From: Paludisphaera rhizosphaerae
GTDB taxonomy: Bacteria > Planctomycetota > Planctomycetia > Isosphaerales > Isosphaeraceae
Assembly: GCF_011065895.1 (NCBI RefSeq)
Contig: NZ_JAALCR010000002.1
Location: forward strand, 1-64,000
Direction: 5' to 3'
Length of the DNA stretch: 64,000 bases
A model generated the notes under the pieces. The model ran no database searches, was not told where the DNA came from, and saw only the letters and a list, made by a program, of their open reading frames with translations. Position numbers and translations under genes: made by a program. This document shows, piece after piece, positions 1-64,000 of the stretch (positions are counted from its first letter, which is position 1; the number at the start of each line of letters is the position of its first letter).

Positions 1-40
1 CTTCGGGCCACCTTCCTCCGCGAGGGGGGAAGCCGGTTGT
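1..40. repeat. Partial dispersed palindromic (REP-like) repeat at the window edge
   Basis: The first 40 bases read in reverse as a run of C, then CCTCGCGG, then GGAAGGTGGCC. The same core recurs near 42170-42190 and, inverted, near 42294-42312. This looks like a copy of a dispersed fold-back repeat cut by the window edge. The rest of 1-115 contains no gene I can support. Confidence 0.5.
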
Positions 41-115
41 GGTCCCTACTCCTGACAGAGTGTCGGATCGTCTATCGAGGTCGAGAGGGGACGCACTCGA
101 CGGCCGGCTTCTGGA

Positions 116-1063
116 TCACTTCTTGTCGAGGAATCCCTGGCCCTTGAGCCAGACCTCGCAGAGCTTCGGCCAGGCCTGGAAAGCCGGCTCGGGGGAGATC
201 TTGTGCTGCTTGGAGCCGGAGCCCAGCCCCAGGCCGTGCTGACCCTTCTCGAAGATGTGCATTTCCAGGGGGACCTTCGCCTTGCGCAGGGCCAGGGCGA
301 AGAGGATGCTGTTCTCCGGGACGACGCCAGTGTCGCCGTTGGTGTGAGCAAGGAAGGTCGGGGGAGTCTCGGCGGTCACCTGCTGCTCATTGGAGTAGTA
401 CTTGAGCTTCTCCTCCGACGGGTTTTCGCCCAGGAGATTTCGGTTCGATCCCTTGTGGGTGTAGGGCGTCGCCATGGCGATGACCGGGTAGACGAGGACG
501 AGACGGTCAGGTCGGCAGCTTACGCGCTCGACGGGATCCTCGGCGTCGGGCTTGCCGGCGTCGAAATGCGTGCCGCCCGTGGACGCCAGGTGGCCGCCCG
601 CCGAGAAGCCCAGCAATCCGATCCGTCCCGCATCGATCTTCCACTTGGAGGCCCCCGCCCGCACGACGCGGATCGCTCGGTTGACGTCTTGCATCGGCGC
701 TGGTTCATGGTAGGCCGGCGCGAGGCGGTACTTGAGCACGAAGGCCGCGACGCCGATCGAGTTCAGCCACTCGGCGACCTGCTTCCCCTCGTGGTCGATC
801 GCCAGGCCGCCGTATCCGCCCCCGGGGCAGATCACGAAGGCCGAGCCCGTCGCGACCTCCGGCTTGGGGAGGAAGACAGACAGCGTCGGAACGTCCTTTG
901 GGTCGGTCCCCTTGGCTCCGGGGGCGCCCTGCGGCCAGAGCTTGACGACCTCGGACGCCGCGGCCAGCGGGTCTTCCGGCTGGGCCTGGGCCAGCAGGCT
1001 GGGGGCCCCAAGCGTTCCAAACAGGACCACCGCCAGCCAACCGCGCGATGCACCTCGAATCAC
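116..1063 (-). CDS. Secreted alpha/beta hydrolase (esterase/acetyl-xylan-esterase-like)
   Basis: The 315-residue protein begins with a Sec-type signal peptide (basic start, hydrophobic stretch near residues 9-24, Ala-Gln-Ala cut region), so it probably acts outside the cytoplasm. The alpha/beta-hydrolase features are in order: an oxyanion-type CPGGGYGG segment near residue 78, the nucleophile elbow GFSAGG near residue 153, a late Asp in NGDTGVVPENS and a His in KGQHGLGLG. The set resembles the COG0657 esterase group often placed beside polysaccharide-degrading enzymes; the substrate is not visible. The start is GTG with a G-rich Shine-Dalgarno about 7-8 bases upstream. It is transcribed away from the chaperone block and has no obvious operon partner here. 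Confidence 0.85.
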   Translation of the reverse strand: MIRGASRGWLAVVLFGTLGAPSLLAQAQPEDPLAAASEVVKLWPQGAPGAKGTDPKDVPTLSVFLPKPEVATGSAFVICPGGGYGGLAIDHEGKQVAEWLNSIGVAAFVLKYRLAPAYHEPAPMQDVNRAIRVVRAGASKWKIDAGRIGLLGFSAGGHLASTGGTHFDAGKPDAEDPVERVSCRPDRLVLVYPVIAMATPYTHKGSNRNLLGENPSEEKLKYYSNEQQVTAETPPTFLAHTNGDTGVVPENSILFALALRKAKVPLEMHIFEKGQHGLGLGSGSKQHKISPEPAFQAWPKLCEVWLKGQGFLDKK

Positions 1064-1472
1064 GGCGTCACCCCTTCTGTCATGACGAAAGGTCTATCAA
1101 AGGAGGCCATGCCTACGACACGCGTGGGCACGACACCCAGAAATCGCTCCTCCCCGGCGGGGAGATGTTTCGAACCCTCGCACCCGTCCCGATCCTAGAC
1201 CATCGATCAGGGCCCCACAACCACCCGCCCTTCGCCGCTCGCCAATTCGGTCGAGCCCTGTCAAATCGGCAGTCGGTGACGATCGCTGAGCCGTGCATGT
1301 TTCTTGCAAAGCTTGATGATCGAACAAGTTGCGACTGAATTTAGGTCGCGGTACGGCACTTGCATTTACACGGGGTCGAATAACTCCGGGAGCCGTTTTT
1401 GGCACGGCTTCCGCGTCGCGCCGGGCCAGCGCCCACGGCCGGCAGGTACGAGTCGTCGATTGGAGGATGAAC
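1064..1472. other. Intergenic region between hydrolase and groEL
   Basis: About 410 bases between two divergent genes. It must hold the promoters of both. I looked for the CIRCE operator of HrcA (TTAGCACTC-N9-GAGTGCTAA) and did not find it. No sigma-70 promoter good enough to call was seen. An in-frame open stretch runs from 1329 into groEL but is not thought to be translated; see the groEL entry for the start choice. Confidence 0.5.
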
Positions 1473-3152
<1,680 letters not shown>

Positions 3153-3177
3153 GCGACGCCCTCAGGCGTTTCGCTTC

Positions 3178-3202
3178 GGGCCCGTCGTCATTGGACGGGC
3201 CC
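3178..3202 (+). terminator. Hairpin between groEL copy 1 and groES
   Basis: Perfect 9-bp stem GGGCCCGTC / GACGGGCCC with a 7-base loop, 26 bases after the groEL stop. The following bases are C/T-mixed (GTCTCCCTCC) rather than a T run, so it may be a weak attenuator or an mRNA 3'-end stabiliser rather than a full terminator. Confidence 0.45.
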
Positions 3203-3273
3203 GTCTCCCTCCCCTCCACGAAGATTCACGAACACCGATTCGATTCAATCGAGCAGACGAGAAGGATACGGAA

Positions 3274-3573
3274 ATGGCCAAGTTGACGATTCGCCCCCTG
3301 GAAGACCGCGTCGTGATCCGCCAGATCGAGGCCGAGGCGAAGACGGCCGGCGGGATCGTGCTGCCGGACACCGCCAAGGAGAAGCCCCAGCGCGGCGAGG
3401 TCCTCGCCGTGGGCCCCGGCAAGCTGCTGGATTCGGGCGAGCGGAGCCCGATCGGCGTCGCGGTGGGTGACGAGGTCCTCTTCGGCAAGTACTCGGGGAC
3501 CGAGATCAAGGTCGACGGCGAGGAGGTCAAGATCCTCCGCGAGTCCGACATCCTGGCCAAGGTCGTGAAGTGA
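3274..3573 (+). CDS. groES: Co-chaperonin GroES
   Basis: The 99-residue 10-kDa co-chaperonin caps the GroEL ring. The whole family pattern is present: [12 protein letters not shown] at the start, the mobile loop [17 protein letters not shown] near residues 24-40, [23 protein letters not shown] and the terminal [11 protein letters not shown]. The gene is preceded by AGAAGGAT and begins at ATG. It lies between two groEL genes, so it may serve either ring type. Residues 50-60 ([13 protein letters not shown]) match the usual beta-hairpin roof region. Confidence 0.97.
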
Positions 3574-3626
3574 CGCGGACGCGCCGGACCATCTGAACTC
3601 AACCCTCGTTCGAGGAGCCTTTCTCC

Positions 3627-5249
<1,623 letters not shown>

Positions 5250-5271
5250 TCCTGAGTTTCTCCTGACCTTC

Positions 5272-5315
5272 GAGCCGGGGCGAGGGCTTCCAGGAGCCTC
5301 GCCCCGGCTCCTTTT
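5272..5315 (+). terminator. Intrinsic terminator after groEL copy 2
   Basis: Perfect 14-bp GC-rich stem: GAGCCGGGGCGAGG at 5272-5285 pairs with CCTCGCCCCGGCTC at 5297-5310, 11-base loop, followed by CTTTT. It separates the chaperonin unit from dnaJ. Confidence 0.9.
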
Positions 5316-5460
5316 CAACCCCTTCGCCGCCCCTCGTTCCGGCTGGGACGGTGCGGCCCCTGCATGCTAAGATATTGATACACGACCAGGGACAGCGCGA
5401 GGCTCAGGGAGGGCCGTCGCGAGGCGTCCCGGCAAGCTCGACCGCCGAGGCTTCGTGACG

Positions 5461-6615
5461 ATGGCGACCACCAAACGCGACCTATACGAAGTCCTCGAGA
5501 TCAAACGCGATGCGTCCGGCGACGAGATCAAACGCGCCTACCGCCAGATGGCGCTGAAATTCCACCCCGACCGCAATCCCGGCGACAAGGAAGCCGAGCG
5601 GAAATTCCGCGAGGCCGCAGAGGCCTACGACGTCCTCTCCGACGCCCAGAAGCGCCAGCGATACGACCGCTACGGCCACGCCGGTCTCGACGGCTCGGCC
5701 TTCCACGACTTCCGATCGGCCGACGACATCATGTCGGCCTTCGGCGACGTCTTCGGCGGCGGTCTGCTCGGCGACCTCTTCGGAGGAGGCGGCGGTCGGC
5801 GCGGGCCTCGCCAGGGGCCCGACCTCCTGATGCGGTTGGAAATCAGCCTCAACGAGGCCGCCCGAGGGACGACCCGCACGATCGAGGTCGATCGGCAGGA
5901 CTTCTGCGGCGAGTGCAAGGGCTCGGGAGCGCGCAAGGGGACCGTGGCGACGACCTGCAACTACTGCGGCGGTCGTGGTCAGGTCGTCCAGACCCGCGGC
6001 TTCTTCCAGGTCGCGACCGCCTGCCCCTCGTGCGGCGGCGAGGGAGTCAAGATCACCGACCCCTGCCCCAGCTGCCACGGCTCAGGCCGGGTGCCGCACC
6101 GGGCCAAACTTCAGGTCGACGTTCCGGCGGGAGTGGAGACCAACATGCGGCTCCAGCTCCGGCAGCAGGGAGAACTCGGCGATCCCGGCGCGCCTCGCGG
6201 CAACCTTCAGATTCAGATTCTCGTCCGCAAGCACGAGTTCTTCGAGCGCCGACGCAACGACCTGATCTGCCAGGTGCCGATCAGCTTCGCCCAGGCGGCT
6301 CTCGGGGCTGAGATCGAGGTTCCGACGCTGGACGGGCCCGACCACGTTCAGATCCCCCGAGGATCTCAGAGCGGGGACCAGATCCGGCTCAAGGGACGAG
6401 GAATGCCCGACATCAGCGGTCGCGGCAAGGGAGACGAGATTGTCGAGGTGATTCTGGAGACCCCCCGCCACCTGACGCCGCGCCAGGAGGAACTCCTCCG
6501 CGAATTCGCCGAGACCGAGCACGAGCAGGTCAGCCCTCGACGCAAGAGCTTCTTCGAAAAGCTCCGTGACTACTTCACCGAAGAGGCCGAACCTGAAGAA
6601 CGCGAGCAAGCCTGA
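5461..6615 (+). CDS. dnaJ: Chaperone protein DnaJ (Hsp40)
   Basis: Co-chaperone that delivers unfolded clients to DnaK and stimulates its ATPase. The 384-residue protein has the full type-I layout: J domain at residues 5-70 with HPD at 35-37, a Gly/Phe-rich linker ([19 protein letters not shown]), four zinc-binding CxxCxGxG repeats near residues 149, 166, 188 and 202, and a C-terminal peptide-binding domain. ATG 5461 is chosen; a GTG 6 bases upstream in the same frame is possible but starts too close to the Shine-Dalgarno. No dnaK lies in the window; grpE follows after 48 bases. Confidence 0.95.
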
Positions 6616-6663
6616 CGGCTCGCCGGGCGTCGCCCGGAAGCCGTCTGCTGGGAGATCCGCAGC

Positions 6664-7176
6664 ATGTCCGACGCCGTGAGAAACCCCGAGTCCGCCCCTG
6701 AAGCCCAAACCGCCGACGCCTCGCAAGGCGACTTCGCCGCCCTGGAAAAGGAACGCGACGAGGCTCGCGATCAGCTCTTGCGCAGCCGGGCCGAGTTCGT
6801 CAACTACCAGAAGCGCACCAAGCAGCAGGCCGAGGCCGACCGCCTGTACGCGATCGGGAACCTGGGCCGCGACCTGCTCGACGTCCTGGACAACATGCAG
6901 CGGGCCACGGACGCCCTCCGCGGCCAGTCGACGGAGGGGATCGCCTCCGGCCTGGACATGGTCCACAAGCAGTTTCTGACCGTGCTGGCCAAGTACGGCG
7001 TTGAGCCGATCGAGTCGCTTGGGCAGCCGTTCGACCCCAACTTCCACGAAGCCCTGATGCAGCAGCCGGCCGCCGACGTCCCGGAGGGAACCGTCGTCGC
7101 TGAGCTGGGCAAAGGTTACAAGATCCACGACCGCGTGCTGAGGCCCAGCAAGGTCGCCGTCTCGGTCAAGCCCTGA
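6664..7176 (+). CDS. grpE: Nucleotide exchange factor GrpE
   Basis: GrpE releases ADP from DnaK. The 170-residue protein has an acidic, disordered start, a long dimerising helix (KERDEARDQLLRSRAEF then NYQKRTKQQ, the family signature), and the C-terminal beta domain ending GYKIHDRVLRPSKVAVS, which matches the conserved GY-x(3)-R-x-L-RPA-x-V pattern. The order dnaJ-grpE on the same strand, close together, implies co-transcription. Confidence 0.95.
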   Translation: MSDAVRNPESAPEAQTADASQGDFAALEKERDEARDQLLRSRAEFVNYQKRTKQQAEADRLYAIGNLGRDLLDVLDNMQRATDALRGQSTEGIASGLDMVHKQFLTVLAKYGVEPIESLGQPFDPNFHEALMQQPAADVPEGTVVAELGKGYKIHDRVLRPSKVAVSVKP

Positions 7177-7202
7177 CGTCCCGACCGGAGAATCCCCCTT
7201 CG

Positions 7203-7520
7203 ATGCCCACCTACGACTACGTCTGCGACGCCTGCGGCCACGAATTCGAGGCGTTCGAATCCATCAAGGCCGACCCCCAGACCCTCTGCCCGGCCTGCGA
7301 GAAGCACACGCTGCGCCGGAAGATCGGTCCCGGCGCGGCGATCCTTTTCAAGGGCTCCGGCTTCTATCAGACCGACTACCGGAGCGACTCGTACAAGAAG
7401 GCAGCCAAGGCCGATACGACCAGCGGGTCGTCCAGTGGGTCTTCCTCGTCGGGCGGGGACTCTTCCAAGTCGTCGTCGGGCTCGTCGCCCTCGACCGGTT
7501 CCGCCGGCGGGGCCGGCTGA
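7203..7520 (+). CDS. FmdB-family zinc-ribbon protein
   Basis: Small 105-residue regulatory-type protein of the FmdB/CxxC_CxxC_SSSS family. The N-terminal ribbon is clear: MPTYDYVCDACGHEFE with a second CPACEK pair near residues 31-34, four cysteines for one zinc. After GPGAAILFKGSGFYQTDYR comes a low-complexity Ser/Gly tail from about residue 75, typical of the family. The exact role is not established. Its stop codon overlaps the next start by one base, so the two genes are translationally coupled. Confidence 0.85.
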   Translation: MPTYDYVCDACGHEFEAFESIKADPQTLCPACEKHTLRRKIGPGAAILFKGSGFYQTDYRSDSYKKAAKADTTSGSSSGSSSSGGDSSKSSSGSSPSTGSAGGAG

Positions 7521-7741
7521 TGATCAACGGCCGCTGTCCGATCTGCACGAAGTCTTTCCAGGTCGATCGGATCGACGATCTGCCGTCGTTCCCCTTCTGC
7601 TCTGATCGCTGCCGGCTCGTCGATCTCGGCCGCTGGATCGACGGGTCGTATTCGATTCCGGACTCTCCCGCGAGACCCGTCACCGGGGACTCTGACGCCG
7701 ATCCTGCCGATTCCACGTCCGAGGTTGAGGCCGACGATTGA
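7520..7741 (+). CDS. yacG: DNA gyrase inhibitor YacG-type zinc protein
   Basis: The 73-residue protein matches the YacG pattern: CPICTKSF near the start, then PFCSDRCRLVDLGRWIDGSY, giving the four zinc-ligand cysteines and the invariant DLGRW. In Escherichia coli YacG binds GyrB and blocks DNA binding; that role is assumed by family only. It begins inside the stop of the FmdB-type gene and is the last gene of the dnaJ-grpE strand before a convergent gene. Confidence 0.87.
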   Translation: MINGRCPICTKSFQVDRIDDLPSFPFCSDRCRLVDLGRWIDGSYSIPDSPARPVTGDSDADPADSTSEVEADD

Positions 7742-7760
7742 AGCGTCGGCCTCTCGCCCG

Positions 7761-8747
7761 TCAATAAGCCTCCGCCGCGACGATCTCACCGCCGCTCGAA
7801 GTGCTGATCGCACGCCAGACAGGTAGCGCGATACCATCGCGGAAAAATCGCACTCCACCGTCCGCAGTCGCCGCATTGACTCCCTTGGCAGAGTGGTGGC
7901 TTCGAGCCGCGTAATTGTCTGGCAGCGCCGTGGTCGAGCCCAGGCAGGGCGGGTTTGGCGGCCCATCCTGGCAATAGTAGGCGCTAAATAGTACGTCGGG
8001 AAAAGAACTATTCGGCGCGAGGTAGGTCTCGAAACACGCAGCGTCTCCCCACCAGGAGAAACCGCGAAGGTCCCGCCCTTGACCCACGATGACTTCAGAG
8101 ACCATCAAGGTCGTGCTGAGGCCGTCGGTGAGCGATGGGAAACCGACCGTCGGCTTGCCTGGACGGCCGAGATCGGTCAGCGGGGAGCCGATATCGACGA
8201 ACGGGGCTCCTCTGAACTGTACGTCCAGGAAATCGATCTGTAGTTGAATCGAATTCCCGAAATTCACCGCATAGTTTTGGGACGTGCAGGCGTAAGTCGT
8301 TCCGTTCATGGCCTCGGATATGGGCGCGTTCCGGCTGTCCGACGGGCAGAGGAAGACGTTCACCCACTGCGAGGTCGTGCTCCGATTGGCCGCCCCAAAG
8401 AACCGCAGATCCTGATCGAACGCCTCCGGCCAACCAACGGCGTTGCTGCCCGCGTTGTTCCAGGAGTTGTACAGCGCTTGCCGTTCGATCTGAGGAAGGA
8501 TCGAGATCAGCCAGGTGCCCCAGCAGCACCCTTTCTTCCCGGGCGGCAAGGTCCCCTGCACGTCAACGTAGCCGTGCATCGCCAAGGCGAGCTGCTTCAA
8601 GTTATTCACGCATTGTGAACGCCGGGCCGCCTCGCGAGCGCTCTGCACCGCGGGTAGGAGCAGCGCGAGCAGGATGCCGACGATGGCGATCGAGACCAGC
8701 AACTCGATTAGAGTGAAACCAGCCTGCTCGGATCTCCCAGTCATCAT
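7761..8747 (-). CDS. DUF1559 prepilin-like protein
   Basis: The 328-residue protein opens with a type IV prepilin cleavage/methylation motif, [15 protein letters not shown], at about residue 10, and a hydrophobic helix, so it is processed and assembled or anchored like a pseudopilin. [21 protein letters not shown] and the late segment ending [16 protein letters not shown] are the marks of DUF1559 (SBP_bac_10), a family hugely expanded in Planctomycetes whose function is unknown. ATG 8747 follows GGAGGAG. A longer in-frame start at 8807 is rejected because it would run into the upstream gene. Confidence 0.92.
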
Positions 8748-8763
8748 TGGCTCCTCCGCATAG

Positions 8764-9231
8764 TCAAGGCGTTCTGTGCCTTCCACCTGGATCGAAAGAC
8801 TCTCCAAGGGTCGAAGCGACGTCGAACTTCAGGTGGTTTGAGGAGTCGTCACGGATCTCGATGATACGCGTCGACCGAACATTCAGGTCGGCGGGGATTC
8901 TCTCGATCATTGGGCGTTTCGTTCGATCGCTGCCGCCTGGGGGAACCGGAGCCTGCTGGCGGCTAGCGGAGTAGATTCGAACGCGATACGACCCCGGCAT
9001 GAGCCCCTGCGAGGCCGGGATGGCGAATCCTCCACCACGTATTCGAGCCCCTGTCGACATGGCAGGGCCGCTCGACGTCGCTTCGAACGAGATCGCCCCC
9101 GAATCAAGGGCCTGCCCGTCGACGCAGACCTCGCCGGTGATCGGCATCCTGCCTTCCTCATCGGGGTTTGCGCATCCCGCCAAGCCATAGACTCCAAGAA
9201 CAAAACAGGCGAACGCCTTCGGATTTCTCAT
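8764..9231 (-). CDS. Small lipoprotein, transthyretin/carboxypeptidase-regulatory-like
   Basis: The 155-residue protein starts with a lipoprotein signal ([10 protein letters not shown] lipobox, Cys near residue 20). The mature part reads as a single beta-sandwich: [20 protein letters not shown], then [14 protein letters not shown], then a closing strand near HLKFDV. This is the usual companion of DUF1559 genes in planctomycetes; its biochemical role is unknown. It lies only 16 bases upstream of the DUF1559 gene on the same strand, so the two are probably one operon. Confidence 0.8.
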
Positions 9232-9433
9232 GTGAACTCAAATGCGTGTCGTAAATCGAAGATCTTGGATTGGAAGTTGCGTTACAAATTTGATCGAAGT
9301 CAAAAATGTTTCCCTTCAACGCATGGTCTTGGATGCAACTTTCATGCCTCGAAAAAGTTGAACCCGAAGACGGCGGCCTACGCACCAACTAGTGAGAGGC
9401 GCCATACCGTTCGAGCCATCGCGAGCCATTCCC

Positions 9434-10279
9434 ATGGGCCACTACGACGATGATTCTCGCCTGCTGGCCGACTTCCTTGAGAAATCGGACCCTGAGGCTT
9501 TCGCCGCCCTCGTAGCTCGATTCGGCCCGCCAGTCCTTCGGATTTGCCGAACGATCCTTCCCGATCGGCATCTCGCCGAAGATGCGTTTCAATCGACGTT
9601 TTTGACCCTCTACCAGAAGGCCGGAAACATCCGAGATCCCTCGGCGCTCAGGGCATGGATCTGTGGGACCGCCTACAAGACCGCGGCCCGAATTCGAGCA
9701 GGGGCGATTCGCAGGGCTAAGCTTGAAAAAGGCTGCGATCTCGACCAGACGGAGGGGCAGGCGTCATTCGTCGACGTCTCCGACCATGATCTGTTCTTGG
9801 TCGTTCGGAAGGAACTCGACCGCCTCCCAGCCAAGTATCGAGCTCCGATCATTCTCTGCTATCTGGAAGGGTTGACCCACGAACAGGCCGCGGCCGAACT
9901 CGGTTGGGCGACCGGGACGGTTAAGGTACGCCTGGTACGGGGCCGCAAGCTTCTACGTGAGCGACTCGACCGCCGCAAAATAGCTTTGGCAGCCGGGTTG
10001 ATCGGCCTCTGGAGCCGCGAGGCTGGGGCCGCCGATCCCTCTCTGATCACCACGACTCTGAATGCAGCTAAAAGGAGCGCTCGTATCAGCGCGCTTTGCG
10101 AGTCGCCTCGCGTCCTGGATCACCGCTCAGTAACCCGACTTGTGCTCGTCCTCGTCTTGGCCTGCGCCGCGGTATCGGCAGCCCGGGCCATGTCTGCTGT
10201 CGGAGCGCCGCCTGAAGACGCGGAATCAACCCTCCTGCCGACGAACTTGACCGATCTCCTCAACAGTGATTGCTCATAA
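9434..10279 (+). CDS. ECF sigma factor with C-terminal membrane helix
   Basis: The 281-residue protein is an RNA polymerase sigma factor of the ECF type. Region 2 is visible near residues 15-80 (EAFAALVARFGPPVLRICR and EDAFQSTFLTLYQKA) and region 4 near 130-185 (LPAKYRAPIILCYLEGLTHE then GTVKVRLVRGRKLLRERL). After region 4 there is an extension with one membrane helix near 235-252 (LVLVLVLACAAVSAARA), so the sigma factor may be tethered. ATG 9434 is chosen; GTG 9392 in frame is an alternative, and neither has a strong Shine-Dalgarno. It is divergent from the lipoprotein/DUF1559 pair. Confidence 0.85.
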   Translation: MGHYDDDSRLLADFLEKSDPEAFAALVARFGPPVLRICRTILPDRHLAEDAFQSTFLTLYQKAGNIRDPSALRAWICGTAYKTAARIRAGAIRRAKLEKGCDLDQTEGQASFVDVSDHDLFLVVRKELDRLPAKYRAPIILCYLEGLTHEQAAAELGWATGTVKVRLVRGRKLLRERLDRRKIALAAGLIGLWSREAGAADPSLITTTLNAAKRSARISALCESPRVLDHRSVTRLVLVLVLACAAVSAARAMSAVGAPPEDAESTLLPTNLTDLLNSDCS

Positions 10280-10454
10280 AGCTGATCCGCCCTGGGGGCG
10301 GCGGCTTACCTGGGCGCTCCCACGGAACCGTGCCGGACGAGATGAGCGACGCGCAACAGGGGTCGCAAACCGCCGTCACGCCGGTTGATCCTCGAATTTA
10401 TTGATTCCGTTATCAGCGTTAGTTGTTGATTTCATCCCAGCTTCAGGAGCCTAC

Positions 10455-11168
10455 ATGATGAACACCGAGGTGAACGCGTCAAGCGATGGGATCGATTCGG
10501 CTGCATCACATGGGACGATCACTCGTTCGCTTGGAGATAGGCGCTCGTTCCTCAAGTCAGCGCTCGTCGGCTCGGGTGCTTCTGCCATGGCAGCAGCGGC
10601 TTCGCACCCGGCTCACGCAGCCTCCACTCCGAACACTGTGCCGGCGCTCTACCCCGGCTGGAACGCCATGAATTTCAGCAACATTCGCAAGGATGAGAAC
10701 GCCCACGTGGGATTCCTTGTGAATGCCCTAGGGCCGATGGCGCGGCCGAAGCCGACCTTTCGGAATCTCATTCAACCCACAGCCCGGGCGTTCGCGAACG
10801 TCTCGAGGGTTCTGGAGAATGTGGGGGTGGGGGCTTATCTGGGGGCGCTGCCCGCGATCCAGTCGAAGTCGTACATGGCTGCTGCGGCCTCAATCGCGCT
10901 CATCGAGGCTCGTCACGCTGGATATTTGAATACTCTTTTGAATATCCGCGTCTCAGAGAATATTCACAGCGACGAGCCCAGCCTTGAGGAGGCCCTGACG
11001 CCCGACGAGGTGGTTGAACTGGCGGGATCGTTTTTCGTGAGCCTCAACGGAGGTCCTCCGCTGCTGCCGCTGACTAGTGATATCGACATCCTCAACTTTG
11101 CACTGGCTCTCGAATTCCTCGAGGCCGAGTTCTACAACCTGAACGTGCCCAGATTCTTGCACGTCTGA
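10455..11168 (+). CDS. Tat-exported ferritin-like protein, helix order apparently permuted
   Basis: The 237-residue protein has a twin-arginine signal (RRSFLK at residues 29-34, then a long alanine-rich stretch), so it is exported folded. It contains the helices of the PF13668 ferritin-like family, which often carry di-iron ligands: DENAHVGFLVNALG near residue 78, ENVGVGAYLGALPAI near 128 and ALIEARHAGYLNTLL near 150. The helix that normally comes first, ILNFALALEFLEAEFY, is instead at residues 211-226, next to the C-terminus. Iron binding is not shown. AGGAG lies 5 bases before ATG 10455. It follows the ECF sigma gene by 175 bases. Confidence 0.75.
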   Translation: MMNTEVNASSDGIDSAASHGTITRSLGDRRSFLKSALVGSGASAMAAAASHPAHAASTPNTVPALYPGWNAMNFSNIRKDENAHVGFLVNALGPMARPKPTFRNLIQPTARAFANVSRVLENVGVGAYLGALPAIQSKSYMAAAASIALIEARHAGYLNTLLNIRVSENIHSDEPSLEEALTPDEVVELAGSFFVSLNGGPPLLPLTSDIDILNFALALEFLEAEFYNLNVPRFLHV

Positions 11169-11476
11169 CACGGCGTGGAGGTGTTGAGATTCCAGGGCCT
11201 GCCGGATCCGAGTCGATGAACGCCCTCGATGCGGCGTTTCGTCCATAATCATCTCTGGCAAGGCCCCGGTTCGAACGGAACGTGGAGCGGAGCATCCAGA
11301 CTCCGTAGTCCCTGGGAGTGAACGATCGAAGTCGTTCTCGGGGGTGATTTGGGAAATCTACGAAGCTCCGGCCATCGGTTCGCGACGGCCGGAGCGTTCT
11401 CGTAGACTTGGCTTGCGTCGCGCCAGACATTTCGTGGCTCATAACGGCTTCGTCGATCGCCGACGCTATTCCGAGA
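11169..11476. other. Intergenic region between convergent genes
   Basis: About 310 bases between the ferritin-like gene and the methyltransferase gene, which converge. Apart from the fold-back at 11358-11406 I see no gene or repeat in it. Confidence 0.5.
11358..11406. terminator. Probable bidirectional terminator hairpin
   Basis: GCTCCGGCC (11365-11373) pairs perfectly with GGCCGGAGC (11387-11395), 13-base loop. The outer arms TCTACGA (11358-11364) and TCGTAGA (11400-11406) also pair, with a small asymmetric bulge. T runs are weak on both sides, but the position between convergent genes supports the role. Confidence 0.55.
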
Positions 11477-12229
11477 TCATCGGCCTCGGCTGGCGTGCAG
11501 GGCGGCTCGGACGAGCCGCTTGAGGTGCCGGCGCCCGCGATCAAGACGCGAGGCGATTCGTCTCGGGGCATTGAAGACGACGACGACTCCCTCACTCACC
11601 CCAGGAGGGAAATGGGCCCCGTTGTCGCCGACCGGGCTGGTGGGAAGGATGCCGCCCAGTCCCGCGACCTCCCCCATCGGGATCACGGCGCACCCCTTGA
11701 GGTGATCGTGGATCGCGCGATCGACGCGGATGTCCAGTTCGTCCGCGGCCGTGCAACGCAGCCCGTAATCGTGGAAGCCGATGCTCAGAGGACGTTCCAG
11801 CCTGGAGTTCACGACGGCTCGAATGTCCCGAACCACCCCTCGATAGTGGTGGTCCCCGTCGATGAACACCATGATGCAACGGTTGCTCGGCCTCGGTTGG
11901 TCGAAAAACCCGTTCAGCGTCGTCTCGACGTAATGGACGCACGCCGGCGATCGCCCGAGCGCGGTCTCGACAGTCTGCCGAGCCGCATCGAGGTATTCGC
12001 GGTCGACGTCTACCACGTAGAACTGCTTGCCCCGCTCAACGGCGAAATGAGCGAGCTGGGCCGTCATGCCCCCGCGGTAACAGCCGACCTCGACCAGAAA
12101 GTCGCCTTGATCGGCGTTCATGTCCAGGTAGGACAATAATTGGTTCTGGAAGGCCGGCGAGCAGGCCGACAGGCAACCAATACGCTGAAGTTCCCCGCGG
12201 ATGGCGGCGATCTTGCCGGAATCCATCAT
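11477..12229 (-). CDS. Class I SAM-dependent methyltransferase (Methyltransf_24-like)
   Basis: The 250-residue protein has the Rossmann methyltransferase motif I as LVEVGCYRGGMTAQLAHF near residue 44, a post-I acidic strand FYVVDVDREYLDAAR, and FIDGDHHYRGVVRDI near 112, the second acidic motif of the Methyltransf_24 family. Members often modify sugars or antibiotics, but the acceptor cannot be told here. ATG 12229 is preceded by AGGAAGG at 6 bases; an in-frame TTG at 12310 would add an acidic, low-complexity leader and is less likely. No operon partner is evident. Confidence 0.78.
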   Translation of the reverse strand: MMDSGKIAAIRGELQRIGCLSACSPAFQNQLLSYLDMNADQGDFLVEVGCYRGGMTAQLAHFAVERGKQFYVVDVDREYLDAARQTVETALGRSPACVHYVETTLNGFFDQPRPSNRCIMVFIDGDHHYRGVVRDIRAVVNSRLERPLSIGFHDYGLRCTAADELDIRVDRAIHDHLKGCAVIPMGEVAGLGGILPTSPVGDNGAHFPPGVSEGVVVVFNAPRRIASRLDRGRRHLKRLVRAALHASRGR

Positions 12230-12364
12230 GTCCGACCTTCCTCGGTATCGAATCGCGAAATCCCACCTATCCCACTCATCGTCATCTTCGAATGACGAAG
12301 ATGAGGACAAGTGAGATCGTTGGGAGAATATCGCTTCTATCGATATCCGTGGATCGGATGGAAC

Positions 12365-12396
12365 CTTCCTCCCTCTCGTTGAGGAAAGGGAGGAAG
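12365..12396 (-). terminator. Hairpin downstream of lpd
   Basis: 10-bp perfect stem (CTTCCTCCCT / AGGGAGGAAG) with a 12-base loop, 18 bases after the lpd stop on the minus strand. The T run after it is short (GTTCC), so strength is uncertain. Confidence 0.45.
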
Positions 12397-12413
12397 CTCC
12401 GCCGAACGCCGGC

Positions 12414-13799
12414 TTAGATGTGAACCGACTCGCCGAGCCCCTGGCCGGCGGCTTCCATGATGGATTCGGAGAAGGTCGGGTGCGGGTGCATGGCGTGGAG
12501 GATTTCTTCCTCAGTGGCTTCCAGGCGCATGGCCATGACCATCTCGGAGATCATCTCGGTCGCGACGGCCCCAATGATGTGGGCGCCGAGCAATTCGCCG
12601 TACTTTTTGCCGAAGATCAGCTTAACGAAGCCCTCGCTCTCGCCGGCGGCCAGAGCGCGGCCGCTGAACGCGAACGGGAACTTGCCGATCCGGATGTCGT
12701 GACCCGCGGCGCGGGCGGCTTTCTCGGTGAGACCCACGCTCGCCACGCCCGGCTCGGTGTACGTGCAGCCGGGGATGATCGAGTAGTCGACGTTGTGCTT
12801 CGAGTGCCCGGCGATCCGCTCGACGCAGTAGACCGCCTCGTGGTGGGCGACGTGCGCCAGCCAGGGAGGGCCGATCACGTCGCCGACGGCGTAGATGCTG
12901 GGGATGTTGGTCACGAACCCGTTGTCGCGGGCCACCTTGATGTGGCCGCGGTCGATCTCAACCTTCACGTCGGGAGCGAACAGGCCCTCGACGTTGCCGG
13001 TCACGCCGATGGCGACCAGGGCCACGTCGGCCTCGATGGTCTTCTTGCCCTGGGGGGACTCGATCTCGGCCTTCACGCCGTTGGCGGTCTTCTCCAGCTT
13101 CGTGGTCTTCGAGCTGGTGAAGATTTCCAGGCCCTTGGCGGTGAGGCTTTTCTTGAGGGTGTCGGAGACCTCCTCATCCTCGATCGGCAGGACGTGGTCC
13201 TGCATCTCGACGACCGTGACCTTGGTCCCGATCGCGTTGTAAAAGTAGCCGAATTCCAGCCCGATGGCGCCCGCGCCGATGATGAGCATCGCCTTGGGCT
13301 GCTTCTCCAACGACATCGCCTCCTTGGAGGTGATGATCTTCTTGCCGTCGAATTCGACGCCGGGGAACGGCCGAGGCCGAGCGCCGGTGGCGATCACGAT
13401 GGCGCCGGCGGTGAAGGTCTCATTGCCGACCTTCACCTTGTTGGGGCCGACGACCTGGGCGACGCCGATCTTCGACTTCACCTTGTACTTGCGGAACAGC
13501 CCTTCGATGCCCTTGTTGAGCTGGCCGGCGACGCCTCGGCTGCGGCCGATCATCTCGTCGAATTTCCACTCGCCCTGTCCGTGGAAACCGAACTTCTCGC
13601 CGTGGCGCTTCACCAACTCGACGAGGTGGGCGTTGGAGAGGAGAGCCTTGGTGGGGATGCATCCCCAGTTGAGGCAAACGCCGCCGAGCTTGTCGCGCTC
13701 GACGCAGAGGACGTTCTTGCCGAGTTGGGCGGCGCGGATCGCGCCGGCGTACCCGGCGGGGCCGCCGCCGATCACCACGATGTCGTAGTCGTAGGCCAT
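12414..13799 (-). CDS. lpdA: Dihydrolipoyl dehydrogenase (E3)
   Basis: FAD enzyme that re-oxidises dihydrolipoyl groups of 2-oxoacid dehydrogenases with NAD+. The 461-residue protein shows the FAD-binding GGGPAG at residues 11-16, the redox disulfide GGVCLNWGCIPTK with Cys42 and Cys47, an NAD-binding GAGAIGLEFG near 180, a second FAD motif YAVGDVIG and the C-terminal HPHPTFSE with the catalytic His-Glu pair. It lies 169 bases downstream of the E2 gene on the same strand, so it is probably the E3 of this pyruvate dehydrogenase complex, possibly shared with other complexes. Confidence 0.95.
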   Translation of the reverse strand: MAYDYDIVVIGGGPAGYAGAIRAAQLGKNVLCVERDKLGGVCLNWGCIPTKALLSNAHLVELVKRHGEKFGFHGQGEWKFDEMIGRSRGVAGQLNKGIEGLFRKYKVKSKIGVAQVVGPNKVKVGNETFTAGAIVIATGARPRPFPGVEFDGKKIITSKEAMSLEKQPKAMLIIGAGAIGLEFGYFYNAIGTKVTVVEMQDHVLPIEDEEVSDTLKKSLTAKGLEIFTSSKTTKLEKTANGVKAEIESPQGKKTIEADVALVAIGVTGNVEGLFAPDVKVEIDRGHIKVARDNGFVTNIPSIYAVGDVIGPPWLAHVAHHEAVYCVERIAGHSKHNVDYSIIPGCTYTEPGVASVGLTEKAARAAGHDIRIGKFPFAFSGRALAAGESEGFVKLIFGKKYGELLGAHIIGAVATEMISEMVMAMRLEATEEEILHAMHPHPTFSESIMEAAGQGLGESVHI

Positions 13800-13904
13800 G
13801 GTCGTGTGGGGTCTGTTCCGAGGTAGGATTGGGAATCGAGCATCGCCTTGCGACGCCCTGATACCCTCATTATGGGGGGCGATGGCAAGCGGCGGAAGCG
13901 CGAC

Positions 13905-13950
13905 GGCCCCGACGCCGACCTGCGCGGAGACGCGAGATCGGGTCGGGGCC
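13905..13950 (-). terminator. Hairpin between pdhC and lpd
   Basis: GGCCCCGAC (13905-13913) pairs with GTCGGGGCC (13942-13950), enclosing 28 bases. There is no T run on the minus strand after it, so it may be a processing or attenuation hairpin that lowers lpd expression relative to pdhABC rather than a full stop. Confidence 0.4.
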
Positions 13951-13968
13951 TGTAAGAAAGGGGCGGGA

Positions 13969-15291
13969 TCAGAGGAGCATCCGCGCCGGTTCTTCGAGCA
14001 GGTTCTTGAGCGTCCGCATGTAGTCGGCCGCGGTGGCGCCGTCGACGGCGCGGTGGTCGGCGGTGAGCGTCAGGCTCATCACGTTGCCGACGACGATCGC
14101 GTCTCCATCGACGACCGGACGCTTCTCAGCGGCCGAGACGGCGAGGATGGCGACCTCAGGGAGGTTGATGATGGCGTCGAACTGCTTGACGCCGTACATG
14201 CCCAGGTTGCTGATCGTGAACGTCCCCCCGGCCAAGTGATCGCCGGTGAGCGTTCCTCCGCGGGCGGCGGCGGCGAGGGCCTCGCTCCCCTTGCGGATTT
14301 CGATCAGGCCCAGCTCGTCGGCCCGGTGCAGGACGGGGACGATGAGCCCCTCCTCAAGAGCCACGGCGATGCCGATGTTGACTTCGCCGCGAAGGACGAT
14401 GGCGTCGGGCTCGAACGTGGCGTTGAGCGCGGGGTGACGGCGAAGGGCGACCGCGACGGCCTTGGTCACGAAGTCGCCGACCGAGAGCTTGACCTTCTCC
14501 GCGGCGAGTTCCTTGTTCAGGGTCTCGCGGAGGGCCAGCAGCTTGTCGACGCGGACGTCGACCGTCACGTGGATCTCGGGGGCGGTCTGCTTGGACTGCA
14601 GCATCCGCTGAGCGATCGTCTTCCGCATCCGCGAGTTCGGAATCCGCTTCTCCTGGAGCGGCCCGGTGGAGATCCGAGCGGCGGGAGCGGCCGGTGCCTT
14701 GGCGGCGGCGGGAGCGGCCGGCGCGGCGGGACGCGCCGTCGGGGCCGGGGCCGGAGCGGCGCCCTTGCCGGCGAGGAAGTCCTCAACGTCCTTGCGGACG
14801 ATGCGACCGCCGGGGCCGGTTCCCCGGACGCGGGCGATGTCGACGCGGGCTTCGGCGGCGACCTTGCGAGCCAGCGGGCTGGAACGGACGCGACCGCCAG
14901 CGGCCGTCGTCACAAGCTCCTCAGCCTCGTCGGATTCGGCGGCCGGCTTCGAATCGGCGGCCTTCTTGCCGTTGTCGGACTCGGCGGGGGCGGCCTTCTT
15001 CGCGGCTCCTCCCGCCGATCCCATCTTGGCGGCGATATCCTTGGGGTCCTCGCCCTTCTTGGCGAGGACCATGACGCGGTCGCCCAGCGCGACCTCGTCG
15101 CCCGCCTTGTGGTCGATGATCGCGATGACGCCGTCCTCGTAGGACTTCATGGGCATCGTGGCCTTGTCGGTCTCGATGTCCGCGAGGACGTCGCCCTCCT
15201 TGATCGTGTCGCCCACCTTCACGAGCCACTGAGCAATGACCCCGCTCTCCATGGTGGGGCTGAGCTTGGGCATGGTCACTTCGATCGGCAC
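13969..15291 (-). CDS. pdhC: Pyruvate dehydrogenase E2 (dihydrolipoamide acetyltransferase)
   Basis: Core of the pyruvate dehydrogenase complex, transferring acetyl from lipoate to CoA. The 440-residue protein has one lipoyl domain (ETDKATM with the lipoylated Lys near residue 43), a long acidic/Ala-Pro linker, a peripheral-subunit-binding domain (SSPLARKVAAEARVD, GTGPGGRIVRKDV near 136-170), a second Pro-Ala linker, and a catalytic domain ending with DHRAVDGATAADYM, the His and Asp of the active site. The start is GTG 15291 with GAGGAG 7 bases upstream. It follows pdhB by 82 bases. Confidence 0.93.
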   Translation of the reverse strand: MPIEVTMPKLSPTMESGVIAQWLVKVGDTIKEGDVLADIETDKATMPMKSYEDGVIAIIDHKAGDEVALGDRVMVLAKKGEDPKDIAAKMGSAGGAAKKAAPAESDNGKKAADSKPAAESDEAEELVTTAAGGRVRSSPLARKVAAEARVDIARVRGTGPGGRIVRKDVEDFLAGKGAAPAPAPTARPAAPAAPAAAKAPAAPAARISTGPLQEKRIPNSRMRKTIAQRMLQSKQTAPEIHVTVDVRVDKLLALRETLNKELAAEKVKLSVGDFVTKAVAVALRRHPALNATFEPDAIVLRGEVNIGIAVALEEGLIVPVLHRADELGLIEIRKGSEALAAAARGGTLTGDHLAGGTFTISNLGMYGVKQFDAIINLPEVAILAVSAAEKRPVVDGDAIVVGNVMSLTLTADHRAVDGATAADYMRTLKNLLEEPARMLL

Positions 15292-15373
15292 GAGTCTACT
15301 CCTCGGGGCCGATGCGACGGCCCCCCGCCCTTGGGTGGAGAGGCGGTATGTTCGTGTGTCTCTCTCAGTCAGG

Positions 15374-16351
15374 TCAGCGGTAGGTCACTTCGTCGACGGC
15401 GGCCAGGATCCGCGGCACGGAGGGCAGCATCGAGGCTTCGAGCTGCTTGTTGTACGGGATCGGGGCGTCCGAGGAGGCGACGCGGAGAATCGGGGCGTCG
15501 AGTTCGTCGAAGACCTCGCGGTAGATCCGGTCGGAAATCCCGGCGCCAAGGCCGCAGTACGGCCAATCTTCTTCCACGATCACGGCGCGGTGAGTCTTCT
15601 TGACGGACTGGACGAGGGTCTCGAGGTCGAGCGGGCGGATGCTCCGCAGGTCGATCACCTCCGCGCTGACGCCCTTCGCGGCCAGTTCCTCGGCGGCGGC
15701 GAGCGTCGCCTTGAGGGACCGCGAGTAGGTGATCAGCGTCACGTCGTCGCCCGGCCGCTTGATGTCGGCCTTGCCGAAGGGGACGAGGTGTTCGCCGTCG
15801 GGGATCTCCCCCTTCTCGGGATAGAGAACCTCGTGCTCGATGAAGACGACCGGGTCGTCGGACCGGATCGCCGTCTTGAGCAGGCCCTTGGCGTCCGCCG
15901 GGGTGGCGGGCAGGATGACGGTCAGGCCGGGGATCTGGGCGTACCAGGCCTCCAGCCGGTGCGAGTGGGTGGCGCCGAGGCAGCCGGCCATGCCGGAGCT
16001 TCCCCGGAAGACCATCGGCACCGAGAACTGGCCGCCGCTCATGTAGCGCATGTTGGCGGCGTTGTTGACGATCTGGTCGATCGCCACGATGCTGAAGCTG
16101 AAGGTCATGAACTCGATGATCGGCCGCAGGCCGACCATCGCCGCGCCGATCCCGATGCCGGCGAACCCTTCTTCAGAAATCGGCGTGTCGATCACCCGAC
16201 GGGGGCCGAACTTCTTGAGCATCCCCTGACTGACCTTGTAGGCGCCGTCGTACTCGGCGACCTCCTCACCCATGAGGAAGACGCGGTCGTCCCGCTCCAT
16301 CTCCTCGGTCATCGCCTGGTTGAGGGCCTCTCGGAACGAAAAAACCGCCAT
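15374..16351 (-). CDS. pdhB: Pyruvate dehydrogenase E1, beta subunit
   Basis: Beta half of the alpha2-beta2 E1 that decarboxylates pyruvate with thiamine diphosphate. The 325-residue protein has FSFREALNQAM at the start, the thiamine-facing GEEVAEYDGAYKVS with the conserved Glu, DTPISEEGFAGIGIGAAM, and the transketolase C-terminal domain (DLRSIRPLDLETL, VIVEEDWPYCGLGAGI). ATG 16351 is chosen, with AGGAG 5 bases upstream; a GTG at 16357 overlapping the pdhA stop as GTGA is the alternative. Either way the two subunits are translationally coupled. Confidence 0.95.
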   Translation of the reverse strand: MAVFSFREALNQAMTEEMERDDRVFLMGEEVAEYDGAYKVSQGMLKKFGPRRVIDTPISEEGFAGIGIGAAMVGLRPIIEFMTFSFSIVAIDQIVNNAANMRYMSGGQFSVPMVFRGSSGMAGCLGATHSHRLEAWYAQIPGLTVILPATPADAKGLLKTAIRSDDPVVFIEHEVLYPEKGEIPDGEHLVPFGKADIKRPGDDVTLITYSRSLKATLAAAEELAAKGVSAEVIDLRSIRPLDLETLVQSVKKTHRAVIVEEDWPYCGLGAGISDRIYREVFDELDAPILRVASSDAPIPYNKQLEASMLPSVPRILAAVDEVTYR

Positions 16352-16353
16352 GA

Positions 16354-17367
16354 TCACTCCTGAGGGGAGAAGGGGCCTGCCGTGATGTCTTCGTAGACCG
16401 CTTCGAGGGGCGGGTTCTCGCTCTTCTCGGCGAACTCAATCGCCTCCTCGATCTCGGCCTTGACCTCCTCACGCATCGTTTCGACGGCCTCGTCGTCGAT
16501 CCAGCCGCGCTTCTTGAGGATGCTCGCGTAGACCTCGATGGGGTCTTTCTTGATGTAGCTGTCCAGCTCGTCGCGCATCCGGTACTTGCCGGGGTCGCTG
16601 ATCGAGTGGCCCTTGTAGCGGTAGGTCTGGGCCTCGATGAAGCTGGGACCTTCGCCGGCCCGAGCGTGCTCGACGCATTCCAGCGTCGTCTTCGCCATCA
16701 GCTCGATGTCGTTGCCGTTGATCTGGTGCCCGGGGATGCCGTAGGGGGTGGCGCACCGGATGGTGAGATCCTGGTGGGCGCTGGAGCGGGTCAGCGAGGT
16801 GCCCATCGCGTAGAGGTTGTTCTCGACGATGTAGATGACGGGCAGCTTCCAGAGGGCGGCCATGTTGAGGGCCTCGTGGACGCCCCCCTGGTTGATGGCG
16901 CCGTCGCCCAGGTAGCAGAGGGCGACCCGATCCTCGCCGCGGTACTTGCTGGCGAAGGCGAAGCCGGCGGCCAGCGGGATGTGGCTGCCGACGATGGCGT
17001 GGCCCCCCATCATGCCCTTCTCCACGTCGAAGAAGTGCATCGAGCCCCCCTTCCCCTTGGAGCAGCCCGTCGCCTTGCCGAGCAGCTCGGCCATGCCGGC
17101 TCGGGCGGTCATCCCCAGGGCCAGGGCGTGGCCGTGGTCGCGGTAGGCGGTGATGACCCAGTCGTCCGGGCGGAGCACGCCGATCGAGCCGACCGCGACC
17201 GGTTCCTGGCCGCTGTACTGGTGGAAGAACCCGCCGATCTTGTTGCCCTTCTGGTAGAGCATCTCCGCCCGCTCCTCGAAGCGGCGGATCAGCATCATCT
17301 GGCGGAGCCAGTCCAGAGCCTTGGACTCGTCGACGATCGGTTTCGCTTCCGTTTGCACTGAGGCCAT
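16354..17367 (-). CDS. pdhA: Pyruvate dehydrogenase E1, alpha subunit
   Basis: Alpha half of E1, binding thiamine diphosphate. In the 337-residue protein the cofactor motif GDGAINQGGVHEALN is near residue 170 and ends with ENNLYAMGTS, the usual GDG-x(n)-NN pattern. The regulatory-loop region TYRYKGHSISDPGKYR near 265 is also conserved. ATG 17367 is chosen because the product then begins directly before the conserved LDWLRQMMLIRRFEERAE; an upstream in-frame ATG at 17460 would add a basic, non-conserved leader. It heads the pdhA-pdhB-pdhC-lpd operon. Confidence 0.95.
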   Translation of the reverse strand: MASVQTEAKPIVDESKALDWLRQMMLIRRFEERAEMLYQKGNKIGGFFHQYSGQEPVAVGSIGVLRPDDWVITAYRDHGHALALGMTARAGMAELLGKATGCSKGKGGSMHFFDVEKGMMGGHAIVGSHIPLAAGFAFASKYRGEDRVALCYLGDGAINQGGVHEALNMAALWKLPVIYIVENNLYAMGTSLTRSSAHQDLTIRCATPYGIPGHQINGNDIELMAKTTLECVEHARAGEGPSFIEAQTYRYKGHSISDPGKYRMRDELDSYIKKDPIEVYASILKKRGWIDDEAVETMREEVKAEIEEAIEFAEKSENPPLEAVYEDITAGPFSPQE

Positions 17368-17792
17368 ATCAACCTGACTCCTGAGTGAACGGCGGTCGGA
17401 GCGGGTGCCGGGGCGCGCCGGCGACGGCGTGTTTTTTCGCGGGTGGTTACGTCGAGCCATGTCGAGACGACGAAGGCGGGGACGTCGGGCGGGTCGCCCC
17501 AGCAGGGCGAAACTTCCTTAATCTTATCGGCCGAGAACGGACGCGGCTAGATACGGAGGGGCGCCGCGGCCCGGCCGGACTCCTGGTCCACCGACCGCCG
17601 ATCGTTTCTGATCGCCTCATCTTATACAAAAAACCCAGGGCCTGACCAGGAAGCTTGGCAAGAATCGAGTCCTCCGACGGCCCATTCGGAAAGGTTCAAG
17701 GATTTTTGCGCAAATCCTCGCGTCGACAGGGTCTCTTCCATCGACCGCGTCGTTTACTGGACTCGCCGGCCGCCTTCGTCTCTGGAGCGTCC
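17368..17792. other. Divergent intergenic region between pdhA and an ECF sigma gene
   Basis: About 425 bases, locally richer in A/T around 17510-17530 and 17612-17636. On the minus strand there are -10-like TAAGAT boxes in both patches (CTTATC near 17523, ATCTTATAC near 17617), suitable for pdhA, but no -35 box convincing enough to call. No gene is seen. Confidence 0.4.
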
Positions 17793-18320
17793 ATGGATGG
17801 GTTGCCCGATCGGCTGGCTGATGGGGACGCCGGCGCCTTCGTCGAGCTTTACGACAAACTCGCCGATCGATTGCATCATTATCTCACAGCTCGACTTGGG
17901 ACACGAGCAGACGCCGACGACGTCCTCCAGGAAACCTTCGTCCGGCTGGCTCGCGACCGTAAACGCCTTGGAGAGGTGGAAAACTTGACCGCCTTCGCCT
18001 TCGTCGTCGCCCGCAACGAGGCCAACCGCTGGCTCGACGGTCGTCGCCGACACGGTGAGACGATCGCCGCCTCGGCTGCTGCGCTTTTTCATGAGGCCCA
18101 CGCCGACGATCGCGACGCCCGCGAGGCGGCCGAGGACGTCGTCCAGGCAATGGCGTGCCTCGGGCCCGAGGATCGTGAGATCGTCGAGATGAGAACCTAT
18201 GCCGGCCTGACCTTCCGTGAGATCGGCGAAGTTTTGGGACGACCCCTGGGAACAGTCGCCGCGAGGTACAGGGCGGCGCTCGACCGGATGCGGGGCTGGT
18301 TGGTGAGGGAGCGACCATGA
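17793..18320 (+). CDS. ECF sigma factor
   Basis: The 175-residue protein is a compact ECF sigma factor: region 2 near residues 8-70 (GAFVELYDKLADRLHHYL, ADDVLQETFVRLARD) and region 4 near 120-170 (LGPEDREIVEMRTYAGLTF then GEVLGRPLGTVAARYR). ATG 17793 has GGAG 5 bases upstream. A longer frame back to 17655 encodes a basic leader without sigma similarity and is not used. Its last codons overlap the next gene as ATGA, the usual arrangement of a sigma factor with its anti-sigma factor. Confidence 0.9.
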   Translation: MDGLPDRLADGDAGAFVELYDKLADRLHHYLTARLGTRADADDVLQETFVRLARDRKRLGEVENLTAFAFVVARNEANRWLDGRRRHGETIAASAAALFHEAHADDRDAREAAEDVVQAMACLGPEDREIVEMRTYAGLTFREIGEVLGRPLGTVAARYRAALDRMRGWLVRERP

Positions 18321-18865
18321 GCGATGAGGTCGAAAACACGCTGGCGAACCTGACGCCCCGAGGGGCTCCGCCCGAGCTTCGCGCCCGGATCTTGGCTGCC
18401 GTGGGCGATGAACTGGCCGCGACCGAGGAGCCGCCGAAGTCGTACCGCCGGTTCCCGATCGGCCTGGCGACGGCCGCCGCGCTGCTCCTCAGCGTGACGG
18501 CCGACCGGCTCGCCACGTGGGTCGACGAGGAACGCGTCGAGCGTGCGTTCGGGCCTCGACCGGTCTCGCCCGCGGTGCTGGAGTTAGTCCAGGACATCGC
18601 CAAGGTCGCCGGACCCGAAACAGGCCGTTTGGCCCTTGAGCGCCTTTCGGCCCCACCTCCACCTCCCACCGACGCCGAGTTGATTCGTCAGGCCGCGGAG
18701 GTCGCGCGGATGATCCAAGAACTGGCCCACGATTCCCCGGAGAACGCCCGTGAAACCGCGACTCAAAAGATACCTCAAGCGGACCGCGATCGGGATCGGC
18801 GTCGCGCTGGTCGCGTTCTTCTTGTGGAGCGCCTGCTACACACTGATCACAGGCCGTCGGCTTGA
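18317..18865 (+). CDS. Probable anti-sigma factor (single membrane helix)
   Basis: The 182-residue protein begins inside the stop of the ECF sigma gene (ATGA). It has a short cytoplasmic N-terminus, a hydrophobic segment near residues 48-65 (IGLATAAALLLSVTADRLA) and a C-terminal part with a proline run (APPPPPTDAE) and a helix. I see no zinc-binding HxxxCxxC motif, so the anti-sigma role is inferred from position and topology only. The last 38 codons lie in the overlap with the next gene, where codon third positions favour the other frame. Confidence 0.6.
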   Translation: MSDEVENTLANLTPRGAPPELRARILAAVGDELAATEEPPKSYRRFPIGLATAAALLLSVTADRLATWVDEERVERAFGPRPVSPAVLELVQDIAKVAGPETGRLALERLSAPPPPPTDAELIRQAAEVARMIQELAHDSPENARETATQKIPQADRDRDRRRAGRVLLVERLLHTDHRPSA

Positions 18866-20018
18866 GGCCCGGCTGGATGCACTCCGTAAGGCCGGCGTGC
18901 CGCTCTCGATCGCCGACTACGCCGGCAAGCCGATCCCCCCCGAGTCCAACGCCGACGTGCCGCTGCGGCGCGTGGCCTCGGACCTGGCGTCCGTTCAGAA
19001 GGAACTGGCCGCGATCTTCCCCAAGGATCATTCGGCGAGGGGGCCCCTGACGCCGGACGAACGCTCGAAGTTGGAGGCCCTGTTCGCGAGCTATCCTCGG
19101 GTGATCCCCGGCCTGCTGGAAGCGGCCGATCGGCCGGGCTACGACCCCGGCCTCGATGTCTCGGGGCCGACGACGACTTTTCTCAATCAGGTTATGACGA
19201 AATCGATCGCTGAGGAGCGGGCCGCGATGCGTGTTCTGGAGAGCTGGTCGACCTTGCTCGTCGCCCAGGGCCGTCGCGATGAGGCGCTCGCCGTCCAGAC
19301 GTCGGCCCTTGCCCTGTGCCGTCACTGGGCGCGGCAGCCGACGATGATCGCCTATCTGACATCGATCGCGTGCGTAAGGACCGCCGCCTGGAGCGCCTCG
19401 CGAATCCTGCTGGATGGGCCGGTCACGGAAGAGAGCCGTAAAGCGCTCGACGCGGAACTGGCCCGCCTCAATCAATTGGACGACGCCCGCCAGGCGCTGG
19501 AGAACGAGCGGGCTTATTCGCTCTCCTCGGCAACGGAGATGTCGAACAACATCTTCTGGATCCGCGGCTGGATTCGCAACAACATGATGATGATGTTCAT
19601 CGATTTTTACGAGGAACAGATCCAAAGGTTAACCACGCCTTACCCCGACCTCCCCCAGGTTCCGGCCGTTGGTGGATATCGTTCCTCATGGAGTCCCTTC
19701 AAGGTTCTTGTCACGCTTCTTGAACCCTCCATGAATGCGCTTCGAAAGTCCGCCGAGCAACAGCGGGCGGCCGTTCGGTCGCTTCGGGTGCTGAACGCCC
19801 TCCAGGCGCGAGGCGTCGTCGACGATCCTCCCAACCTGGCCGCCCTGGGGCTTCCCCCCGAAGCGTTGATCGATCCCATCACCGGAAAGGCGTTGATCGT
19901 CAAGAAGAAGCCGGGCGGCTGGCTCGTGTACTCGGTCGGCGCGAACGGGGTCGACGACGGCGGTAAGCTCGACAAGGGCGAGGACGTTGGGTTTGGACCG
20001 CCTGAACCCGCCCATTGA
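18750..20018 (+). CDS. Membrane-anchored protein of unknown function
   Basis: The 422-residue protein starts at GTG 18750 inside the preceding gene (116-base overlap). Residues 1-30 are a basic start and one membrane helix (IGIGVALVAFFLWSACY). The rest is helix-rich and probably outside the membrane. Near the C-terminus is the segment ALIDPITGKALIVKKKPGGW and then WLVYSVGANGVDDGGK, a short motif common at the end of planctomycete/verrucomicrobial secreted proteins and similar to the tail of type II pseudopilins. Co-transcription with the sigma/anti-sigma pair suggests a shared regulon. Function unknown. Confidence 0.7.
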   Translation: MKPRLKRYLKRTAIGIGVALVAFFLWSACYTLITGRRLEARLDALRKAGVPLSIADYAGKPIPPESNADVPLRRVASDLASVQKELAAIFPKDHSARGPLTPDERSKLEALFASYPRVIPGLLEAADRPGYDPGLDVSGPTTTFLNQVMTKSIAEERAAMRVLESWSTLLVAQGRRDEALAVQTSALALCRHWARQPTMIAYLTSIACVRTAAWSASRILLDGPVTEESRKALDAELARLNQLDDARQALENERAYSLSSATEMSNNIFWIRGWIRNNMMMMFIDFYEEQIQRLTTPYPDLPQVPAVGGYRSSWSPFKVLVTLLEPSMNALRKSAEQQRAAVRSLRVLNALQARGVVDDPPNLAALGLPPEALIDPITGKALIVKKKPGGWLVYSVGANGVDDGGKLDKGEDVGFGPPEPAH

Positions 20019-20042
20019 CGGCTGAACCATGGAATCGACGCG

Positions 20043-21509
20043 TCAGCGAACCGGCAGTGGTAGGAAGTCCCAGTCGAGAATCATCTTCTCCGTGAGAGCC
20101 GCCTTGAGCTTGTTCTCGGCTTCAGCGACTTCGGGCTTGCCTGCGAGATTGTTCATCTCGTCGGGGTCGCTCTGGAGGTCGTACAACTCGTAGGTCGGCC
20201 GAGGGTTCGTGAAGTAGGCCCGCTCGAACTTGGGCGCGAGCTTTCCCTCGCGATGGGCTTGCAGGATGGCTTGCCAGGCAGGGCCCTTCTGGCTGTCGAC
20301 GGGGCCGTAGGGCTGATGGGGCGTGCAGTTGTAGATGAGCTTGTAACGATCGGACCGAACACAGCGGGCCAGGTCGAAGGTCGCCGCCGAAACGTCGGGT
20401 TTCATGCCGCCGTCGCCGCCGTGGGGGCCGCGCTCGGCGAAGATATGGGCTCGCTTCTCATAGGGCTCGCCGCGCAGGAGCTTCAAGTAACTGCGACCGC
20501 TCATCGACTTCGGCGGCGCGACGCCGACGGCTTCGAGCAGGGTCGGAGCGAAGTCCTCGCCAGAAACCAGGTCGCCGGTCGCGGTCCCCGGTGCCACGAC
20601 GCCGGGCCAGCGGACGAGGAGCGGGACGCGGATGCCTCGGTCGTGAAGCGCCCCTTTGCCGAGAGGGAAGGCCATGCCGTTATCGCCCATGAAGACGACG
20701 AGCGTGTCATCGGCGAGCCCTCGGGCCTGGAGGACGTCGAGCACGCTCTGCACGTCGTCGTCCAAATGTTCGACCTCGCCCGCGTACTTCGCCAGGTCTT
20801 CGCGGACGCCGGGGAGGTCGGGCATGTCGCCCGGGACCTCCACCTTGGCCGGGTCGACGGCTCCTTGTTTGCCAACCGTGTTCCACGGGTGGTGCGGGTC
20901 GTTGTAGCCGAGCCAGAAGAACCAGGGCTTCTCCTTGGGGGCGGCGTCGAGGAAGGCCGTGAGGTGGTCTCCGTAGGTCTTCCACCGCGCGGGGCCCCCT
21001 TTCTCCATGTAGTCGACGCGGTTCTTGAAGTCGCGAAGGTTGTATCGCTCGATGACGTCGTTCGTGACGGGAGCGCCCCGATCCCCCTGGGCCGGCGGCC
21101 CGTCGAGGTGGTACGTCCGACCGCCGACGCCCGTGAAATACCCCGCCTCCTTGCGAAGCAGGTCGGGCAAGCCGACGACGTCCGCCGGCAGCGGCGAGGT
21201 GAACCGGACCATCCGGACCGACACCGGCGATCGCCCCGTCATCAGCGACGCCCGCGACGGGACGCATTGCGGGCAGGTGACGAACATCGAGTCGAACCGC
21301 ATCCCCTGCCCCGCCAGCCGGTCGAGGTTCGGCGTTCGGACCGACTTCGACCCATACGCTCCGAGGTAGGGGTAACTCTGGTCGTCGGAGAGGAGGAACA
21401 GAATGTTCGGCTTCCCCTTCGCCGCCTCGCCGCGGGCGGATCCGATCGCCGCCGCCGCGAGTGCTGCAAGCATCAGGATTTGACTCGCCGTTCTCCCTCG
21501 TTTGATCAT
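20043..21509 (-). CDS. Secreted arylsulfatase (sulfatase family)
   Basis: The 488-residue protein has a signal peptide and the type I sulfatase fold. PNILFLLSDDQ near residue 35 gives two metal-binding aspartates. CVPSRASLMTGR near residue 82 is the CxPSR formylglycine signature, with the Cys to be converted by a maturase not found in this window. VVFMGDNGMAFPLGKG near 274 supplies the later metal ligands. Planctomycetes carry many such enzymes for sulfated polysaccharides; the substrate is not predictable here. It converges on the membrane-anchored gene with 24 bases between stops. Confidence 0.92.
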   Translation of the reverse strand: MIKRGRTASQILMLAALAAAAIGSARGEAAKGKPNILFLLSDDQSYPYLGAYGSKSVRTPNLDRLAGQGMRFDSMFVTCPQCVPSRASLMTGRSPVSVRMVRFTSPLPADVVGLPDLLRKEAGYFTGVGGRTYHLDGPPAQGDRGAPVTNDVIERYNLRDFKNRVDYMEKGGPARWKTYGDHLTAFLDAAPKEKPWFFWLGYNDPHHPWNTVGKQGAVDPAKVEVPGDMPDLPGVREDLAKYAGEVEHLDDDVQSVLDVLQARGLADDTLVVFMGDNGMAFPLGKGALHDRGIRVPLLVRWPGVVAPGTATGDLVSGEDFAPTLLEAVGVAPPKSMSGRSYLKLLRGEPYEKRAHIFAERGPHGGDGGMKPDVSAATFDLARCVRSDRYKLIYNCTPHQPYGPVDSQKGPAWQAILQAHREGKLAPKFERAYFTNPRPTYELYDLQSDPDEMNNLAGKPEVAEAENKLKAALTEKMILDWDFLPLPVR

Positions 21510-21624
21510 CGCTGCGCCGCTCCCTGCACGAACCCTCGAACGCCCGGCGACGTCCCGACGGCGTCGCCCCTGGCGCGGGCTATGCTATCGCGGCCGCGGC
21601 GACGCCTCAACGGGCGGCCACTCC

Positions 21625-23844
21625 TCAATCCTTCGCCTTCGCTTCGGCCTCGGCGACAAGGTCTTCGAGGAGTTTCGGATTGACGCCCGTAGCATAAATG
21701 GACCTCCCTCGAATGATCCCTTCCTGATCGATGATGAAGAGCCTGATTAGAGAATCCTCAATGTGGAAGCGTTCGGCGATCTTTCGTCCTTCGCCGACGA
21801 TGTTCGGCCAGTTCATCGACTGGACCTGGGCAACCTTCTTCGCTTCCTCGACATTCTCGTCGTCGCAGACCCCCAGAACGTCGAACGGCCTCCCTTTCAT
21901 CTTCTCGGCCAGCTTGACCAGGTCGGGAATCCCACGAACGGCGTTGGGATCCCAGAAAGCGAGGGCGACGACCCGGCCGCGATGGTCGGAGAGATTGATC
22001 GGACGCCCGTCCATGTCCACGCCTGATACGTCGGGGGCGAGTTTCCCGATCGACAGATTTCGCCAGTCGTCAAGCAGGTCGGCCGCCTTCTCGCCAAGCG
22101 TGGGAACCGGCCTGGCTAGCCGACGCTCGATGGCCTGGATACCCTTCTCCTCAAGCCGTCCGTTGATCGTGATCGCCGGACGTTCGCGCAGTTGCCGCTC
22201 GAGTTCTCGATGCCAGGACGTGACATAAGGGATGTCGCCGTACTCCGCTGCAACCTCTCCAAGGAGTCGTTCGCTTTCGCCTCGCAGCGCTGCGGGTTCA
22301 AGCATCCGTAGGTGTACGTCGTATCCGCGCCGTTCTGGAGTGAGATCGAAGTTGAGGGCCGTGCTGGTCCCCTGAGCGTCGAAGTTGTGGGCGAGGCCCG
22401 AGCGTCGGGGCTCCGGATGAGTTCGAAGGTATTCCGCATGTTCGGCCTTGGCGTGGAGATAGCGGGCCATGCCGAATCGGATCAGCCCGCGGGCTTCCCG
22501 GTTCTCTGCAACGGCGTAGACGCCTTCCATGAAAACGTCGCGCGGACGTGCGACGGCTTGATACATGTCCAAGCCCGAACGCGCGACCTCGGGGTCATTG
22601 GCATAATCTCTGACAAGAAGATAGGCGGCTCGGTTGAAGGCCTGGCCGAAGTCGCCGACTGAGGCCGAATTCCTGTGATTCACCACCCACAGCAGGCCGT
22701 CGCGACCTCCCGGATCCCCGGGATGAGCAGCAACCAGGTTGATCAGTCGATCGGCAAATGCCGCGACGGCTTCCGGCTGTCCGGCCTGCTGAAGCCGTTG
22801 CTTGGCCTCTTCCTTACTCAGGCCCTTGAGCATCTCCCGACTCAGGCCCTTGAGCATCTCCCTTCGTTGATCCATGTTGGAGAGCCATTCTCTGATAAGC
22901 CGTTGAATTTCGTCGGCGAGCGATGGTGCTTTGGCCTTTTCGGCCTCGGAGGCCGGCACCTGGGAGATCGCGGGACCGTTTGACGGGCCCTGACTAGTGG
23001 CCAGGGCCATAAGCCCCACGGTCAGGCCTCCACTGATGAGGGTGCCCGTGAGTAAGACGGCGACTTTTCTCAGGGCGATGGATGCTTGTTCGATCGCGGC
23101 CAGGGCGAGGATCGCGGGCGGAATCACCGCCGTCGACGGCCCGGCGAAAGCCAATGTTGATTCCATCAGCCCGCGCGGAACGGCGGCGGAAGCCGTTGGC
23201 GAGCCGATCCAGGCGGCGACGGCTGTCGGTGCCAGGCCGCGGCGGATCAGGCGGGGGCGGAGGATGTCGCGGGCGCGGGAGAGGCGGCTGCGGATCGTTC
23301 CCACGGGGACGCCCAACGCCTCGGCGGCCTGTTCGTGGGAGAGTCCGTCCAGGTGACAGAGCGCGGCGGCCTCGCGATACTTGCGGGGCAGCAGCGCAAC
23401 TTCGCGGTCGACGATCCGCTGGATTTCCTCGCGAATGACGACTGAGGCCGGATTGTCGGGCGTTCGATCGGTCGATGAGATCGTCGGGGCCTGACGTGCC
23501 GCAAGCCTCCGCGCCCGGCTGGCGACTTTCCGGGCGACGCCAAAGAGCCAGCGGCCCAGGGAATCCTCGGCGCGCACGCTCGCCGCTTTCCGGGCGAGCA
23601 CCAGGAATACGGCCTGGAAGGCATCCTCGGCCGCGTGCTCGTTGCGCAGGATGCGGCGGCAGACGCCGAGGACCATCGGCCCGTGGCGGTCGATCAAGGT
23701 GGCGAAGGCGGCTTCGGCGATCTCCTTTTCACGGGTGGCGACCATGCGGAGCAGGTCTGCGTCGGATCGCGGGCCGATTGCGCCTTCGTTGAAAAGGACT
23801 CCCAGCGCCCGGCGATCGACCTTGCTCTTCGACGAGTCGCCCAT
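21625..23844 (-). CDS. ECF sigma factor fused to a redoxin-like domain lacking CxxC
   Basis: The 739-residue protein starts as an ECF sigma factor: region 2 near residues 30-100 (LIDRHGPMVLGVCRRIL, EDAFQAVFLVLARKA) and region 4 near 150-205 (LPRKYREAAALCHLDGLSHE, GTIRSRLSRARDILRPRL). A membrane helix lies near 261-285. A long helical region follows, then from about residue 595 an AhpC/thioredoxin-like domain (GKLAPDVSGVDMDGRPINL, GRVVALAFWDPNAVRGIPDL). At the spot where family members have CxxC, this one has DPNAVRG with no cysteine, so it is unlikely to be redox-active there. ATG 23844 has GGAGG 5 bases upstream. Confidence 0.85.
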   Translation of the reverse strand: MGDSSKSKVDRRALGVLFNEGAIGPRSDADLLRMVATREKEIAEAAFATLIDRHGPMVLGVCRRILRNEHAAEDAFQAVFLVLARKAASVRAEDSLGRWLFGVARKVASRARRLAARQAPTISSTDRTPDNPASVVIREEIQRIVDREVALLPRKYREAAALCHLDGLSHEQAAEALGVPVGTIRSRLSRARDILRPRLIRRGLAPTAVAAWIGSPTASAAVPRGLMESTLAFAGPSTAVIPPAILALAAIEQASIALRKVAVLLTGTLISGGLTVGLMALATSQGPSNGPAISQVPASEAEKAKAPSLADEIQRLIREWLSNMDQRREMLKGLSREMLKGLSKEEAKQRLQQAGQPEAVAAFADRLINLVAAHPGDPGGRDGLLWVVNHRNSASVGDFGQAFNRAAYLLVRDYANDPEVARSGLDMYQAVARPRDVFMEGVYAVAENREARGLIRFGMARYLHAKAEHAEYLRTHPEPRRSGLAHNFDAQGTSTALNFDLTPERRGYDVHLRMLEPAALRGESERLLGEVAAEYGDIPYVTSWHRELERQLRERPAITINGRLEEKGIQAIERRLARPVPTLGEKAADLLDDWRNLSIGKLAPDVSGVDMDGRPINLSDHRGRVVALAFWDPNAVRGIPDLVKLAEKMKGRPFDVLGVCDDENVEEAKKVAQVQSMNWPNIVGEGRKIAERFHIEDSLIRLFIIDQEGIIRGRSIYATGVNPKLLEDLVAEAEAKAKD
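22816..22862. repeat. Two direct 23-base repeats (24-base period) inside the sigma-redoxin gene
   Basis: The 23-base unit 22816-22838 is repeated at 22840-22862 and encodes two consecutive REMLKGLS octapeptides in the helical linker. The period is a multiple of three, so the frame is kept. Confidence 0.85.
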
Positions 23845-23935
23845 GACCGCCTCCCGGATTGAAGACCGAGCGGGCCGCCCGACGGCCTCCGCTCCATCTT
23901 GTTCATGCCGCGAGCCCAGGATCCAATCCCCCAAT

Positions 23936-23971
23936 TCGAAAAAGAAACGCCCCCGCGCGGGCGGGGGCGTT
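23936..23971 (-). terminator. Intrinsic terminator after acnA
   Basis: AACGCCCCC (23946-23954) pairs with GGGGGCGTT (23963-23971), 8-base GC loop. On the minus strand it is followed by TTCTTTTTC. It lies 29 bases past the aconitase stop and before the sigma-redoxin gene. Confidence 0.88.
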
Positions 23972-24000
23972 GTGGGTTGTCTGTTCGTGAAGGCTGGTCG

Positions 24001-26715
<2,715 letters not shown>

Positions 26716-26851
26716 CGCCCGTCCCTTCGAATGCATTCAGGAGGCTCCGGTCTGATCCAGGACGGAGCCTCGCGTCCAATCGGCACTGAGGCGAGAGATC
26801 CGAAGCCCGCCGGGCGCGACAAGTCGCCCGGCTGAGGCGTCGACCTCGGGA

Positions 26852-27700
26852 TCATCCCACGAATTGTATGGGAAGCGGGCCCGGGACCAAACCCATTTCC
26901 GCTCCCTCGTCCAGGAAGAGTTTGACGGCCTTGCGACCTTCCGGACCGTAGTCGACCGTCCGCTGGTTCACGTACATGCCGACGAACTCGTCGGCGAGGG
27001 CCGGGTCGAGGTCTCGCGCGTAGGTCAGGGCGTACTCAAGGGCCTCCTGGCGATGGTCCAGGGCGTACTGGATGCTCTCCTTGAGGAGCCGGGCGATCTT
27101 GTCGATCATCTCAGCCCCAAGGTCCTTCCGGACGACGTTGCCGCCCAGCGGGAGCGGGAGTCCGCCCGTCTTTTCGTTCCACCAGACGCCGAGGTCGAGG
27201 ACCTGATGCAGGCCCTTGTCCTGGTAGTAGAGCTGGCCTTCGTGAATGATGACGCCGGCTTCGACCTCGCCCGACTGCACGGCGGGAAGCACGGCGTCGA
27301 AGGCCATCTGCACCACCGGCGTCTCCTTGCCGAGGGCCAGTTGAAGGGCCAGGAAGGCGGAGGTCATCTTGCCGGGGACGGCGATCGTCTTCCCCTTGAG
27401 ATCCTCGACGGTCATCGGGGTGCGGGTGACGATCTTGGGGCCGTAGCCCTCGCCCATGCTCGCGCCCGAGGCCAGCAGGGCGTACTTCTCGGCAACGTAG
27501 GCAAAGGCGTGGATGCTGATCGCGGAGACTTCCAGCTCGCCGCGGAGAGCCCGACCATTGAGCGTCTGGATGTCTTCAAGCTGGTGGACGAACCGGAGAC
27601 CTTCGGTGTCGATCCGGTCGTGGGTCAGGGCGTAGAACATGAAGGCGTCGTCGGAGTCGGGGCTGTGGCCGACCCGGATGATCGTCTCTCCGGTGCTCAT
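26852..27700 (-). CDS. mqnD: 1,4-dihydroxy-6-naphthoate synthase (MqnD)
   Basis: Last dedicated enzyme of the futalosine route to menaquinone, making 1,4-dihydroxy-6-naphthoate from cyclic de-hypoxanthine futalosine. The 282-residue periplasmic-binding-protein-like fold shows VGHSPDSDDAFMFYAL near residue 10, LKGKTIAVPGKMTSAFL near 105, the conserved IIHEGQLYYQDKG near 150 with the catalytic His, and GGLPLPLGGNVVRKDLG near 180. It means the organism probably uses the futalosine pathway rather than MenA-F; other mqn genes are outside the window. Confidence 0.86.
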   Translation of the reverse strand: MSTGETIIRVGHSPDSDDAFMFYALTHDRIDTEGLRFVHQLEDIQTLNGRALRGELEVSAISIHAFAYVAEKYALLASGASMGEGYGPKIVTRTPMTVEDLKGKTIAVPGKMTSAFLALQLALGKETPVVQMAFDAVLPAVQSGEVEAGVIIHEGQLYYQDKGLHQVLDLGVWWNEKTGGLPLPLGGNVVRKDLGAEMIDKIARLLKESIQYALDHRQEALEYALTYARDLDPALADEFVGMYVNQRTVDYGPEGRKAVKLFLDEGAEMGLVPGPLPIQFVG

Positions 27701-27753
27701 ATCTGCGAGGCCTTTCTCGGACGGGGACGCCGATCGGTCGGCGCCCAGGAAAA

Positions 27754-27792
27754 CACGCCGGCCCCGGGAGTCCCGCGAAGGACTCCGGAGCC
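27754..27792 (-). terminator. Possible terminator of the ABC operon
   Basis: Perfect 7-bp core GGAGTCC / GGACTCC (27767-27773 and 27780-27786) with a 6-base loop and an imperfect GC-rich extension. On the minus strand TGTTTTCC follows shortly. It lies between the last ABC-operon gene and mqnD. Confidence 0.45.
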
Positions 27793-27841
27793 GGGTGGGA
27801 GATCGGTCAGGGTTTCAACCAGGTCGGTGCGCGTCGATCGC

Positions 27842-29335
27842 TCACTGTCCAGCCTTGGGCGTGGGGGCAGGAGCGGTCGAGGCGGGGGCGGCGGGAGCTC
27901 GCCCCGTGGCGGGAGGAGGCGTCGACGAGGGGCCGCCCGCCGTCGCGCCGGCGACGCCCAGCATTTCGATGGCGTCGAACGGGTCGACCGTCGTATCGGC
28001 TTCGGCCGCGGCCAGCAGGTCCTTGAACGGCAGGGTGTCGGGGACCGGCTCGCCAAGCTGACGGAGCACGCGAACGTACCGCTTGACGACCAGGCCGGTG
28101 TCCTTCTTGTTCAGGTCGTCGTTGCGATAGATCGGGAAGCCCTTGAGGTTGTCGTTCCAGATCGTCAGGCCGTCCTTGAACTTGGAGGCGGCAAGCTGGA
28201 AGTCGCCCGTCTTGTAGGCCTTGGTTCCCTCGTAGAAGAGCTGGCGGGCGGTCACGCCCTCCTGCGTCATCTCAGCCTGGGAACGCTCCTTCCAGTACCG
28301 GTAGTTCATCTGGCTCGCCCAGCGATCGGTCCAGTACTTGGCGTTCTCGTTCAACTGGGCGTAGCGATCCGGCAGCGTGGCGTCGTCGAGGCGGACGTCG
28401 TCGTGCTCGTATACGCCGTTGCGCTCGATGACGTTGTGCGACTGGAAGACGTGCGAGCCGAACTGGACCCACTCCTTCAGGGCCTTGGCCCATTCGCTCC
28501 GCGCGACCTCGCCGAACGTGGCTTCGATGCCCGCGACGCTCATCTTCTCAAGCCCGGCCGCATAGTGCGTCTGGGCGTGGGAGGGCATCGACCGGAAGGC
28601 GATGTCGTCGGCGCGTCCCTTGCGCTGAGGGGTCGGGTCGATGTACTGGACGTTTTCGGCCGTGCCGCCGGAAAGTCGCGCGCCGCCCTCGTCGACGAGC
28701 TTCACGGCGCGGCTGAACCAGCCGTAGCCGAGCTTGAAGTTGTCGTTCCCGACCAGTTCCTGGCCGGACTCGGGGTCGCGGTAGGTCTTGAAGCCCTCGT
28801 CCTCGTCGTCGCGGAAGAGGCGGCGGAGGATGATCGACTCGTCGGAGAAGCCCAGCTTGTGGTAGTAGAACCAGGCCGTGTCCCAGATCAGGTCGGGAGA
28901 TCGCTGATTGTTGCGCACCCCTTCCTGAACGAACTTGATCCCCTGCTTGATCCACTCGTACTTGTCTTCAGGAGCGTCCCACTCCACGGAGACGTTGTAG
29001 GCGAGGTTCCAGCCCTGGAACGTCCAGATCGAGAGGAAGTGGGGCTGAAGCTTGGTGATCAGGTCGACCGTGGCCTTCAAGCGGTCCCAGTCGTGGTTCT
29101 TCTTGTAGTCTTCGGCCTGAATCCACAGGTAGTTGGCGACGATCCCGCGGAAACCACCGAGCAGGAACAGCTTCATCATGAAGCTGCCGCTGTCGATCTG
29201 GCCGATGGCGGCCTCGCCCAGGTCTTTCTCCACCTTGATCTGGTTGAGCTGCTTGGTCGCGGGGACCAGCGTGCCCAGGAGGGCGACGATGATCAACCCG
29301 TAGATCATCTTCTTGGTCTGATTGTTCGGCCTCAT
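27842..29335 (-). CDS. Planctomycete membrane-anchored partner of the ABC exporter, unknown function
   Basis: The 497-residue protein has one N-terminal membrane helix (MIYGLIIVALLGTLV) and then a large, mostly helical domain rich in aromatic residues (KLQPHFLSIWTFQGWNLAYN, SPDLIWDTAWFYYHKLG), which looks like degenerate TPR-type helical repeats. It ends with a low-complexity Pro/Ala tail. I do not recognise a catalytic motif. Its ATG overlaps the permease stop by 4 bases, so it is coupled to the ABC genes and probably works with them at the membrane. Confidence 0.75.
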   Translation of the reverse strand: MRPNNQTKKMIYGLIIVALLGTLVPATKQLNQIKVEKDLGEAAIGQIDSGSFMMKLFLLGGFRGIVANYLWIQAEDYKKNHDWDRLKATVDLITKLQPHFLSIWTFQGWNLAYNVSVEWDAPEDKYEWIKQGIKFVQEGVRNNQRSPDLIWDTAWFYYHKLGFSDESIILRRLFRDDEDEGFKTYRDPESGQELVGNDNFKLGYGWFSRAVKLVDEGGARLSGGTAENVQYIDPTPQRKGRADDIAFRSMPSHAQTHYAAGLEKMSVAGIEATFGEVARSEWAKALKEWVQFGSHVFQSHNVIERNGVYEHDDVRLDDATLPDRYAQLNENAKYWTDRWASQMNYRYWKERSQAEMTQEGVTARQLFYEGTKAYKTGDFQLAASKFKDGLTIWNDNLKGFPIYRNDDLNKKDTGLVVKRYVRVLRQLGEPVPDTLPFKDLLAAAEADTTVDPFDAIEMLGVAGATAGGPSSTPPPATGRAPAAPASTAPAPTPKAGQ

Positions 29336-31776
29336 GCGGCCACCTCGCGATTCTTAAGGATGAAGTATCCGGCGATGGAGAACGGCAAGGCGTAAGCGAG
29401 GGCCAGGAGTGTGTTGGCCAGCATCGTCCGCCAGTCGACGGCGAAGCCGTCGGCGACCATGTTGGTCACGTCCAGGACCTGGAAGTTCGGGACGACGTAG
29501 ACCAGCATCGACATGACGGGCATCACCAGCGAGTCGAGCGTCTTGGCGACCACGACGCCGGCCGTCGGGGCCAGTTCGGTCATCTGATTGTCGTGGGTGA
29601 CCAGACGGATCAGCGACTCGAACGGACCGCCGCCCAGGACGGCCTGGCGGGTGAAGTCGATGAGGAACCCGAAGGCGAGCTGGCCGGCGATGAAGAAGGC
29701 GATCGTCGTCAGCAGCGCCACGGGCCAGCTCAGGAAGGTCCCCGCGAAGACGCCGATGGCGGTGAGCACCATCGCCTGGAGCCAGATCCCGAACAGGCCC
29801 TTCATGTAGTTGAGGCCGAAGTTCCCCTTGCTGGAGAGCAGGTAGAGGTCGCTCTCCGCCATACCCAGGTACTGAGTCGGGCTGATGCAGCGGATCTCGA
29901 TCTTGAGCGAGCCGAGCGAACCGACGAGCAACTGGGCCGGGATGGTCCGGCGGTTGGTGTAGTATTCCTTGACCGGGAAGACGTCGGCGAACTTGGCGCC
30001 GGTCGCTTCGTTGGTCACGTCGATCTCCGCGAACACCGGCTTACCGACCTCGCCCTTGGTCGTTCGGTAGATGTTGAAGGTCATCTCCAACGTGACCGGT
30101 TCGGCGTGAAGCTCCTTGGCCTCGTCGGGCTTGCCGGCGGCTTCGAGTTCGTCGGCCTTCGTGGAGAGCGACTCGAATTCCGCCTTGGCGCGATCGTAGT
30201 CGGCCTTGTGGCGGGCGATGGCGGAGTCGAGACGAGTGACGGCGGCCGGATCGGCGCCGGCCTGGCCCTTGTCACGTTCGGCTGCGGCGATCTGAGCTTG
30301 CAGCTCGAGCATCCGATTTTCGAGGCCTTCGATCTTGCCGGACGGCAGGAAGGAATCGACGTCGATCCGACGATCGAGGAGGACCGGCCGGGTCGGCGGC
30401 GAGAACGGGTCGGGGACGACTCCGTAGCGCCAGATCGCCGTGGCGGGCGTCGCCCCTTCGATGTGGCTGCGGGGCTCCTTCATCGACTGTTCCTGGCCGA
30501 CGTCGATCCCCATCGCGTGGGGGTTGCCCTTCGAGTCCAGGAAGGAGAGAGAGCCTCTCACCGGCACGCGGGCCGCCATGCGGGACGCGAGCTGTTCGGC
30601 CTGCTCGAAGTACTGGTTGGCGTCGCGTTCGCGGCCCTCGGACTGAGCCTTCTCAGCCAGGGCGGCGGTGCGAGTGATCTGGCCCTGCACGGTTCGCCAG
30701 AGGTAGGCGAGGCTCACCCCGCCGAAGATCGCGACCAGGACGGTCACGAGCGCCATGTAGCCCAGCATCCGGCCCCAGATGATTTCCAGCCGTCGAACCG
30801 GCTTGGTGACGACCGTGTAGATCGTCTGCTGCTGGATGTCGGTGGGGAGGCTGATGGGGGTGAGGATCGTCACCATCGCCGTCAGCAGCAGCGAGCACAG
30901 CAGCGTCAGCGTGCCGACGTACAGCCGGCCCATCTCAGCGGCTCGCGGCGGCTGGAGGAACCAGTGGGTGAACGCCAGGACCATGCCGAAGACGATCACC
31001 ACGACCCACGGGGCCCACATCTTGCGGTTGGCTTCGTACAGGGTCACGCGGCCGATCGAGTAGAGCCGGCGGGCGCGGATGGCGGCGAATTCACCCAGCA
31101 ACAGCGCCAGGACTCGCAGCAGGACGACGAAACCCATGTAGGTCACGCCGAGACGGACGCCGTAGGCGAACCCGTCCTGCCAGGTCGTCACCGGGAAGCC
31201 CAGGATTTGCTGGAACAGGCCGTAGTGGTTCCAGGCGAGACCGACGGTCATTCCCACGAACGCCGCCAGGAAGATCCCGACCAGCACGAAGTAGTCGATC
31301 GTTTTGCCGACTCGACCGATCGCCTTCCAGACGGCGGTGAACACCCAGGCGGCCATGAAGATGATCGCCGCCATGCCCAGGGCCCATGTCAGCGTCACCG
31401 GGCCGACGGCGACGGCCTTGATCCACTTCTGGTCCTGCATGACCTGCACGAAGACCGTCAGCGGGACCAGGATCACCCCGATCAGGCCGAGGTAGTCGAA
31501 CCACTTGCCGTCGCCGACCTGACGGTCCTTGAAGGCCGTGACGATCCAGTATCCCAGCCAGCCGATCAGGGCGATCAGCCCCATGGCCTTGGCCCACGTG
31601 AGGAGGCCGCCGAGGATGCCGGGGATGCTGATCGTGGTGTCGCCGGCGAGGAAGAACCAGATCAGGGCGTTGCGCAGCGCGGGGGCGATCGCCGGCGGCG
31701 TCGGCAACGGTGCGGAGGCGGCTGCGTCTGTCGCCGCCTGGGCCCAGAGCAAGGGCCAACTCAGAAACGCGGGCAT
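29332..31776 (-). CDS. ABC-2-type transporter permease
   Basis: The 814-residue integral membrane protein has a first block of about six membrane helices (residues 30-340), then a soluble loop of about 250 residues containing a coiled coil (LEAAGKPDEAKELHAEP near 560), then a second set of helices near 680-810. LYSIGRVTLYEANRKMWAPW and LRRLEIIWGRMLGYMAL-like segments are characteristic of ABC-2 permeases. With the ATPase upstream it should form an exporter; the cargo is unknown. The large periplasmic insertion is longer than in typical ABC-2 permeases (250-400 residues). Confidence 0.85.
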   Translation of the reverse strand: MPAFLSWPLLWAQAATDAAASAPLPTPPAIAPALRNALIWFFLAGDTTISIPGILGGLLTWAKAMGLIALIGWLGYWIVTAFKDRQVGDGKWFDYLGLIGVILVPLTVFVQVMQDQKWIKAVAVGPVTLTWALGMAAIIFMAAWVFTAVWKAIGRVGKTIDYFVLVGIFLAAFVGMTVGLAWNHYGLFQQILGFPVTTWQDGFAYGVRLGVTYMGFVVLLRVLALLLGEFAAIRARRLYSIGRVTLYEANRKMWAPWVVVIVFGMVLAFTHWFLQPPRAAEMGRLYVGTLTLLCSLLLTAMVTILTPISLPTDIQQQTIYTVVTKPVRRLEIIWGRMLGYMALVTVLVAIFGGVSLAYLWRTVQGQITRTAALAEKAQSEGRERDANQYFEQAEQLASRMAARVPVRGSLSFLDSKGNPHAMGIDVGQEQSMKEPRSHIEGATPATAIWRYGVVPDPFSPPTRPVLLDRRIDVDSFLPSGKIEGLENRMLELQAQIAAAERDKGQAGADPAAVTRLDSAIARHKADYDRAKAEFESLSTKADELEAAGKPDEAKELHAEPVTLEMTFNIYRTTKGEVGKPVFAEIDVTNEATGAKFADVFPVKEYYTNRRTIPAQLLVGSLGSLKIEIRCISPTQYLGMAESDLYLLSSKGNFGLNYMKGLFGIWLQAMVLTAIGVFAGTFLSWPVALLTTIAFFIAGQLAFGFLIDFTRQAVLGGGPFESLIRLVTHDNQMTELAPTAGVVVAKTLDSLVMPVMSMLVYVVPNFQVLDVTNMVADGFAVDWRTMLANTLLALAYALPFSIAGYFILKNREVAA

Positions 31777-31949
31777 CGGTGGGATGACTCCTCGGTGCCG
31801 GACGGTCGACGCCCGGGGCCCGGTTTCGTCGCCGGGCTCTGCGATGACGGATATGGAAGGATCAGGAGTTCATGTGTTCACGAAGGAGACGGCCCGACGC
31901 GCGTCCAGACCGGTCGGCGGCCTGGACGCGACGACTGGGGACGACGAGG

Positions 31950-32873
31950 TCACGAGGACTTGGCGGTCGTCTCGGCCGGTTCCTGAGGAGCGGCGGTCGC
32001 CACCTTGCGGCGGCCCGGGTGCAGCTCGCTCTCGCGGACGATTCGCAGGAACAGCTCCTCCAGCGTCGTCGTCGGGTGGTCGACGGTGATCTGCTCTGCG
32101 CCGTGTCGGGCGATGACGTCGCGGATCTCGTTGATCGCCGCGTCAGGCAGGTTGCGGGCGCGGATCTGGGTGACGTCCTGCACCGTGAGGAGGTCGGTGA
32201 CCTTCCCCAACTCCTTCAGTTCGCCGCGGTGAAGGATGGCGATCCGGTCGCAGATGTCCTGCATGTCGGCCAGCAAGTGGCCCGAGAGGACGACCGTCTT
32301 GCCCTGTTCACGAAGGTCGCGGATCAACTCCTTGATCTCGGCGGTGCCGATCGGGTCCAGGCCCGAGGTCGGTTCGTCGAGAAGGATCAGTTCCGGGTTG
32401 TTGATCAGCGCCTGGGCCAGACCGATGCGGCGCTGCATGCCCTTGGAATATTCGCGAAGCTGGCGGTGCTTGGCCGCGCTGAGGCCGACCATGTCGATGA
32501 GCTGGCCGACTCGCTTGTTCCGCTCCGAGGCCGGCATCTTGAACAGCCGGCCGTAGAACTGAAGGGTCTCTTCAGCGTTCAGGAACTTGTAAAGGTACGT
32601 CTCTTCGGGGAGATACCCGATCCGCTCGTTCTTGGAGACGTTGGAGGTGGGCTCGTTGAAGATGCGGGCCTCGCCCTCGGTGGGAAAGAGGAGGCCGAGA
32701 AGCAGCTTGATCGTCGTGGTCTTCCCTGAGCCGTTAGGGCCCAGGAGTCCGAAGATCTCCCCGCGCTGAACCTGGAGGTCGAGGGCCTTGAGGGCCTGGA
32801 CCTTGGGGCGTCCCCAGAAGTCGCGATAAACCTTGGTCAGATTCCGCGTCTCGATGATGACTTCGGAACTCAT
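31950..32873 (-). CDS. ABC transporter ATP-binding protein
   Basis: Nucleotide-binding subunit, 307 residues. Walker A is [16 protein letters not shown] near residue 43, the signature motif [15 protein letters not shown] near 140, Walker [16 protein letters not shown] near 160, and the switch His in [11 protein letters not shown]. It starts the three-gene operon, with the permease 173 bases downstream. A C-terminal extension after residue 220 ([15 protein letters not shown]) is usual for ABC-2 type exporters. A sigma-70-like promoter lies 354 bases upstream. Confidence 0.93.
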
Positions 32874-33226
32874 GGAAGAAGGAGCCTCAACTGAAGTGGA
32901 ACTCGGGAGGGGCGGGCCGACGCCTCTGGGGGGTCGGCCGGTCCGAGGCCGGGTATGGGACGATTTTCAAAAATACTCGACGGATGAGGGCGAAAGTCCC
33001 AGTGCGGCGGACGTGCTCGCGCGCGAAGAACGAGCGGCGGCTATGATCGTCCCTCCGCCCGAAACGGCGACGACGCCGGCCTTTGCGGCTGACGCATCGC
33101 CGACCTCGGCGCCCCGGCGCGTGATCGCTTGGGGGTGCTACGCGTCCGGAAGGGAAAAGGTTCGCGCCGATTCACGAAGACGAACCCGAGGCGACGCGGG
33201 CCCCACGCCCTCCCAGACCGCTCGAT

Positions 33227-33254
33227 CCTATAAAACAGCCTATCCCCTTGGCAA
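33227..33254 (-). promoter_or_regulatory. Sigma-70-like promoter of the ABC operon
   Basis: On the minus strand, TTGCCA (33249-33254) and TATAGG (33227-33232) are separated by 16 bases. It would give a leader of about 350 bases before the ATPase gene. Confidence 0.45.
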
Positions 33255-33274
33255 GCGTCCACAAGGGGTTGGAA

Positions 33275-33316
33275 AGCCGCCCCGCTTCCGGTTGCGCCGG
33301 CGCGGGCGGGGCGGCT
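33275..33316 (-). terminator. Hairpin downstream of the His/Gly-rich gene
   Basis: 11-bp perfect stem AGCCGCCCCGC (33275-33285) / GCGGGGCGGCT (33306-33316), 20-base loop, followed on the minus strand by TTCC. It lies 13 bases beyond the stop. Confidence 0.55.
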
Positions 33317-33328
33317 CATGCCGTCGAC

Positions 33329-33871
33329 TCAGGGAGTCAGACCGGTTCCACCCGAGGCCGGCAGGGGCGGAGCGTCGACCCGGCCGCGCAACGTCGGGAC
33401 CGTGGTCGTCGGTCGGGAGCCGTCCATCGACGTGTAAGGCTGAACAGGCGTAATAGCCGAGTCGAGCGGCACGCCGCCGGCAGGATGGTCTCCCCCGGCC
33501 CCAGCAAAGGGAAGGTAGCGCTGGCCGCGGTCGACGTACGGATTATAGTACGTTCCAGGGAACATCTGTTCCGGGGGAACGGTGAAATAACGCGGGAAGT
33601 AGTAGTCGGCCGTCCGGTTGGCACCGAGCGGAAGGTAGACTCCCGGGGAATACCATCCGGCGTTGTTGGGGTCGCCGTTCGGGAACCCCCAGCCGTCGCC
33701 GGGGCCGTCGGGGAGGACCCAGCCGGCCGACCGGTGGCCGCCGCCGTGTCCGTGGCCGACGACGCCGTGATGATGATGGCCTTGCTGGTAGGCGCAGCCC
33801 TCGCAGGCGACGCTCTGCCCCACGCCGCCGACGGCGAGCGCCAACCCCAACGTGATGATCGCGGCGGTCAT
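33329..33871 (-). CDS. Secreted His/Gly-rich protein of unknown function
   Basis: The 180-residue protein has a signal peptide (MTAAIITLGLALAVGGVG then SVACEGCAYQ) and, just after cleavage, a metal-binding-looking segment: CEGCAYQQGHHHH followed by GHGHGGGH. The rest is rich in Pro, Gly and Tyr (DYYFPRYFTVPPEQMFPGTY) and looks extended. Metal binding is inferred from composition only. ATG 33871 has a near-perfect AAGGAGG 7 bases upstream; longer frames lack this. It is divergent from the glutamine amidotransferase gene. Confidence 0.75.
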   Translation of the reverse strand: MTAAIITLGLALAVGGVGQSVACEGCAYQQGHHHHGVVGHGHGGGHRSAGWVLPDGPGDGWGFPNGDPNNAGWYSPGVYLPLGANRTADYYFPRYFTVPPEQMFPGTYYNPYVDRGQRYLPFAGAGGDHPAGGVPLDSAITPVQPYTSMDGSRPTTTVPTLRGRVDAPPLPASGGTGLTP

Positions 33872-34067
33872 CCTCGAACCTCCTTGTCGGATTCCCTGTC
33901 TGCGCGCAAACCCCCGCCTCCGGGCGAGAGGCCAACGCGACTCTATCACGCGAAGAGCGGCGCGGATGGGAATCCGAGTGGGTTCTCTTCCCGGCTCCCC
34001 TTGCGATCGCTACGATCATCTCGTCGCCTGCGACCGAGAGGGTTTGCGCCGCGGAAGGTTACGTTCC

Positions 34068-34643
34068 ATGATCTTGCTGATCGACAATTACGACTCCTTC
34101 ACCTACAACCTCGTCCAGCGCCTGGGAGAGATCGACCCGGGAGTCGACCTGGAAGTGGTTCGCAACGACCAGATCACGGTGGAAGACGTCGAGGCCAAGG
34201 CTCCTTCCCATCTGATTATCTCTCCCGGCCCGTGCACCCCTCGCGAGGCCGGCGTCTCGAACGACATGATCCGGGCGTTCGCTCCTCGGATCCCGGTCCT
34301 GGGCGTCTGCCTCGGTCATCAGTGCATGGGCCACACGTTTGGGGCCAAGGTCGTCCGCGCGGATCGGATCATGCATGGTAAGACCTCCATGATCCACCAT
34401 GACGGCAAGGGCCTTTACCGGGGCCTCTCGAACCCCTTCCAGGCCACGCGCTACCACAGCCTGGTGATCCAACCGGGGACGCTTCCCGACGAGTTGGAAG
34501 TCGTCGCTCAGACGGAAGAGGGGGAGATCATGGGAGTTCGTCACAAGACGTACCCCATGGAAGGGGTTCAATATCATCCCGAGAGTTTCCTGACGCTCGA
34601 AGGGATCAAGCTTCTGCGCAACTTTCTGGAGATGAAGCCCTGA
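34068..34643 (+). CDS. pabA: Glutamine amidotransferase subunit of anthranilate / aminodeoxychorismate synthase
   Basis: The 191-residue class I amidotransferase supplies ammonia from glutamine for anthranilate (TrpG) or 4-amino-4-deoxychorismate (PabA) synthesis. Seen: LLIDNYDSFTYNLVQ at the start, the nucleophile elbow GVCLGHQCMGHTFG near residue 78, and YHPESFLT near 170 with the catalytic His and Glu. TrpG and PabA cannot be separated from the sequence, and no trpE/pabB lies nearby. ATG 34068 is preceded by GGAAGG at 9 bases. A longer open frame upstream has no conserved residues. Confidence 0.92.
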   Translation: MILLIDNYDSFTYNLVQRLGEIDPGVDLEVVRNDQITVEDVEAKAPSHLIISPGPCTPREAGVSNDMIRAFAPRIPVLGVCLGHQCMGHTFGAKVVRADRIMHGKTSMIHHDGKGLYRGLSNPFQATRYHSLVIQPGTLPDELEVVAQTEEGEIMGVRHKTYPMEGVQYHPESFLTLEGIKLLRNFLEMKP

Positions 34644-34677
34644 GCCGGCCTGGAGCCGCTCGCGGCGAGGCGTCGCC

Positions 34678-35901
34678 ATGTTGAAAGTCTCTGAGGCCCT
34701 CGCCCGCGTGCTGGAGGCTGCTTCGCCTTTGCCGGTGGTGGAACGACCACTGGAAGACTGCCTCGGCCGTTGGCTCGCCGACGACGTCTGGGCCGACGCC
34801 GACCAACCGCCCTTCGACAAGGCGCTCGTCGACGGCTTCGCCGTTCGCAGCGATGATTTACGGGTTCTTCCCTGTCGGCTGACCCTGGGCGAGACGATCC
34901 TGGCTGGTCAGTCGCCGACGCGTCCCCTAGCTCACGGCGAGGCTGCGGCGATCACGACGGGCGCCCCCCTCCCCTCCAACGCCGACGTCGTGGTGATGCA
35001 CGAGCGGACGACCTTCGACAACGCCAGCGTCGAGATCCACAAGCAACCTATTCAGCCCGGGATGAATCGCCTTCCTCGCGGTCGGGTCTACCGCGCCGGC
35101 GATCGACTTCTGGCCGGCGGGGTCGAACTTACGCCTCCGCGCATGGGCCTGCTGGCGGCGGCCGGAGCGGCGAGAGTCCGGGTCATCGACCAGGCCCGGG
35201 TCGCCGTCGTTCCCACGGGCGACGAACTGGTCGATTTTCGCGAGGCGCCCGGTCCGAACCAGATCCGCAACTCGAACTCGGTGATGCTCTCCGCCCTCCT
35301 GGCTCAGAAGGACGCGCGCGTCGAGGTCTCGCCGATTCTGCCGGACGACCTTGAGGCGCTTCGCGAAGGTTTGCGGAAGGCCCTCGAATCCGACGTCGTG
35401 CTGGTCATCGGCGGAGTCTCGGCCGGACGTAAGGACCTGGTTCCGGGTGTCTTGCAGGAACTCGGCGTCCGAGAGGTCTTCCACAAGGTCAGAATCAAGC
35501 CGGGGAAGCCTCTGTGGTTCGGCGTGGGGCCTGCTCGCCAGGAGCGACCGCCGGCCCTGGTCTTCGGTCTGCCGGGCAACCCGATGAGCGGGTTGGTGAA
35601 CTTCCTGGTTTTCGTCGCTCCCGTCCTCAACGTTCTTCACGGAAGGCCCGCGCGAGGGCCCGGAATCATTCCCGTGCGGTCGGCCGGGGCGATCGATCAT
35701 CGGAGCGATCTGGAAACCTATGTCCCGGCCAGGCTCGTCGGTCAGCATCACGCGCCGAGTATTCCCACCGCCGAACGCCTGGAATGGGGGGGCTCGGCCG
35801 ACATGGCGACGATCGTCGGCGCCGACGGCTTTCTGGTTCTTCCCGATTCTGAGACCTCGATAGCCCCGGGTGAAATTGTCGGTTTTCTTCCATTGAGGTA
35901 A
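34678..35901 (+). CDS. moeA: Molybdopterin molybdenumtransferase (MoeA-like)
   Basis: Inserts molybdate into adenylated molybdopterin in molybdenum-cofactor synthesis. The 407-residue protein has the four-part MoeA layout: an N-terminal PPFDKALVDGFAV, where most members have SAMDGYA; GEAAAITTGAPLP; the nucleotide/molybdate-binding domain with VVPTGDELVDF, NSNSVMLSALL and GGVSAGRKDLVP; and the C-terminal beta domain with GLPGNPMSGLVNFLVF. It follows the amidotransferase by 34 bases and is probably co-transcribed. The altered N-terminal motif keeps the Asp and Gly. Confidence 0.9.
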   Translation: MLKVSEALARVLEAASPLPVVERPLEDCLGRWLADDVWADADQPPFDKALVDGFAVRSDDLRVLPCRLTLGETILAGQSPTRPLAHGEAAAITTGAPLPSNADVVVMHERTTFDNASVEIHKQPIQPGMNRLPRGRVYRAGDRLLAGGVELTPPRMGLLAAAGAARVRVIDQARVAVVPTGDELVDFREAPGPNQIRNSNSVMLSALLAQKDARVEVSPILPDDLEALREGLRKALESDVVLVIGGVSAGRKDLVPGVLQELGVREVFHKVRIKPGKPLWFGVGPARQERPPALVFGLPGNPMSGLVNFLVFVAPVLNVLHGRPARGPGIIPVRSAGAIDHRSDLETYVPARLVGQHHAPSIPTAERLEWGGSADMATIVGADGFLVLPDSETSIAPGEIVGFLPLR

Positions 35902-35947
35902 GGTGCGTCTTCCACTCCGCACGTGAACCGACCGGAAGGACGCACAG

Positions 35948-37669
35948 ATGGAACCCGGGACCGCCGTCACCGAGAGCCGCGAATCCGACGGCCGCCTCAG
36001 TCTGAGCGAACGAGTTTCGCGGCATCCGATCGCAGCCGGGATCATCTCCGGCCTGGCTCTCTGGGCCGCCTTCCCGCCGATGGAGTTCTCGGCGCTGGCC
36101 TGGGTCGCCCTGGTCCCGCTGTTTCGGCTGGCCGTCGAACCCGGAGCCCGCTGGCGGGTTTACCTTGGGGCGTGGGCGGGCGGTCTGGTCTTCTGGGGGG
36201 CCAGCCTGCAATGGATCCGTCTGACCGATCCCTCCGCCTGGACGGCCTGGGTGGTGATGGCGGCCATCCTCTCGGTCTGGTGGCCGGCTTTCCTCGGGTT
36301 GACGCGTTACGCCGTCTTCGGCCTGAAAATCCCTCTGCTCGTCGCCGCGCCGATTTTCTGGGTCGGGCTGGAACATTCCCGCATCTACATTCTCTCCGGC
36401 TTCCCCTGGTACTACTTGGCGCATAGCCAGTATCAAGCGATCCCCGTGATCCAGATCGCCGACATCACCGGGGCGCTCGGCGTCAGTTTCCTGATCGCGA
36501 CCGTGAACGCCCTGCTCGTGGATCTCCTGAGGCTTCCTCTGTTCTATCGCTCGGAAGGACGCTCGCGGCTGAGGCCGAAGCAACGGCTGCGACTGGCGAT
36601 CGTCGGCCTGGGGATTCTCGGGACGCTCATCTACGGGGCTTATCGACTCTCGCGGCCGGAGTTCCTCGACGGTCCCCGGCTGGCGATGATCCAGACGAAC
36701 TTCGAGCAGCATTACAAGTCCGGGGCCGACTGGCAGGGGATCCTGAACAAGGTTGAGTCCCTCGTCATTAAAGCGGCCGGTTACGACCCGAAGCCCGATC
36801 TGATCGTCTGGCCTGAGACCTCCTATCCCTGGGGGACCATCTCGATCGATCCGGCCACGCCGTCGGACGTTTTCGCGGGCCATATGCGACAGATTTCGGA
36901 CGGGCTGACCCCCGATCAATGGCGCGAGAATGAGCGGGAGTCCGGCAAATACCTTCACGGCTTCACGGACGCGCTGAAGATCCCGATGATGATCGGCGGC
37001 CTTCGCTACGAGCACCGGCCCGAGGGACTTCGCAAATACAACGCGGCGGTGCTTCTCACGCCGGGGTCGCCCGCGGTGCAGGTTTATCGCAAGATCCAGC
37101 TCGTGCCGTTCGGCGAGTACATCCCCCTGATCGACCTTCTTCCCTGGCTGACCGTCTTCACTCCCTACCGCGACGGCTATCTGCCGACGCTCACCTTCGG
37201 CCGCGAGGCCAATTCGCTCGACCTGGGGCCTTACAAGGTCGCGGTCGGGATCTGCTTCGAGGACACCGTCCCCCACCTCATCCGGCGCTTCTTCAATGAA
37301 ACCCCCGACGGCCGGCAGCCCGACGTGCTGATCGATATGTCCAACGACGGCTGGTTTCGAGGATCCGCCGAGCTGGACATGCACCTGGCCGTGAGCGTCT
37401 TCCGATGCATCGAAAACCGTGTTCCGCTCGCCCGCGCGGTGAACACCGGATTGTCGGCCCTCATCGACGGCGACGGCCGAATCCTTCAGGTGCTCTCTCG
37501 CGACACCGAGGGCGTTCTCCAGGTCCGCGCCCCGCTCGATCCCCGGACCAGCCTCTACTCGATGTGGGGCGACTGGCTCGGGCTTTCCTGCCTGGCGGTC
37601 TGCATCGGAATCTGGCCGACGGGGATGATCTACAAGAGGCTCCGGTCATCCCTCATCGGGCGGCCGTGA
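35948..37669 (+). CDS. lnt: Apolipoprotein N-acyltransferase
   Basis: Integral membrane enzyme that adds the third acyl chain to lipoproteins at the outer face of the inner membrane. The 573-residue protein has about six N-terminal membrane helices and a carbon-nitrogen hydrolase domain whose triad is visible: Glu in LIVWPETSYPWG near residue 290, Lys in YRKIQLVPFGEYIPL near 380 and Cys in VGICFEDTVPHL near 436. IDMSNDGWFRGSAELDMHL is the usual loop. ATG 35948 follows GGAAGG. It means the organism makes triacylated lipoproteins, consistent with the lipoprotein at 8764-9231. Confidence 0.93.
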   Translation: MEPGTAVTESRESDGRLSLSERVSRHPIAAGIISGLALWAAFPPMEFSALAWVALVPLFRLAVEPGARWRVYLGAWAGGLVFWGASLQWIRLTDPSAWTAWVVMAAILSVWWPAFLGLTRYAVFGLKIPLLVAAPIFWVGLEHSRIYILSGFPWYYLAHSQYQAIPVIQIADITGALGVSFLIATVNALLVDLLRLPLFYRSEGRSRLRPKQRLRLAIVGLGILGTLIYGAYRLSRPEFLDGPRLAMIQTNFEQHYKSGADWQGILNKVESLVIKAAGYDPKPDLIVWPETSYPWGTISIDPATPSDVFAGHMRQISDGLTPDQWRENERESGKYLHGFTDALKIPMMIGGLRYEHRPEGLRKYNAAVLLTPGSPAVQVYRKIQLVPFGEYIPLIDLLPWLTVFTPYRDGYLPTLTFGREANSLDLGPYKVAVGICFEDTVPHLIRRFFNETPDGRQPDVLIDMSNDGWFRGSAELDMHLAVSVFRCIENRVPLARAVNTGLSALIDGDGRILQVLSRDTEGVLQVRAPLDPRTSLYSMWGDWLGLSCLAVCIGIWPTGMIYKRLRSSLIGRP

Positions 37670-37848
37670 GAGTTCATCCTGGGATCGGTCGTCCCAATCA
37701 TCGCTCTGGCAGTCGGAGTGAGGGAGGCGGAATCGAACCGACCCTAAGGGCTAATGGCGGGCCCGCCCGACTCGGCTTCCAAACCCTATAATCGCCTACG
37801 ATAAGCGAATTACGTGGGTTAGCGACCTTTTGCCATTGGAGTGCCGCC

Positions 37849-38115
37849 ATGCGTCGGAACGCCCTGCTCGCCCTCGCCGTCTTCGTTCTGGTTGCCGGGT
37901 TCGCCACCTTCCTCCCTGCTCAGGCGCCGAAGCTAGCGGTCACTCCCACTTGGGAATACCGGGTGATCTCACTCAACGAAGTCATCTACTCGCATAAGGA
38001 TGCAAGCGACGTGTGCATCGCGCTCGAAGCGAAGTTTAACCTGCTCGGGAAGGAAGGCTTCGACATCTACGAGAACATGGACAACTACATCGTCTTCAAG
38101 CGGCAGAAACGTTGA
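37849..38115 (+). CDS. Small secreted DUF4177-like protein
   Basis: The 88-residue protein has a signal peptide (ALLALAVFVLVAGFATFLPAQ) and a short domain that fits the DUF4177 pattern: WEYRVISLNEV, a helix FNLLGKEGFDIY, and a closing strand NYIVFKRQKR. The family function is unknown. It sits at the left edge of the accessory region and is convergent with the DUF2442 gene (34 bases apart). Confidence 0.65.
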   Translation: MRRNALLALAVFVLVAGFATFLPAQAPKLAVTPTWEYRVISLNEVIYSHKDASDVCIALEAKFNLLGKEGFDIYENMDNYIVFKRQKR

Positions 38116-38149
38116 TTCGGGGCGGTCATGAAAGCGCCAGGAGCGTCCG

Positions 38150-38410
38150 TCAGGCCGCCGATTCGGAGTTGGTCTCGGTCTTCAATTCGAGGAGGGCCTC
38201 GGGGGCGAAGTCCGCGCCGTTGGGCCAGACGACCGTGCCGCAGGTCGGGTCCAGCGTCGCTTGGGCGAAGTACGCGGGATCTCGAAGGGGTTCGAAGATT
38301 GGGCCTACGAGCAACGGGCGGACGTCGACCCGCTTCGTTGCTCCATCGCTGAAGGTCAGCCGCAGGGAATGGGGGCCACAGACCTGAGCTTCACGAATGC
38401 GAAGGATCAT
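38150..38410 (-). CDS. DUF2442 protein (second gene of a DUF4160/DUF2442 pair)
   Basis: The 86-residue protein matches DUF2442: LRLTFSDGATKRVDV, GPIFEPLRDPAYFAQA, then DPTCGTVVWPNGADFAPEAL. ATG 38410 is preceded by AGGAG at 6 bases; an in-frame TTG at 38416 lies on the Shine-Dalgarno itself. It starts 15 bases after the DUF4160 stop. The two families recur as adjacent genes and have been proposed as toxin-antitoxin-like modules on the basis of pairing. Activity is not shown by the sequence. Confidence 0.85.
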   Translation of the reverse strand: MILRIREAQVCGPHSLRLTFSDGATKRVDVRPLLVGPIFEPLRDPAYFAQATLDPTCGTVVWPNGADFAPEALLELKTETNSESAA

Positions 38411-38425
38411 GTCCAACTCCTGGGC

Positions 38426-38686
38426 TCAGTCAAGTCCCTCGATTGTCGGCAAGGGTTGACCCGTGCGAGCCAACTCCCAATTCCGCGTCAGTTCGTCGCG
38501 GTGGGCCGCGACCCACTCGCGAACGAGGGCCCGAGCCCGCCGAGGCAGCCTCCCGTCCAGAACCTCCGCCGTCTCGATCGCCACGACCGCCTCGTCATCC
38601 CCGTAGATCGCGTGAAAGTGAGGCGGCGCGTGGTCACGATAGTACATGTAGATCGCGATGCCATAGAATACGGAGATCCGGGGCAT
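38426..38686 (-). CDS. DUF4160 protein (first gene of a DUF4160/DUF2442 pair)
   Basis: The 86-residue protein is a clear DUF4160 member: MPRISVFYGIAIYMYYRDH, the conserved PPHFHAIYGDDEAVV with two histidines, then VLDGRLPRRARALVREW and a helical end with HRDELTRNWELA. ATG 38686 has GGAG 6-7 bases upstream; an in-frame start at 38725 has no such signal. It forms a two-gene operon with the DUF2442 gene downstream. Confidence 0.87.
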   Translation of the reverse strand: MPRISVFYGIAIYMYYRDHAPPHFHAIYGDDEAVVAIETAEVLDGRLPRRARALVREWVAAHRDELTRNWELARTGQPLPTIEGLD

Positions 38687-38820
38687 GGGCGACTCCATCA
38701 GACATCGACTGCCCAGATCCGACACTTCCCGATTCTAAATCGAGAGGCCATAATCCGGATAGTCGACGGCCGGGACATCTCAAACGTTCCATGTCACCAT
38801 ATTCCAAATTGCCTAATCTT

Positions 38821-38945
38821 CCAAAACATTTAGCAGCGACCCCTTTTCGCCGGCCCTTTTCGCCGGCCCCTTTTCGCCGGCCCTTTTCGCCGGCCCAAAA
38901 CATTTAGCAGCGACCCCTTTTCGCCGGCCCCTTTTCGCCGGCCCG
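38821..38945. repeat. Short tandem repeats (CCCCTTTTCGCCGG units)
   Basis: Six imperfect units of about 13-14 bases (CCCCTTTTCGCCGG, some with one C fewer), in two blocks. A longer unit, beginning CCAAAACATTTAGCAGCGA, occurs twice, at 38821 and 38895, each time leading into a block. Similar G/A-rich repeats lie at 39380-39410 and 40805-40935. Open frames across the block encode only repetitive Gly/Lys/Arg text and are not genes. Confidence 0.85.
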
Positions 38946-39245
38946 GACGGCCGCGGCCACCCCTTCGACGAGCCCGAGAAAGACCGCCAGGCGGATGCGA
39001 CGTCGAGCCTGGCAGTAGGCGGAGTCGCTGAACTCCTGACCGCCGAGCCGCTCGACATGCCGGCACGAGGCGTTCCTCAGCAAGACCTGCAGGAGGAACA
39101 GGGAGATCGTCTCCACGGGCCCGAGCTTGCGAGCCCTCCAACGATATCCCGCCTTCTCGCAAGCCGCCTCGATCGTCCTCGGCGAGATCGCGGCGGCGGC
39201 GTCTTGGCGCAGGCGGCCGAGGATGGTGAAGATGCGAGTCGGCAT
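38904..39245 (-). pseudogene. IS4-family transposase remnant (N-terminal fragment)
   Basis: About 100 residues resemble the N-terminus of IS4-family transposases: AISPRTIEAACEKAGYRWR, ETISLFLLQVLLRNASCRHV and FSDSAYCQARRRIRLAVFL. The usual DDE catalytic domain of roughly 300 further residues is absent. The similarity stops near 38945, where the frame enters the short tandem repeats and ends at 38904. Translation could start at ATG 39245. The remnant indicates past insertion activity at this locus. Confidence 0.72.
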
Positions 39246-39314
39246 GGGGGGGCTCCGTGCGGCGTCTCGGTGCGTCCTCGAGAAACCGCCAGGATGCCCT
39301 CGGGCCCCCTCAGC

Positions 39315-39375
39315 CTTCAAGACGCGACAAGTCGTTCACGCCGAAGGTTTTGTGCACTATCTTCGTGGCATTCAG
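39315..39375 (-). repeat. 61-bp inverted repeat, left copy
   Basis: Read on the minus strand this matches 40837-40897 with about four mismatches in 61 bases. It lies 70 bases upstream of the transposase-remnant start, so it may be the 5' flank or end of the lost insertion sequence. Two copies of AGCGGAAAAGGGG-type repeat sit immediately beside it at 39380-39410. Confidence 0.88.
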
Positions 39376-39410
39376 CAGTGCCCCCTTTTCCGCTCCCCTT
39401 TTCCGCTCCT

Positions 39411-39935
39411 CTAGCACGGAAAAGGACCGAAGACAGATGCGACGTTCGAATAGCCCTCGTATTCACGTTTGGCGTTCAACGCATCGGCCTGAGAATTGTA
39501 ACGATAGGGATTTGATTGAGTGCCATTTTTGTAATTAATGGTGATGCAGTACTGCTGTGTAAATTCGGGCGACGGTTGTTCACCAGCGGACCTCATCGCA
39601 TTAGCCAGCGAGACCACCAGCTTCGCCAGACCTCCACCGGGGGCGTCCTGCTTGAGCACTATGTTGCCCTCAAACATCACTCCGATCGGTTCGCCCGATC
39701 CGCCGCCGTGGCAGGGGAGAGGTTGATGTGGGTTGTTTATTTGCAAGGACTCAATCAAGCCTTTGGGGATGGGATGCTGTGGGCACGTTGTGTGATTAGT
39801 CAGGGGGCCGAAGTAGATCACGTCCGGGACGGCCGCATCGTACCGAATGAAACCGTACAGGGTCCGGCCCGCCAACTCTGCCTGCTTGGCGAAGTCGTCC
39901 ACGGAAAGGGTCTTCAGGTCGTGGTCGGTGTGCAT
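39411..39935 (-). CDS. Unknown protein, paralogue A of a tandem pair
   Basis: The 174-residue protein has no signal peptide or membrane segment and no family I recognise. Residues 8-24 (KTLSVDDFAKQAELAGR) and the block TCPQHPIPKG, GSGEPIGVMF, then VLKQDAPGGGLAKLVVSLAN are shared almost word for word with paralogue B. After about residue 110 the two diverge; here the end is YRYNSQADALNAKREYEGYS and GPFPC. Base composition is poorer in G/C than the flanking backbone. The Shine-Dalgarno is weak. It is 56 bases downstream of paralogue B on the same strand. Confidence 0.72.
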   Translation of the reverse strand: MHTDHDLKTLSVDDFAKQAELAGRTLYGFIRYDAAVPDVIYFGPLTNHTTCPQHPIPKGLIESLQINNPHQPLPCHGGGSGEPIGVMFEGNIVLKQDAPGGGLAKLVVSLANAMRSAGEQPSPEFTQQYCITINYKNGTQSNPYRYNSQADALNAKREYEGYSNVASVFGPFPC

Positions 39936-39991
39936 GGGAATATCCAGTCAGAGGGGAGCGGGGCGTTCTCGACTTGGGTCAGTTTCGGGCT

Positions 39992-40636
39992 TCAAAAGGT
40001 TGGGTTGGGGATGATTTGGCCCGCACGAAAGTAGTCGATCGTCCATGAGTATTTGGAGGTATCATAAGTGCCAACAATAGCAATGCACTGTTGGTATGTA
40101 TGCGGGCCATCGTACCGAAATGCTCCGGTATGCTTGTAGGTGTACGTTATGTAATATCCTGGCTGAGTAACTACGCTGAGGGGACGAACCGAGGCCACGA
40201 CCGACGGCTGTTCGCCTGTGTCTAAGGCCGCACTAGAAACCACCTGAGAACAGCAGCAACCCTCTTGTTTTCCGGAACTTCTAGGGTCCGAAATGGGGTT
40301 TTCGGATAGCTTGTTAGCCAGCGAGACTACCAGCTTCGCCAGCCCCCCGCCGGGGGCGTCCTGCTTGAGCACGATCCGGGCGTAGAACATCACTCCCACC
40401 GGCTCGCCCGATCCGCTGCCGTGGCACGGGGTTCCTTCACCGCTGACCTGCAAGGTCTCGATGGAGCCTTTCGGGACAGGGTGTTGCGGGCAGGTGATGG
40501 GGCTGATGCCGTAGTAGATCACGTCCGAGGCCGTCGCATCATACCGTATCCAACCGACCAGACTCCGTCCCGCCAACTCTGCCTGCTTGGCGAAGTCGTC
40601 CACGGAGAGTGTCTTCATATCGTGGATGGCGTGCAT
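39992..40636 (-). CDS. Unknown protein, paralogue B of a tandem pair
   Basis: The 214-residue protein shares its first half with paralogue A (KTLSVDDFAKQAELAGRS, RYDATASDVIYYG, TCPQHPVPKG, GSGEPVGVMF, then VLKQDAPGGGLAKLVVSLAN). It then has a different tail with a CCC run (KQEGCCCSQVVSS) and a Tyr-rich end (PGYYITYTYKHTGAFRYDG). No signal peptide, membrane helix or known motif is seen. GGAGAAGG lies just before ATG 40636, and a promoter with an operator-like dyad is at 40700-40729. The conserved-head, variable-tail design recalls effector or toxin cassettes, but that is inference. Confidence 0.74.
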   Translation of the reverse strand: MHAIHDMKTLSVDDFAKQAELAGRSLVGWIRYDATASDVIYYGISPITCPQHPVPKGSIETLQVSGEGTPCHGSGSGEPVGVMFYARIVLKQDAPGGGLAKLVVSLANKLSENPISDPRSSGKQEGCCCSQVVSSAALDTGEQPSVVASVRPLSVVTQPGYYITYTYKHTGAFRYDGPHTYQQCIAIVGTYDTSKYSWTIDYFRAGQIIPNPTF

Positions 40637-40699
40637 GGGCCTTCTCCGTCACTTCCAACACCTAAACCGTGTTTATTTTCATCACCTCCGCTGAAATTT

Positions 40700-40729
40700 C
40701 TTATACTTTGGAATCACCAAAGGCGTCAA
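40700..40729 (-). promoter_or_regulatory. Promoter with operator-like dyad upstream of the paralogue pair
   Basis: On the minus strand TTGACG and TATAAG are 18 bases apart. The spacer contains a perfect 6-5-6 inverted repeat, CTTTGG-N5-CCAAAG (40706-40722), placed so that a bound protein would block polymerase. The predicted leader to ATG 40636 is about 55 bases. Confidence 0.65.
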
Positions 40730-40800
40730 GGGGTTTATTAAAAAAACTCAATCATCGGCCAATCGACCCGACCAATCGACCAGGCATTGGCCAGGCACCT

Positions 40801-40935
40801 AAAGGGCTCGGAAAGGGGCTCGGAAAGGGGACGTTCCTGAATGCCACGAAAATAGTGCACAAAGCCTTCGCCGTGAACGACTTGTCGCGTCTTGAGGGGG
40901 GTCGGAAAGGGGTCATTCCGGGGGTCGGAAAAGGG
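40801..40935. repeat. Short G/A-rich repeats (CTCGGAAAGGGG units) around the right 61-bp copy
   Basis: Units of the form CTCGGAAAGGGG occur twice at 40807-40830 and GGTCGGAAAGGGG-type units twice at 40898-40935. They match in style, but on the other strand, the repeats at 38821-38945 and 39380-39410. Confidence 0.75.
40837..40897 (+). repeat. 61-bp inverted repeat, right copy
   Basis: Partner of 39315-39375 in inverted orientation, about 57 of 61 bases identical. Together they enclose paralogues A and B (about 1.46 kb between the inner ends). No transposase fragment follows the right copy. Confidence 0.88.
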
Positions 40936-41186
40936 TCTTCCTATATCTCAAGGCCAACTAAGTGGGCTGGGCGATGCTTGGTCGTGACCACGAACCGGCG
41001 AGGTCCGTTGCGCGACCGTCGCCGATCGCATGCCCACGACAAGTGCGGGCCTGGCACCCGGCACAATTGGACTATTCGGCAGGCCGGCTGATGGAAAAGT
41101 CTCGATAATTGGAATCGCCTCGCTCGTCGTGCGGATCGTCCCCGGTAGGTGACCTTCCCGCCGCGACCTTCGAGGAGATTCTCATC

Positions 41187-42542
41187 ATGCCCGCCACCGA
41201 GGCCCAGATCCGCGCCAACCGCGAGAACGCGCAGAAGTCCACCGGGCCGAAGACCGAGGCCGGCAAGGCGCGGGCCCGGATGAACGCGCTCAAACATGGG
41301 CTGCGGTCGAAGTCGCCGAGCGTCTTGCCCCATGAGGATCCGGCGGAGCTGGAAGCCCGCATCAACCTCTGGGTCGCGGATTGGGGGCCGAGGAACGCGA
41401 TCGAGAGGGCGCTCGTGGAGCGCGCGGCGAAGGCGTCGTGGGCGCTGGAACGCGCGGAGCGGTATGAAGCCGCGTTGATATCCAGGCGCGTGCGAAGGGC
41501 GATGTCAGGGTCGCGGGCGGAGGGGGTCGACGCGCTGGGGCGGAGGCTGCTCCTGACGGTCGGCGAGCCGGCGGGGATCGTCGCGGAGCTGGAGGGGTCG
41601 CCGGAGGGCGTCCGCTGGCTGCTCGGCCGCTGGGGCGAGGCCGTCGCGCTGCTCGACTCGGGCGAGGCGTGGGGCGACCCCGACAATCACCGGTTCGTGC
41701 GCCTCCTGGGCAAGCGGCCGATGGATGCGGTCGACGACCCGGCCTTGAACGCGATCTTCCTGGCCTGGGAAGTGCTCGACGAAGGCGGCGGCGGCGAGTT
41801 CTGGGAGCGCGTCCACGCGTTCTCGATGCGCCGCGACCCGTCCTCCGGCGGGGCCTTCGAGAGGGATCGGCGCTGGCGCGAACTCGCCCCCCGGCCGGCC
41901 GACGAGGATGAGGCCCGGGCCCGGCTGCGGGCGGTCGTGGAGGGGGAGGTTTCGCGGTTGAACGACATCCTGGCCGAGCTGGAGGAGGCCGAGGGCGACG
42001 ACGACCTGGAGCGGGCCGAGGCGGCCTCGTTCCTGGCCAACGAGGCGGGCGAGCGGCTGCGGCGATACCAGTCGGCGCGGTCGCGCGAGATGTTCCGGGC
42101 GATCCAGATCCTGACGAAGATGCGAAAGGACGCGGCGAAGCTCGATCGGGACCAAAACGGCCTTTCTCCCTCGCGGGGGAAGGTGGCCGCGCAGCGACCG
42201 GACGAGGGGAGATCGGCGGCGGATTCGGAGCCGACGGCCGGGGACGCGCCCGACGCCGGTCGTCCCCCTCATCTGACGCCCTCGGCGTCTGTCTTCCCCC
42301 GCGAGGGGGGAAGACCGTTTTCGGCACCGCTCGCCCCGAAGTCCGACGACCCTCACCCGGTCCTCCGAGCCGCCCTCTTCGGGGTGGAGAGGAGGCGAGA
42401 TGATCTCGCCGCCGCGAAAAACGCGACGAACGAAGCCGACGGCCCGGTGACGGAAATGCTTCTGAATCAACAGCTTATCGATGGCGGGGCTGGCCATGCT
42501 TCGCGGCGATCGAAGCCAAAGCGGAGCCGACCCGCGCTGTGA
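41187..42542 (+). CDS. Planctomycete/acidobacterial protein of unknown function, invaded by a repeat
   Basis: The 451-residue protein begins with the recognisable head QIRANRENAQKSTGPKTEAG then GKARARMNALKHGLRS, found at the start of many proteins of unknown function in planctomycetes and acidobacteria. The middle is helical and charged (EALNDILAELEE-type region near 260-320). Residues from about 325 to 395 are encoded by a dispersed fold-back repeat, so this part is low-complexity Pro/Arg text and may not be ancestral. ATG 41187 has GAGGAG 9 bases upstream. No enzymatic motif is seen. Confidence 0.72.
   Translation: MPATEAQIRANRENAQKSTGPKTEAGKARARMNALKHGLRSKSPSVLPHEDPAELEARINLWVADWGPRNAIERALVERAAKASWALERAERYEAALISRRVRRAMSGSRAEGVDALGRRLLLTVGEPAGIVAELEGSPEGVRWLLGRWGEAVALLDSGEAWGDPDNHRFVRLLGKRPMDAVDDPALNAIFLAWEVLDEGGGGEFWERVHAFSMRRDPSSGGAFERDRRWRELAPRPADEDEARARLRAVVEGEVSRLNDILAELEEAEGDDDLERAEAASFLANEAGERLRRYQSARSREMFRAIQILTKMRKDAAKLDRDQNGLSPSRGKVAAQRPDEGRSAADSEPTAGDAPDAGRPPHLTPSASVFPREGGRPFSAPLAPKSDDPHPVLRAALFGVERRRDDLAAAKNATNEADGPVTEMLLNQQLIDGGAGHASRRSKPKRSRPAL
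42160..42330. repeat. Dispersed fold-back repeat inside a coding sequence
   Basis: CCCTCGCGGGGGAAGGTGGCC near 42172-42192 and the inverse CCCGCGAGGGGGGAAG near 42297-42312 form the arms of a fold-back of about 150 bases. The same core is seen, cut by the edge, at window positions 1-40. It lies within the 451-residue gene without breaking its frame. Confidence 0.7.
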
Positions 42543-42946
42543 GAGGGGGCCGTCGCATGAATCCCGCCCCTGCGATCAACGCGAGTCGACGGAGACGACC
42601 GACTCGATTTCCGGTTCGACCAGGATCAAATGATGCTCCCCTATTCCGCGCCGTTTGCCTTTCCTCCCGTCGTGGGGTAGATTTTGGTCAAGTTGCGCCG
42701 GCGGGCGAGAAAGTCGATTTCTCGTGCGGCTTTCTCACGTTGCGACGTGAGCGGGCCTTGTCGTTCCGGGCGACGCGGCGTTACATTCGAATTGAGGGAG
42801 CCCGCCCCACGGCCCGGCGTCGTCGGGGAATCCCGCCATATCTCCAGGGATTACCACGGACCAGCCCGATCCCGTCCTCGACGCACGGCGGATACGTCGC
42901 GCGGGTGGTCGGCCGGCCGTCTTACTTTGAATGGTAGGATGGGACC
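42543..42946. other. Intergenic region with no recognisable gene
   Basis: About 400 bases. Open frames exist but have no conserved features and no Shine-Dalgarno. It presumably holds the promoter of the coiled-coil gene at 42947. Confidence 0.45.
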
Positions 42947-43804
42947 ATGACTACCGTCGGAAAGATACTCGTCCTCCTGATCATGGCCTTCTCGCTGATG
43001 CTAGCGGCCATTTCTTCGGTGGTCTTCACGACTTCCAAGAACTGGAAGGCCGCTGCGGACGCGGAGAAGAAGAAGGTTACGGAGCTGACCAGCAAGATCA
43101 ATGACGCGAACAGCCAGGTCGCGGCCGCGAAGAAGGATCTTGAGGGCGAGACTGCCAAATACGAGACTCTCGCCAAGCAGCTCAACGACAAGATCGCGGC
43201 GGTCGAGGCCCAGAACCTCACGGCCCAGCAGCAGATCACCACGGCGGCTGGCCAAGTCGCGACGGCTCAGCAGAACGCCAAAACGGCGCTCGACGAGGCT
43301 GAAGCCAATCGCAAGGAGACCACGCAGCTTCGCGAGATGAAGTCGGAAGTCGAGAAGCAGGCGAACGAGTTCAAGCTCCACGTCGCCGAGCTGAACGACA
43401 AGATCCGCGAGATGGAGCGGGCGCTTGAGGCCGCGACCAAGAACAACACCGACCTCAAGGAGCGGGTGGCGAAGTATTCGACCCTACTCCGGACCAACGG
43501 TCTTCCCGACGACATCACCCAGGTTTCCGGTCTGGAAAGCCCTCCGCCGGTCGTCGGCGAGATCAAGCGAGTCGACGCGACCAACCGAAAGCTGGAGGCG
43601 ACGATCGGCTCCAACGACGGCCTGGTCCCTGGCCACGAACTGAACCTCATGCGTATGTCGCCTCGGCCCGAGTATCTCGGCAAGGCGAAGGTCATCTCCG
43701 TCGACCCGAACCAGTCGGTTCTCCAGGTCATCGGCAACACCTACCTAGGCAAGAAGCTGCAGGAGGGCGACATTGTCTCGTCTACGATCCCGCCCCGGCT
43801 CTAA
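42947..43804 (+). CDS. Membrane-anchored coiled-coil protein of unknown function
   Basis: The 285-residue protein has an N-terminal membrane helix (ILVLLIMAFSLMLAAIS) followed by a long coiled coil, residues 32-175 (DAEKKKVTELTSKI, ALDEAEANRKETTQLREM, LNDKIREMERALEA). A small beta-rich C-terminal domain follows at about 200-280 (PPVVGEIKRVDATNRKLEA, GSNDGLVPGHELNLMR, YLGKAKVISVDPNQSVLQV). The overall shape suggests an envelope-spanning structural protein. The type appears typical of planctomycetes. The next gene overlaps its 3' end by 32 bases. Confidence 0.75.
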   Translation: MTTVGKILVLLIMAFSLMLAAISSVVFTTSKNWKAAADAEKKKVTELTSKINDANSQVAAAKKDLEGETAKYETLAKQLNDKIAAVEAQNLTAQQQITTAAGQVATAQQNAKTALDEAEANRKETTQLREMKSEVEKQANEFKLHVAELNDKIREMERALEAATKNNTDLKERVAKYSTLLRTNGLPDDITQVSGLESPPPVVGEIKRVDATNRKLEATIGSNDGLVPGHELNLMRMSPRPEYLGKAKVISVDPNQSVLQVIGNTYLGKKLQEGDIVSSTIPPRL

Positions 43805-44066
43805 TGCGTCGAGCGCCTCACGCGCGACGGCGACCCCCCGGGCTCGCGGCGTCCTCGTCCAGGCCCCGAAGAGCGACATCTACGTCGCCCTCCTGGGGAT
43901 TGGCCTCGCCGCCGTCATCATCGCCTGCCTCCTCTTGGCTCTGGTGATGATGCGGTACGAGTGGAGGGTCTCCGCCGCCTTCGCCGCCCCGACCCCCACC
44001 GCGATCGCCGCGGACCCCGTCCAACTGGCCGCGCTCCCCACCGTCACGTCCGGATCTCTGGGCTGA
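43773..44066 (+). CDS. Small membrane protein coupled to the coiled-coil gene
   Basis: The 97-residue protein starts at TTG 43773, within the coiled-coil gene, and has a strong GGAGG 6 bases upstream. An arginine/serine-rich N-terminus (about 30 residues) is followed by KSDIYVALLGIGLAAVIIAC and a single membrane helix near residues 37-58. The KSDIY-then-helix pattern recurs in small planctomycete membrane proteins as I recall them. Overlap and strand imply it works with the coiled-coil protein. Confidence 0.62.
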   Translation: MSRLRSRPGSNASSASRATATPRARGVLVQAPKSDIYVALLGIGLAAVIIACLLLALVMMRYEWRVSAAFAAPTPTAIAADPVQLAALPTVTSGSLG

Positions 44067-44156
44067 CGAACTGCGAGCATGCCACCTGATAAGCTTCGCC
44101 CGTCTGTGCCGACTTTACCGGTCGTCGGAGACGGGCGAATTTTTTCGTTTGCTCCA

Positions 44157-44184
44157 TTGACTGTACGTATGTCCAGTATACAAT
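44157..44184 (+). promoter_or_regulatory. Sigma-70-like promoter upstream of the Rad52-like gene, with flanking dyad
   Basis: TTGACT (44157-44162) and TACAAT (44179-44184) are 16 bases apart, the best promoter match in the window. CCATTG (44154-44159) and CAATGG (44181-44186) form an inverted repeat that overlaps both boxes, so a dimeric repressor could cover the promoter. The leader to ATG 44300 is about 110 bases. Confidence 0.65.
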
Positions 44185-44299
44185 GGTCCTGTGGGAAACG
44201 ACGAAGGAGCCGAGAGGGATCGTCGCTCGCGAGGCCCGCTCAGTGGACAAGGGCGCTCAGCCGTCATCCCCTTCCCGAACCCGGAAAGCAGGATCAACC

Positions 44300-45064
44300 A
44301 TGTCCCAGCACATCGACCTCTTCGCGGCGCTCGCCGCTCCGTTCGCGAACGACGAGGTGCGGACCCGGAGCCAAGCGGGCCGCGAGTTCCAGTACGTGAC
44401 GGCTCGCACGGTGATGAATCGTCTCGACGAGGTCCTCGGCCCCGCGAACTGGTGGGACGAGTACACCCCGATGGAGAACGCCATCATCTGCAAGCTGACG
44501 CTTCGGCTTCCGGATGGAACGACCCTGACCAAGAGCGACGCCGGTGGTTTCACGACCACGGCCGACACCAGCGACTACGAGAAGAGCGGCTTCTCCGACG
44601 CCTTCAAGAGGGCCGCCGTCAAGTTCGGCGTGGCCCGCTACCTGTACGGCGACGGCGTTCCGCAGTCGATTCGCGAGGCTCTGATCCGCTCTCGTCGCGA
44701 GCAGCGTGAGCAGCAGCAGGCCGCCGTCGCCAACCTCGTCGCCGCCCCGGTCGTCGATGGCGGCGAACCTCACGTCGCCGAGGCGCCCCATCCCTCTCGA
44801 CAGACTGCCGAGCCGGTCGTCGTGGTGGGCACGCCCCCCAAGACGGGCAAGGCTCTTTTCGCCTGGATCAAGGAGCGGGACGAGAAACTCGGCGTCGACC
44901 TCCTTCGGCTCGTCAGCGACTGGGGAAAGGACAACCACTTTCCCGCCCGGATGGTCCAGTGGAGCGACGAGCAGGTCGACCAGGGTCATTCCGAAGCTCT
45001 TCGGATCTTGAGCAACATCAAGTCCGACGGCCCGGCGCTGGCGGGGGCTGGACGTCGCCGCTGA
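44300..45064 (+). CDS. Rad52/Rad22-type single-strand annealing protein
   Basis: The 254-residue protein matches the N-terminal core of the Rad52/22 family: FQYVTARTVMNRLDEVLGP, NWWDEYTPMENAIICKLTL, a middle with GGFTTTADTSDYEKSGFSDA, then FKRAAVKFGVARYLYGDG. The last motif is the most conserved part of the family. It would anneal complementary single strands in recombination or repair. Many bacterial copies are phage-borne; no phage genes are seen here. The C-terminal 120 residues are less conserved and end with a basic tip. ATG 44300 is chosen; the frame is open further upstream without similarity. Confidence 0.85.
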   Translation: MSQHIDLFAALAAPFANDEVRTRSQAGREFQYVTARTVMNRLDEVLGPANWWDEYTPMENAIICKLTLRLPDGTTLTKSDAGGFTTTADTSDYEKSGFSDAFKRAAVKFGVARYLYGDGVPQSIREALIRSRREQREQQQAAVANLVAAPVVDGGEPHVAEAPHPSRQTAEPVVVVGTPPKTGKALFAWIKERDEKLGVDLLRLVSDWGKDNHFPARMVQWSDEQVDQGHSEALRILSNIKSDGPALAGAGRRR

Positions 45065-45245
45065 CCTTGGCTAAGACTTCAGGACCTCGTATGCTCGGTC
45101 GATGAATGGTTGTGACGACTCCGCGCCTGCTCTACAGTAGAGCGATCGACCCGATCGCCGCTGAAGGCGGCTCCGGCCTCATCCTCCCGCCCCGCCGTCG
45201 CGGTCGACGCGGGGCAGGCCGAGCATTTCCGAGGAACGGCCCGTC

Positions 45246-46757
45246 GTGAATATCGTTTTCGTCGCCTCGGAGGGCGTCCCGTTCGCCAAAACGGGGGGCC
45301 TGGCCGACGTCGCCGGCGCCTTGCCCCGGGCCGTGGCGGAACTCGGACACAAGGCCTCCCTCTTCATCCCCTGCTACCGAAAGGTGTGGGAGGCCGGACA
45401 GGACATCGTCGGAACGGGAATCACCCTCAAGGTCCCGGTGGGTTCCACGACGTTGCTCGGGCATGTCCACGAGAGTCGCCTTCCGGACTCGGACGTCCCC
45501 GTTTATCTCATCGATCACCCTCACTACTTCGATCGTGAAGGTCTGTACGGACATCCGGGCCACGATTTCGAGGACAACTGCGAGCGGTTCGTCTTCTTTC
45601 AACGGGCCGTGCTTGAGGCGGTGGTCGCGTTAGGGCTCAAGCCGGACGTGATCCACTGCAACGACTGGCAGACCGGCCTGATCCCCGTCTACCTGCAGAC
45701 GCTCTACAAGAACCGATCCGGCCTGGTGGACGTCGGCACGCTTCTAACGATCCACAATCTGGCCTATCAGGGGCTCTTCTGGCACTGGGATATGCCGATC
45801 ACGGGACTGGATTGGGGGCTATTCAGCCACCATGCTCTGGAGTTCCACGGCAAGTTGAGCTTCATGAAGGCCGGCCTGGTTTTCGCCGACCTGCTGACCA
45901 CGGTGAGCCCGACCTACGCCCGCGAAATCCAGACTCAGCAGCAAGGTGCAGGGCTCGATGGGCTGCTTCGCGAGCGTTCGGCTGATCTCCGCGGCATCGT
46001 CAATGGCATCGACGAGAAGATCTGGTGCCCGATGCACGAAACGATGCTCGCCGCCCGCTACGACGTGAACTCCGTCGTCGAGGGCAAGACCGCATGCAAG
46101 GCGTGGCTACAGGCTCATGCCGGTCTCCCTGTTCGTCCAGAGGTGCCGCTGTTCGCTCAGATCGGCCGACTCGTCGACCAAAAAGGCTGGGATTTGCTGG
46201 CCCAGGTTGCCGAAGGGTTCCTCAATCAGGACGTCCAACTCGTCGTACTCGGGACGGGCGATCCCCGATATCACGATCTCCTTCGATCGCTCCACGAGCG
46301 GCATCCCGGAAAAGTCTGGGCTTACCTGGGCTTCTCGGACGTCCTCGCCCATCAGATCGAGGCGGGGGCGGACGTCTTCCTCATGCCCAGTCTGTTCGAG
46401 CCCTGCGGACTGAACCAGCTTTACAGCCTCGCCCACGGCACGGTCCCTGTGGTGCACGCCACGGGGGGGCTCGTTGACACGGTGGTCGACCTCACGCCGA
46501 AGACGCTGGCCGAAGGCCGCGCGACGGGTTTCGCCTTTCGCGAATCAACCCCAGCCGCCCTGTGGCGTACTCTCGATCGCGTTCTGAACACCTGGCGCGA
46601 TCAGGAAGTCTGGCGAAACCTCGTCCGCGCGGGGATGTCTGAAGACTGGACGTGGCACCGCAGCGCAGGCAAATACGTGGAACTGTATCAGGAAGTCCAA
46701 CGACGGCGTCGGCCGCACCTTGCCCAGAGTCTCACGCCTCATCCCGTCCTTTCTTGA
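45246..46757 (+). CDS. glgA: Glycogen synthase (GT5)
   Basis: Transfers glucose from ADP- (or UDP-) glucose to the growing alpha-1,4-glucan. The 503-residue protein has the GT5 N-terminal loop FAKTGGLADVAGALPRAV near residue 15, the acceptor region HCNDWQTGLIPVYLQ near 138, YARE in a middle strand, and the donor-binding C-terminal part with FLMPSLFEPCGLNQLYSLAHG near 380 and VVHATGGLVDTV. Start is GTG 45246. It heads a cluster with two GH57 enzymes and galT, all on the plus strand, which indicates storage-glucan turnover. Confidence 0.93.
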   Translation: MNIVFVASEGVPFAKTGGLADVAGALPRAVAELGHKASLFIPCYRKVWEAGQDIVGTGITLKVPVGSTTLLGHVHESRLPDSDVPVYLIDHPHYFDREGLYGHPGHDFEDNCERFVFFQRAVLEAVVALGLKPDVIHCNDWQTGLIPVYLQTLYKNRSGLVDVGTLLTIHNLAYQGLFWHWDMPITGLDWGLFSHHALEFHGKLSFMKAGLVFADLLTTVSPTYAREIQTQQQGAGLDGLLRERSADLRGIVNGIDEKIWCPMHETMLAARYDVNSVVEGKTACKAWLQAHAGLPVRPEVPLFAQIGRLVDQKGWDLLAQVAEGFLNQDVQLVVLGTGDPRYHDLLRSLHERHPGKVWAYLGFSDVLAHQIEAGADVFLMPSLFEPCGLNQLYSLAHGTVPVVHATGGLVDTVVDLTPKTLAEGRATGFAFRESTPAALWRTLDRVLNTWRDQEVWRNLVRAGMSEDWTWHRSAGKYVELYQEVQRRRRPHLAQSLTPHPVLS

Positions 46758-46863
46758 GCCGGCCAGATCGCTTCAAGTCCTTCGACTGGCATTCCGAGCC
46801 TAAATGGGTACCCCCGGCGCAGGCCAGGGACGGACCGGGGTGCCATGCGCGAGGGAATGCGGA

Positions 46864-49053
46864 ATGTCGCAGGTCGCTCTGGCCTTGATGTGGCATCAGC
46901 ATCAGCCGTACTACCCGGACGATGCCACGGGTGAAAACCCAATGCCCTGGGTCCGGCTGCACGCAGTCAAGGACTATCTCGGGATGGCCCTCCATCTGGA
47001 GGAAGTCCCTGAATTTCGCTGCACGATCAACCTCGTTCCGAGCTTGCTCCAGCAGCTTGAGGCCTACGTCGACGGCGCCACCGACCGCCATTTGAGCGTC
47101 TCCCGGATGCCCGTGGATGGTCTTGAGCGGGACGACCTCTACTACCTGCTCGACAATTTCTTCATGGCGTTCGAGGATGCCATGATTCGGCCACACGCGC
47201 GCTATCACGAGCTGTACATGATGCGCTCGTCGTGGTGCCTGAGCGGCGAGCAAGCCCGGACGCGGTTCCGCCCGCGAGATCTCCGCGACCTTCAGGTCTG
47301 GTCCAACCTTGCCTGGTTCCACCCGCTTCTTTTCGAGAAGGATGCCGAGTTAGCCGCCTTCCGCGACCGCGGGCGCGACTACTCCGAGGAGGACAAACAC
47401 TGGCTGCTCGATCGCCAACGCGAGTTGATCGGCCAGGTCGTCCCGTTGCACCGGAAACTCGCCGAGCGCGGGCAGGTCGAACTCACGACGACGCCCTACT
47501 ACCACCCGATCCTCCCCCTGCTCCTCGACAAGAAGCTGGCGCGTGAGGCGATGCCCGACGTTCCGCTGCCTGCCTACCGCGAGGGCTACCCCGAAGACGC
47601 CGAGGTCCACGTCCGCAGGGCCGTGGAGAGCCATGAACGACGGTTCGGAGCACCGCCGAAGGGAATGTGGCCCAGCGAGGGCTCAGTCTGTCAGGCGTTG
47701 ATTCCCCTGCTCGCTCGTCATGGGATCGAATGGATCGCGACCGATGAAGAGATCCTCGGATGTTCGACCGGGGGGCTCGTCGGCCGCGACGGCCGGGGCC
47801 ATGTCCGTCGGCCGGACCTGCTCTACCGGGGCTGGAACGTTCGCGAAGGGGATTCCCAACTCGGGATCGTTTTTCGCGACCACTCGATGTCGGATCAGGT
47901 CGGATTCCACTATCAGCGCAGCCCCGGGCCGGCCGCCGCGGGGGACTTCCTCGCCAAGCTGCACGCCATAGGCGACGCCTGCCAGGGCAACGCTTCGACG
48001 GTGGTCCCGGTCGTGCTGGACGGCGAGAACTGCTGGGAGTATTTCCCGGACGGCGGCGTCTCGTTCCTCCGGTCGCTCTACCATGCCGCGGTCCGCGACC
48101 CGAGGATCAAGCCGGTCACTGTCGGCGAGCATCTCCGCGAACATCCGCCCGGCGACACCTTGCATCGACTCTTCGCCGGAAGCTGGATCAGCCACAACTT
48201 CGCCATCTGGGTCGGCCACTCCGAGGACAACGCCGGCTGGGACGCCCTTCACGAGACCCGCTCGTTTCTCGTTCGCGAGCAGGAGTCCGGTCGCCACGAC
48301 GCGACTCAACTGGCCCGGGCGTGGGAGGAGATCTACATCGCCGAGGGCTCCGACTGGTTCTGGTGGTATGGCGACGACCACTCGTGCGCCCAGGACGCCC
48401 TCTTCGACCACCTCTTCCGCAAGCACCTCCGGAACGTCTACGCCTTCCTCGGCTGCGACCCGCCGGGCTCGCTGTTCACTCCAATCTCTCGGGCCGGCAG
48501 CCCGAGGCCGGTCAACGACCAGCCCCGAAGCTTCCTGAACGTCAAGATCGACGGTCGCGCGACCTACTTCGAGTGGATCGACGGGGTGAGATACGTTTGC
48601 GGCAACGACCGCGGCACGATGACGCTCGTCACCAAGGGGCTGATGCACGTCGTCTGGTTCGGGTTTGACGCCGAGCGGCTCCTGGTGCGCGTCGACACCG
48701 AAGGGGGCCCAGCCTGGGAACGCCTGGCTGAAATCGACCGTCTGCGCATCGGCTTCGTCGACCCCTCGGAACGTGAGGTCGTCATCGTTCAGCCTTCGAT
48801 GGAGCGTCCCGTCGGCTACCTGAACCACGCGGGAAGGCCCTCGATCAACGGCACGACGGTCGCGGCGGCTTCGGGCGTCATCTTCGAGATGGCCGTTCCC
48901 TTCGACCGCCTGGAGCTGAAGCCGGGCGATCCGATCCGGTTCTACGTCGAACTGCTGAAGGGCGAGTCCAGCCTGGACCGCGCCCCGCGCGAGGGGGTCT
49001 TCGAACTGACCACCCCGTCGCCGGATTTCGAGAGGATCCTGTGGCAAGTCTAA
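46864..49053 (+). CDS. Glycoside hydrolase family 57 (amylase-like)
   Basis: The 729-residue protein begins with the GH57 barrel start LALMWHQHQPYY near residue 8. GMWPSEGSVCQALIP near 265 carries the likely nucleophile Glu, and IEWIATDEEILG near 290 the likely acid/base Asp. VVLDGENCWEYFPDGG near 385 is the usual late motif. A C-terminal beta-sandwich follows from about residue 590. Substrate is presumably an alpha-glucan because glgA precedes it by about 100 bases and galT follows. No signal peptide is seen, so it acts in the cytoplasm. ATG 46864 is preceded by GAGGG. Confidence 0.88.
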   Translation: MSQVALALMWHQHQPYYPDDATGENPMPWVRLHAVKDYLGMALHLEEVPEFRCTINLVPSLLQQLEAYVDGATDRHLSVSRMPVDGLERDDLYYLLDNFFMAFEDAMIRPHARYHELYMMRSSWCLSGEQARTRFRPRDLRDLQVWSNLAWFHPLLFEKDAELAAFRDRGRDYSEEDKHWLLDRQRELIGQVVPLHRKLAERGQVELTTTPYYHPILPLLLDKKLAREAMPDVPLPAYREGYPEDAEVHVRRAVESHERRFGAPPKGMWPSEGSVCQALIPLLARHGIEWIATDEEILGCSTGGLVGRDGRGHVRRPDLLYRGWNVREGDSQLGIVFRDHSMSDQVGFHYQRSPGPAAAGDFLAKLHAIGDACQGNASTVVPVVLDGENCWEYFPDGGVSFLRSLYHAAVRDPRIKPVTVGEHLREHPPGDTLHRLFAGSWISHNFAIWVGHSEDNAGWDALHETRSFLVREQESGRHDATQLARAWEEIYIAEGSDWFWWYGDDHSCAQDALFDHLFRKHLRNVYAFLGCDPPGSLFTPISRAGSPRPVNDQPRSFLNVKIDGRATYFEWIDGVRYVCGNDRGTMTLVTKGLMHVVWFGFDAERLLVRVDTEGGPAWERLAEIDRLRIGFVDPSEREVVIVQPSMERPVGYLNHAGRPSINGTTVAAASGVIFEMAVPFDRLELKPGDPIRFYVELLKGESSLDRAPREGVFELTTPSPDFERILWQV

Positions 49054-49076
49054 CCTGAGCGAAGGAGGAGGGACCG

Positions 49077-50147
49077 ATGCCCGAGCTTCGGAAGGACCCG
49101 ATCGTCGGCCGCTGGGTCATCATCGCGCACGAGCGGGCTCGCAGGCCGTACGATTTCAAGGCGGCGGGGGCGACGCATCCCCGGTCCCAGGTTTGCCCCT
49201 TCTGCGAGGGGCAAGAGGGGATGACACCGCCGGAAATCCTCGCCTACCGCGATCCCGGGAGCCGTCCCAACGGCCCTGGCTGGCGCGTTCGCGTCGTCCC
49301 CAACCGCTTCCCCGCTCTCCAGATCGAGGGGGAACTGGAGAAGCGCGGCGATGGAATCTACGACCGGATGGCGGGGATCGGCGCGCACGAGGTCATCATC
49401 GAGAGCCCTCGGCATCACGTCTCGACCTCTGATCTGGCGCCGAACGAGGTTCGCGAGGTCCTCTGGGTCTATCGCGACCGTCTGGTCGACCTGAAGCGCG
49501 ACGGCCGGCTCGTTCATGGGATGCTCTTCAAGAACGTCGGCGAGAACGCCGGGGCGAGCCTGGAGCACACCCACAGCCAGCTCATCGCCACGCCAATCGT
49601 GCCGATCTCGGTCTGGGAGGAGATGACAGGGGCTCTCGAGTTCTACAACTACCGCGGCCGGTGCATCTACTGCGACATGGTCCAGCAAGAGACGGCCGTC
49701 GAGAAAAGGGTCGTGCTGGACACCCCGTACTTCACCGCGTTTTGCCCCTACGCCAGCCGTTTCCCGTTCGAGACCTGGATCGTCCCGAAGGTGCACGAGA
49801 GCCATTTCGAGAACATCCCGGGCCCAGCCGTCGACGACCTCTCTCGCGTGTTGCACGAGGTCCTCGTCAAGCTGGAACTGGCCCTCGACTCGCCGGCTTA
49901 CAACTACATCGTTCACACCGCTCCCTTTGACCATGCCGGGCTGCCGCATTATCATTGGCATATCGAGGTGATCCCCCGATTGACCAAGGTCGCCGGCTTC
50001 GAGTGGGGGACGGGGTTTTACATCAACCCGGTCCCTCCCGAGCAAGCGGCGGCCTTCCTGCGCGAAGTCGAGGCGGCGACGCTCCGCCCGGGCACCAGCG
50101 TGCGGAGTGAGTCGACCGAGGGAAGGCCTCAGCCCGTTAGGTCGTAG
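49077..50147 (+). CDS. galT: Galactose-1-phosphate uridylyltransferase-like (HIT superfamily)
   Basis: The 356-residue protein transfers a nucleotidyl group between a sugar 1-phosphate and a UDP-sugar. [15 protein letters not shown] at the start, VCPFCEGQE (zinc Cys pair) near residue 40, [11 protein letters not shown] near 75, the active-site stretch [14 protein letters not shown] near 163 with HTH where many members have HPH, and a second half with [17 protein letters not shown] are seen. The HxHxQ pattern is kept. In a glgA/GH57 cluster it may act on another hexose-1-phosphate, so the galactose role is not certain. Confidence 0.85.
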
Positions 50148-50325
50148 GTCTACTGGCTGCCAGTGGATCGACGCTGATCCGTGGCTCCCCGAGACGCGCG
50201 ATGGACCTCTCCGCCGGCCGTGTCGCCCAGCCCCTTCGACACCTTCCCGGGCGCCCCTCCATTCGCAAGGCCTTGTCCGGCAACCCTTCTGCGACCGACA
50301 AAGCTTCACTCCCCGAGGCACCCGC

Positions 50326-52524
50326 ATGTCGAATCTGCGCCTGATCCTCGCGCTGCACAATCACCAGCCCGTGGGGAACTTCGAAGCGGTTTTTGAGTCT
50401 GCCTACCGCGATAGCTACCTCCCCTTCCTGGAGGTTCTGGAACGCTATCCTGAGATCGCCTTCTGCCTTCATACCTCCGGCCCGCTGCTGGAATGGCTCG
50501 TCGATCAGAAGCCCGACTACGTCGCGAGGGTGAAGGCGATGGTCGAGGCCGGCCGCGTCGAAATCCTCGGCGGCGGCTATTTCGAGCCGATCATGACGAT
50601 GATCCCCCAAGTCGACCGCGTGGGGCAGATCCGGACTTACTCCTCATATCTTGAGGAGGTCTTCGGCGCGAAGGTCCGGGGGATGTGGACGCCGGAGCGC
50701 GTCTGGGAACAGCACATGGTGTCGGCGGTCGCCGAGGCGGGGATCGAGTACACCGTCCTGGATGACTTCCACTTCGAGCGGGCCGGCGTCGCAGGGGACG
50801 ACCTCTTCGGTTTCTACCTGACCGAAGACGAGGGCCGGCTGCTGAAGATCTTCCCGGGCTCGGAGACTCTCCGATACACGATCCCGTTTCAGGAGCCGCA
50901 CGCGACGTATGAGTTCCTCCGCGGCGTCGCGTCTCGGAAGCCGGGCGCGACGGTCGTCTTCGCCGATGACGGCGAGAAATTCGGCTCATGGCCCGAGACG
51001 TATAACCACGTTTACACTCGCGGCTGGATGACCCGGTTCTGCGACATGATCGTCGGCAACCGGGATTGGCTGTCGTCCACCACTCTGGGGAGGACCGTCG
51101 ACGCGACGCTGCCGCTCGGGAAGGTGTACATCTCGGACGCCTCCTATCGCGAGATGACCGAGTGGGCGCTCCAACCTGACCAGAAGGCCGCCTACGACCA
51201 GGCCGCTCGGATGGTCCGCCAGCACGATCGCGCGACCGATCTGAAGCCCTTCCTCCGCGCAGGGGGCTTCTGGCGGAACTTCAAGGCCCGCTATCCCGAA
51301 AGCGACGAGATGTACGCGCGAATGCTCGGCCTGTCGCGGCGGCTCGCCGAGGTCGCCGCGCGTCCCGACGTGGACCCCGACTACATCGAGGCCGCTCGTC
51401 GCGAGTTGTATCGCGGTCAGTGCAACTGCCCCTACTGGCACGGTGCGTTCGGCGGGCTCTATCTCCCGCACCTCCGAGGCGCGATCTACCAGGCCCTCAT
51501 CGCCTGTCACGACGCGCTCGACGAGGCCGAGGGGAAGACCGGCCCGAGGGTCTCGCTGGAAGTCGGCGACTTCAATCTGGACGCCCGCCAGGAAGCCCGG
51601 ATCGAGAACGACCGCCTCATCGCCTTCATCCGCCCCGCGCAGGGGGGGCACATCTACGAGCTGGACGTCCGCAAGGCGGGCGTCAATGTGCTGGGGACGC
51701 TCGAACGGCGGCCGGAAGCCTACCATCAGACGATTCTCGACGTCATCCGCGCCCGAGGGTCGGCCGAGCACGACGCCGACCGGGCGGGCGTCGAGGACAA
51801 GGTGGTACTCAAGCAGGACGACCTCGACGACCTACTGATCTACGACGATCATCCCCGTAAGGCTCTCGTCGACCATTTCTACCCTCTCGACGCGACGCTC
51901 GACGACCTCGCCGCCTGCCGAGCCCTCGAACGCGGCGACTTTGTGGCAGGAGCTTACCTGGCCCGTGTTCGCCGCGAGGACGGGAAGGTTGCCCTGGTCA
52001 TGGAACGACCGGGACTCGCTGACGGCAGGCCGATCAAGGTCAGGAAGACCATCGAAGCCGTCGCCGGATCTCCGACGCTCGACGTTAAGTACGAGATCGA
52101 GGAGATCCCCGCCGACGCCTGCCTGCATTTCGCGGTTGAGATGAACCTCGCCGGCATGGCCGGCCGCGCCGACGACCGCTATTATTCGACCCCATCGGGA
52201 GAACGCCTGGGGACGCTTGATTCTCGCGTCGACCGCCCTCACATGGAGGGGCTCAGCCTGACCGACGAATGGCTCGACCTGGCCGTCGGCCTGAGCTGGT
52301 CGCGACCGGGGGGCGTCTGGTGTTTCCCCATCGAAACGGTCAGTCAGAGCGAAGGGGGATTCGAGGGAGTCTACCAATCGTCGGCCGTCATTCCGCATTG
52401 GCACGTCGTCGGCGACGAGTCCGGCCGATGGGAGGTGACGATCCGCCTGTCGTTCGACGCGTTCCGACCGACCGCCCCTCCTGTCGTCGAACCCCAGCGC
52501 CGGGCGAGCTTCGCCGAGGTTTGA
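50326..52524 (+). CDS. Glycoside hydrolase family 57 (4-alpha-glucanotransferase/amylase type, DUF1925-DUF1926)
   Basis: The 732-residue protein resembles the Thermococcus litoralis 4-alpha-glucanotransferase group: LRLILALHNHQPVGN at the start, RGMWTPERVWEQ near residue 124 with the nucleophile Glu, and VVFADDGEKFGSWPET near 213 with the catalytic Asp. DUF1925- and DUF1926-type beta domains follow (about 290-730). No signal peptide is seen. ATG 50326 is chosen; frames upstream overlap galT. It could shorten or rearrange alpha-1,4-glucans made by GlgA. Transferase and hydrolase activity cannot be told apart here. Confidence 0.88.
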   Translation: MSNLRLILALHNHQPVGNFEAVFESAYRDSYLPFLEVLERYPEIAFCLHTSGPLLEWLVDQKPDYVARVKAMVEAGRVEILGGGYFEPIMTMIPQVDRVGQIRTYSSYLEEVFGAKVRGMWTPERVWEQHMVSAVAEAGIEYTVLDDFHFERAGVAGDDLFGFYLTEDEGRLLKIFPGSETLRYTIPFQEPHATYEFLRGVASRKPGATVVFADDGEKFGSWPETYNHVYTRGWMTRFCDMIVGNRDWLSSTTLGRTVDATLPLGKVYISDASYREMTEWALQPDQKAAYDQAARMVRQHDRATDLKPFLRAGGFWRNFKARYPESDEMYARMLGLSRRLAEVAARPDVDPDYIEAARRELYRGQCNCPYWHGAFGGLYLPHLRGAIYQALIACHDALDEAEGKTGPRVSLEVGDFNLDARQEARIENDRLIAFIRPAQGGHIYELDVRKAGVNVLGTLERRPEAYHQTILDVIRARGSAEHDADRAGVEDKVVLKQDDLDDLLIYDDHPRKALVDHFYPLDATLDDLAACRALERGDFVAGAYLARVRREDGKVALVMERPGLADGRPIKVRKTIEAVAGSPTLDVKYEIEEIPADACLHFAVEMNLAGMAGRADDRYYSTPSGERLGTLDSRVDRPHMEGLSLTDEWLDLAVGLSWSRPGGVWCFPIETVSQSEGGFEGVYQSSAVIPHWHVVGDESGRWEVTIRLSFDAFRPTAPPVVEPQRRASFAEV

Positions 52525-52528
52525 GCCG

Positions 52529-53464
52529 ATGATCTGGCCGTTCCGCCGTCGCGCAGCGCTCGAACCCGTCGAGCCTCGAACGATCGACGCCGCGGCGATC
52601 GTCCGTCGGGCGCGACGCCTGCGCTTCCGGGTCCGTCCCGAAAGCGTCCTGCAACTCGCCGGTGCCTATCACGGGGCGAGGCCCGGGGAGGGACTGACCT
52701 TCGCTGAGATTCGAGCCTACGAGCCGGGCGACGACGTCCGCCACCTCGATTGGAACGTTACGGCGAGACAGGGGCGGCCGTTCGTCAGGCGGTACGTCGA
52801 GGAGCGTTCCTTCGTCCTCTGGCTCGTGGTTGACGCCTCGGCCAGCATGCGGTTCGGACGGGAGGCCCAGACCAAGGCCGACCGTGCCGCGCAGGCCGCC
52901 GCGCTCCTGGCCACGGCCGCCGTCCATAACGGTGATCGCGTCGGCCTGCTGATCGTCAGCGACCGGATCGAGACGGAGATCCCCGCCGGCGGTGGAGGCC
53001 GCCACCTCTCGCGGGTCGTCCGCGCTCTGGTGGCCACGCCGACGACCTCGCGGAAGACCCGGCTGGCGGTCGCACTTCCTCATCTCCGCCGGGCCTCTCG
53101 GCGTGCGATGATCGTCGTCCTGAGCGATTTCCCCGCCGACGAAAGTCTTGGGCTCTGGCGACAGGCCAGCCGAAGACACGATGTGGTTGCGATCCGGATC
53201 GTCGACCCGTTGGAGCGAAATCTCCCCGATCTCGGCCTGCTCGGGTTGGGCGACGCCGAGCGAGACGGCCGCCTCACCGTCGACGCTCATCGGCACCGTC
53301 GTCGCCTTGATTATGCGGCCCGTGCCGAGGATCGCCGCCAGGCCTTCGTTCGCTGGTGCACGTCCGCCGACGTCGACGGCCACGAGATGTCGACCGACAC
53401 CGAGCCCCTCCAGACTTTGATGCGGGTCTTCGAGCGTCGCGCCGCGCGCCGGGCGCGGCGGTGA
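52529..53464 (+). CDS. DUF58 protein (vWA-like)
   Basis: The 311-residue protein has the DUF58 core GEGLTFAEIRAYEPGDDVR, RHLDWNVTARQGRPFVR and a von Willebrand A-like fold with DASASMRFG near residue 102, which supplies the MIDAS-type metal site. Such proteins usually sit with a MoxR ATPase and act as chaperone-like complexes at the membrane. No moxR is in the window. It starts 4 bases after the GH57 gene and its stop overlaps the following gene as GTGA. Confidence 0.86.
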   Translation: MIWPFRRRAALEPVEPRTIDAAAIVRRARRLRFRVRPESVLQLAGAYHGARPGEGLTFAEIRAYEPGDDVRHLDWNVTARQGRPFVRRYVEERSFVLWLVVDASASMRFGREAQTKADRAAQAAALLATAAVHNGDRVGLLIVSDRIETEIPAGGGGRHLSRVVRALVATPTTSRKTRLAVALPHLRRASRRAMIVVLSDFPADESLGLWRQASRRHDVVAIRIVDPLERNLPDLGLLGLGDAERDGRLTVDAHRHRRRLDYAARAEDRRQAFVRWCTSADVDGHEMSTDTEPLQTLMRVFERRAARRARR

Positions 53465-53952
53465 GCGGCGTGAGCGTGCAAAATCCGGCCGAGGTCGTCC
53501 TCACCGAGGCGTTGTCGCCTCCTCGCCCGAATCCTGGCCCCGAACCGTGGCGCGACGACTTCCCGACATGGATGCTTTTGATCGCGCTCGTGGTCGCGGC
53601 CGGCCTGTTCCTCGCGTGGCGACTCCGAAGGCGACGAGGGCCGGCGCTTGAGAAACCGTCGACGACTCCCGTCGACGATTCGTCGGAGGCTCGCCTCCTG
53701 GCGCTCGGTGAGAGCGTCCGGGCGATTCTCGCTCGGCGGTTGGGTCCTGGCCTCCGCGCTCGAACGACTGAGGAGATCCTCAACGACCCGCAGGTCATCG
53801 AACTGCTTGGATCCGATCGCGTCCAGTTGGCGTCGATCCTCGGCGCCGGCGATCGAGTCAAGTTCGGGAGTCGTGGGACGGCGGAAGGCTTCGAGGAGAG
53901 ACTCGACGAGTGGAGGTCGTGGGCAGGAACCCTGGACGCCAGGCTTCGATAG
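53461..53952 (+). CDS. Membrane protein partner of the DUF58 gene (DUF4381-like)
   Basis: The 163-residue protein probably starts at GTG 53461, in the stop of the DUF58 gene. It has a short outer segment rich in Pro, one membrane helix near residues 38-57 (WMLLIALVVAAGLFLAW), a basic stop-transfer stretch (RLRRRRG) and a helical cytoplasmic part (LRARTTEEILNDPQVIELLG). Position after DUF58 and topology recall DUF4381-type proteins, but I cannot assign a family with certainty. Confidence 0.65.
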   Translation: MSGVSVQNPAEVVLTEALSPPRPNPGPEPWRDDFPTWMLLIALVVAAGLFLAWRLRRRRGPALEKPSTTPVDDSSEARLLALGESVRAILARRLGPGLRARTTEEILNDPQVIELLGSDRVQLASILGAGDRVKFGSRGTAEGFEERLDEWRSWAGTLDARLR

Positions 53953-53966
53953 TCCTGACGCCGCTC

Positions 53967-54962
53967 TTAGGAGCCGTCGTGGACGTCGTCGCGATCGAAG
54001 CTGACGGCGACGTTCGCCTTCTCGCTCCGTTCGGGATCGGTCGCGATGCGGAACCTCCAGGTCATCCCCGTGGTGAGCCGGTCGCTTGGCATCGGCTCGC
54101 TGACCAGCGACACATCCACAACGCCTCCGGGCTCGATCGACCGGAACGACTGTTCGTCGATCGTCCATTCCGCTCGAGAGCCCGTGGTATACATGGCGAT
54201 GGGGGGGCCCTGAGGGGCTTCGATCGCGAATGAGGCCGTGTTCCACAGATCTTGCGAGGTCAGGGGGGTGAGCGTTTGTTCGGTGCTCAGGTTCTTGATC
54301 CGAAGCGTGAGCACCAGGCAGTTGCGGGCGTTGACGATGCGAGCGGCCTTCCCTTGCTGCTTGCGCGAGACCTGCACGTCTTTCCAAAGGATCGTCAGCG
54401 GGGTGATTTCGAGATCGCCGACGACGATCGGCTTGCGAAGCGGCGTCGTTTTAGCTTCGGCCGGGACGACGGGAGCCTCGACGGCGGCCGGAGGATCGAC
54501 GTCGACGACCCGACGGCGCGAGGGCGTCTCACGTTGCGAGGTCGCCGCATCGGGGGGTCGAGCGGTGCGACCCGTCCACAGCACCCAGATCAACGCCAGC
54601 GTCACGGCGCTGGCATAGCTCTTCAGGAGGACGTTCCCCAGGTCCGATCGGGAGCGCGGATGGGAGTCGGAGGAGACCTCGTCAGAGGAAGACGCGACCC
54701 GGACGTCGAAGTCCAGGCCGTCGCTGGGGTGGGTGACGCCTGGCTTGCGTTTGGCGTCCTCTTGGAGATCCACGGAACTGGATCCGCCGAGCATGGGGTC
54801 AGGCTCAGGCTTTTCCAGCGACGACGAGAGCATGGCGTTGATCTCGTCGCTGGTCCGCGAGTCCGGCGGGATGGGCTTCCGCGGCCGCGTCGGTCGCGCC
54901 GGCTCCGGATCGTCGGATCTTGTGCGAGCGTCGTCGTCGGATCGGGGAGGGGCCGTGTTCAT
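53967..54962 (-). CDS. Single-pass membrane protein of unknown function
   Basis: The 331-residue protein has a long, charged, disordered cytoplasmic region (about residues 1-115, with repeated Ser/Asp/Pro/Arg), one membrane helix near 120-140 (SYASAVTLALIWVLWTG) and an outer beta-sandwich-like domain (DLEITPLTILWKDVQVSR, NCLVLTLRIKNLSTEQTLTP, DVSLVSEPMPSDRLTTG). I know no function for it. ATG 54962 has GGAG 6 bases upstream. It converges with the DUF58 partner gene (14 bases between stops). Confidence 0.72.
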   Translation of the reverse strand: MNTAPPRSDDDARTRSDDPEPARPTRPRKPIPPDSRTSDEINAMLSSSLEKPEPDPMLGGSSSVDLQEDAKRKPGVTHPSDGLDFDVRVASSSDEVSSDSHPRSRSDLGNVLLKSYASAVTLALIWVLWTGRTARPPDAATSQRETPSRRRVVDVDPPAAVEAPVVPAEAKTTPLRKPIVVGDLEITPLTILWKDVQVSRKQQGKAARIVNARNCLVLTLRIKNLSTEQTLTPLTSQDLWNTASFAIEAPQGPPIAMYTTGSRAEWTIDEQSFRSIEPGGVVDVSLVSEPMPSDRLTTGMTWRFRIATDPERSEKANVAVSFDRDDVHDGS

Positions 54963-55001
54963 GATCGGCTCCAGGAGACCGAGCACGTCGGGAGGGTCAG
55001 T

Positions 55002-55793
55002 TCAAAACTTCGGCCGTAGCCAGACGGTCGTACCGGGGCCTGCGGAGAGCAACCGGCCGGCGTCGCCGTTGACGACGGCCACTTCCACCCAACCGCTGCT
55101 TCCGAGCAGGGCGATCAGCGAGCCCGGAACGCTCTCGCCGTACGTTCTGGTGACGCCTTCAATCCTTCGACCACCGACCTCGACGATCCAACCGCCCGCA
55201 TCGCGGTCGGCGAGCTGATCATCCTTGATGTTCGTGATCAGGTTCCCGAAGGCGTCGCGGAAGATGACCTCGCCGATACAACCATGTTCGGTCGGCGTGG
55301 GCTCGAAATTGCGTAGCATGATGTATTTCGAGGTTTCGGCCCCCAACTCGGACGGGGGCCCCCCCTTCAGAAGATGAGCGGCGGCCGGCGCCAGGACGTC
55401 TCGGCCGTGGAACGTGGGGGAGATCACGCGACGGGCGAGCCGGTGATTCGTGATCTCCCAGACGGCTTCCACGCCGTTCGCCCGGGCCACTCCCGTGATC
55501 AGTCCATTGTCGGGGAGGACGAACCACTGCCCCGCGGCCTTGACCGCCAGGAGTCGCCTGGGAGTTCCCACGCCCGGGTCGACCACGGCGAGATGCACCG
55601 TTCCTTCAGGGAAGGCGGTGACGATCCCCTCCAGAACGAACGCGCCTTCCAGCACATTCTGCGGGGTGATCGAATGGCAGACGTCGACCATCGCCACGCC
55701 TGGCGCCAGGCCGAGGAGGATCCCCTTCATCGCCCCGACGTAAGGACCCTCGAGACCGAAGTCGGTCGTGAGGGTGACGATTCCCGGGTTCAT
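55002..55793 (-). CDS. S-adenosyl-L-methionine hydrolase (adenosine-forming), DUF62 family
   Basis: The 263-residue protein belongs to the fluorinase-like DUF62 family, which uses water or hydroxide to split SAM into adenosine and methionine. IVTLTTDFGLEGPYVGAMKG at the start holds the conserved Asp, DVCHSITPQNVLEGAF follows near residue 40, AVVDPGVGTPRRLL near 70, WFVLPDNGLITG near 90, and the C-terminal domain begins at FRDAFGNLITNI. It lacks the 23-residue fluorinase insert as far as I can see. ATG 55793 has GGAGG 4 bases upstream. It is 32 bases from the queF stop and likely co-transcribed with it. Confidence 0.88.
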   Translation of the reverse strand: MNPGIVTLTTDFGLEGPYVGAMKGILLGLAPGVAMVDVCHSITPQNVLEGAFVLEGIVTAFPEGTVHLAVVDPGVGTPRRLLAVKAAGQWFVLPDNGLITGVARANGVEAVWEITNHRLARRVISPTFHGRDVLAPAAAHLLKGGPPSELGAETSKYIMLRNFEPTPTEHGCIGEVIFRDAFGNLITNIKDDQLADRDAGGWIVEVGGRRIEGVTRTYGESVPGSLIALLGSSGWVEVAVVNGDAGRLLSAGPGTTVWLRPKF

Positions 55794-55825
55794 GCCGCCT
55801 CCGTCGATAAGCCCTCGGTCGAGGA

Positions 55826-56176
55826 TCAAACCTGAACGGCTTCGTATCGCGCCGTGATCTTCGAGGTCATTCCGCCCCGAGGGTTGAACAGGCCGATCAC
55901 GGTCATCCGTCGCGGCTGGCAAGAGGCGACCAGCTCATCGAGGATTGTATTGATCGAGTGCTCGTAGAAGATCCCCCGGTTGCGGAAGTCGAAGAAATAC
56001 AGCTTAAGACTCTTCAACTCCAGGCAGGTTTTCGCCGGCACGTAGGTGATGACGATCGTGCCGAAGTCCGGCTGGCCTGTTTTCGGGCAGACCGCCGTGA
56101 ATTCCGGATAGTTGATCTCGATCTCGTACTCGCGATCCGGGAACTGGTTCGCGAAGCTCTCCACCGCGCCTGACAT
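55826..56176 (-). CDS. queF: NADPH-dependent 7-cyano-7-deazaguanine reductase
   Basis: Reduces preQ0 to preQ1 in queuosine synthesis. The 116-residue protein is of the short, single-domain QueF type (YkvM-like). The active-site Cys is in FTAVCPKTGQPDFG near residue 30, the QueF motif ELKSLKLYFFDFRNR is near 55, and CQPRRMTVIGLFNPRGG is at the C-terminal end. It and the SAM hydrolase lie on the minus strand. No preQ1 riboswitch was identified upstream. Confidence 0.93.
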   Translation of the reverse strand: MSGAVESFANQFPDREYEIEINYPEFTAVCPKTGQPDFGTIVITYVPAKTCLELKSLKLYFFDFRNRGIFYEHSINTILDELVASCQPRRMTVIGLFNPRGGMTSKITARYEAVQV

Positions 56177-56607
56177 ATCGATCGGATCTCCGCCGGGGCG
56201 TCGTTCGGGGTCGGTTTCGTCGGAAGGCCGCGCTTTGCGACCTGTCTCCTACCATTCTAGGCGACTCAGCGGTCTGTGCGTAGACTTCGACCTCACGGAA
56301 CGTGAGGATCACCGTTGGATTTTTATCACGACGAGCGCCTCAGGCGACGTGGTATGATAGGTCACAATGGCGGGGCCACGGGGCTTCCGGGAAGCCGTCG
56401 CGCGTCTGCGAGGCTTTTCGTCGTCAGCCCCCTTGATTCGCCAGCTGTTTGTGCTAAATGTGTTTGTAACGCAGGTTTCTGGCCTCCGTGGGCTCGTCTA
56501 CGCCCCTCGCGCCGTCCCGGGGCCTCGCGTGCGGGACCGGCCTTGTTCACTCCTCAGCAAATCCGAAAAGACCTGGTCAGGTTCCGTCCCCGACAGGAGT
56601 TCCCCAG
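56177..56607. other. Divergent intergenic region between queF and the STAS gene
   Basis: About 430 bases. It holds a perfect 7-3-7 inverted repeat, CCTCACG-GAA-CGTGAGG, at 56291-56307, and a -10-like TATGAT at 56353-56358 without a convincing -35. No gene; open frames there lack conserved features. Confidence 0.45.
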
Positions 56608-56967
56608 ATGTCGCAAGGCCCTCGCCGTCTCCTCCGCCTGGAATCCGTCGACAAGGTGACCGTCGTCAGCTTCGTCGACAACAAGATCGTCACGGAAGAG
56701 CAGATCCAGGAGGTTGGCGAGCAGCTCTACAGCCTCGTCGAGGACGAAGGCCACAAGAGCCTGCTGCTGAACTTTGGCAACGTGCAGTATCTCTCCAGCG
56801 CCGCACTGGGCAAGCTGATCAACCTCAAAAAGAAGGTTTCGGCCGTCAAGGGAAAGCTCAAGCTCTGCTGCATCCACCCGGATCTGCTTGAGGTCTTCCG
56901 GATCACCCGCCTGGATCAGGTCTTCGAGATCTACCCCGAGGAGCAGACGGCCCTCGACAAGTTCTGA
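56608..56967 (+). CDS. STAS-domain protein (anti-sigma-factor-antagonist-like)
   Basis: The 119-residue protein is a stand-alone STAS domain. The motif LNFGNVQYLSSAALGKLINL near residues 55-74 holds the Ser pair that is phosphorylated in SpoIIAA-type antagonists. KLCCIHPDLLEVFRITRLDQ near 91 is the usual helix. It would bind a serine kinase/anti-sigma factor when unphosphorylated; no partner gene lies beside it. ATG 56608 has AGGAG 8 bases upstream. A longer open frame upstream has no conserved features. Confidence 0.88.
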   Translation: MSQGPRRLLRLESVDKVTVVSFVDNKIVTEEQIQEVGEQLYSLVEDEGHKSLLLNFGNVQYLSSAALGKLINLKKKVSAVKGKLKLCCIHPDLLEVFRITRLDQVFEIYPEEQTALDKF

Positions 56968-57123
56968 GGCCGCTCTCCGTAACGTCCCAGCCTAGGCAGG
57001 TGCAATCGTTTCCCCTTGTCTCCTTGGGAAGCGGGCGGGGACGATCGGCGGCGATGGATTTTCGACGTGGCGGTCTGGCGTCCCGATTGGGTCGCGGACC
57101 GCTTTTTCGTTGATGGAGCGACG

Positions 57124-59745
57124 ATGGCCGAATCTGCGCCCACCCCGATGATGCAGCAGTACCGGGAGATGAAGGCGCGCGATCCTGACGCCCTTCTGCT
57201 CTTCCGGATGGGCGACTTCTACGAGATGTTCGGCGACGACGCCGTTCGCGCCTCGGCCCTGCTCGGGATCGCAGTCACGACGCGGGACAAGGACAAGGGA
57301 GACCAGGCCATGCCCATGGCCGGTTTCCCCCACCAGGCGCTCGAAACGTACCTGGCCAAGATCGTCCAGGCGGGTCAGCGGGCCGCTGTCTGCGAGCAGG
57401 TTGAGGACGCCAAGCAGGCCAAGGGGTTGGTCCGTCGCGACATCGTCCGCGTCGTCACGCCGGGGACGCTCACGGACGAGGCCCTCCTCGACCCTCGGAC
57501 GGCCAATTTCCTGGCGGCCGTGGTTGAATCCGGCTCGAAGATGGGCCTCGCCTGGGTGGAACTCTCGACCGGCCGATTCTCGCTCACGAGCCTCCTCCGC
57601 ACCGAGCTGGCCGACGAACTGGCCCGGCTCAATCCGGCCGAGACGATCGCCTCGGAACTGGCCGTCGACACTCCCTGGCTCCGAGCGCTGAGGGCCCAGC
57701 CAAACCATCCGGTAACGATCCGGCCCTCGTGGGACTTCCAGGTCGAACAGGCTCGCAAAACGCTCTTCGACCAGTTTGGCGTGGCCACCGTCGAAGGCTT
57801 CGGAATCGACGACCGGAGCCCGGAGATCCAGGCCGCCGGCGCGTTGGTGGCCTATCTCCGCGATACTCAGAAATCGTCGCTCGGCCACATCGCCCGTCTG
57901 ACTCCCTACCGCCGGGCCGACGTGCTGGCCCTCGACGAGACCACGCGCCGAAGCCTGGAATTGACCCGAACGCTTCGCGAGGGGAAACGTGAGGGATCAC
58001 TCCTCCAGGTGATCGACCGCACGTCGACGCCGATGGGCGCGCGGCTCCTCTCCGAGTACATCACCTCGCCGTTGACCTCCCCTGCTCTGATCGATGAGCG
58101 GCTGTCGGCCGTGGATGAGCTGTTCCAGGACTCAGCGCTCCGCGGCGACCTCCGCCACGCGCTGGGCGAAGCGTACGACCTTGAGCGTCTTGCGGCCCGC
58201 GCTGCGACCGGTCGGGCCACTCCTCGGGATCTCGTCGCCCTGGCCCGGACGCTCGCTTTGCTTCCGAAGGTCAAGGCGAGGCTCTCGGCGCGGCGTTCGA
58301 AGCGGCTGACCGAGCTGGAGGCGGCCCTCGAACTTTGTCCCGAGGTCCGTTCGGCCATCGAATCGGCCCTCGTTGAGGATCCTCCGCTAGCGATCAAGGA
58401 AGGCGGATTGATCCGTCAGGGGTTTCATGAGGAGCTGGACCGCCTGCGGTCGGCGTCGAAGGACGGCAAGTCGTGGATCGTCCGGTATCAGTCCGAGCAG
58501 ATCCGCCGAACGGGGATCCCCGGGCTGAAGGTCGGTTTTAACAACGTCTTCGGCTACTACATCGAGATCTCTCACGCCCAGTCCCAGCGCGGGGAGATCC
58601 CGTCCGAGTACATCCGGAAGCAGACCGTCAAGAACGCCGAGCGTTACTACACGCCCGAGTTGAAGGAATTCGAGAGCGAGGTCCGCAACGCCGACGAACG
58701 CGCCAACGCGCTGGAATATGAACTCTTCATCGCCCTCCGCGATCGAGTTTCCGCCGACGCCCCCCGGTTGATTCAAGCGGGTGCGGCTCTGGCCCAGGTG
58801 GACGTCCTGACTGCACTCGCGGAGCTGGCCGCGAGGCAGGGCTACTGCCGTCCTGAAGTCGTCGCGGAGCCCGTTTTCGAGGTCGAGGCCGGCCGTCACC
58901 CTGTCCTGGACGCGATCCTCCCCCGCGGCGAGTTCGTCCCAAACGACACGAGCCTGAGCCCCGAGGATGGGAACCTGCTTCTCATCACCGGCCCCAACAT
59001 GGCTGGCAAGAGCACCTACATCCGCCAGGTGGCGTTGATGGCGATCCTGGCCCAGATCGGCTCCTTCGTGCCGGCGAAGCGGGCGCGGATCGGCGTGGTC
59101 GACCGGCTGTTCGCCCGGGTCGGCGCCACCGACGAGCTTTCGCGCGGGCAGAGCACGTTCATGGTCGAGATGACCGAGACGGCCAACATCCTGAACAATG
59201 CAACGCCTCAAAGCCTGGTCATTCTCGACGAGATCGGTCGCGGCACCAGCACCTTCGACGGCGTCTCGCTTGCGTGGGCGATCGCCGAGCACCTGCACGA
59301 CGTCGTCGGCTGTCGGGCGCTCTTCGCCACGCACTATCACGAGCTTGTCGAACTGGAGAAGACCAAGTCGAGGCTTCGCAACGCCAACGTCGCCGTCGCC
59401 GAGAGCCAGGGGGAGATCGTCTTCCTCCACCGGATCGCCCCCGGCGGGGCCGACCAGAGCTACGGCATCCACGTCGCGAGGCTGGCCGGCGTTCCGACCC
59501 CGGTTCTCGATCGGGCCCGCGAGATCCTGGCGTTCCTGGAGAAGCAGCACGGTCCCGATCCCGGCCTGCCCGATGCGCCGGGGCCGATCAAGCGGAAGGT
59601 CAAGTCCGGACGCTCGCTGCAGGGGAGCCTGTTCTCCGCCTTGCCGGAGCCCCTGCTTGAAGAGCTTCGAAAGGTCGACCCTGCGGGGATCTCTTCCGAG
59701 GAGGCTCTGACCCTCGTGCGTCGCCTCCGCGAACTGGCGGGCTGA
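57124..59745 (+). CDS. mutS: DNA mismatch repair protein MutS
   Basis: Recognises base mismatches and starts repair. The 873-residue protein has the full MutS layout: PMMQQYREMKARDPDALLLF and FRMGDFYEMF at the start (mismatch-binding Phe-x-Glu), connector and lever domains, a clamp, and the ATPase with Walker A GPNMAGKSTYIRQV near residue 622, LFARVGATDELSRGQSTF, SLVILDEIGRGTSTFDG (Walker B), and ALFATHYHEL. The C-terminal helix region is present. ATG 57124 has GGAG 5 bases upstream; an upstream in-frame ATG (57016) is not supported. Confidence 0.97.
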   Translation: MAESAPTPMMQQYREMKARDPDALLLFRMGDFYEMFGDDAVRASALLGIAVTTRDKDKGDQAMPMAGFPHQALETYLAKIVQAGQRAAVCEQVEDAKQAKGLVRRDIVRVVTPGTLTDEALLDPRTANFLAAVVESGSKMGLAWVELSTGRFSLTSLLRTELADELARLNPAETIASELAVDTPWLRALRAQPNHPVTIRPSWDFQVEQARKTLFDQFGVATVEGFGIDDRSPEIQAAGALVAYLRDTQKSSLGHIARLTPYRRADVLALDETTRRSLELTRTLREGKREGSLLQVIDRTSTPMGARLLSEYITSPLTSPALIDERLSAVDELFQDSALRGDLRHALGEAYDLERLAARAATGRATPRDLVALARTLALLPKVKARLSARRSKRLTELEAALELCPEVRSAIESALVEDPPLAIKEGGLIRQGFHEELDRLRSASKDGKSWIVRYQSEQIRRTGIPGLKVGFNNVFGYYIEISHAQSQRGEIPSEYIRKQTVKNAERYYTPELKEFESEVRNADERANALEYELFIALRDRVSADAPRLIQAGAALAQVDVLTALAELAARQGYCRPEVVAEPVFEVEAGRHPVLDAILPRGEFVPNDTSLSPEDGNLLLITGPNMAGKSTYIRQVALMAILAQIGSFVPAKRARIGVVDRLFARVGATDELSRGQSTFMVEMTETANILNNATPQSLVILDEIGRGTSTFDGVSLAWAIAEHLHDVVGCRALFATHYHELVELEKTKSRLRNANVAVAESQGEIVFLHRIAPGGADQSYGIHVARLAGVPTPVLDRAREILAFLEKQHGPDPGLPDAPGPIKRKVKSGRSLQGSLFSALPEPLLEELRKVDPAGISSEEALTLVRRLRELAG

Positions 59746-59747
59746 TC

Positions 59748-60089
59748 ATGAATCCCACCTCCCACGAATCCGGCGATCTCCCCGAGGCGAGGCAGTCCCT
59801 GGAGAACCGCAGCCTCGGTCGGCTTCGGCTGGACGCCGAACCGCTGGAGGTGCAGCTAGCTCGACATCGGGCGGCCTTCCACGTCCTTGCCGGGGTCACG
59901 ACGGCGATCGCCGCGGCTTTCTTCGCTCTCTTCGCGGCCTTCGACCGCCCTGGCGTCGGTCTGGTGGTGGGGGCCCTGCTCTGGCTCCCGATTGTGGGAG
60001 TCTCCTGGCGAGATCACCGTCGACTCGCAAGAGCCGTCGAACACCAACTGCAAGAGCGGGCGAGGCTCGATCGGGACCAAAATCCTTGA
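59748..60089 (+). CDS. Small membrane protein of unknown function
   Basis: The 113-residue protein starts 2 bases after the mutS stop. It has a polar first 40 residues, two hydrophobic stretches near residues 45-65 and 68-86 (FHVLAGVTTAIAAAFFALFA, GVGLVVGALLWLPIVGV), probably two membrane helices, and a basic helical tail (HRRLARAVEHQLQERARL). No family is recognised. Its close spacing to mutS suggests co-transcription. Confidence 0.6.
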   Translation: MNPTSHESGDLPEARQSLENRSLGRLRLDAEPLEVQLARHRAAFHVLAGVTTAIAAAFFALFAAFDRPGVGLVVGALLWLPIVGVSWRDHRRLARAVEHQLQERARLDRDQNP

Positions 60090-60108
60090 ACTGAGCGAGG
60101 ATCGGCGC

Positions 60109-61308
60109 GTGATCGAGCAGACGCCGTCAACCGAGATCCGCCCCGAGTCGCATCGCCTCGAAGGCGTGGATCTGCTTCGCGGGCTGGTGATGGTGCTGAT
60201 GGCCCTCGATCACACGCGGGACTACTTCCAGGACGGCTCAATCGACCCGACCAACCTCACGCAGACGACTCCCGCGCTGTTCATAACGCGGTGGATCACG
60301 CATCTCTGCGCGCCGACGTTCGCTCTGCTGGCCGGTGTGGGAGTACGGCTTGCGTCGGACCGGGGACGAGACCACTGGGCGATGTTCCGTTACCTGGTCA
60401 CGCGAGGCCTATGGCTCATCCTTTTGGAGCAGACGGTCGTCAAGCTCGGCCTCTTCTTTCGGCCGAATCCCTCGCTCCTGTTGGGGCTGGTCTTTTGGTC
60501 GCTCGGCGGGTCGTTCGTGATCCTGGGAGTGCTTCTCGCGTTACGCGCTCCGGCGTGGTTCGACGGCCTGCTCGGGCTCGCGATCGTCGTCGGCCATAAC
60601 GCCCTGGATGCGCTGTCGCCGGGCGTTGGCGGTGTCTTGCGTCCGGCGGTGAGCTTTCTGTTCCGACCAGGCGTCGTCGGCCTGCCAGGGGGAGTGACCC
60701 TGTTGGTGGGCTATCCCGTGCTTCCCTGGTTCGGCGTGGTGGCTCTCGGCTACTGGTTGGGCGGCACCTATCGAATGGGGGCGCGTTCCAGACGCCTGCT
60801 CATGACGACCCTCGGCCTGGCGTCGATTGCCTTGTTCGTCGTTCTGCGGGTGAGTCGCTCGTATGGCGATCCCTCGACCTGGCAATCGGGAGGCGATGCG
60901 ATCACCTCTACCCTGTCATTTCTGAACTGCACGAAGTACCCGCCTTCCTTGCAGTTTCTCTTGATGACTCTCGGGCCAACCCTGCTGTTGCTCGCGGCCT
61001 TTGACGGTGGGATCGGCAGGGTAGGAGAGCCGTTGCTCACGTTCGGCCGGGTGCCGTTGTTCTTCTACCTGTCGCAGTGGTACGTCGCGCATGGACTGGC
61101 CCTGGCGGCGGCGTGGATTCAGGGGCAACCAACCGCCTGGCTTTTCGTGGAATCCCTCCCGGTCAAACCTCCTCTCGGCTGCGTCTACGGCCTGCCGGCG
61201 GTTTACGCCTGGTGGGGGCTGGTGGTCTTGTTGCTGTACGGCCCCTGCTTGTGGTTCGCCGCGTTCAAACGGCGGCATCGCGATTGGACGTGGCTCGGAT
61301 ACCTGTGA
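60109..61308 (+). CDS. DUF1624/heparan-glucosaminide N-acetyltransferase-like membrane protein
   Basis: The 399-residue polytopic protein begins with the catalytic-domain signature GVDLLRGLVMVLMALDHTRD near residue 20, with the Asp-His pair seen in PF07786. About ten membrane helices follow, with WITHLCAPTFALLAGVGVRL near 62 and VGEPLLTFGRVPLFFYLSQW near 305. Members transfer acyl groups to sugars or have unknown substrates. GTG 60109 is chosen (GAGG 8 bases upstream); a longer frame overlaps the previous gene. It ends at a shared terminator. Confidence 0.8.
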   Translation: MIEQTPSTEIRPESHRLEGVDLLRGLVMVLMALDHTRDYFQDGSIDPTNLTQTTPALFITRWITHLCAPTFALLAGVGVRLASDRGRDHWAMFRYLVTRGLWLILLEQTVVKLGLFFRPNPSLLLGLVFWSLGGSFVILGVLLALRAPAWFDGLLGLAIVVGHNALDALSPGVGGVLRPAVSFLFRPGVVGLPGGVTLLVGYPVLPWFGVVALGYWLGGTYRMGARSRRLLMTTLGLASIALFVVLRVSRSYGDPSTWQSGGDAITSTLSFLNCTKYPPSLQFLLMTLGPTLLLLAAFDGGIGRVGEPLLTFGRVPLFFYLSQWYVAHGLALAAAWIQGQPTAWLFVESLPVKPPLGCVYGLPAVYAWWGLVVLLLYGPCLWFAAFKRRHRDWTWLGYL

Positions 61309-61332
61309 CGAAGACCGGCGCACGGAAATACG

Positions 61333-61390
61333 AAGCCGGATGAGGGACGAAGCGCTTTCGACGCCTCGTGCTCTCATCCGGCTTTTGCTT
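61333..61390. terminator. Bidirectional intrinsic terminator
   Basis: AAGCCGGATGAG (61333-61344) pairs with CTCATCCGGCTT (61373-61384), followed by TTGCTTTTG-type T runs on the plus strand. The loop itself can pair further (ACGAAGCG with CGCCTCGT). It serves the convergent membrane acyltransferase and ECF sigma genes. Confidence 0.8.
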
Positions 61391-61403
61391 TGGCGATCAA
61401 AAC

Positions 61404-62072
61404 TCACCACCCGCGGGAAGCGCCGGCTCCGACGCAGTCCAGGGCTTCCTCATCCTCGTCCTCGCGGTCGAAGGGGAGACCTTCGGTCCACTCGTCGTCG
61501 GGAGCGGTCGCCTCCAACTCGGCGCGGAGCCGCTTACGGGCGGTGTGCAGCCGGCGCTTGATGGTGCCCAGGGGGACGTCCAACTCCTCGGCCATCTCGA
61601 TCAGCGACAGGTCGCGGATGTAGAAGGCGACGAGGGTCTCGCGGTCCAGATCCTTGAGCCGGCCCAGCGCCTGCCACAGCCGCTCGGCGCGTTCGCGGGT
61701 GATCATTGCTTCGATCGGCTGCTCGGAGGGCTCGAAGGCCCCCTCCAGCACGACGGCCTCGACGGTGAACGGGGTCGGCCGACGGGTGACGTGGTTGATC
61801 GCCATCCGGACGGCGACCTGCCGCAGCCAGCCGGCGAACCGCTCGGGCTCGCGGAGCTGGCTGAGCCGCCGCATGACGTGCAGGAAGACTTCCTGCGTCA
61901 GCTCCAGCGCCTCGCCGACGTTTCCCAGCCGACGGAGGGCGATCGCCCGCACCGTGGGCTCGAACTGCTCGACCAGGCGGCCGAAAGCGTCGCGGTCTCC
62001 GGCCTGAGCCTTCCGGACCAGGGCCGCGACTTCGATCCACCCCTGAGTTTCTTCCTCTCGCGTCTCCAGCAT
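61404..62072 (-). CDS. ECF sigma factor
   Basis: The 222-residue protein has ECF region 2 near residues 20-85 (DAFGRLVEQFEPTVRAIAL, ELTQEVFLHVMRRLSQL, WLRQVAVRMAINHVTRRP) and region 4 near 130-185 (LKDLDRETLVAFYIRDLSL then EELDVPLGTIKRRLHTARKR). The C-terminus is acidic (EGLPFDREDEDEEALD). The start is uncertain: ATG 62072 begins just before the sigma fold, and ATG 62144 in the same frame is an alternative; neither has a clear Shine-Dalgarno. No anti-sigma gene is adjacent. Confidence 0.88.
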   Translation of the reverse strand: MLETREEETQGWIEVAALVRKAQAGDRDAFGRLVEQFEPTVRAIALRRLGNVGEALELTQEVFLHVMRRLSQLREPERFAGWLRQVAVRMAINHVTRRPTPFTVEAVVLEGAFEPSEQPIEAMITRERAERLWQALGRLKDLDRETLVAFYIRDLSLIEMAEELDVPLGTIKRRLHTARKRLRAELEATAPDDEWTEGLPFDREDEDEEALDCVGAGASRGW

Positions 62073-62495
62073 GGCGACCACGGGACCCACCTTCCCCACT
62101 CCGGGGAGCTGCCGGCCTTCTCGCTCGTTCGACCCGATGTCCATGGGCCGAGTTGTCGAGCGAGCCTCCGGCGACGTCTCGAACCTGAAACGCTCGCGAG
62201 CGGACGCGGAACAGCCTGCGCGGGGGCCCCCGCACATCGCGGGGGGCGACCGTGGGCGTTCGGCGCGTCCGTAACGCGGCGACGCAAGGAAAAGCGCGTG
62301 CGCGGCGCGACCGGTTCGAGTCCGAGAAACCCGATTCGATCACATCCGCTTGAGTCGTGGCTCGTCAGGAGTCTTCAGCGGCCGCAGAGGTATGCAACGG
62401 GGAAGGCGCAGGCGAACGGGACCAAAGGCCCTTTCGGCGTTCATCCCCGCCGGCATGCTCCGGCGGCGAGCTTCAATTCAGGACGAACCGACTCG
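62073..62495. other. Region upstream of the ECF sigma gene
   Basis: About 420 bases between the sigma start chosen here and the next possible gene. It would hold the sigma gene's promoter. No convincing boxes or genes were seen. Confidence 0.4.
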
Positions 62496-62954
62496 TCATA
62501 ACCCGGCGGTCGCTGCTATGGCGGCAGCGGCGCTCGCCGACCGACTGCTTGCGGCCCCCGCCGCGCCGGCCTTCAGACCCGCGAAGGTTTTTCGCGATCC
62601 TAGGGTCGACGATCGGGACCAGGACGATCCGGAACCTGAGGACTGGCGAAGTCGCCAGCTTCTGGGTTGCTGGAGGGTCCTGAGGGACGCGTCGGCCGAC
62701 GCGGCGGTATCACAGGCCCCGAAGGGCAAGGAATCCGCCGGCGCCGGGTCGGTAATTGGGGGCGCCGGATAGACGACCCGTACGGGTTCGCCTACGAAAT
62801 GCACCCCCATGCGCTCACGCATGGCGTCTTGATGGGCGTGACGAATGCGCAGGGCCGTACCGTTGTTGACGCTCGTGTTAAGGACGAGCGACCGCGTCCC
62901 GAGATTCAGCCGGTTGGAAAGAGCCGACAGCGTCAGGTTGGTGCGGGTCAACAT
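62496..62954 (-). CDS. Hypothetical protein
   Basis: The 152-residue frame starts at ATG 62954 with GAGGG 7 bases upstream, the main reason for listing it. The first 85 residues (TRTNLTLSALSNRLNLGTRS, ALRIRHAHQDAMRERMGVHF, GEPVRVVYPAPPITDP) look like a real protein; the rest is Ser/Ala/Arg-rich low complexity. No signal, membrane helix or known family is seen. It could be a false frame. Confidence 0.4.
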   Translation of the reverse strand: MLTRTNLTLSALSNRLNLGTRSLVLNTSVNNGTALRIRHAHQDAMRERMGVHFVGEPVRVVYPAPPITDPAPADSLPFGACDTAASADASLRTLQQPRSWRLRQSSGSGSSWSRSSTLGSRKTFAGLKAGAAGAASSRSASAAAAIAATAGL

Positions 62955-63441
62955 GGCATTACCCTCGCATCCGCCTTCAGGTGGGGCGGGTTCACGGGGC
63001 GAGGCGTCGTCGGGATCGTCGCGTTTCCGTTCCGGTCGATGAAACCGGAGACGGCGGTCGCGACGGCGTCGAGGCCCCGCGAGGAAGGGGGCGGTTCCTG
63101 GCCGCCCCCGAGAGCATTCACCGAGACGGGATCTTCTGACCTCCCGATTCTCGATCGGACCAGGCACACGCCCGGATTCCGTGGATTCGTTCAAGCGTCG
63201 TTGGGAATGGGCCGCGATCCGCGCACAAGCTGCACGGCGACTCTTGATGGAGAGTCCACGGCCGATTCAAGCCCGTAGACATCTTAACTCGGGAACAAGT
63301 TCGCGCGAAATCGAAAAAAAAGTCAGGCAAACCTGATCGACGGGGGAATGCAGGTTGGCGACGGCCTGAGAGGGTGCTGGATAATGGCGACGAGGCCACG
63401 CGTTACGACGAGACCGATGCCTGGGCCGTGGGGGAGGTGGG
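62955..63441. other. Intergenic region, no gene seen
   Basis: About 490 bases between a minus-strand hypothetical gene and a plus-strand membrane protein. There is an A-rich patch near 63310-63325 (CGAAAAAAAAGTC). I see no gene, tRNA or repeat. Confidence 0.45.
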
Positions 63442-64000
63442 ATGATCGGGATTGGATGGCGACGTGCGGGTCTAATCGTGGCCTGCTACGGAGCGGCTGC
63501 GTTCGCCTGGTTTCTTTTTTCCACCCGGCTCGGCCCCTCGCTCGTCGCATCGGGATACGACGCCGCCGAAGCGACGGCCTGGGGACGGCTGGTGACGTTC
63601 TACGCGAGCGGCCTCGCTCGCGACGCCACCCTCGCCAAGTGGGAGATGGTCCGACCGGCGGTCGTCGCCGCCCTGGCGATCCACGCCTTGCTTCTGTTCA
63701 CCGTCATCCAGTGGACCCGAAACGCCGAGCCCTCGACGACGTCCCCTGAGGGATGGTGCGGTCGGGCGGCGACGATCGCCGTTCTCCTCGCGAGTTTCGT
63801 CCTACTGGTCCTGACGGCGCTCTTCGGCTCGATTCAAGACTACACCCTGTTTCGGGACATCTGGCGCGAGGTGCTTCGCGGCCACGACCCCTGGTTCATG
63901 GTTCCGGGAGGTCCTCGCGACGTTTATCCGCTCAACGCCTACGGCCCCTTCTTTAACGTCTTAGCGGTCCCCACGATCTGGCATCCGCTGGGGCCGAAGC
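63442..64000 (+). CDS. Polytopic glycosyltransferase-like protein, 3' end outside the window
   Basis: An open frame runs from ATG 63442 (GGAGG 4 bases upstream) to the window edge, 186 codons so far. Three membrane helices are visible (LIVACYGAAAFAWFLFSTRL near residue 8, VVAALAIHALLLFTVIQW near 75 and AATIAVLLASFVLLVLTALF near 110). After these come DYTLFRDIWREVLRGHDPWF and DVYPLNAYGPFFNVL, the pattern of the start of DUF2029/GT87 glycosyltransferases, which use polyprenyl-phosphate sugars at the membrane. Full length and family are not confirmed. Confidence 0.7.
   Translation, partial: MIGIGWRRAGLIVACYGAAAFAWFLFSTRLGPSLVASGYDAAEATAWGRLVTFYASGLARDATLAKWEMVRPAVVAALAIHALLLFTVIQWTRNAEPSTTSPEGWCGRAATIAVLLASFVLLVLTALFGSIQDYTLFRDIWREVLRGHDPWFMVPGGPRDVYPLNAYGPFFNVLAVPTIWHPLGPK

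What the first reader, a model, noticed from the sequence alone, without database searches (positions are those of the whole stretch)
10455..11168. Ferritin-like protein with apparently circularly permuted helices
Known: the PF13668 pattern begins with the helix ILNFAL-LE-LEAEFY and continues with the E-HV-FL and EARHA helices. Seen: here the first helix is the last (residues 211-226) and the others come first. Inference: circular permutation, or loss of the original first helix with a second partial domain.
Basis: partly seen in the sequence, partly recalled or inferred. Interest (0 to 1): 0.62.

Follow-up and report, generated by a model that had tools for sequence, protein, structure and literature searches.

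The report
Naturally circularly permuted ferritin-like protein
A planctomycete gene encodes a probably exported ferritin-like protein whose first helix has moved to the end of the chain while its metal-binding residues are kept, a natural rearrangement predicted to turn the ferritin helix order into the order seen in cytokine bundles.

Summary
Window 10455-11168 (+) encodes a 237-residue protein with a Tat-like signal. It matches Pfam Ferritin_2 (PF13668) in two pieces in the wrong order: profile 33-137 first, then profile 1-24 at the C-terminus. I collected 60 distinct proteins with helices 2-3-4 then helix 1 (window included; chosen by that order). None has even a weak upstream copy of helix 1, and the metal ligands known from tardigrade RvFeMP-1 and D. 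radiodurans DRB0118 are kept in 59-60 of 60. They come from Planctomycetota, Ktedonobacteria and one MAG titled Acidobacteria. A tree without the moved helix puts the 48 permuted rows on one side of a branch (SH-aLRT 99). AlphaFold2 gives a confident four-helix bundle. Helices 2-5 align with RvFeMP-1 (Z 14.6, 1.9 A); the whole bundle aligns with up-up-down-down cytokines (Z 9-11). A normal-order control aligns with RvFeMP-1 over all four helices (Z 22.7), with no cytokine in its top 50. A true circular permutation is well supported. Inferred only: the route (duplication-deletion), cis packing of helix 1, and function (exported di-metal enzyme, possibly a phosphatase). My limited literature searches found no earlier report.

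The parts
10455..11168 (+). coding sequence of the permuted ferritin-like protein, 237 aa plus stop
   Evidence: homologues
10455..10619 (+). N-terminal Tat-like signal (RRSFLK at residues 29-34; RR codons 10539-10544), low-confidence region of the model
   Evidence: TIGR02811 E 0.00052 and TIGR01409 E 0.054, both below their cut-offs; RR invariant in 18 of 18 rows of A1; pLDDT below 50 for most of residues 10-58. Cleavage site not predicted; the end given is an estimate
10659..10739 (+). helix equivalent to canonical alpha2 (residues 69-95), ligands E81 and H84
   Evidence: model; E81 and H84 60 of 60
10782..10856 (+). helix equivalent to canonical alpha3 (residues 110-134), ligand E121, G124
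   Evidence: model; E121 59 of 60, G124 58 of 60
10866..10937 (+). helix equivalent to canonical alpha4 (residues 138-161), ligand E151 and invariant H154
   Evidence: model; 60 of 60 each
10938..11078 (+). linker (residues 162-208) that joins alpha4 to the moved helix; it includes a short alpha5
   Evidence: model; gap between the core match and the helix-1 match median 49 (44-55) in 43 planctomycete-side proteins and 41 (40-47) in 17 of Ktedonobacteria
11001..11033 (+). short helix equivalent to canonical alpha5 (residues 183-193)
   Evidence: model; the normal-order control has a short helix at its C-terminus, 197-207
11079..11159 (+). moved helix, equivalent to canonical alpha1 (residues 209-235), ligands E220 and E223
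   Evidence: PF13668 profile 1-24; aligns with RvFeMP-1 alpha1 (2.5 bits, weak alone); E220 60 of 60, E223 59 of 60; mean pLDDT 97-98 for residues 211-230
9392..10279 (+). adjacent upstream ECF-type sigma factor gene, possibly linked in regulation
   Evidence: Sigma70_r2 and r4_2; a homologue lies just upstream on the same strand in 17 of 51 permuted genes, window and duplicate loci counted

Best explanation
The gene encodes a natural circular permutant of the Ferritin_2 (PF13668) four-helix di-metal domain. The chain now begins at the canonical second helix, runs through helices 3, 4 and the short helix 5, crosses back by a 47-residue linker, and ends with the canonical first helix. That helix drops into its old groove and supplies its two glutamates to the metal site. 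Shown here: the order, its conservation, the intact ligand set, and a predicted single bundle. Inferred: (1) it arose once, by duplication or fusion of a tandem pair and loss of the first helix 1 and the last core; (2) helix 1 packs in cis; (3) the protein is exported by Tat with its metals loaded and acts in the cell envelope as a small di-metal enzyme, not a storage cage. For the chemistry I favour a metabolite phosphatase like DRB0118 (about 0.4), then a di-iron oxidase or peroxide-scavenging role (about 0.35). The confidence below is for the permutation and intact site, not for the chemistry.
For: Two-piece, reversed-order Pfam match. 60 distinct permuted proteins with no upstream helix 1 and ligands in 59-60 of 60. 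Twin-arginine to core distance median 38 residues in the 58 proteins with the motif, which after a Tat signal usually leaves little room for a 25-residue helix. Core-only tree with the moved helix left out: 48 permuted rows on one side of one branch, SH-aLRT 99. AF2 model: block pLDDT 91-98 over residues 71-230 except 78 for 171-180; pTM 0.72 although about a quarter of the chain is a low-confidence signal region. Structure: RvFeMP-1 Z 14.6, 1.9 A, 133 residues, helices 2-5 only; all four helices align sequentially with G-CSF, IL-11 and CNTF (Z 10-11). Normal-order control: RvFeMP-1 Z 22.7, 1.6 A, 155 residues, all four helices, no cytokine in the top 50 rows. phmmer places residues 208-233 on RvFeMP-1 alpha1 and 74-160 on alpha2-4.
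Against: No solved structure of a permuted member was found: the only clear sequence relative in the PDB is RvY_06210. The model rests on 18 aligned sequences and is a monomer. I had no coordinates, so the place of the moved helix was read from two structural comparisons, not measured. Foldseek gave the permuted model no match at E<=0.001 (the control had 7). Z of about 11 for helical bundles can arise from common arrangement (note), and some ferritins also appear at Z 8-9 in that list. The helix-1 hit to RvFeMP-1 is weak alone (2.5 bits). The twin-arginine to core distance reaches 57-65 in a few Ktedonobacteria proteins, so room for a short extra helix is not excluded there, though no helix-1 match is found. 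The core-only tree has few columns (94) and warns of long branches. Asp135, essential in RvFeMP-1, is Gly here. Function is untested.
Confidence: 0.87

Rival explanations
1. Domain-swapped oligomer: the C-terminal helix completes the bundle of a partner chain, so the site is the same but formed in trans.
For: Only a monomer was predicted; RvFeMP-1 is a dimer in the crystal and DRB0118 mainly a dimer in solution (PMC11616004); the linker (40-55 residues between matches) could allow a swap.
Against: The monomer model is confident through the last helix, and pTM 0.72 is near what a single rigid domain of about 178 of 237 residues could give (inference).
Confidence: 0.1
2. Simple truncation: a normal protein lost its first helix, and the C-terminal helix is the start of a second, decayed domain without structural role.
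For: Fused double domains (helix1-core-helix1-core) exist in haloarchaea, and cutting one would leave this arrangement.
Against: The C-terminal helix with its E220 is kept in 60 of 60 permuted proteins from two phyla (all were chosen for having the helix), and the chain ends shortly after it in each of the 18 aligned rows, so it looks selected and not a remnant.
Confidence: 0.03
3. Independent permutations in Planctomycetota and Ktedonobacteria rather than one event.
For: The two groups separate within the permuted set and differ in linker length, median 49 against 41 residues between matches.
Against: The core-only tree needs one change of order on 158 rows, and both groups are opened at the same place, between helices 1 and 2.
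Confidence: 0.07

Closest known systems
Ferritin_2 family PF13668 / desiccation-related ferritin-like proteins, solved member RvFeMP-1 (RvY_06210; PDB 8KCE, 8WAI, 8W9K) and DRB0118 of Deinococcus radiodurans
   Same: Sequence homology, predicted four-helix bundle, ligands E220=E51, E81=E90, H84=H93, E121=E132, E151=D162 (paper numbering); Gly at the RvFeMP-1 Asp135 position and a second Glu on helix 1, as described for DRB0118; short helix 5.
   Different: Helix 1 is at the C-terminus; an extra linker back to it; no IgG-like domain; phosphatase activity untested.
Normal-order PF13668 proteins of Solirubrobacterales (e.g. L083:5424-6050)
   Same: The same seven ligand positions (E67, E70, E98, H101, E140, E170, H173 invariant in the 18 rows of A3); nearest normal-order row to the permuted group by path.
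   Different: Order 1-2-3-4; the model behaves as a standard ferritin-like bundle.
Haloarchaeal fused double PF13668 proteins (e.g. L067, L068, L078)
   Same: Contain the order core then helix 1 inside a longer helix1-core-helix1-core chain, the kind of intermediate that the duplication-deletion route needs.
   Different: Both domains complete; not among the 25 rows nearest to the permuted group, so not shown to be its ancestor.
Long-chain helical cytokines (G-CSF, IL-11, IL-6)
   Same: Helix order and directions of the predicted bundle.
   Different: No sequence relation seen; no metal site of this kind (recalled); resemblance of topology only.

Membership tests
Ferritin_2 (PF13668) | Whole-protein score over the curated cut-off | tested here: met
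   110.7 bits against 24.7; 18 of 18 members of A1 match PF13668 at E<=0.01
Ferritin_2 (PF13668) | Linear helix order 1-2-3-4 as in the profile | tested here: not met
   Profile 33-137 precedes profile 1-24; helix order 2-3-4-5-1 in the model. I therefore call it a circular permutant derived from the family, not a standard member
Ferritin_2 (PF13668) | Di-metal ligands from all four helices | tested here: met
   E81, H84, E151, E220 in 60 of 60; E121, E223 in 59 of 60. Residues only; metal not measured
Ferritin_2 (PF13668) | Four-helix bundle fold | tested here: met
   Prediction only:
RvFeMP/DRB0118 metabolite phosphatases | Metal-dependent phosphatase activity | not testable with these tools
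   Needs an assay; Asp135, needed in RvFeMP-1, is Gly124 here, as in DRB0118, which is active
RvFeMP/DRB0118 metabolite phosphatases | Dimer through helix 4 | not tested
   No dimer prediction was run
4-helical cytokines | Up-up-down-down helix topology | tested here: met
   Prediction only: sequential alignment over about residues 60-237, Z 9-11; topology only
4-helical cytokines | Sequence homology | tested here: inconclusive
   PDB sequence searches list RvY_06210 and no cytokine; 4-13% identity in the structural alignments of the G-CSF, IL-11 and IL-6 rows. Nothing suggests homology

The most novel reading that the evidence does not exclude
A single natural circular permutation moved a ferritin-like di-metal domain from the ferritin topology (SCOP a.25, one crossover) into the helical-cytokine topology (a.26, two crossovers) with the metal site kept, and the new form was then fixed and spread in two bacterial phyla: a natural bridge between two fold classes that are listed apart.
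Probability: 0.72. Interest if true: 0.72.

Novelty: new variant of a known kind. Interest (0 to 1): 0.62.

Why it matters
Natural circular permutations that keep an active site test how far fold topology can be separated from function. Here each helix keeps its ligands while the chain path changes class, so by topology a ferritin-like protein would be filed elsewhere, and the linear-order structure comparisons used here saw only three of its four helices on the known relative. The many normal-order tandem pairs and the fused haloarchaeal proteins give a concrete, testable route. For annotation, a family of Tat-signal-bearing proteins in Planctomycetota and Ktedonobacteria can be assigned a probable metal site.

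Tried and rejected
Hidden N-terminal helix 1: looked for at E<=10 in 60 permuted proteins, none. Chance motif: rejected by the Pfam match and conservation. Viral relatives: one scan of viral contigs, no relative confirmed. Defence-system membership: no PADLOC family up to E 1. Haloarchaeal fusions as the direct ancestor: not supported by the tree. Cage assembly was not tested; I regard it as unlikely from the RvFeMP-1 and DRB0118 literature only. Promoter and terminator scan around the gene: 1 promoter-like site on the other strand (shuffles 0.6 on average, sd 0.9) and 1 terminator-like site (shuffles 2.0); not used. A re-check of the planctomycete PF13668 loci with my own models did not resolve them: only one weak core match.

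Literature: searches showed no report of a natural circular permutation in this family. The library holds open-licence PMC papers only; one search listed 15 of 22 papers, and one search was too loose to be useful (12 of 1,749 listed). PMC11616004: outline and abstract, parts 1 and 2 of 3 of Results, the phosphatase section and the Discussion were read. PMC2894822 and PMC9135769: passages only. All other papers: search listings only.

Full report
What is there. Window 10455-11168 (+) is an open reading frame of 237 residues with an ATG start. It starts with a Tat-like signal (RRSFLK; TIGR02811 E 0.00052 and TIGR01409 E 0.054, both below their cut-offs; RR invariant in 18 of 18 aligned homologues). 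The only Pfam family is PF13668 Ferritin_2, 110.7 bits against a cut-off of 24.7, in two stretches. Whole-genome coordinates show the order: profile 33-137 at window 10623-10943, then profile 1-24 at 11076-11147. Both matches found in its own genome (110 contigs) lie in this protein.

Conservation of the order. A search of 40 related genomes gave matches in 16; 18 proteins, the window's included, were aligned (A1; the L047 fragment was left out). With profile models of helix 1 and of helices 2-4 built from A1 (core E below 1e-4, helix 1 E below 0.05), I classified the order in these 79 loci: 16 loci (17 ORFs) have core then helix 1, 51 have helix 1 then core only, 10 have fused helix1-core-helix1-core, one (L078) has both a fused and a normal protein, and one (L070) shows core-helix1-core with its upstream part out of frame. 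None of these 79 loci mixes the two orders, and no single-core protein has helix 1 on both sides. Adding further genomes gave 72 permuted ORFs, 60 distinct, window included; none has a helix-1 hit upstream of the core even at E<=10. These 60 were selected by having the order core then helix 1. Rows not taken in the added loci were two normal-order proteins (L188, L189) and three with a core match only (L222, L224, L225). The models were built from permuted proteins, so this is a classification of order and not an unbiased census. Distance from the twin arginine to the core is median 38, range 8-65, in the 58 with the motif; the longest, 57-65, are in Ktedonobacteria.

Ligands. phmmer against solved structures aligns residues 208-233 with positions 36-61 of tardigrade RvFeMP-1 (2.5 bits, weak alone) and 74-160 with 80-168. 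Chain index plus 3 gives the paper's numbering (my inference from the residues), so E220, E81, H84, E121 and E151 correspond to E51, E90, H93, E132 and D162, published ligands (PMC11616004). E223 sits where DRB0118 is said to have a second helix-1 glutamate (my reading), and Gly124 corresponds to RvFeMP-1 Asp135, which is Gly in DRB0118 too. Across the 60 proteins E81, H84, E151, H154, E220 and Y227 are invariant and E121 and E223 are present in 59. The exception is L223, a very divergent protein. Normal-order relatives carry the same seven positions.

Structure. AlphaFold2 with 18 permuted sequences (the window plus 17 from the search for related loci) gave mean pLDDT 80.9, blocks of 91-98 over residues 71-230 except 78 for 171-180, and pTM 0.72; helices 69-95, 110-134, 138-161, 183-193 and 209-235. 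Foldseek against the PDB ranks the RvFeMP-1 entries first, probability 1.00, but with E 0.01-0.04 and no match at E<=0.001. VIA-align, on the 545 chains Foldseek passed on, gives RvFeMP-1 Z 14.6, 1.9 A, 133 residues, model 62-204 against chain 53-188, that is helices 2 to 5 without helix 1. The next 23 rows are helical cytokines, hormones and interferons (G-CSF 1pgr Z 11.2; IL-11 4mhl Z 11.0; CNTF 1cnt Z 10.2), each ending at model residues 231-237; a few ferritins follow at Z 8-9. A normal-order control, L083:5424-6050, predicted in the same way (mean pLDDT 76.8, pTM 0.72), gives Foldseek E down to 1.7e-6 and 7 matches at E<=0.001, and RvFeMP-1 Z 22.7, 1.6 A, 155 residues over all four helices; its other top-50 rows are ferritins, bacterioferritins, Dps and ferritin-like proteins, no cytokine. 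From established knowledge of the folds (recalled): ferritin bundles run up-down-down-up with one crossover, and reading them from helix 2 gives down-down-up-up with two crossovers, the cytokine order. The change in the list is therefore what a circular permutation predicts. SCOP a.25 (Ferritin-like) and a.26 (4-helical cytokines) are listed as separate folds in PMC2894822 (passages). Z of about 11 alone would be weak for helical bundles (note); the contrast with the control carries the weight. I had no coordinates, so ligand distances were not measured.

History. In a tree from helices 2-4 only (158 rows after removal of identical cores from 161; 94 columns; quick search; the program warns of few columns and of long branches), the 48 permuted rows are one side of a branch with SH-aLRT 99, and the order changes once. 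The nearest normal-order row by path is from Solirubrobacterales. A second tree (58 permuted rows, 12 normal-order rows that I picked by hand; careful search) splits the permuted set into 43 rows that I labelled Planctomycetota (one, L052, is from a MAG titled Acidobacteria) and 15 from Ktedonobacteria, support 93/95 and 96/82. The gap between core and helix-1 matches is median 49 (44-55) in 43 proteins of the first group and 41 (40-47) in 17 of the second. Loci with neighbouring same-strand PF13668 genes under 400 bases apart number 26 of 79, and fused pairs exist in haloarchaea; both fit a duplication-deletion route, but neither shows it.

Distribution. In 297 genomes of the window's class 41 have some match, and I count 35 with a match over essentially the whole permuted profile (from position 57 or lower to 229 or higher): 26 of the 45 listed genomes of the window's own family f1, 7 in f94 and 2 in f2. 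In 392 genomes drawn from the phylum 5 match, 2 of them full-length, one being the window's own genome. In the class of Ktedonosporobacter (taken to be Ktedonobacteria) 20 of 47 genomes match, 17 full-length, and one more (G665) has it split between frames. Normal-order members occur in Planctomycetota too. Of the 31 of 294 genomes, 25 match from profile position 1-6 onward; five others besides the window's genome match only from position 35 or later, and my models do not resolve their order. In the window's own family L188 (G427, which also has a permuted copy) and L189 (G461) have normal order, and the genome of L052 also holds one. The family name Isosphaeraceae for f1 is an inference: contig G302:C42 and the contig of L053, titled Isosphaeraceae bacterium, have the same length of 20,346 bases.

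Mechanism and function. Shown: order, conservation, ligands, predicted bundle. Inferred: the chain leaves helix 4, forms short helix 5 and crosses back along the bundle so that helix 1 enters its old groove in the old direction and completes the metal site. Tat export, suggested by the twin arginines, would carry a folded, metal-loaded protein. An ECF-type sigma factor gene lies directly upstream (9392-10279), and a homologue lies just upstream on the same strand in 17 of 51 permuted genes, window and duplicate loci counted, which hints at stress control but is unproven. RvFeMP-1 and DRB0118 are reported as low-activity metabolite phosphatases with a di-metal site, and loss of DRB0118 lowers survival of desiccation (PMC11616004); I consider a related hydrolase the most likely function (about 0.4), an iron or peroxide role next (about 0.35).

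Novelty. It is a homologue of a known family with a rearranged chain, so a new variant of a known kind. No report was seen, in a library limited to open PMC papers.

Noticed in passing
L067, L068, L069, L071-L074, L077, L078, L087, L101: Loci of halophilic archaea with two complete PF13668 domains fused in one chain (helix1-core-helix1-core).
   Followed up: partly
L223 (G690), ORF 1492-2226 on the minus strand: Very divergent permuted protein of the Ktedonobacteria set with two ligand positions changed (E121 to K, E223 to S) while the others are kept; possibly a one-metal or altered site.
   Followed up: no
L062:3529-4209 and 4797-5474: Ktedonosporobacter rubrisoli has two permuted genes in tandem and a third copy elsewhere in the genome.
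   Followed up: no
L178, L197 and L179-L181, L198: Two long-branch permuted paralogue groups in the window's own family; three of these genomes (G294, G296, G458) also carry the main form.
   Followed up: no
L047 (G315) and G665:C99: Apparently broken permuted copies: a helix-1 end with an internal stop, and a copy split between frames.
   Followed up: no
window 9392-10279: ECF-type sigma factor gene directly upstream of the permuted gene.
   Followed up: partly
window 7761-8807: DUF1559 (SBP_bac_10) protein with an N-terminal methylation motif, on the other strand.
   Followed up: no
window 12414-15291: Two minus-strand ORFs that look like lipoamide dehydrogenase and dihydrolipoamide acyltransferase (recognised from the sequence, not searched).
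   Followed up: no
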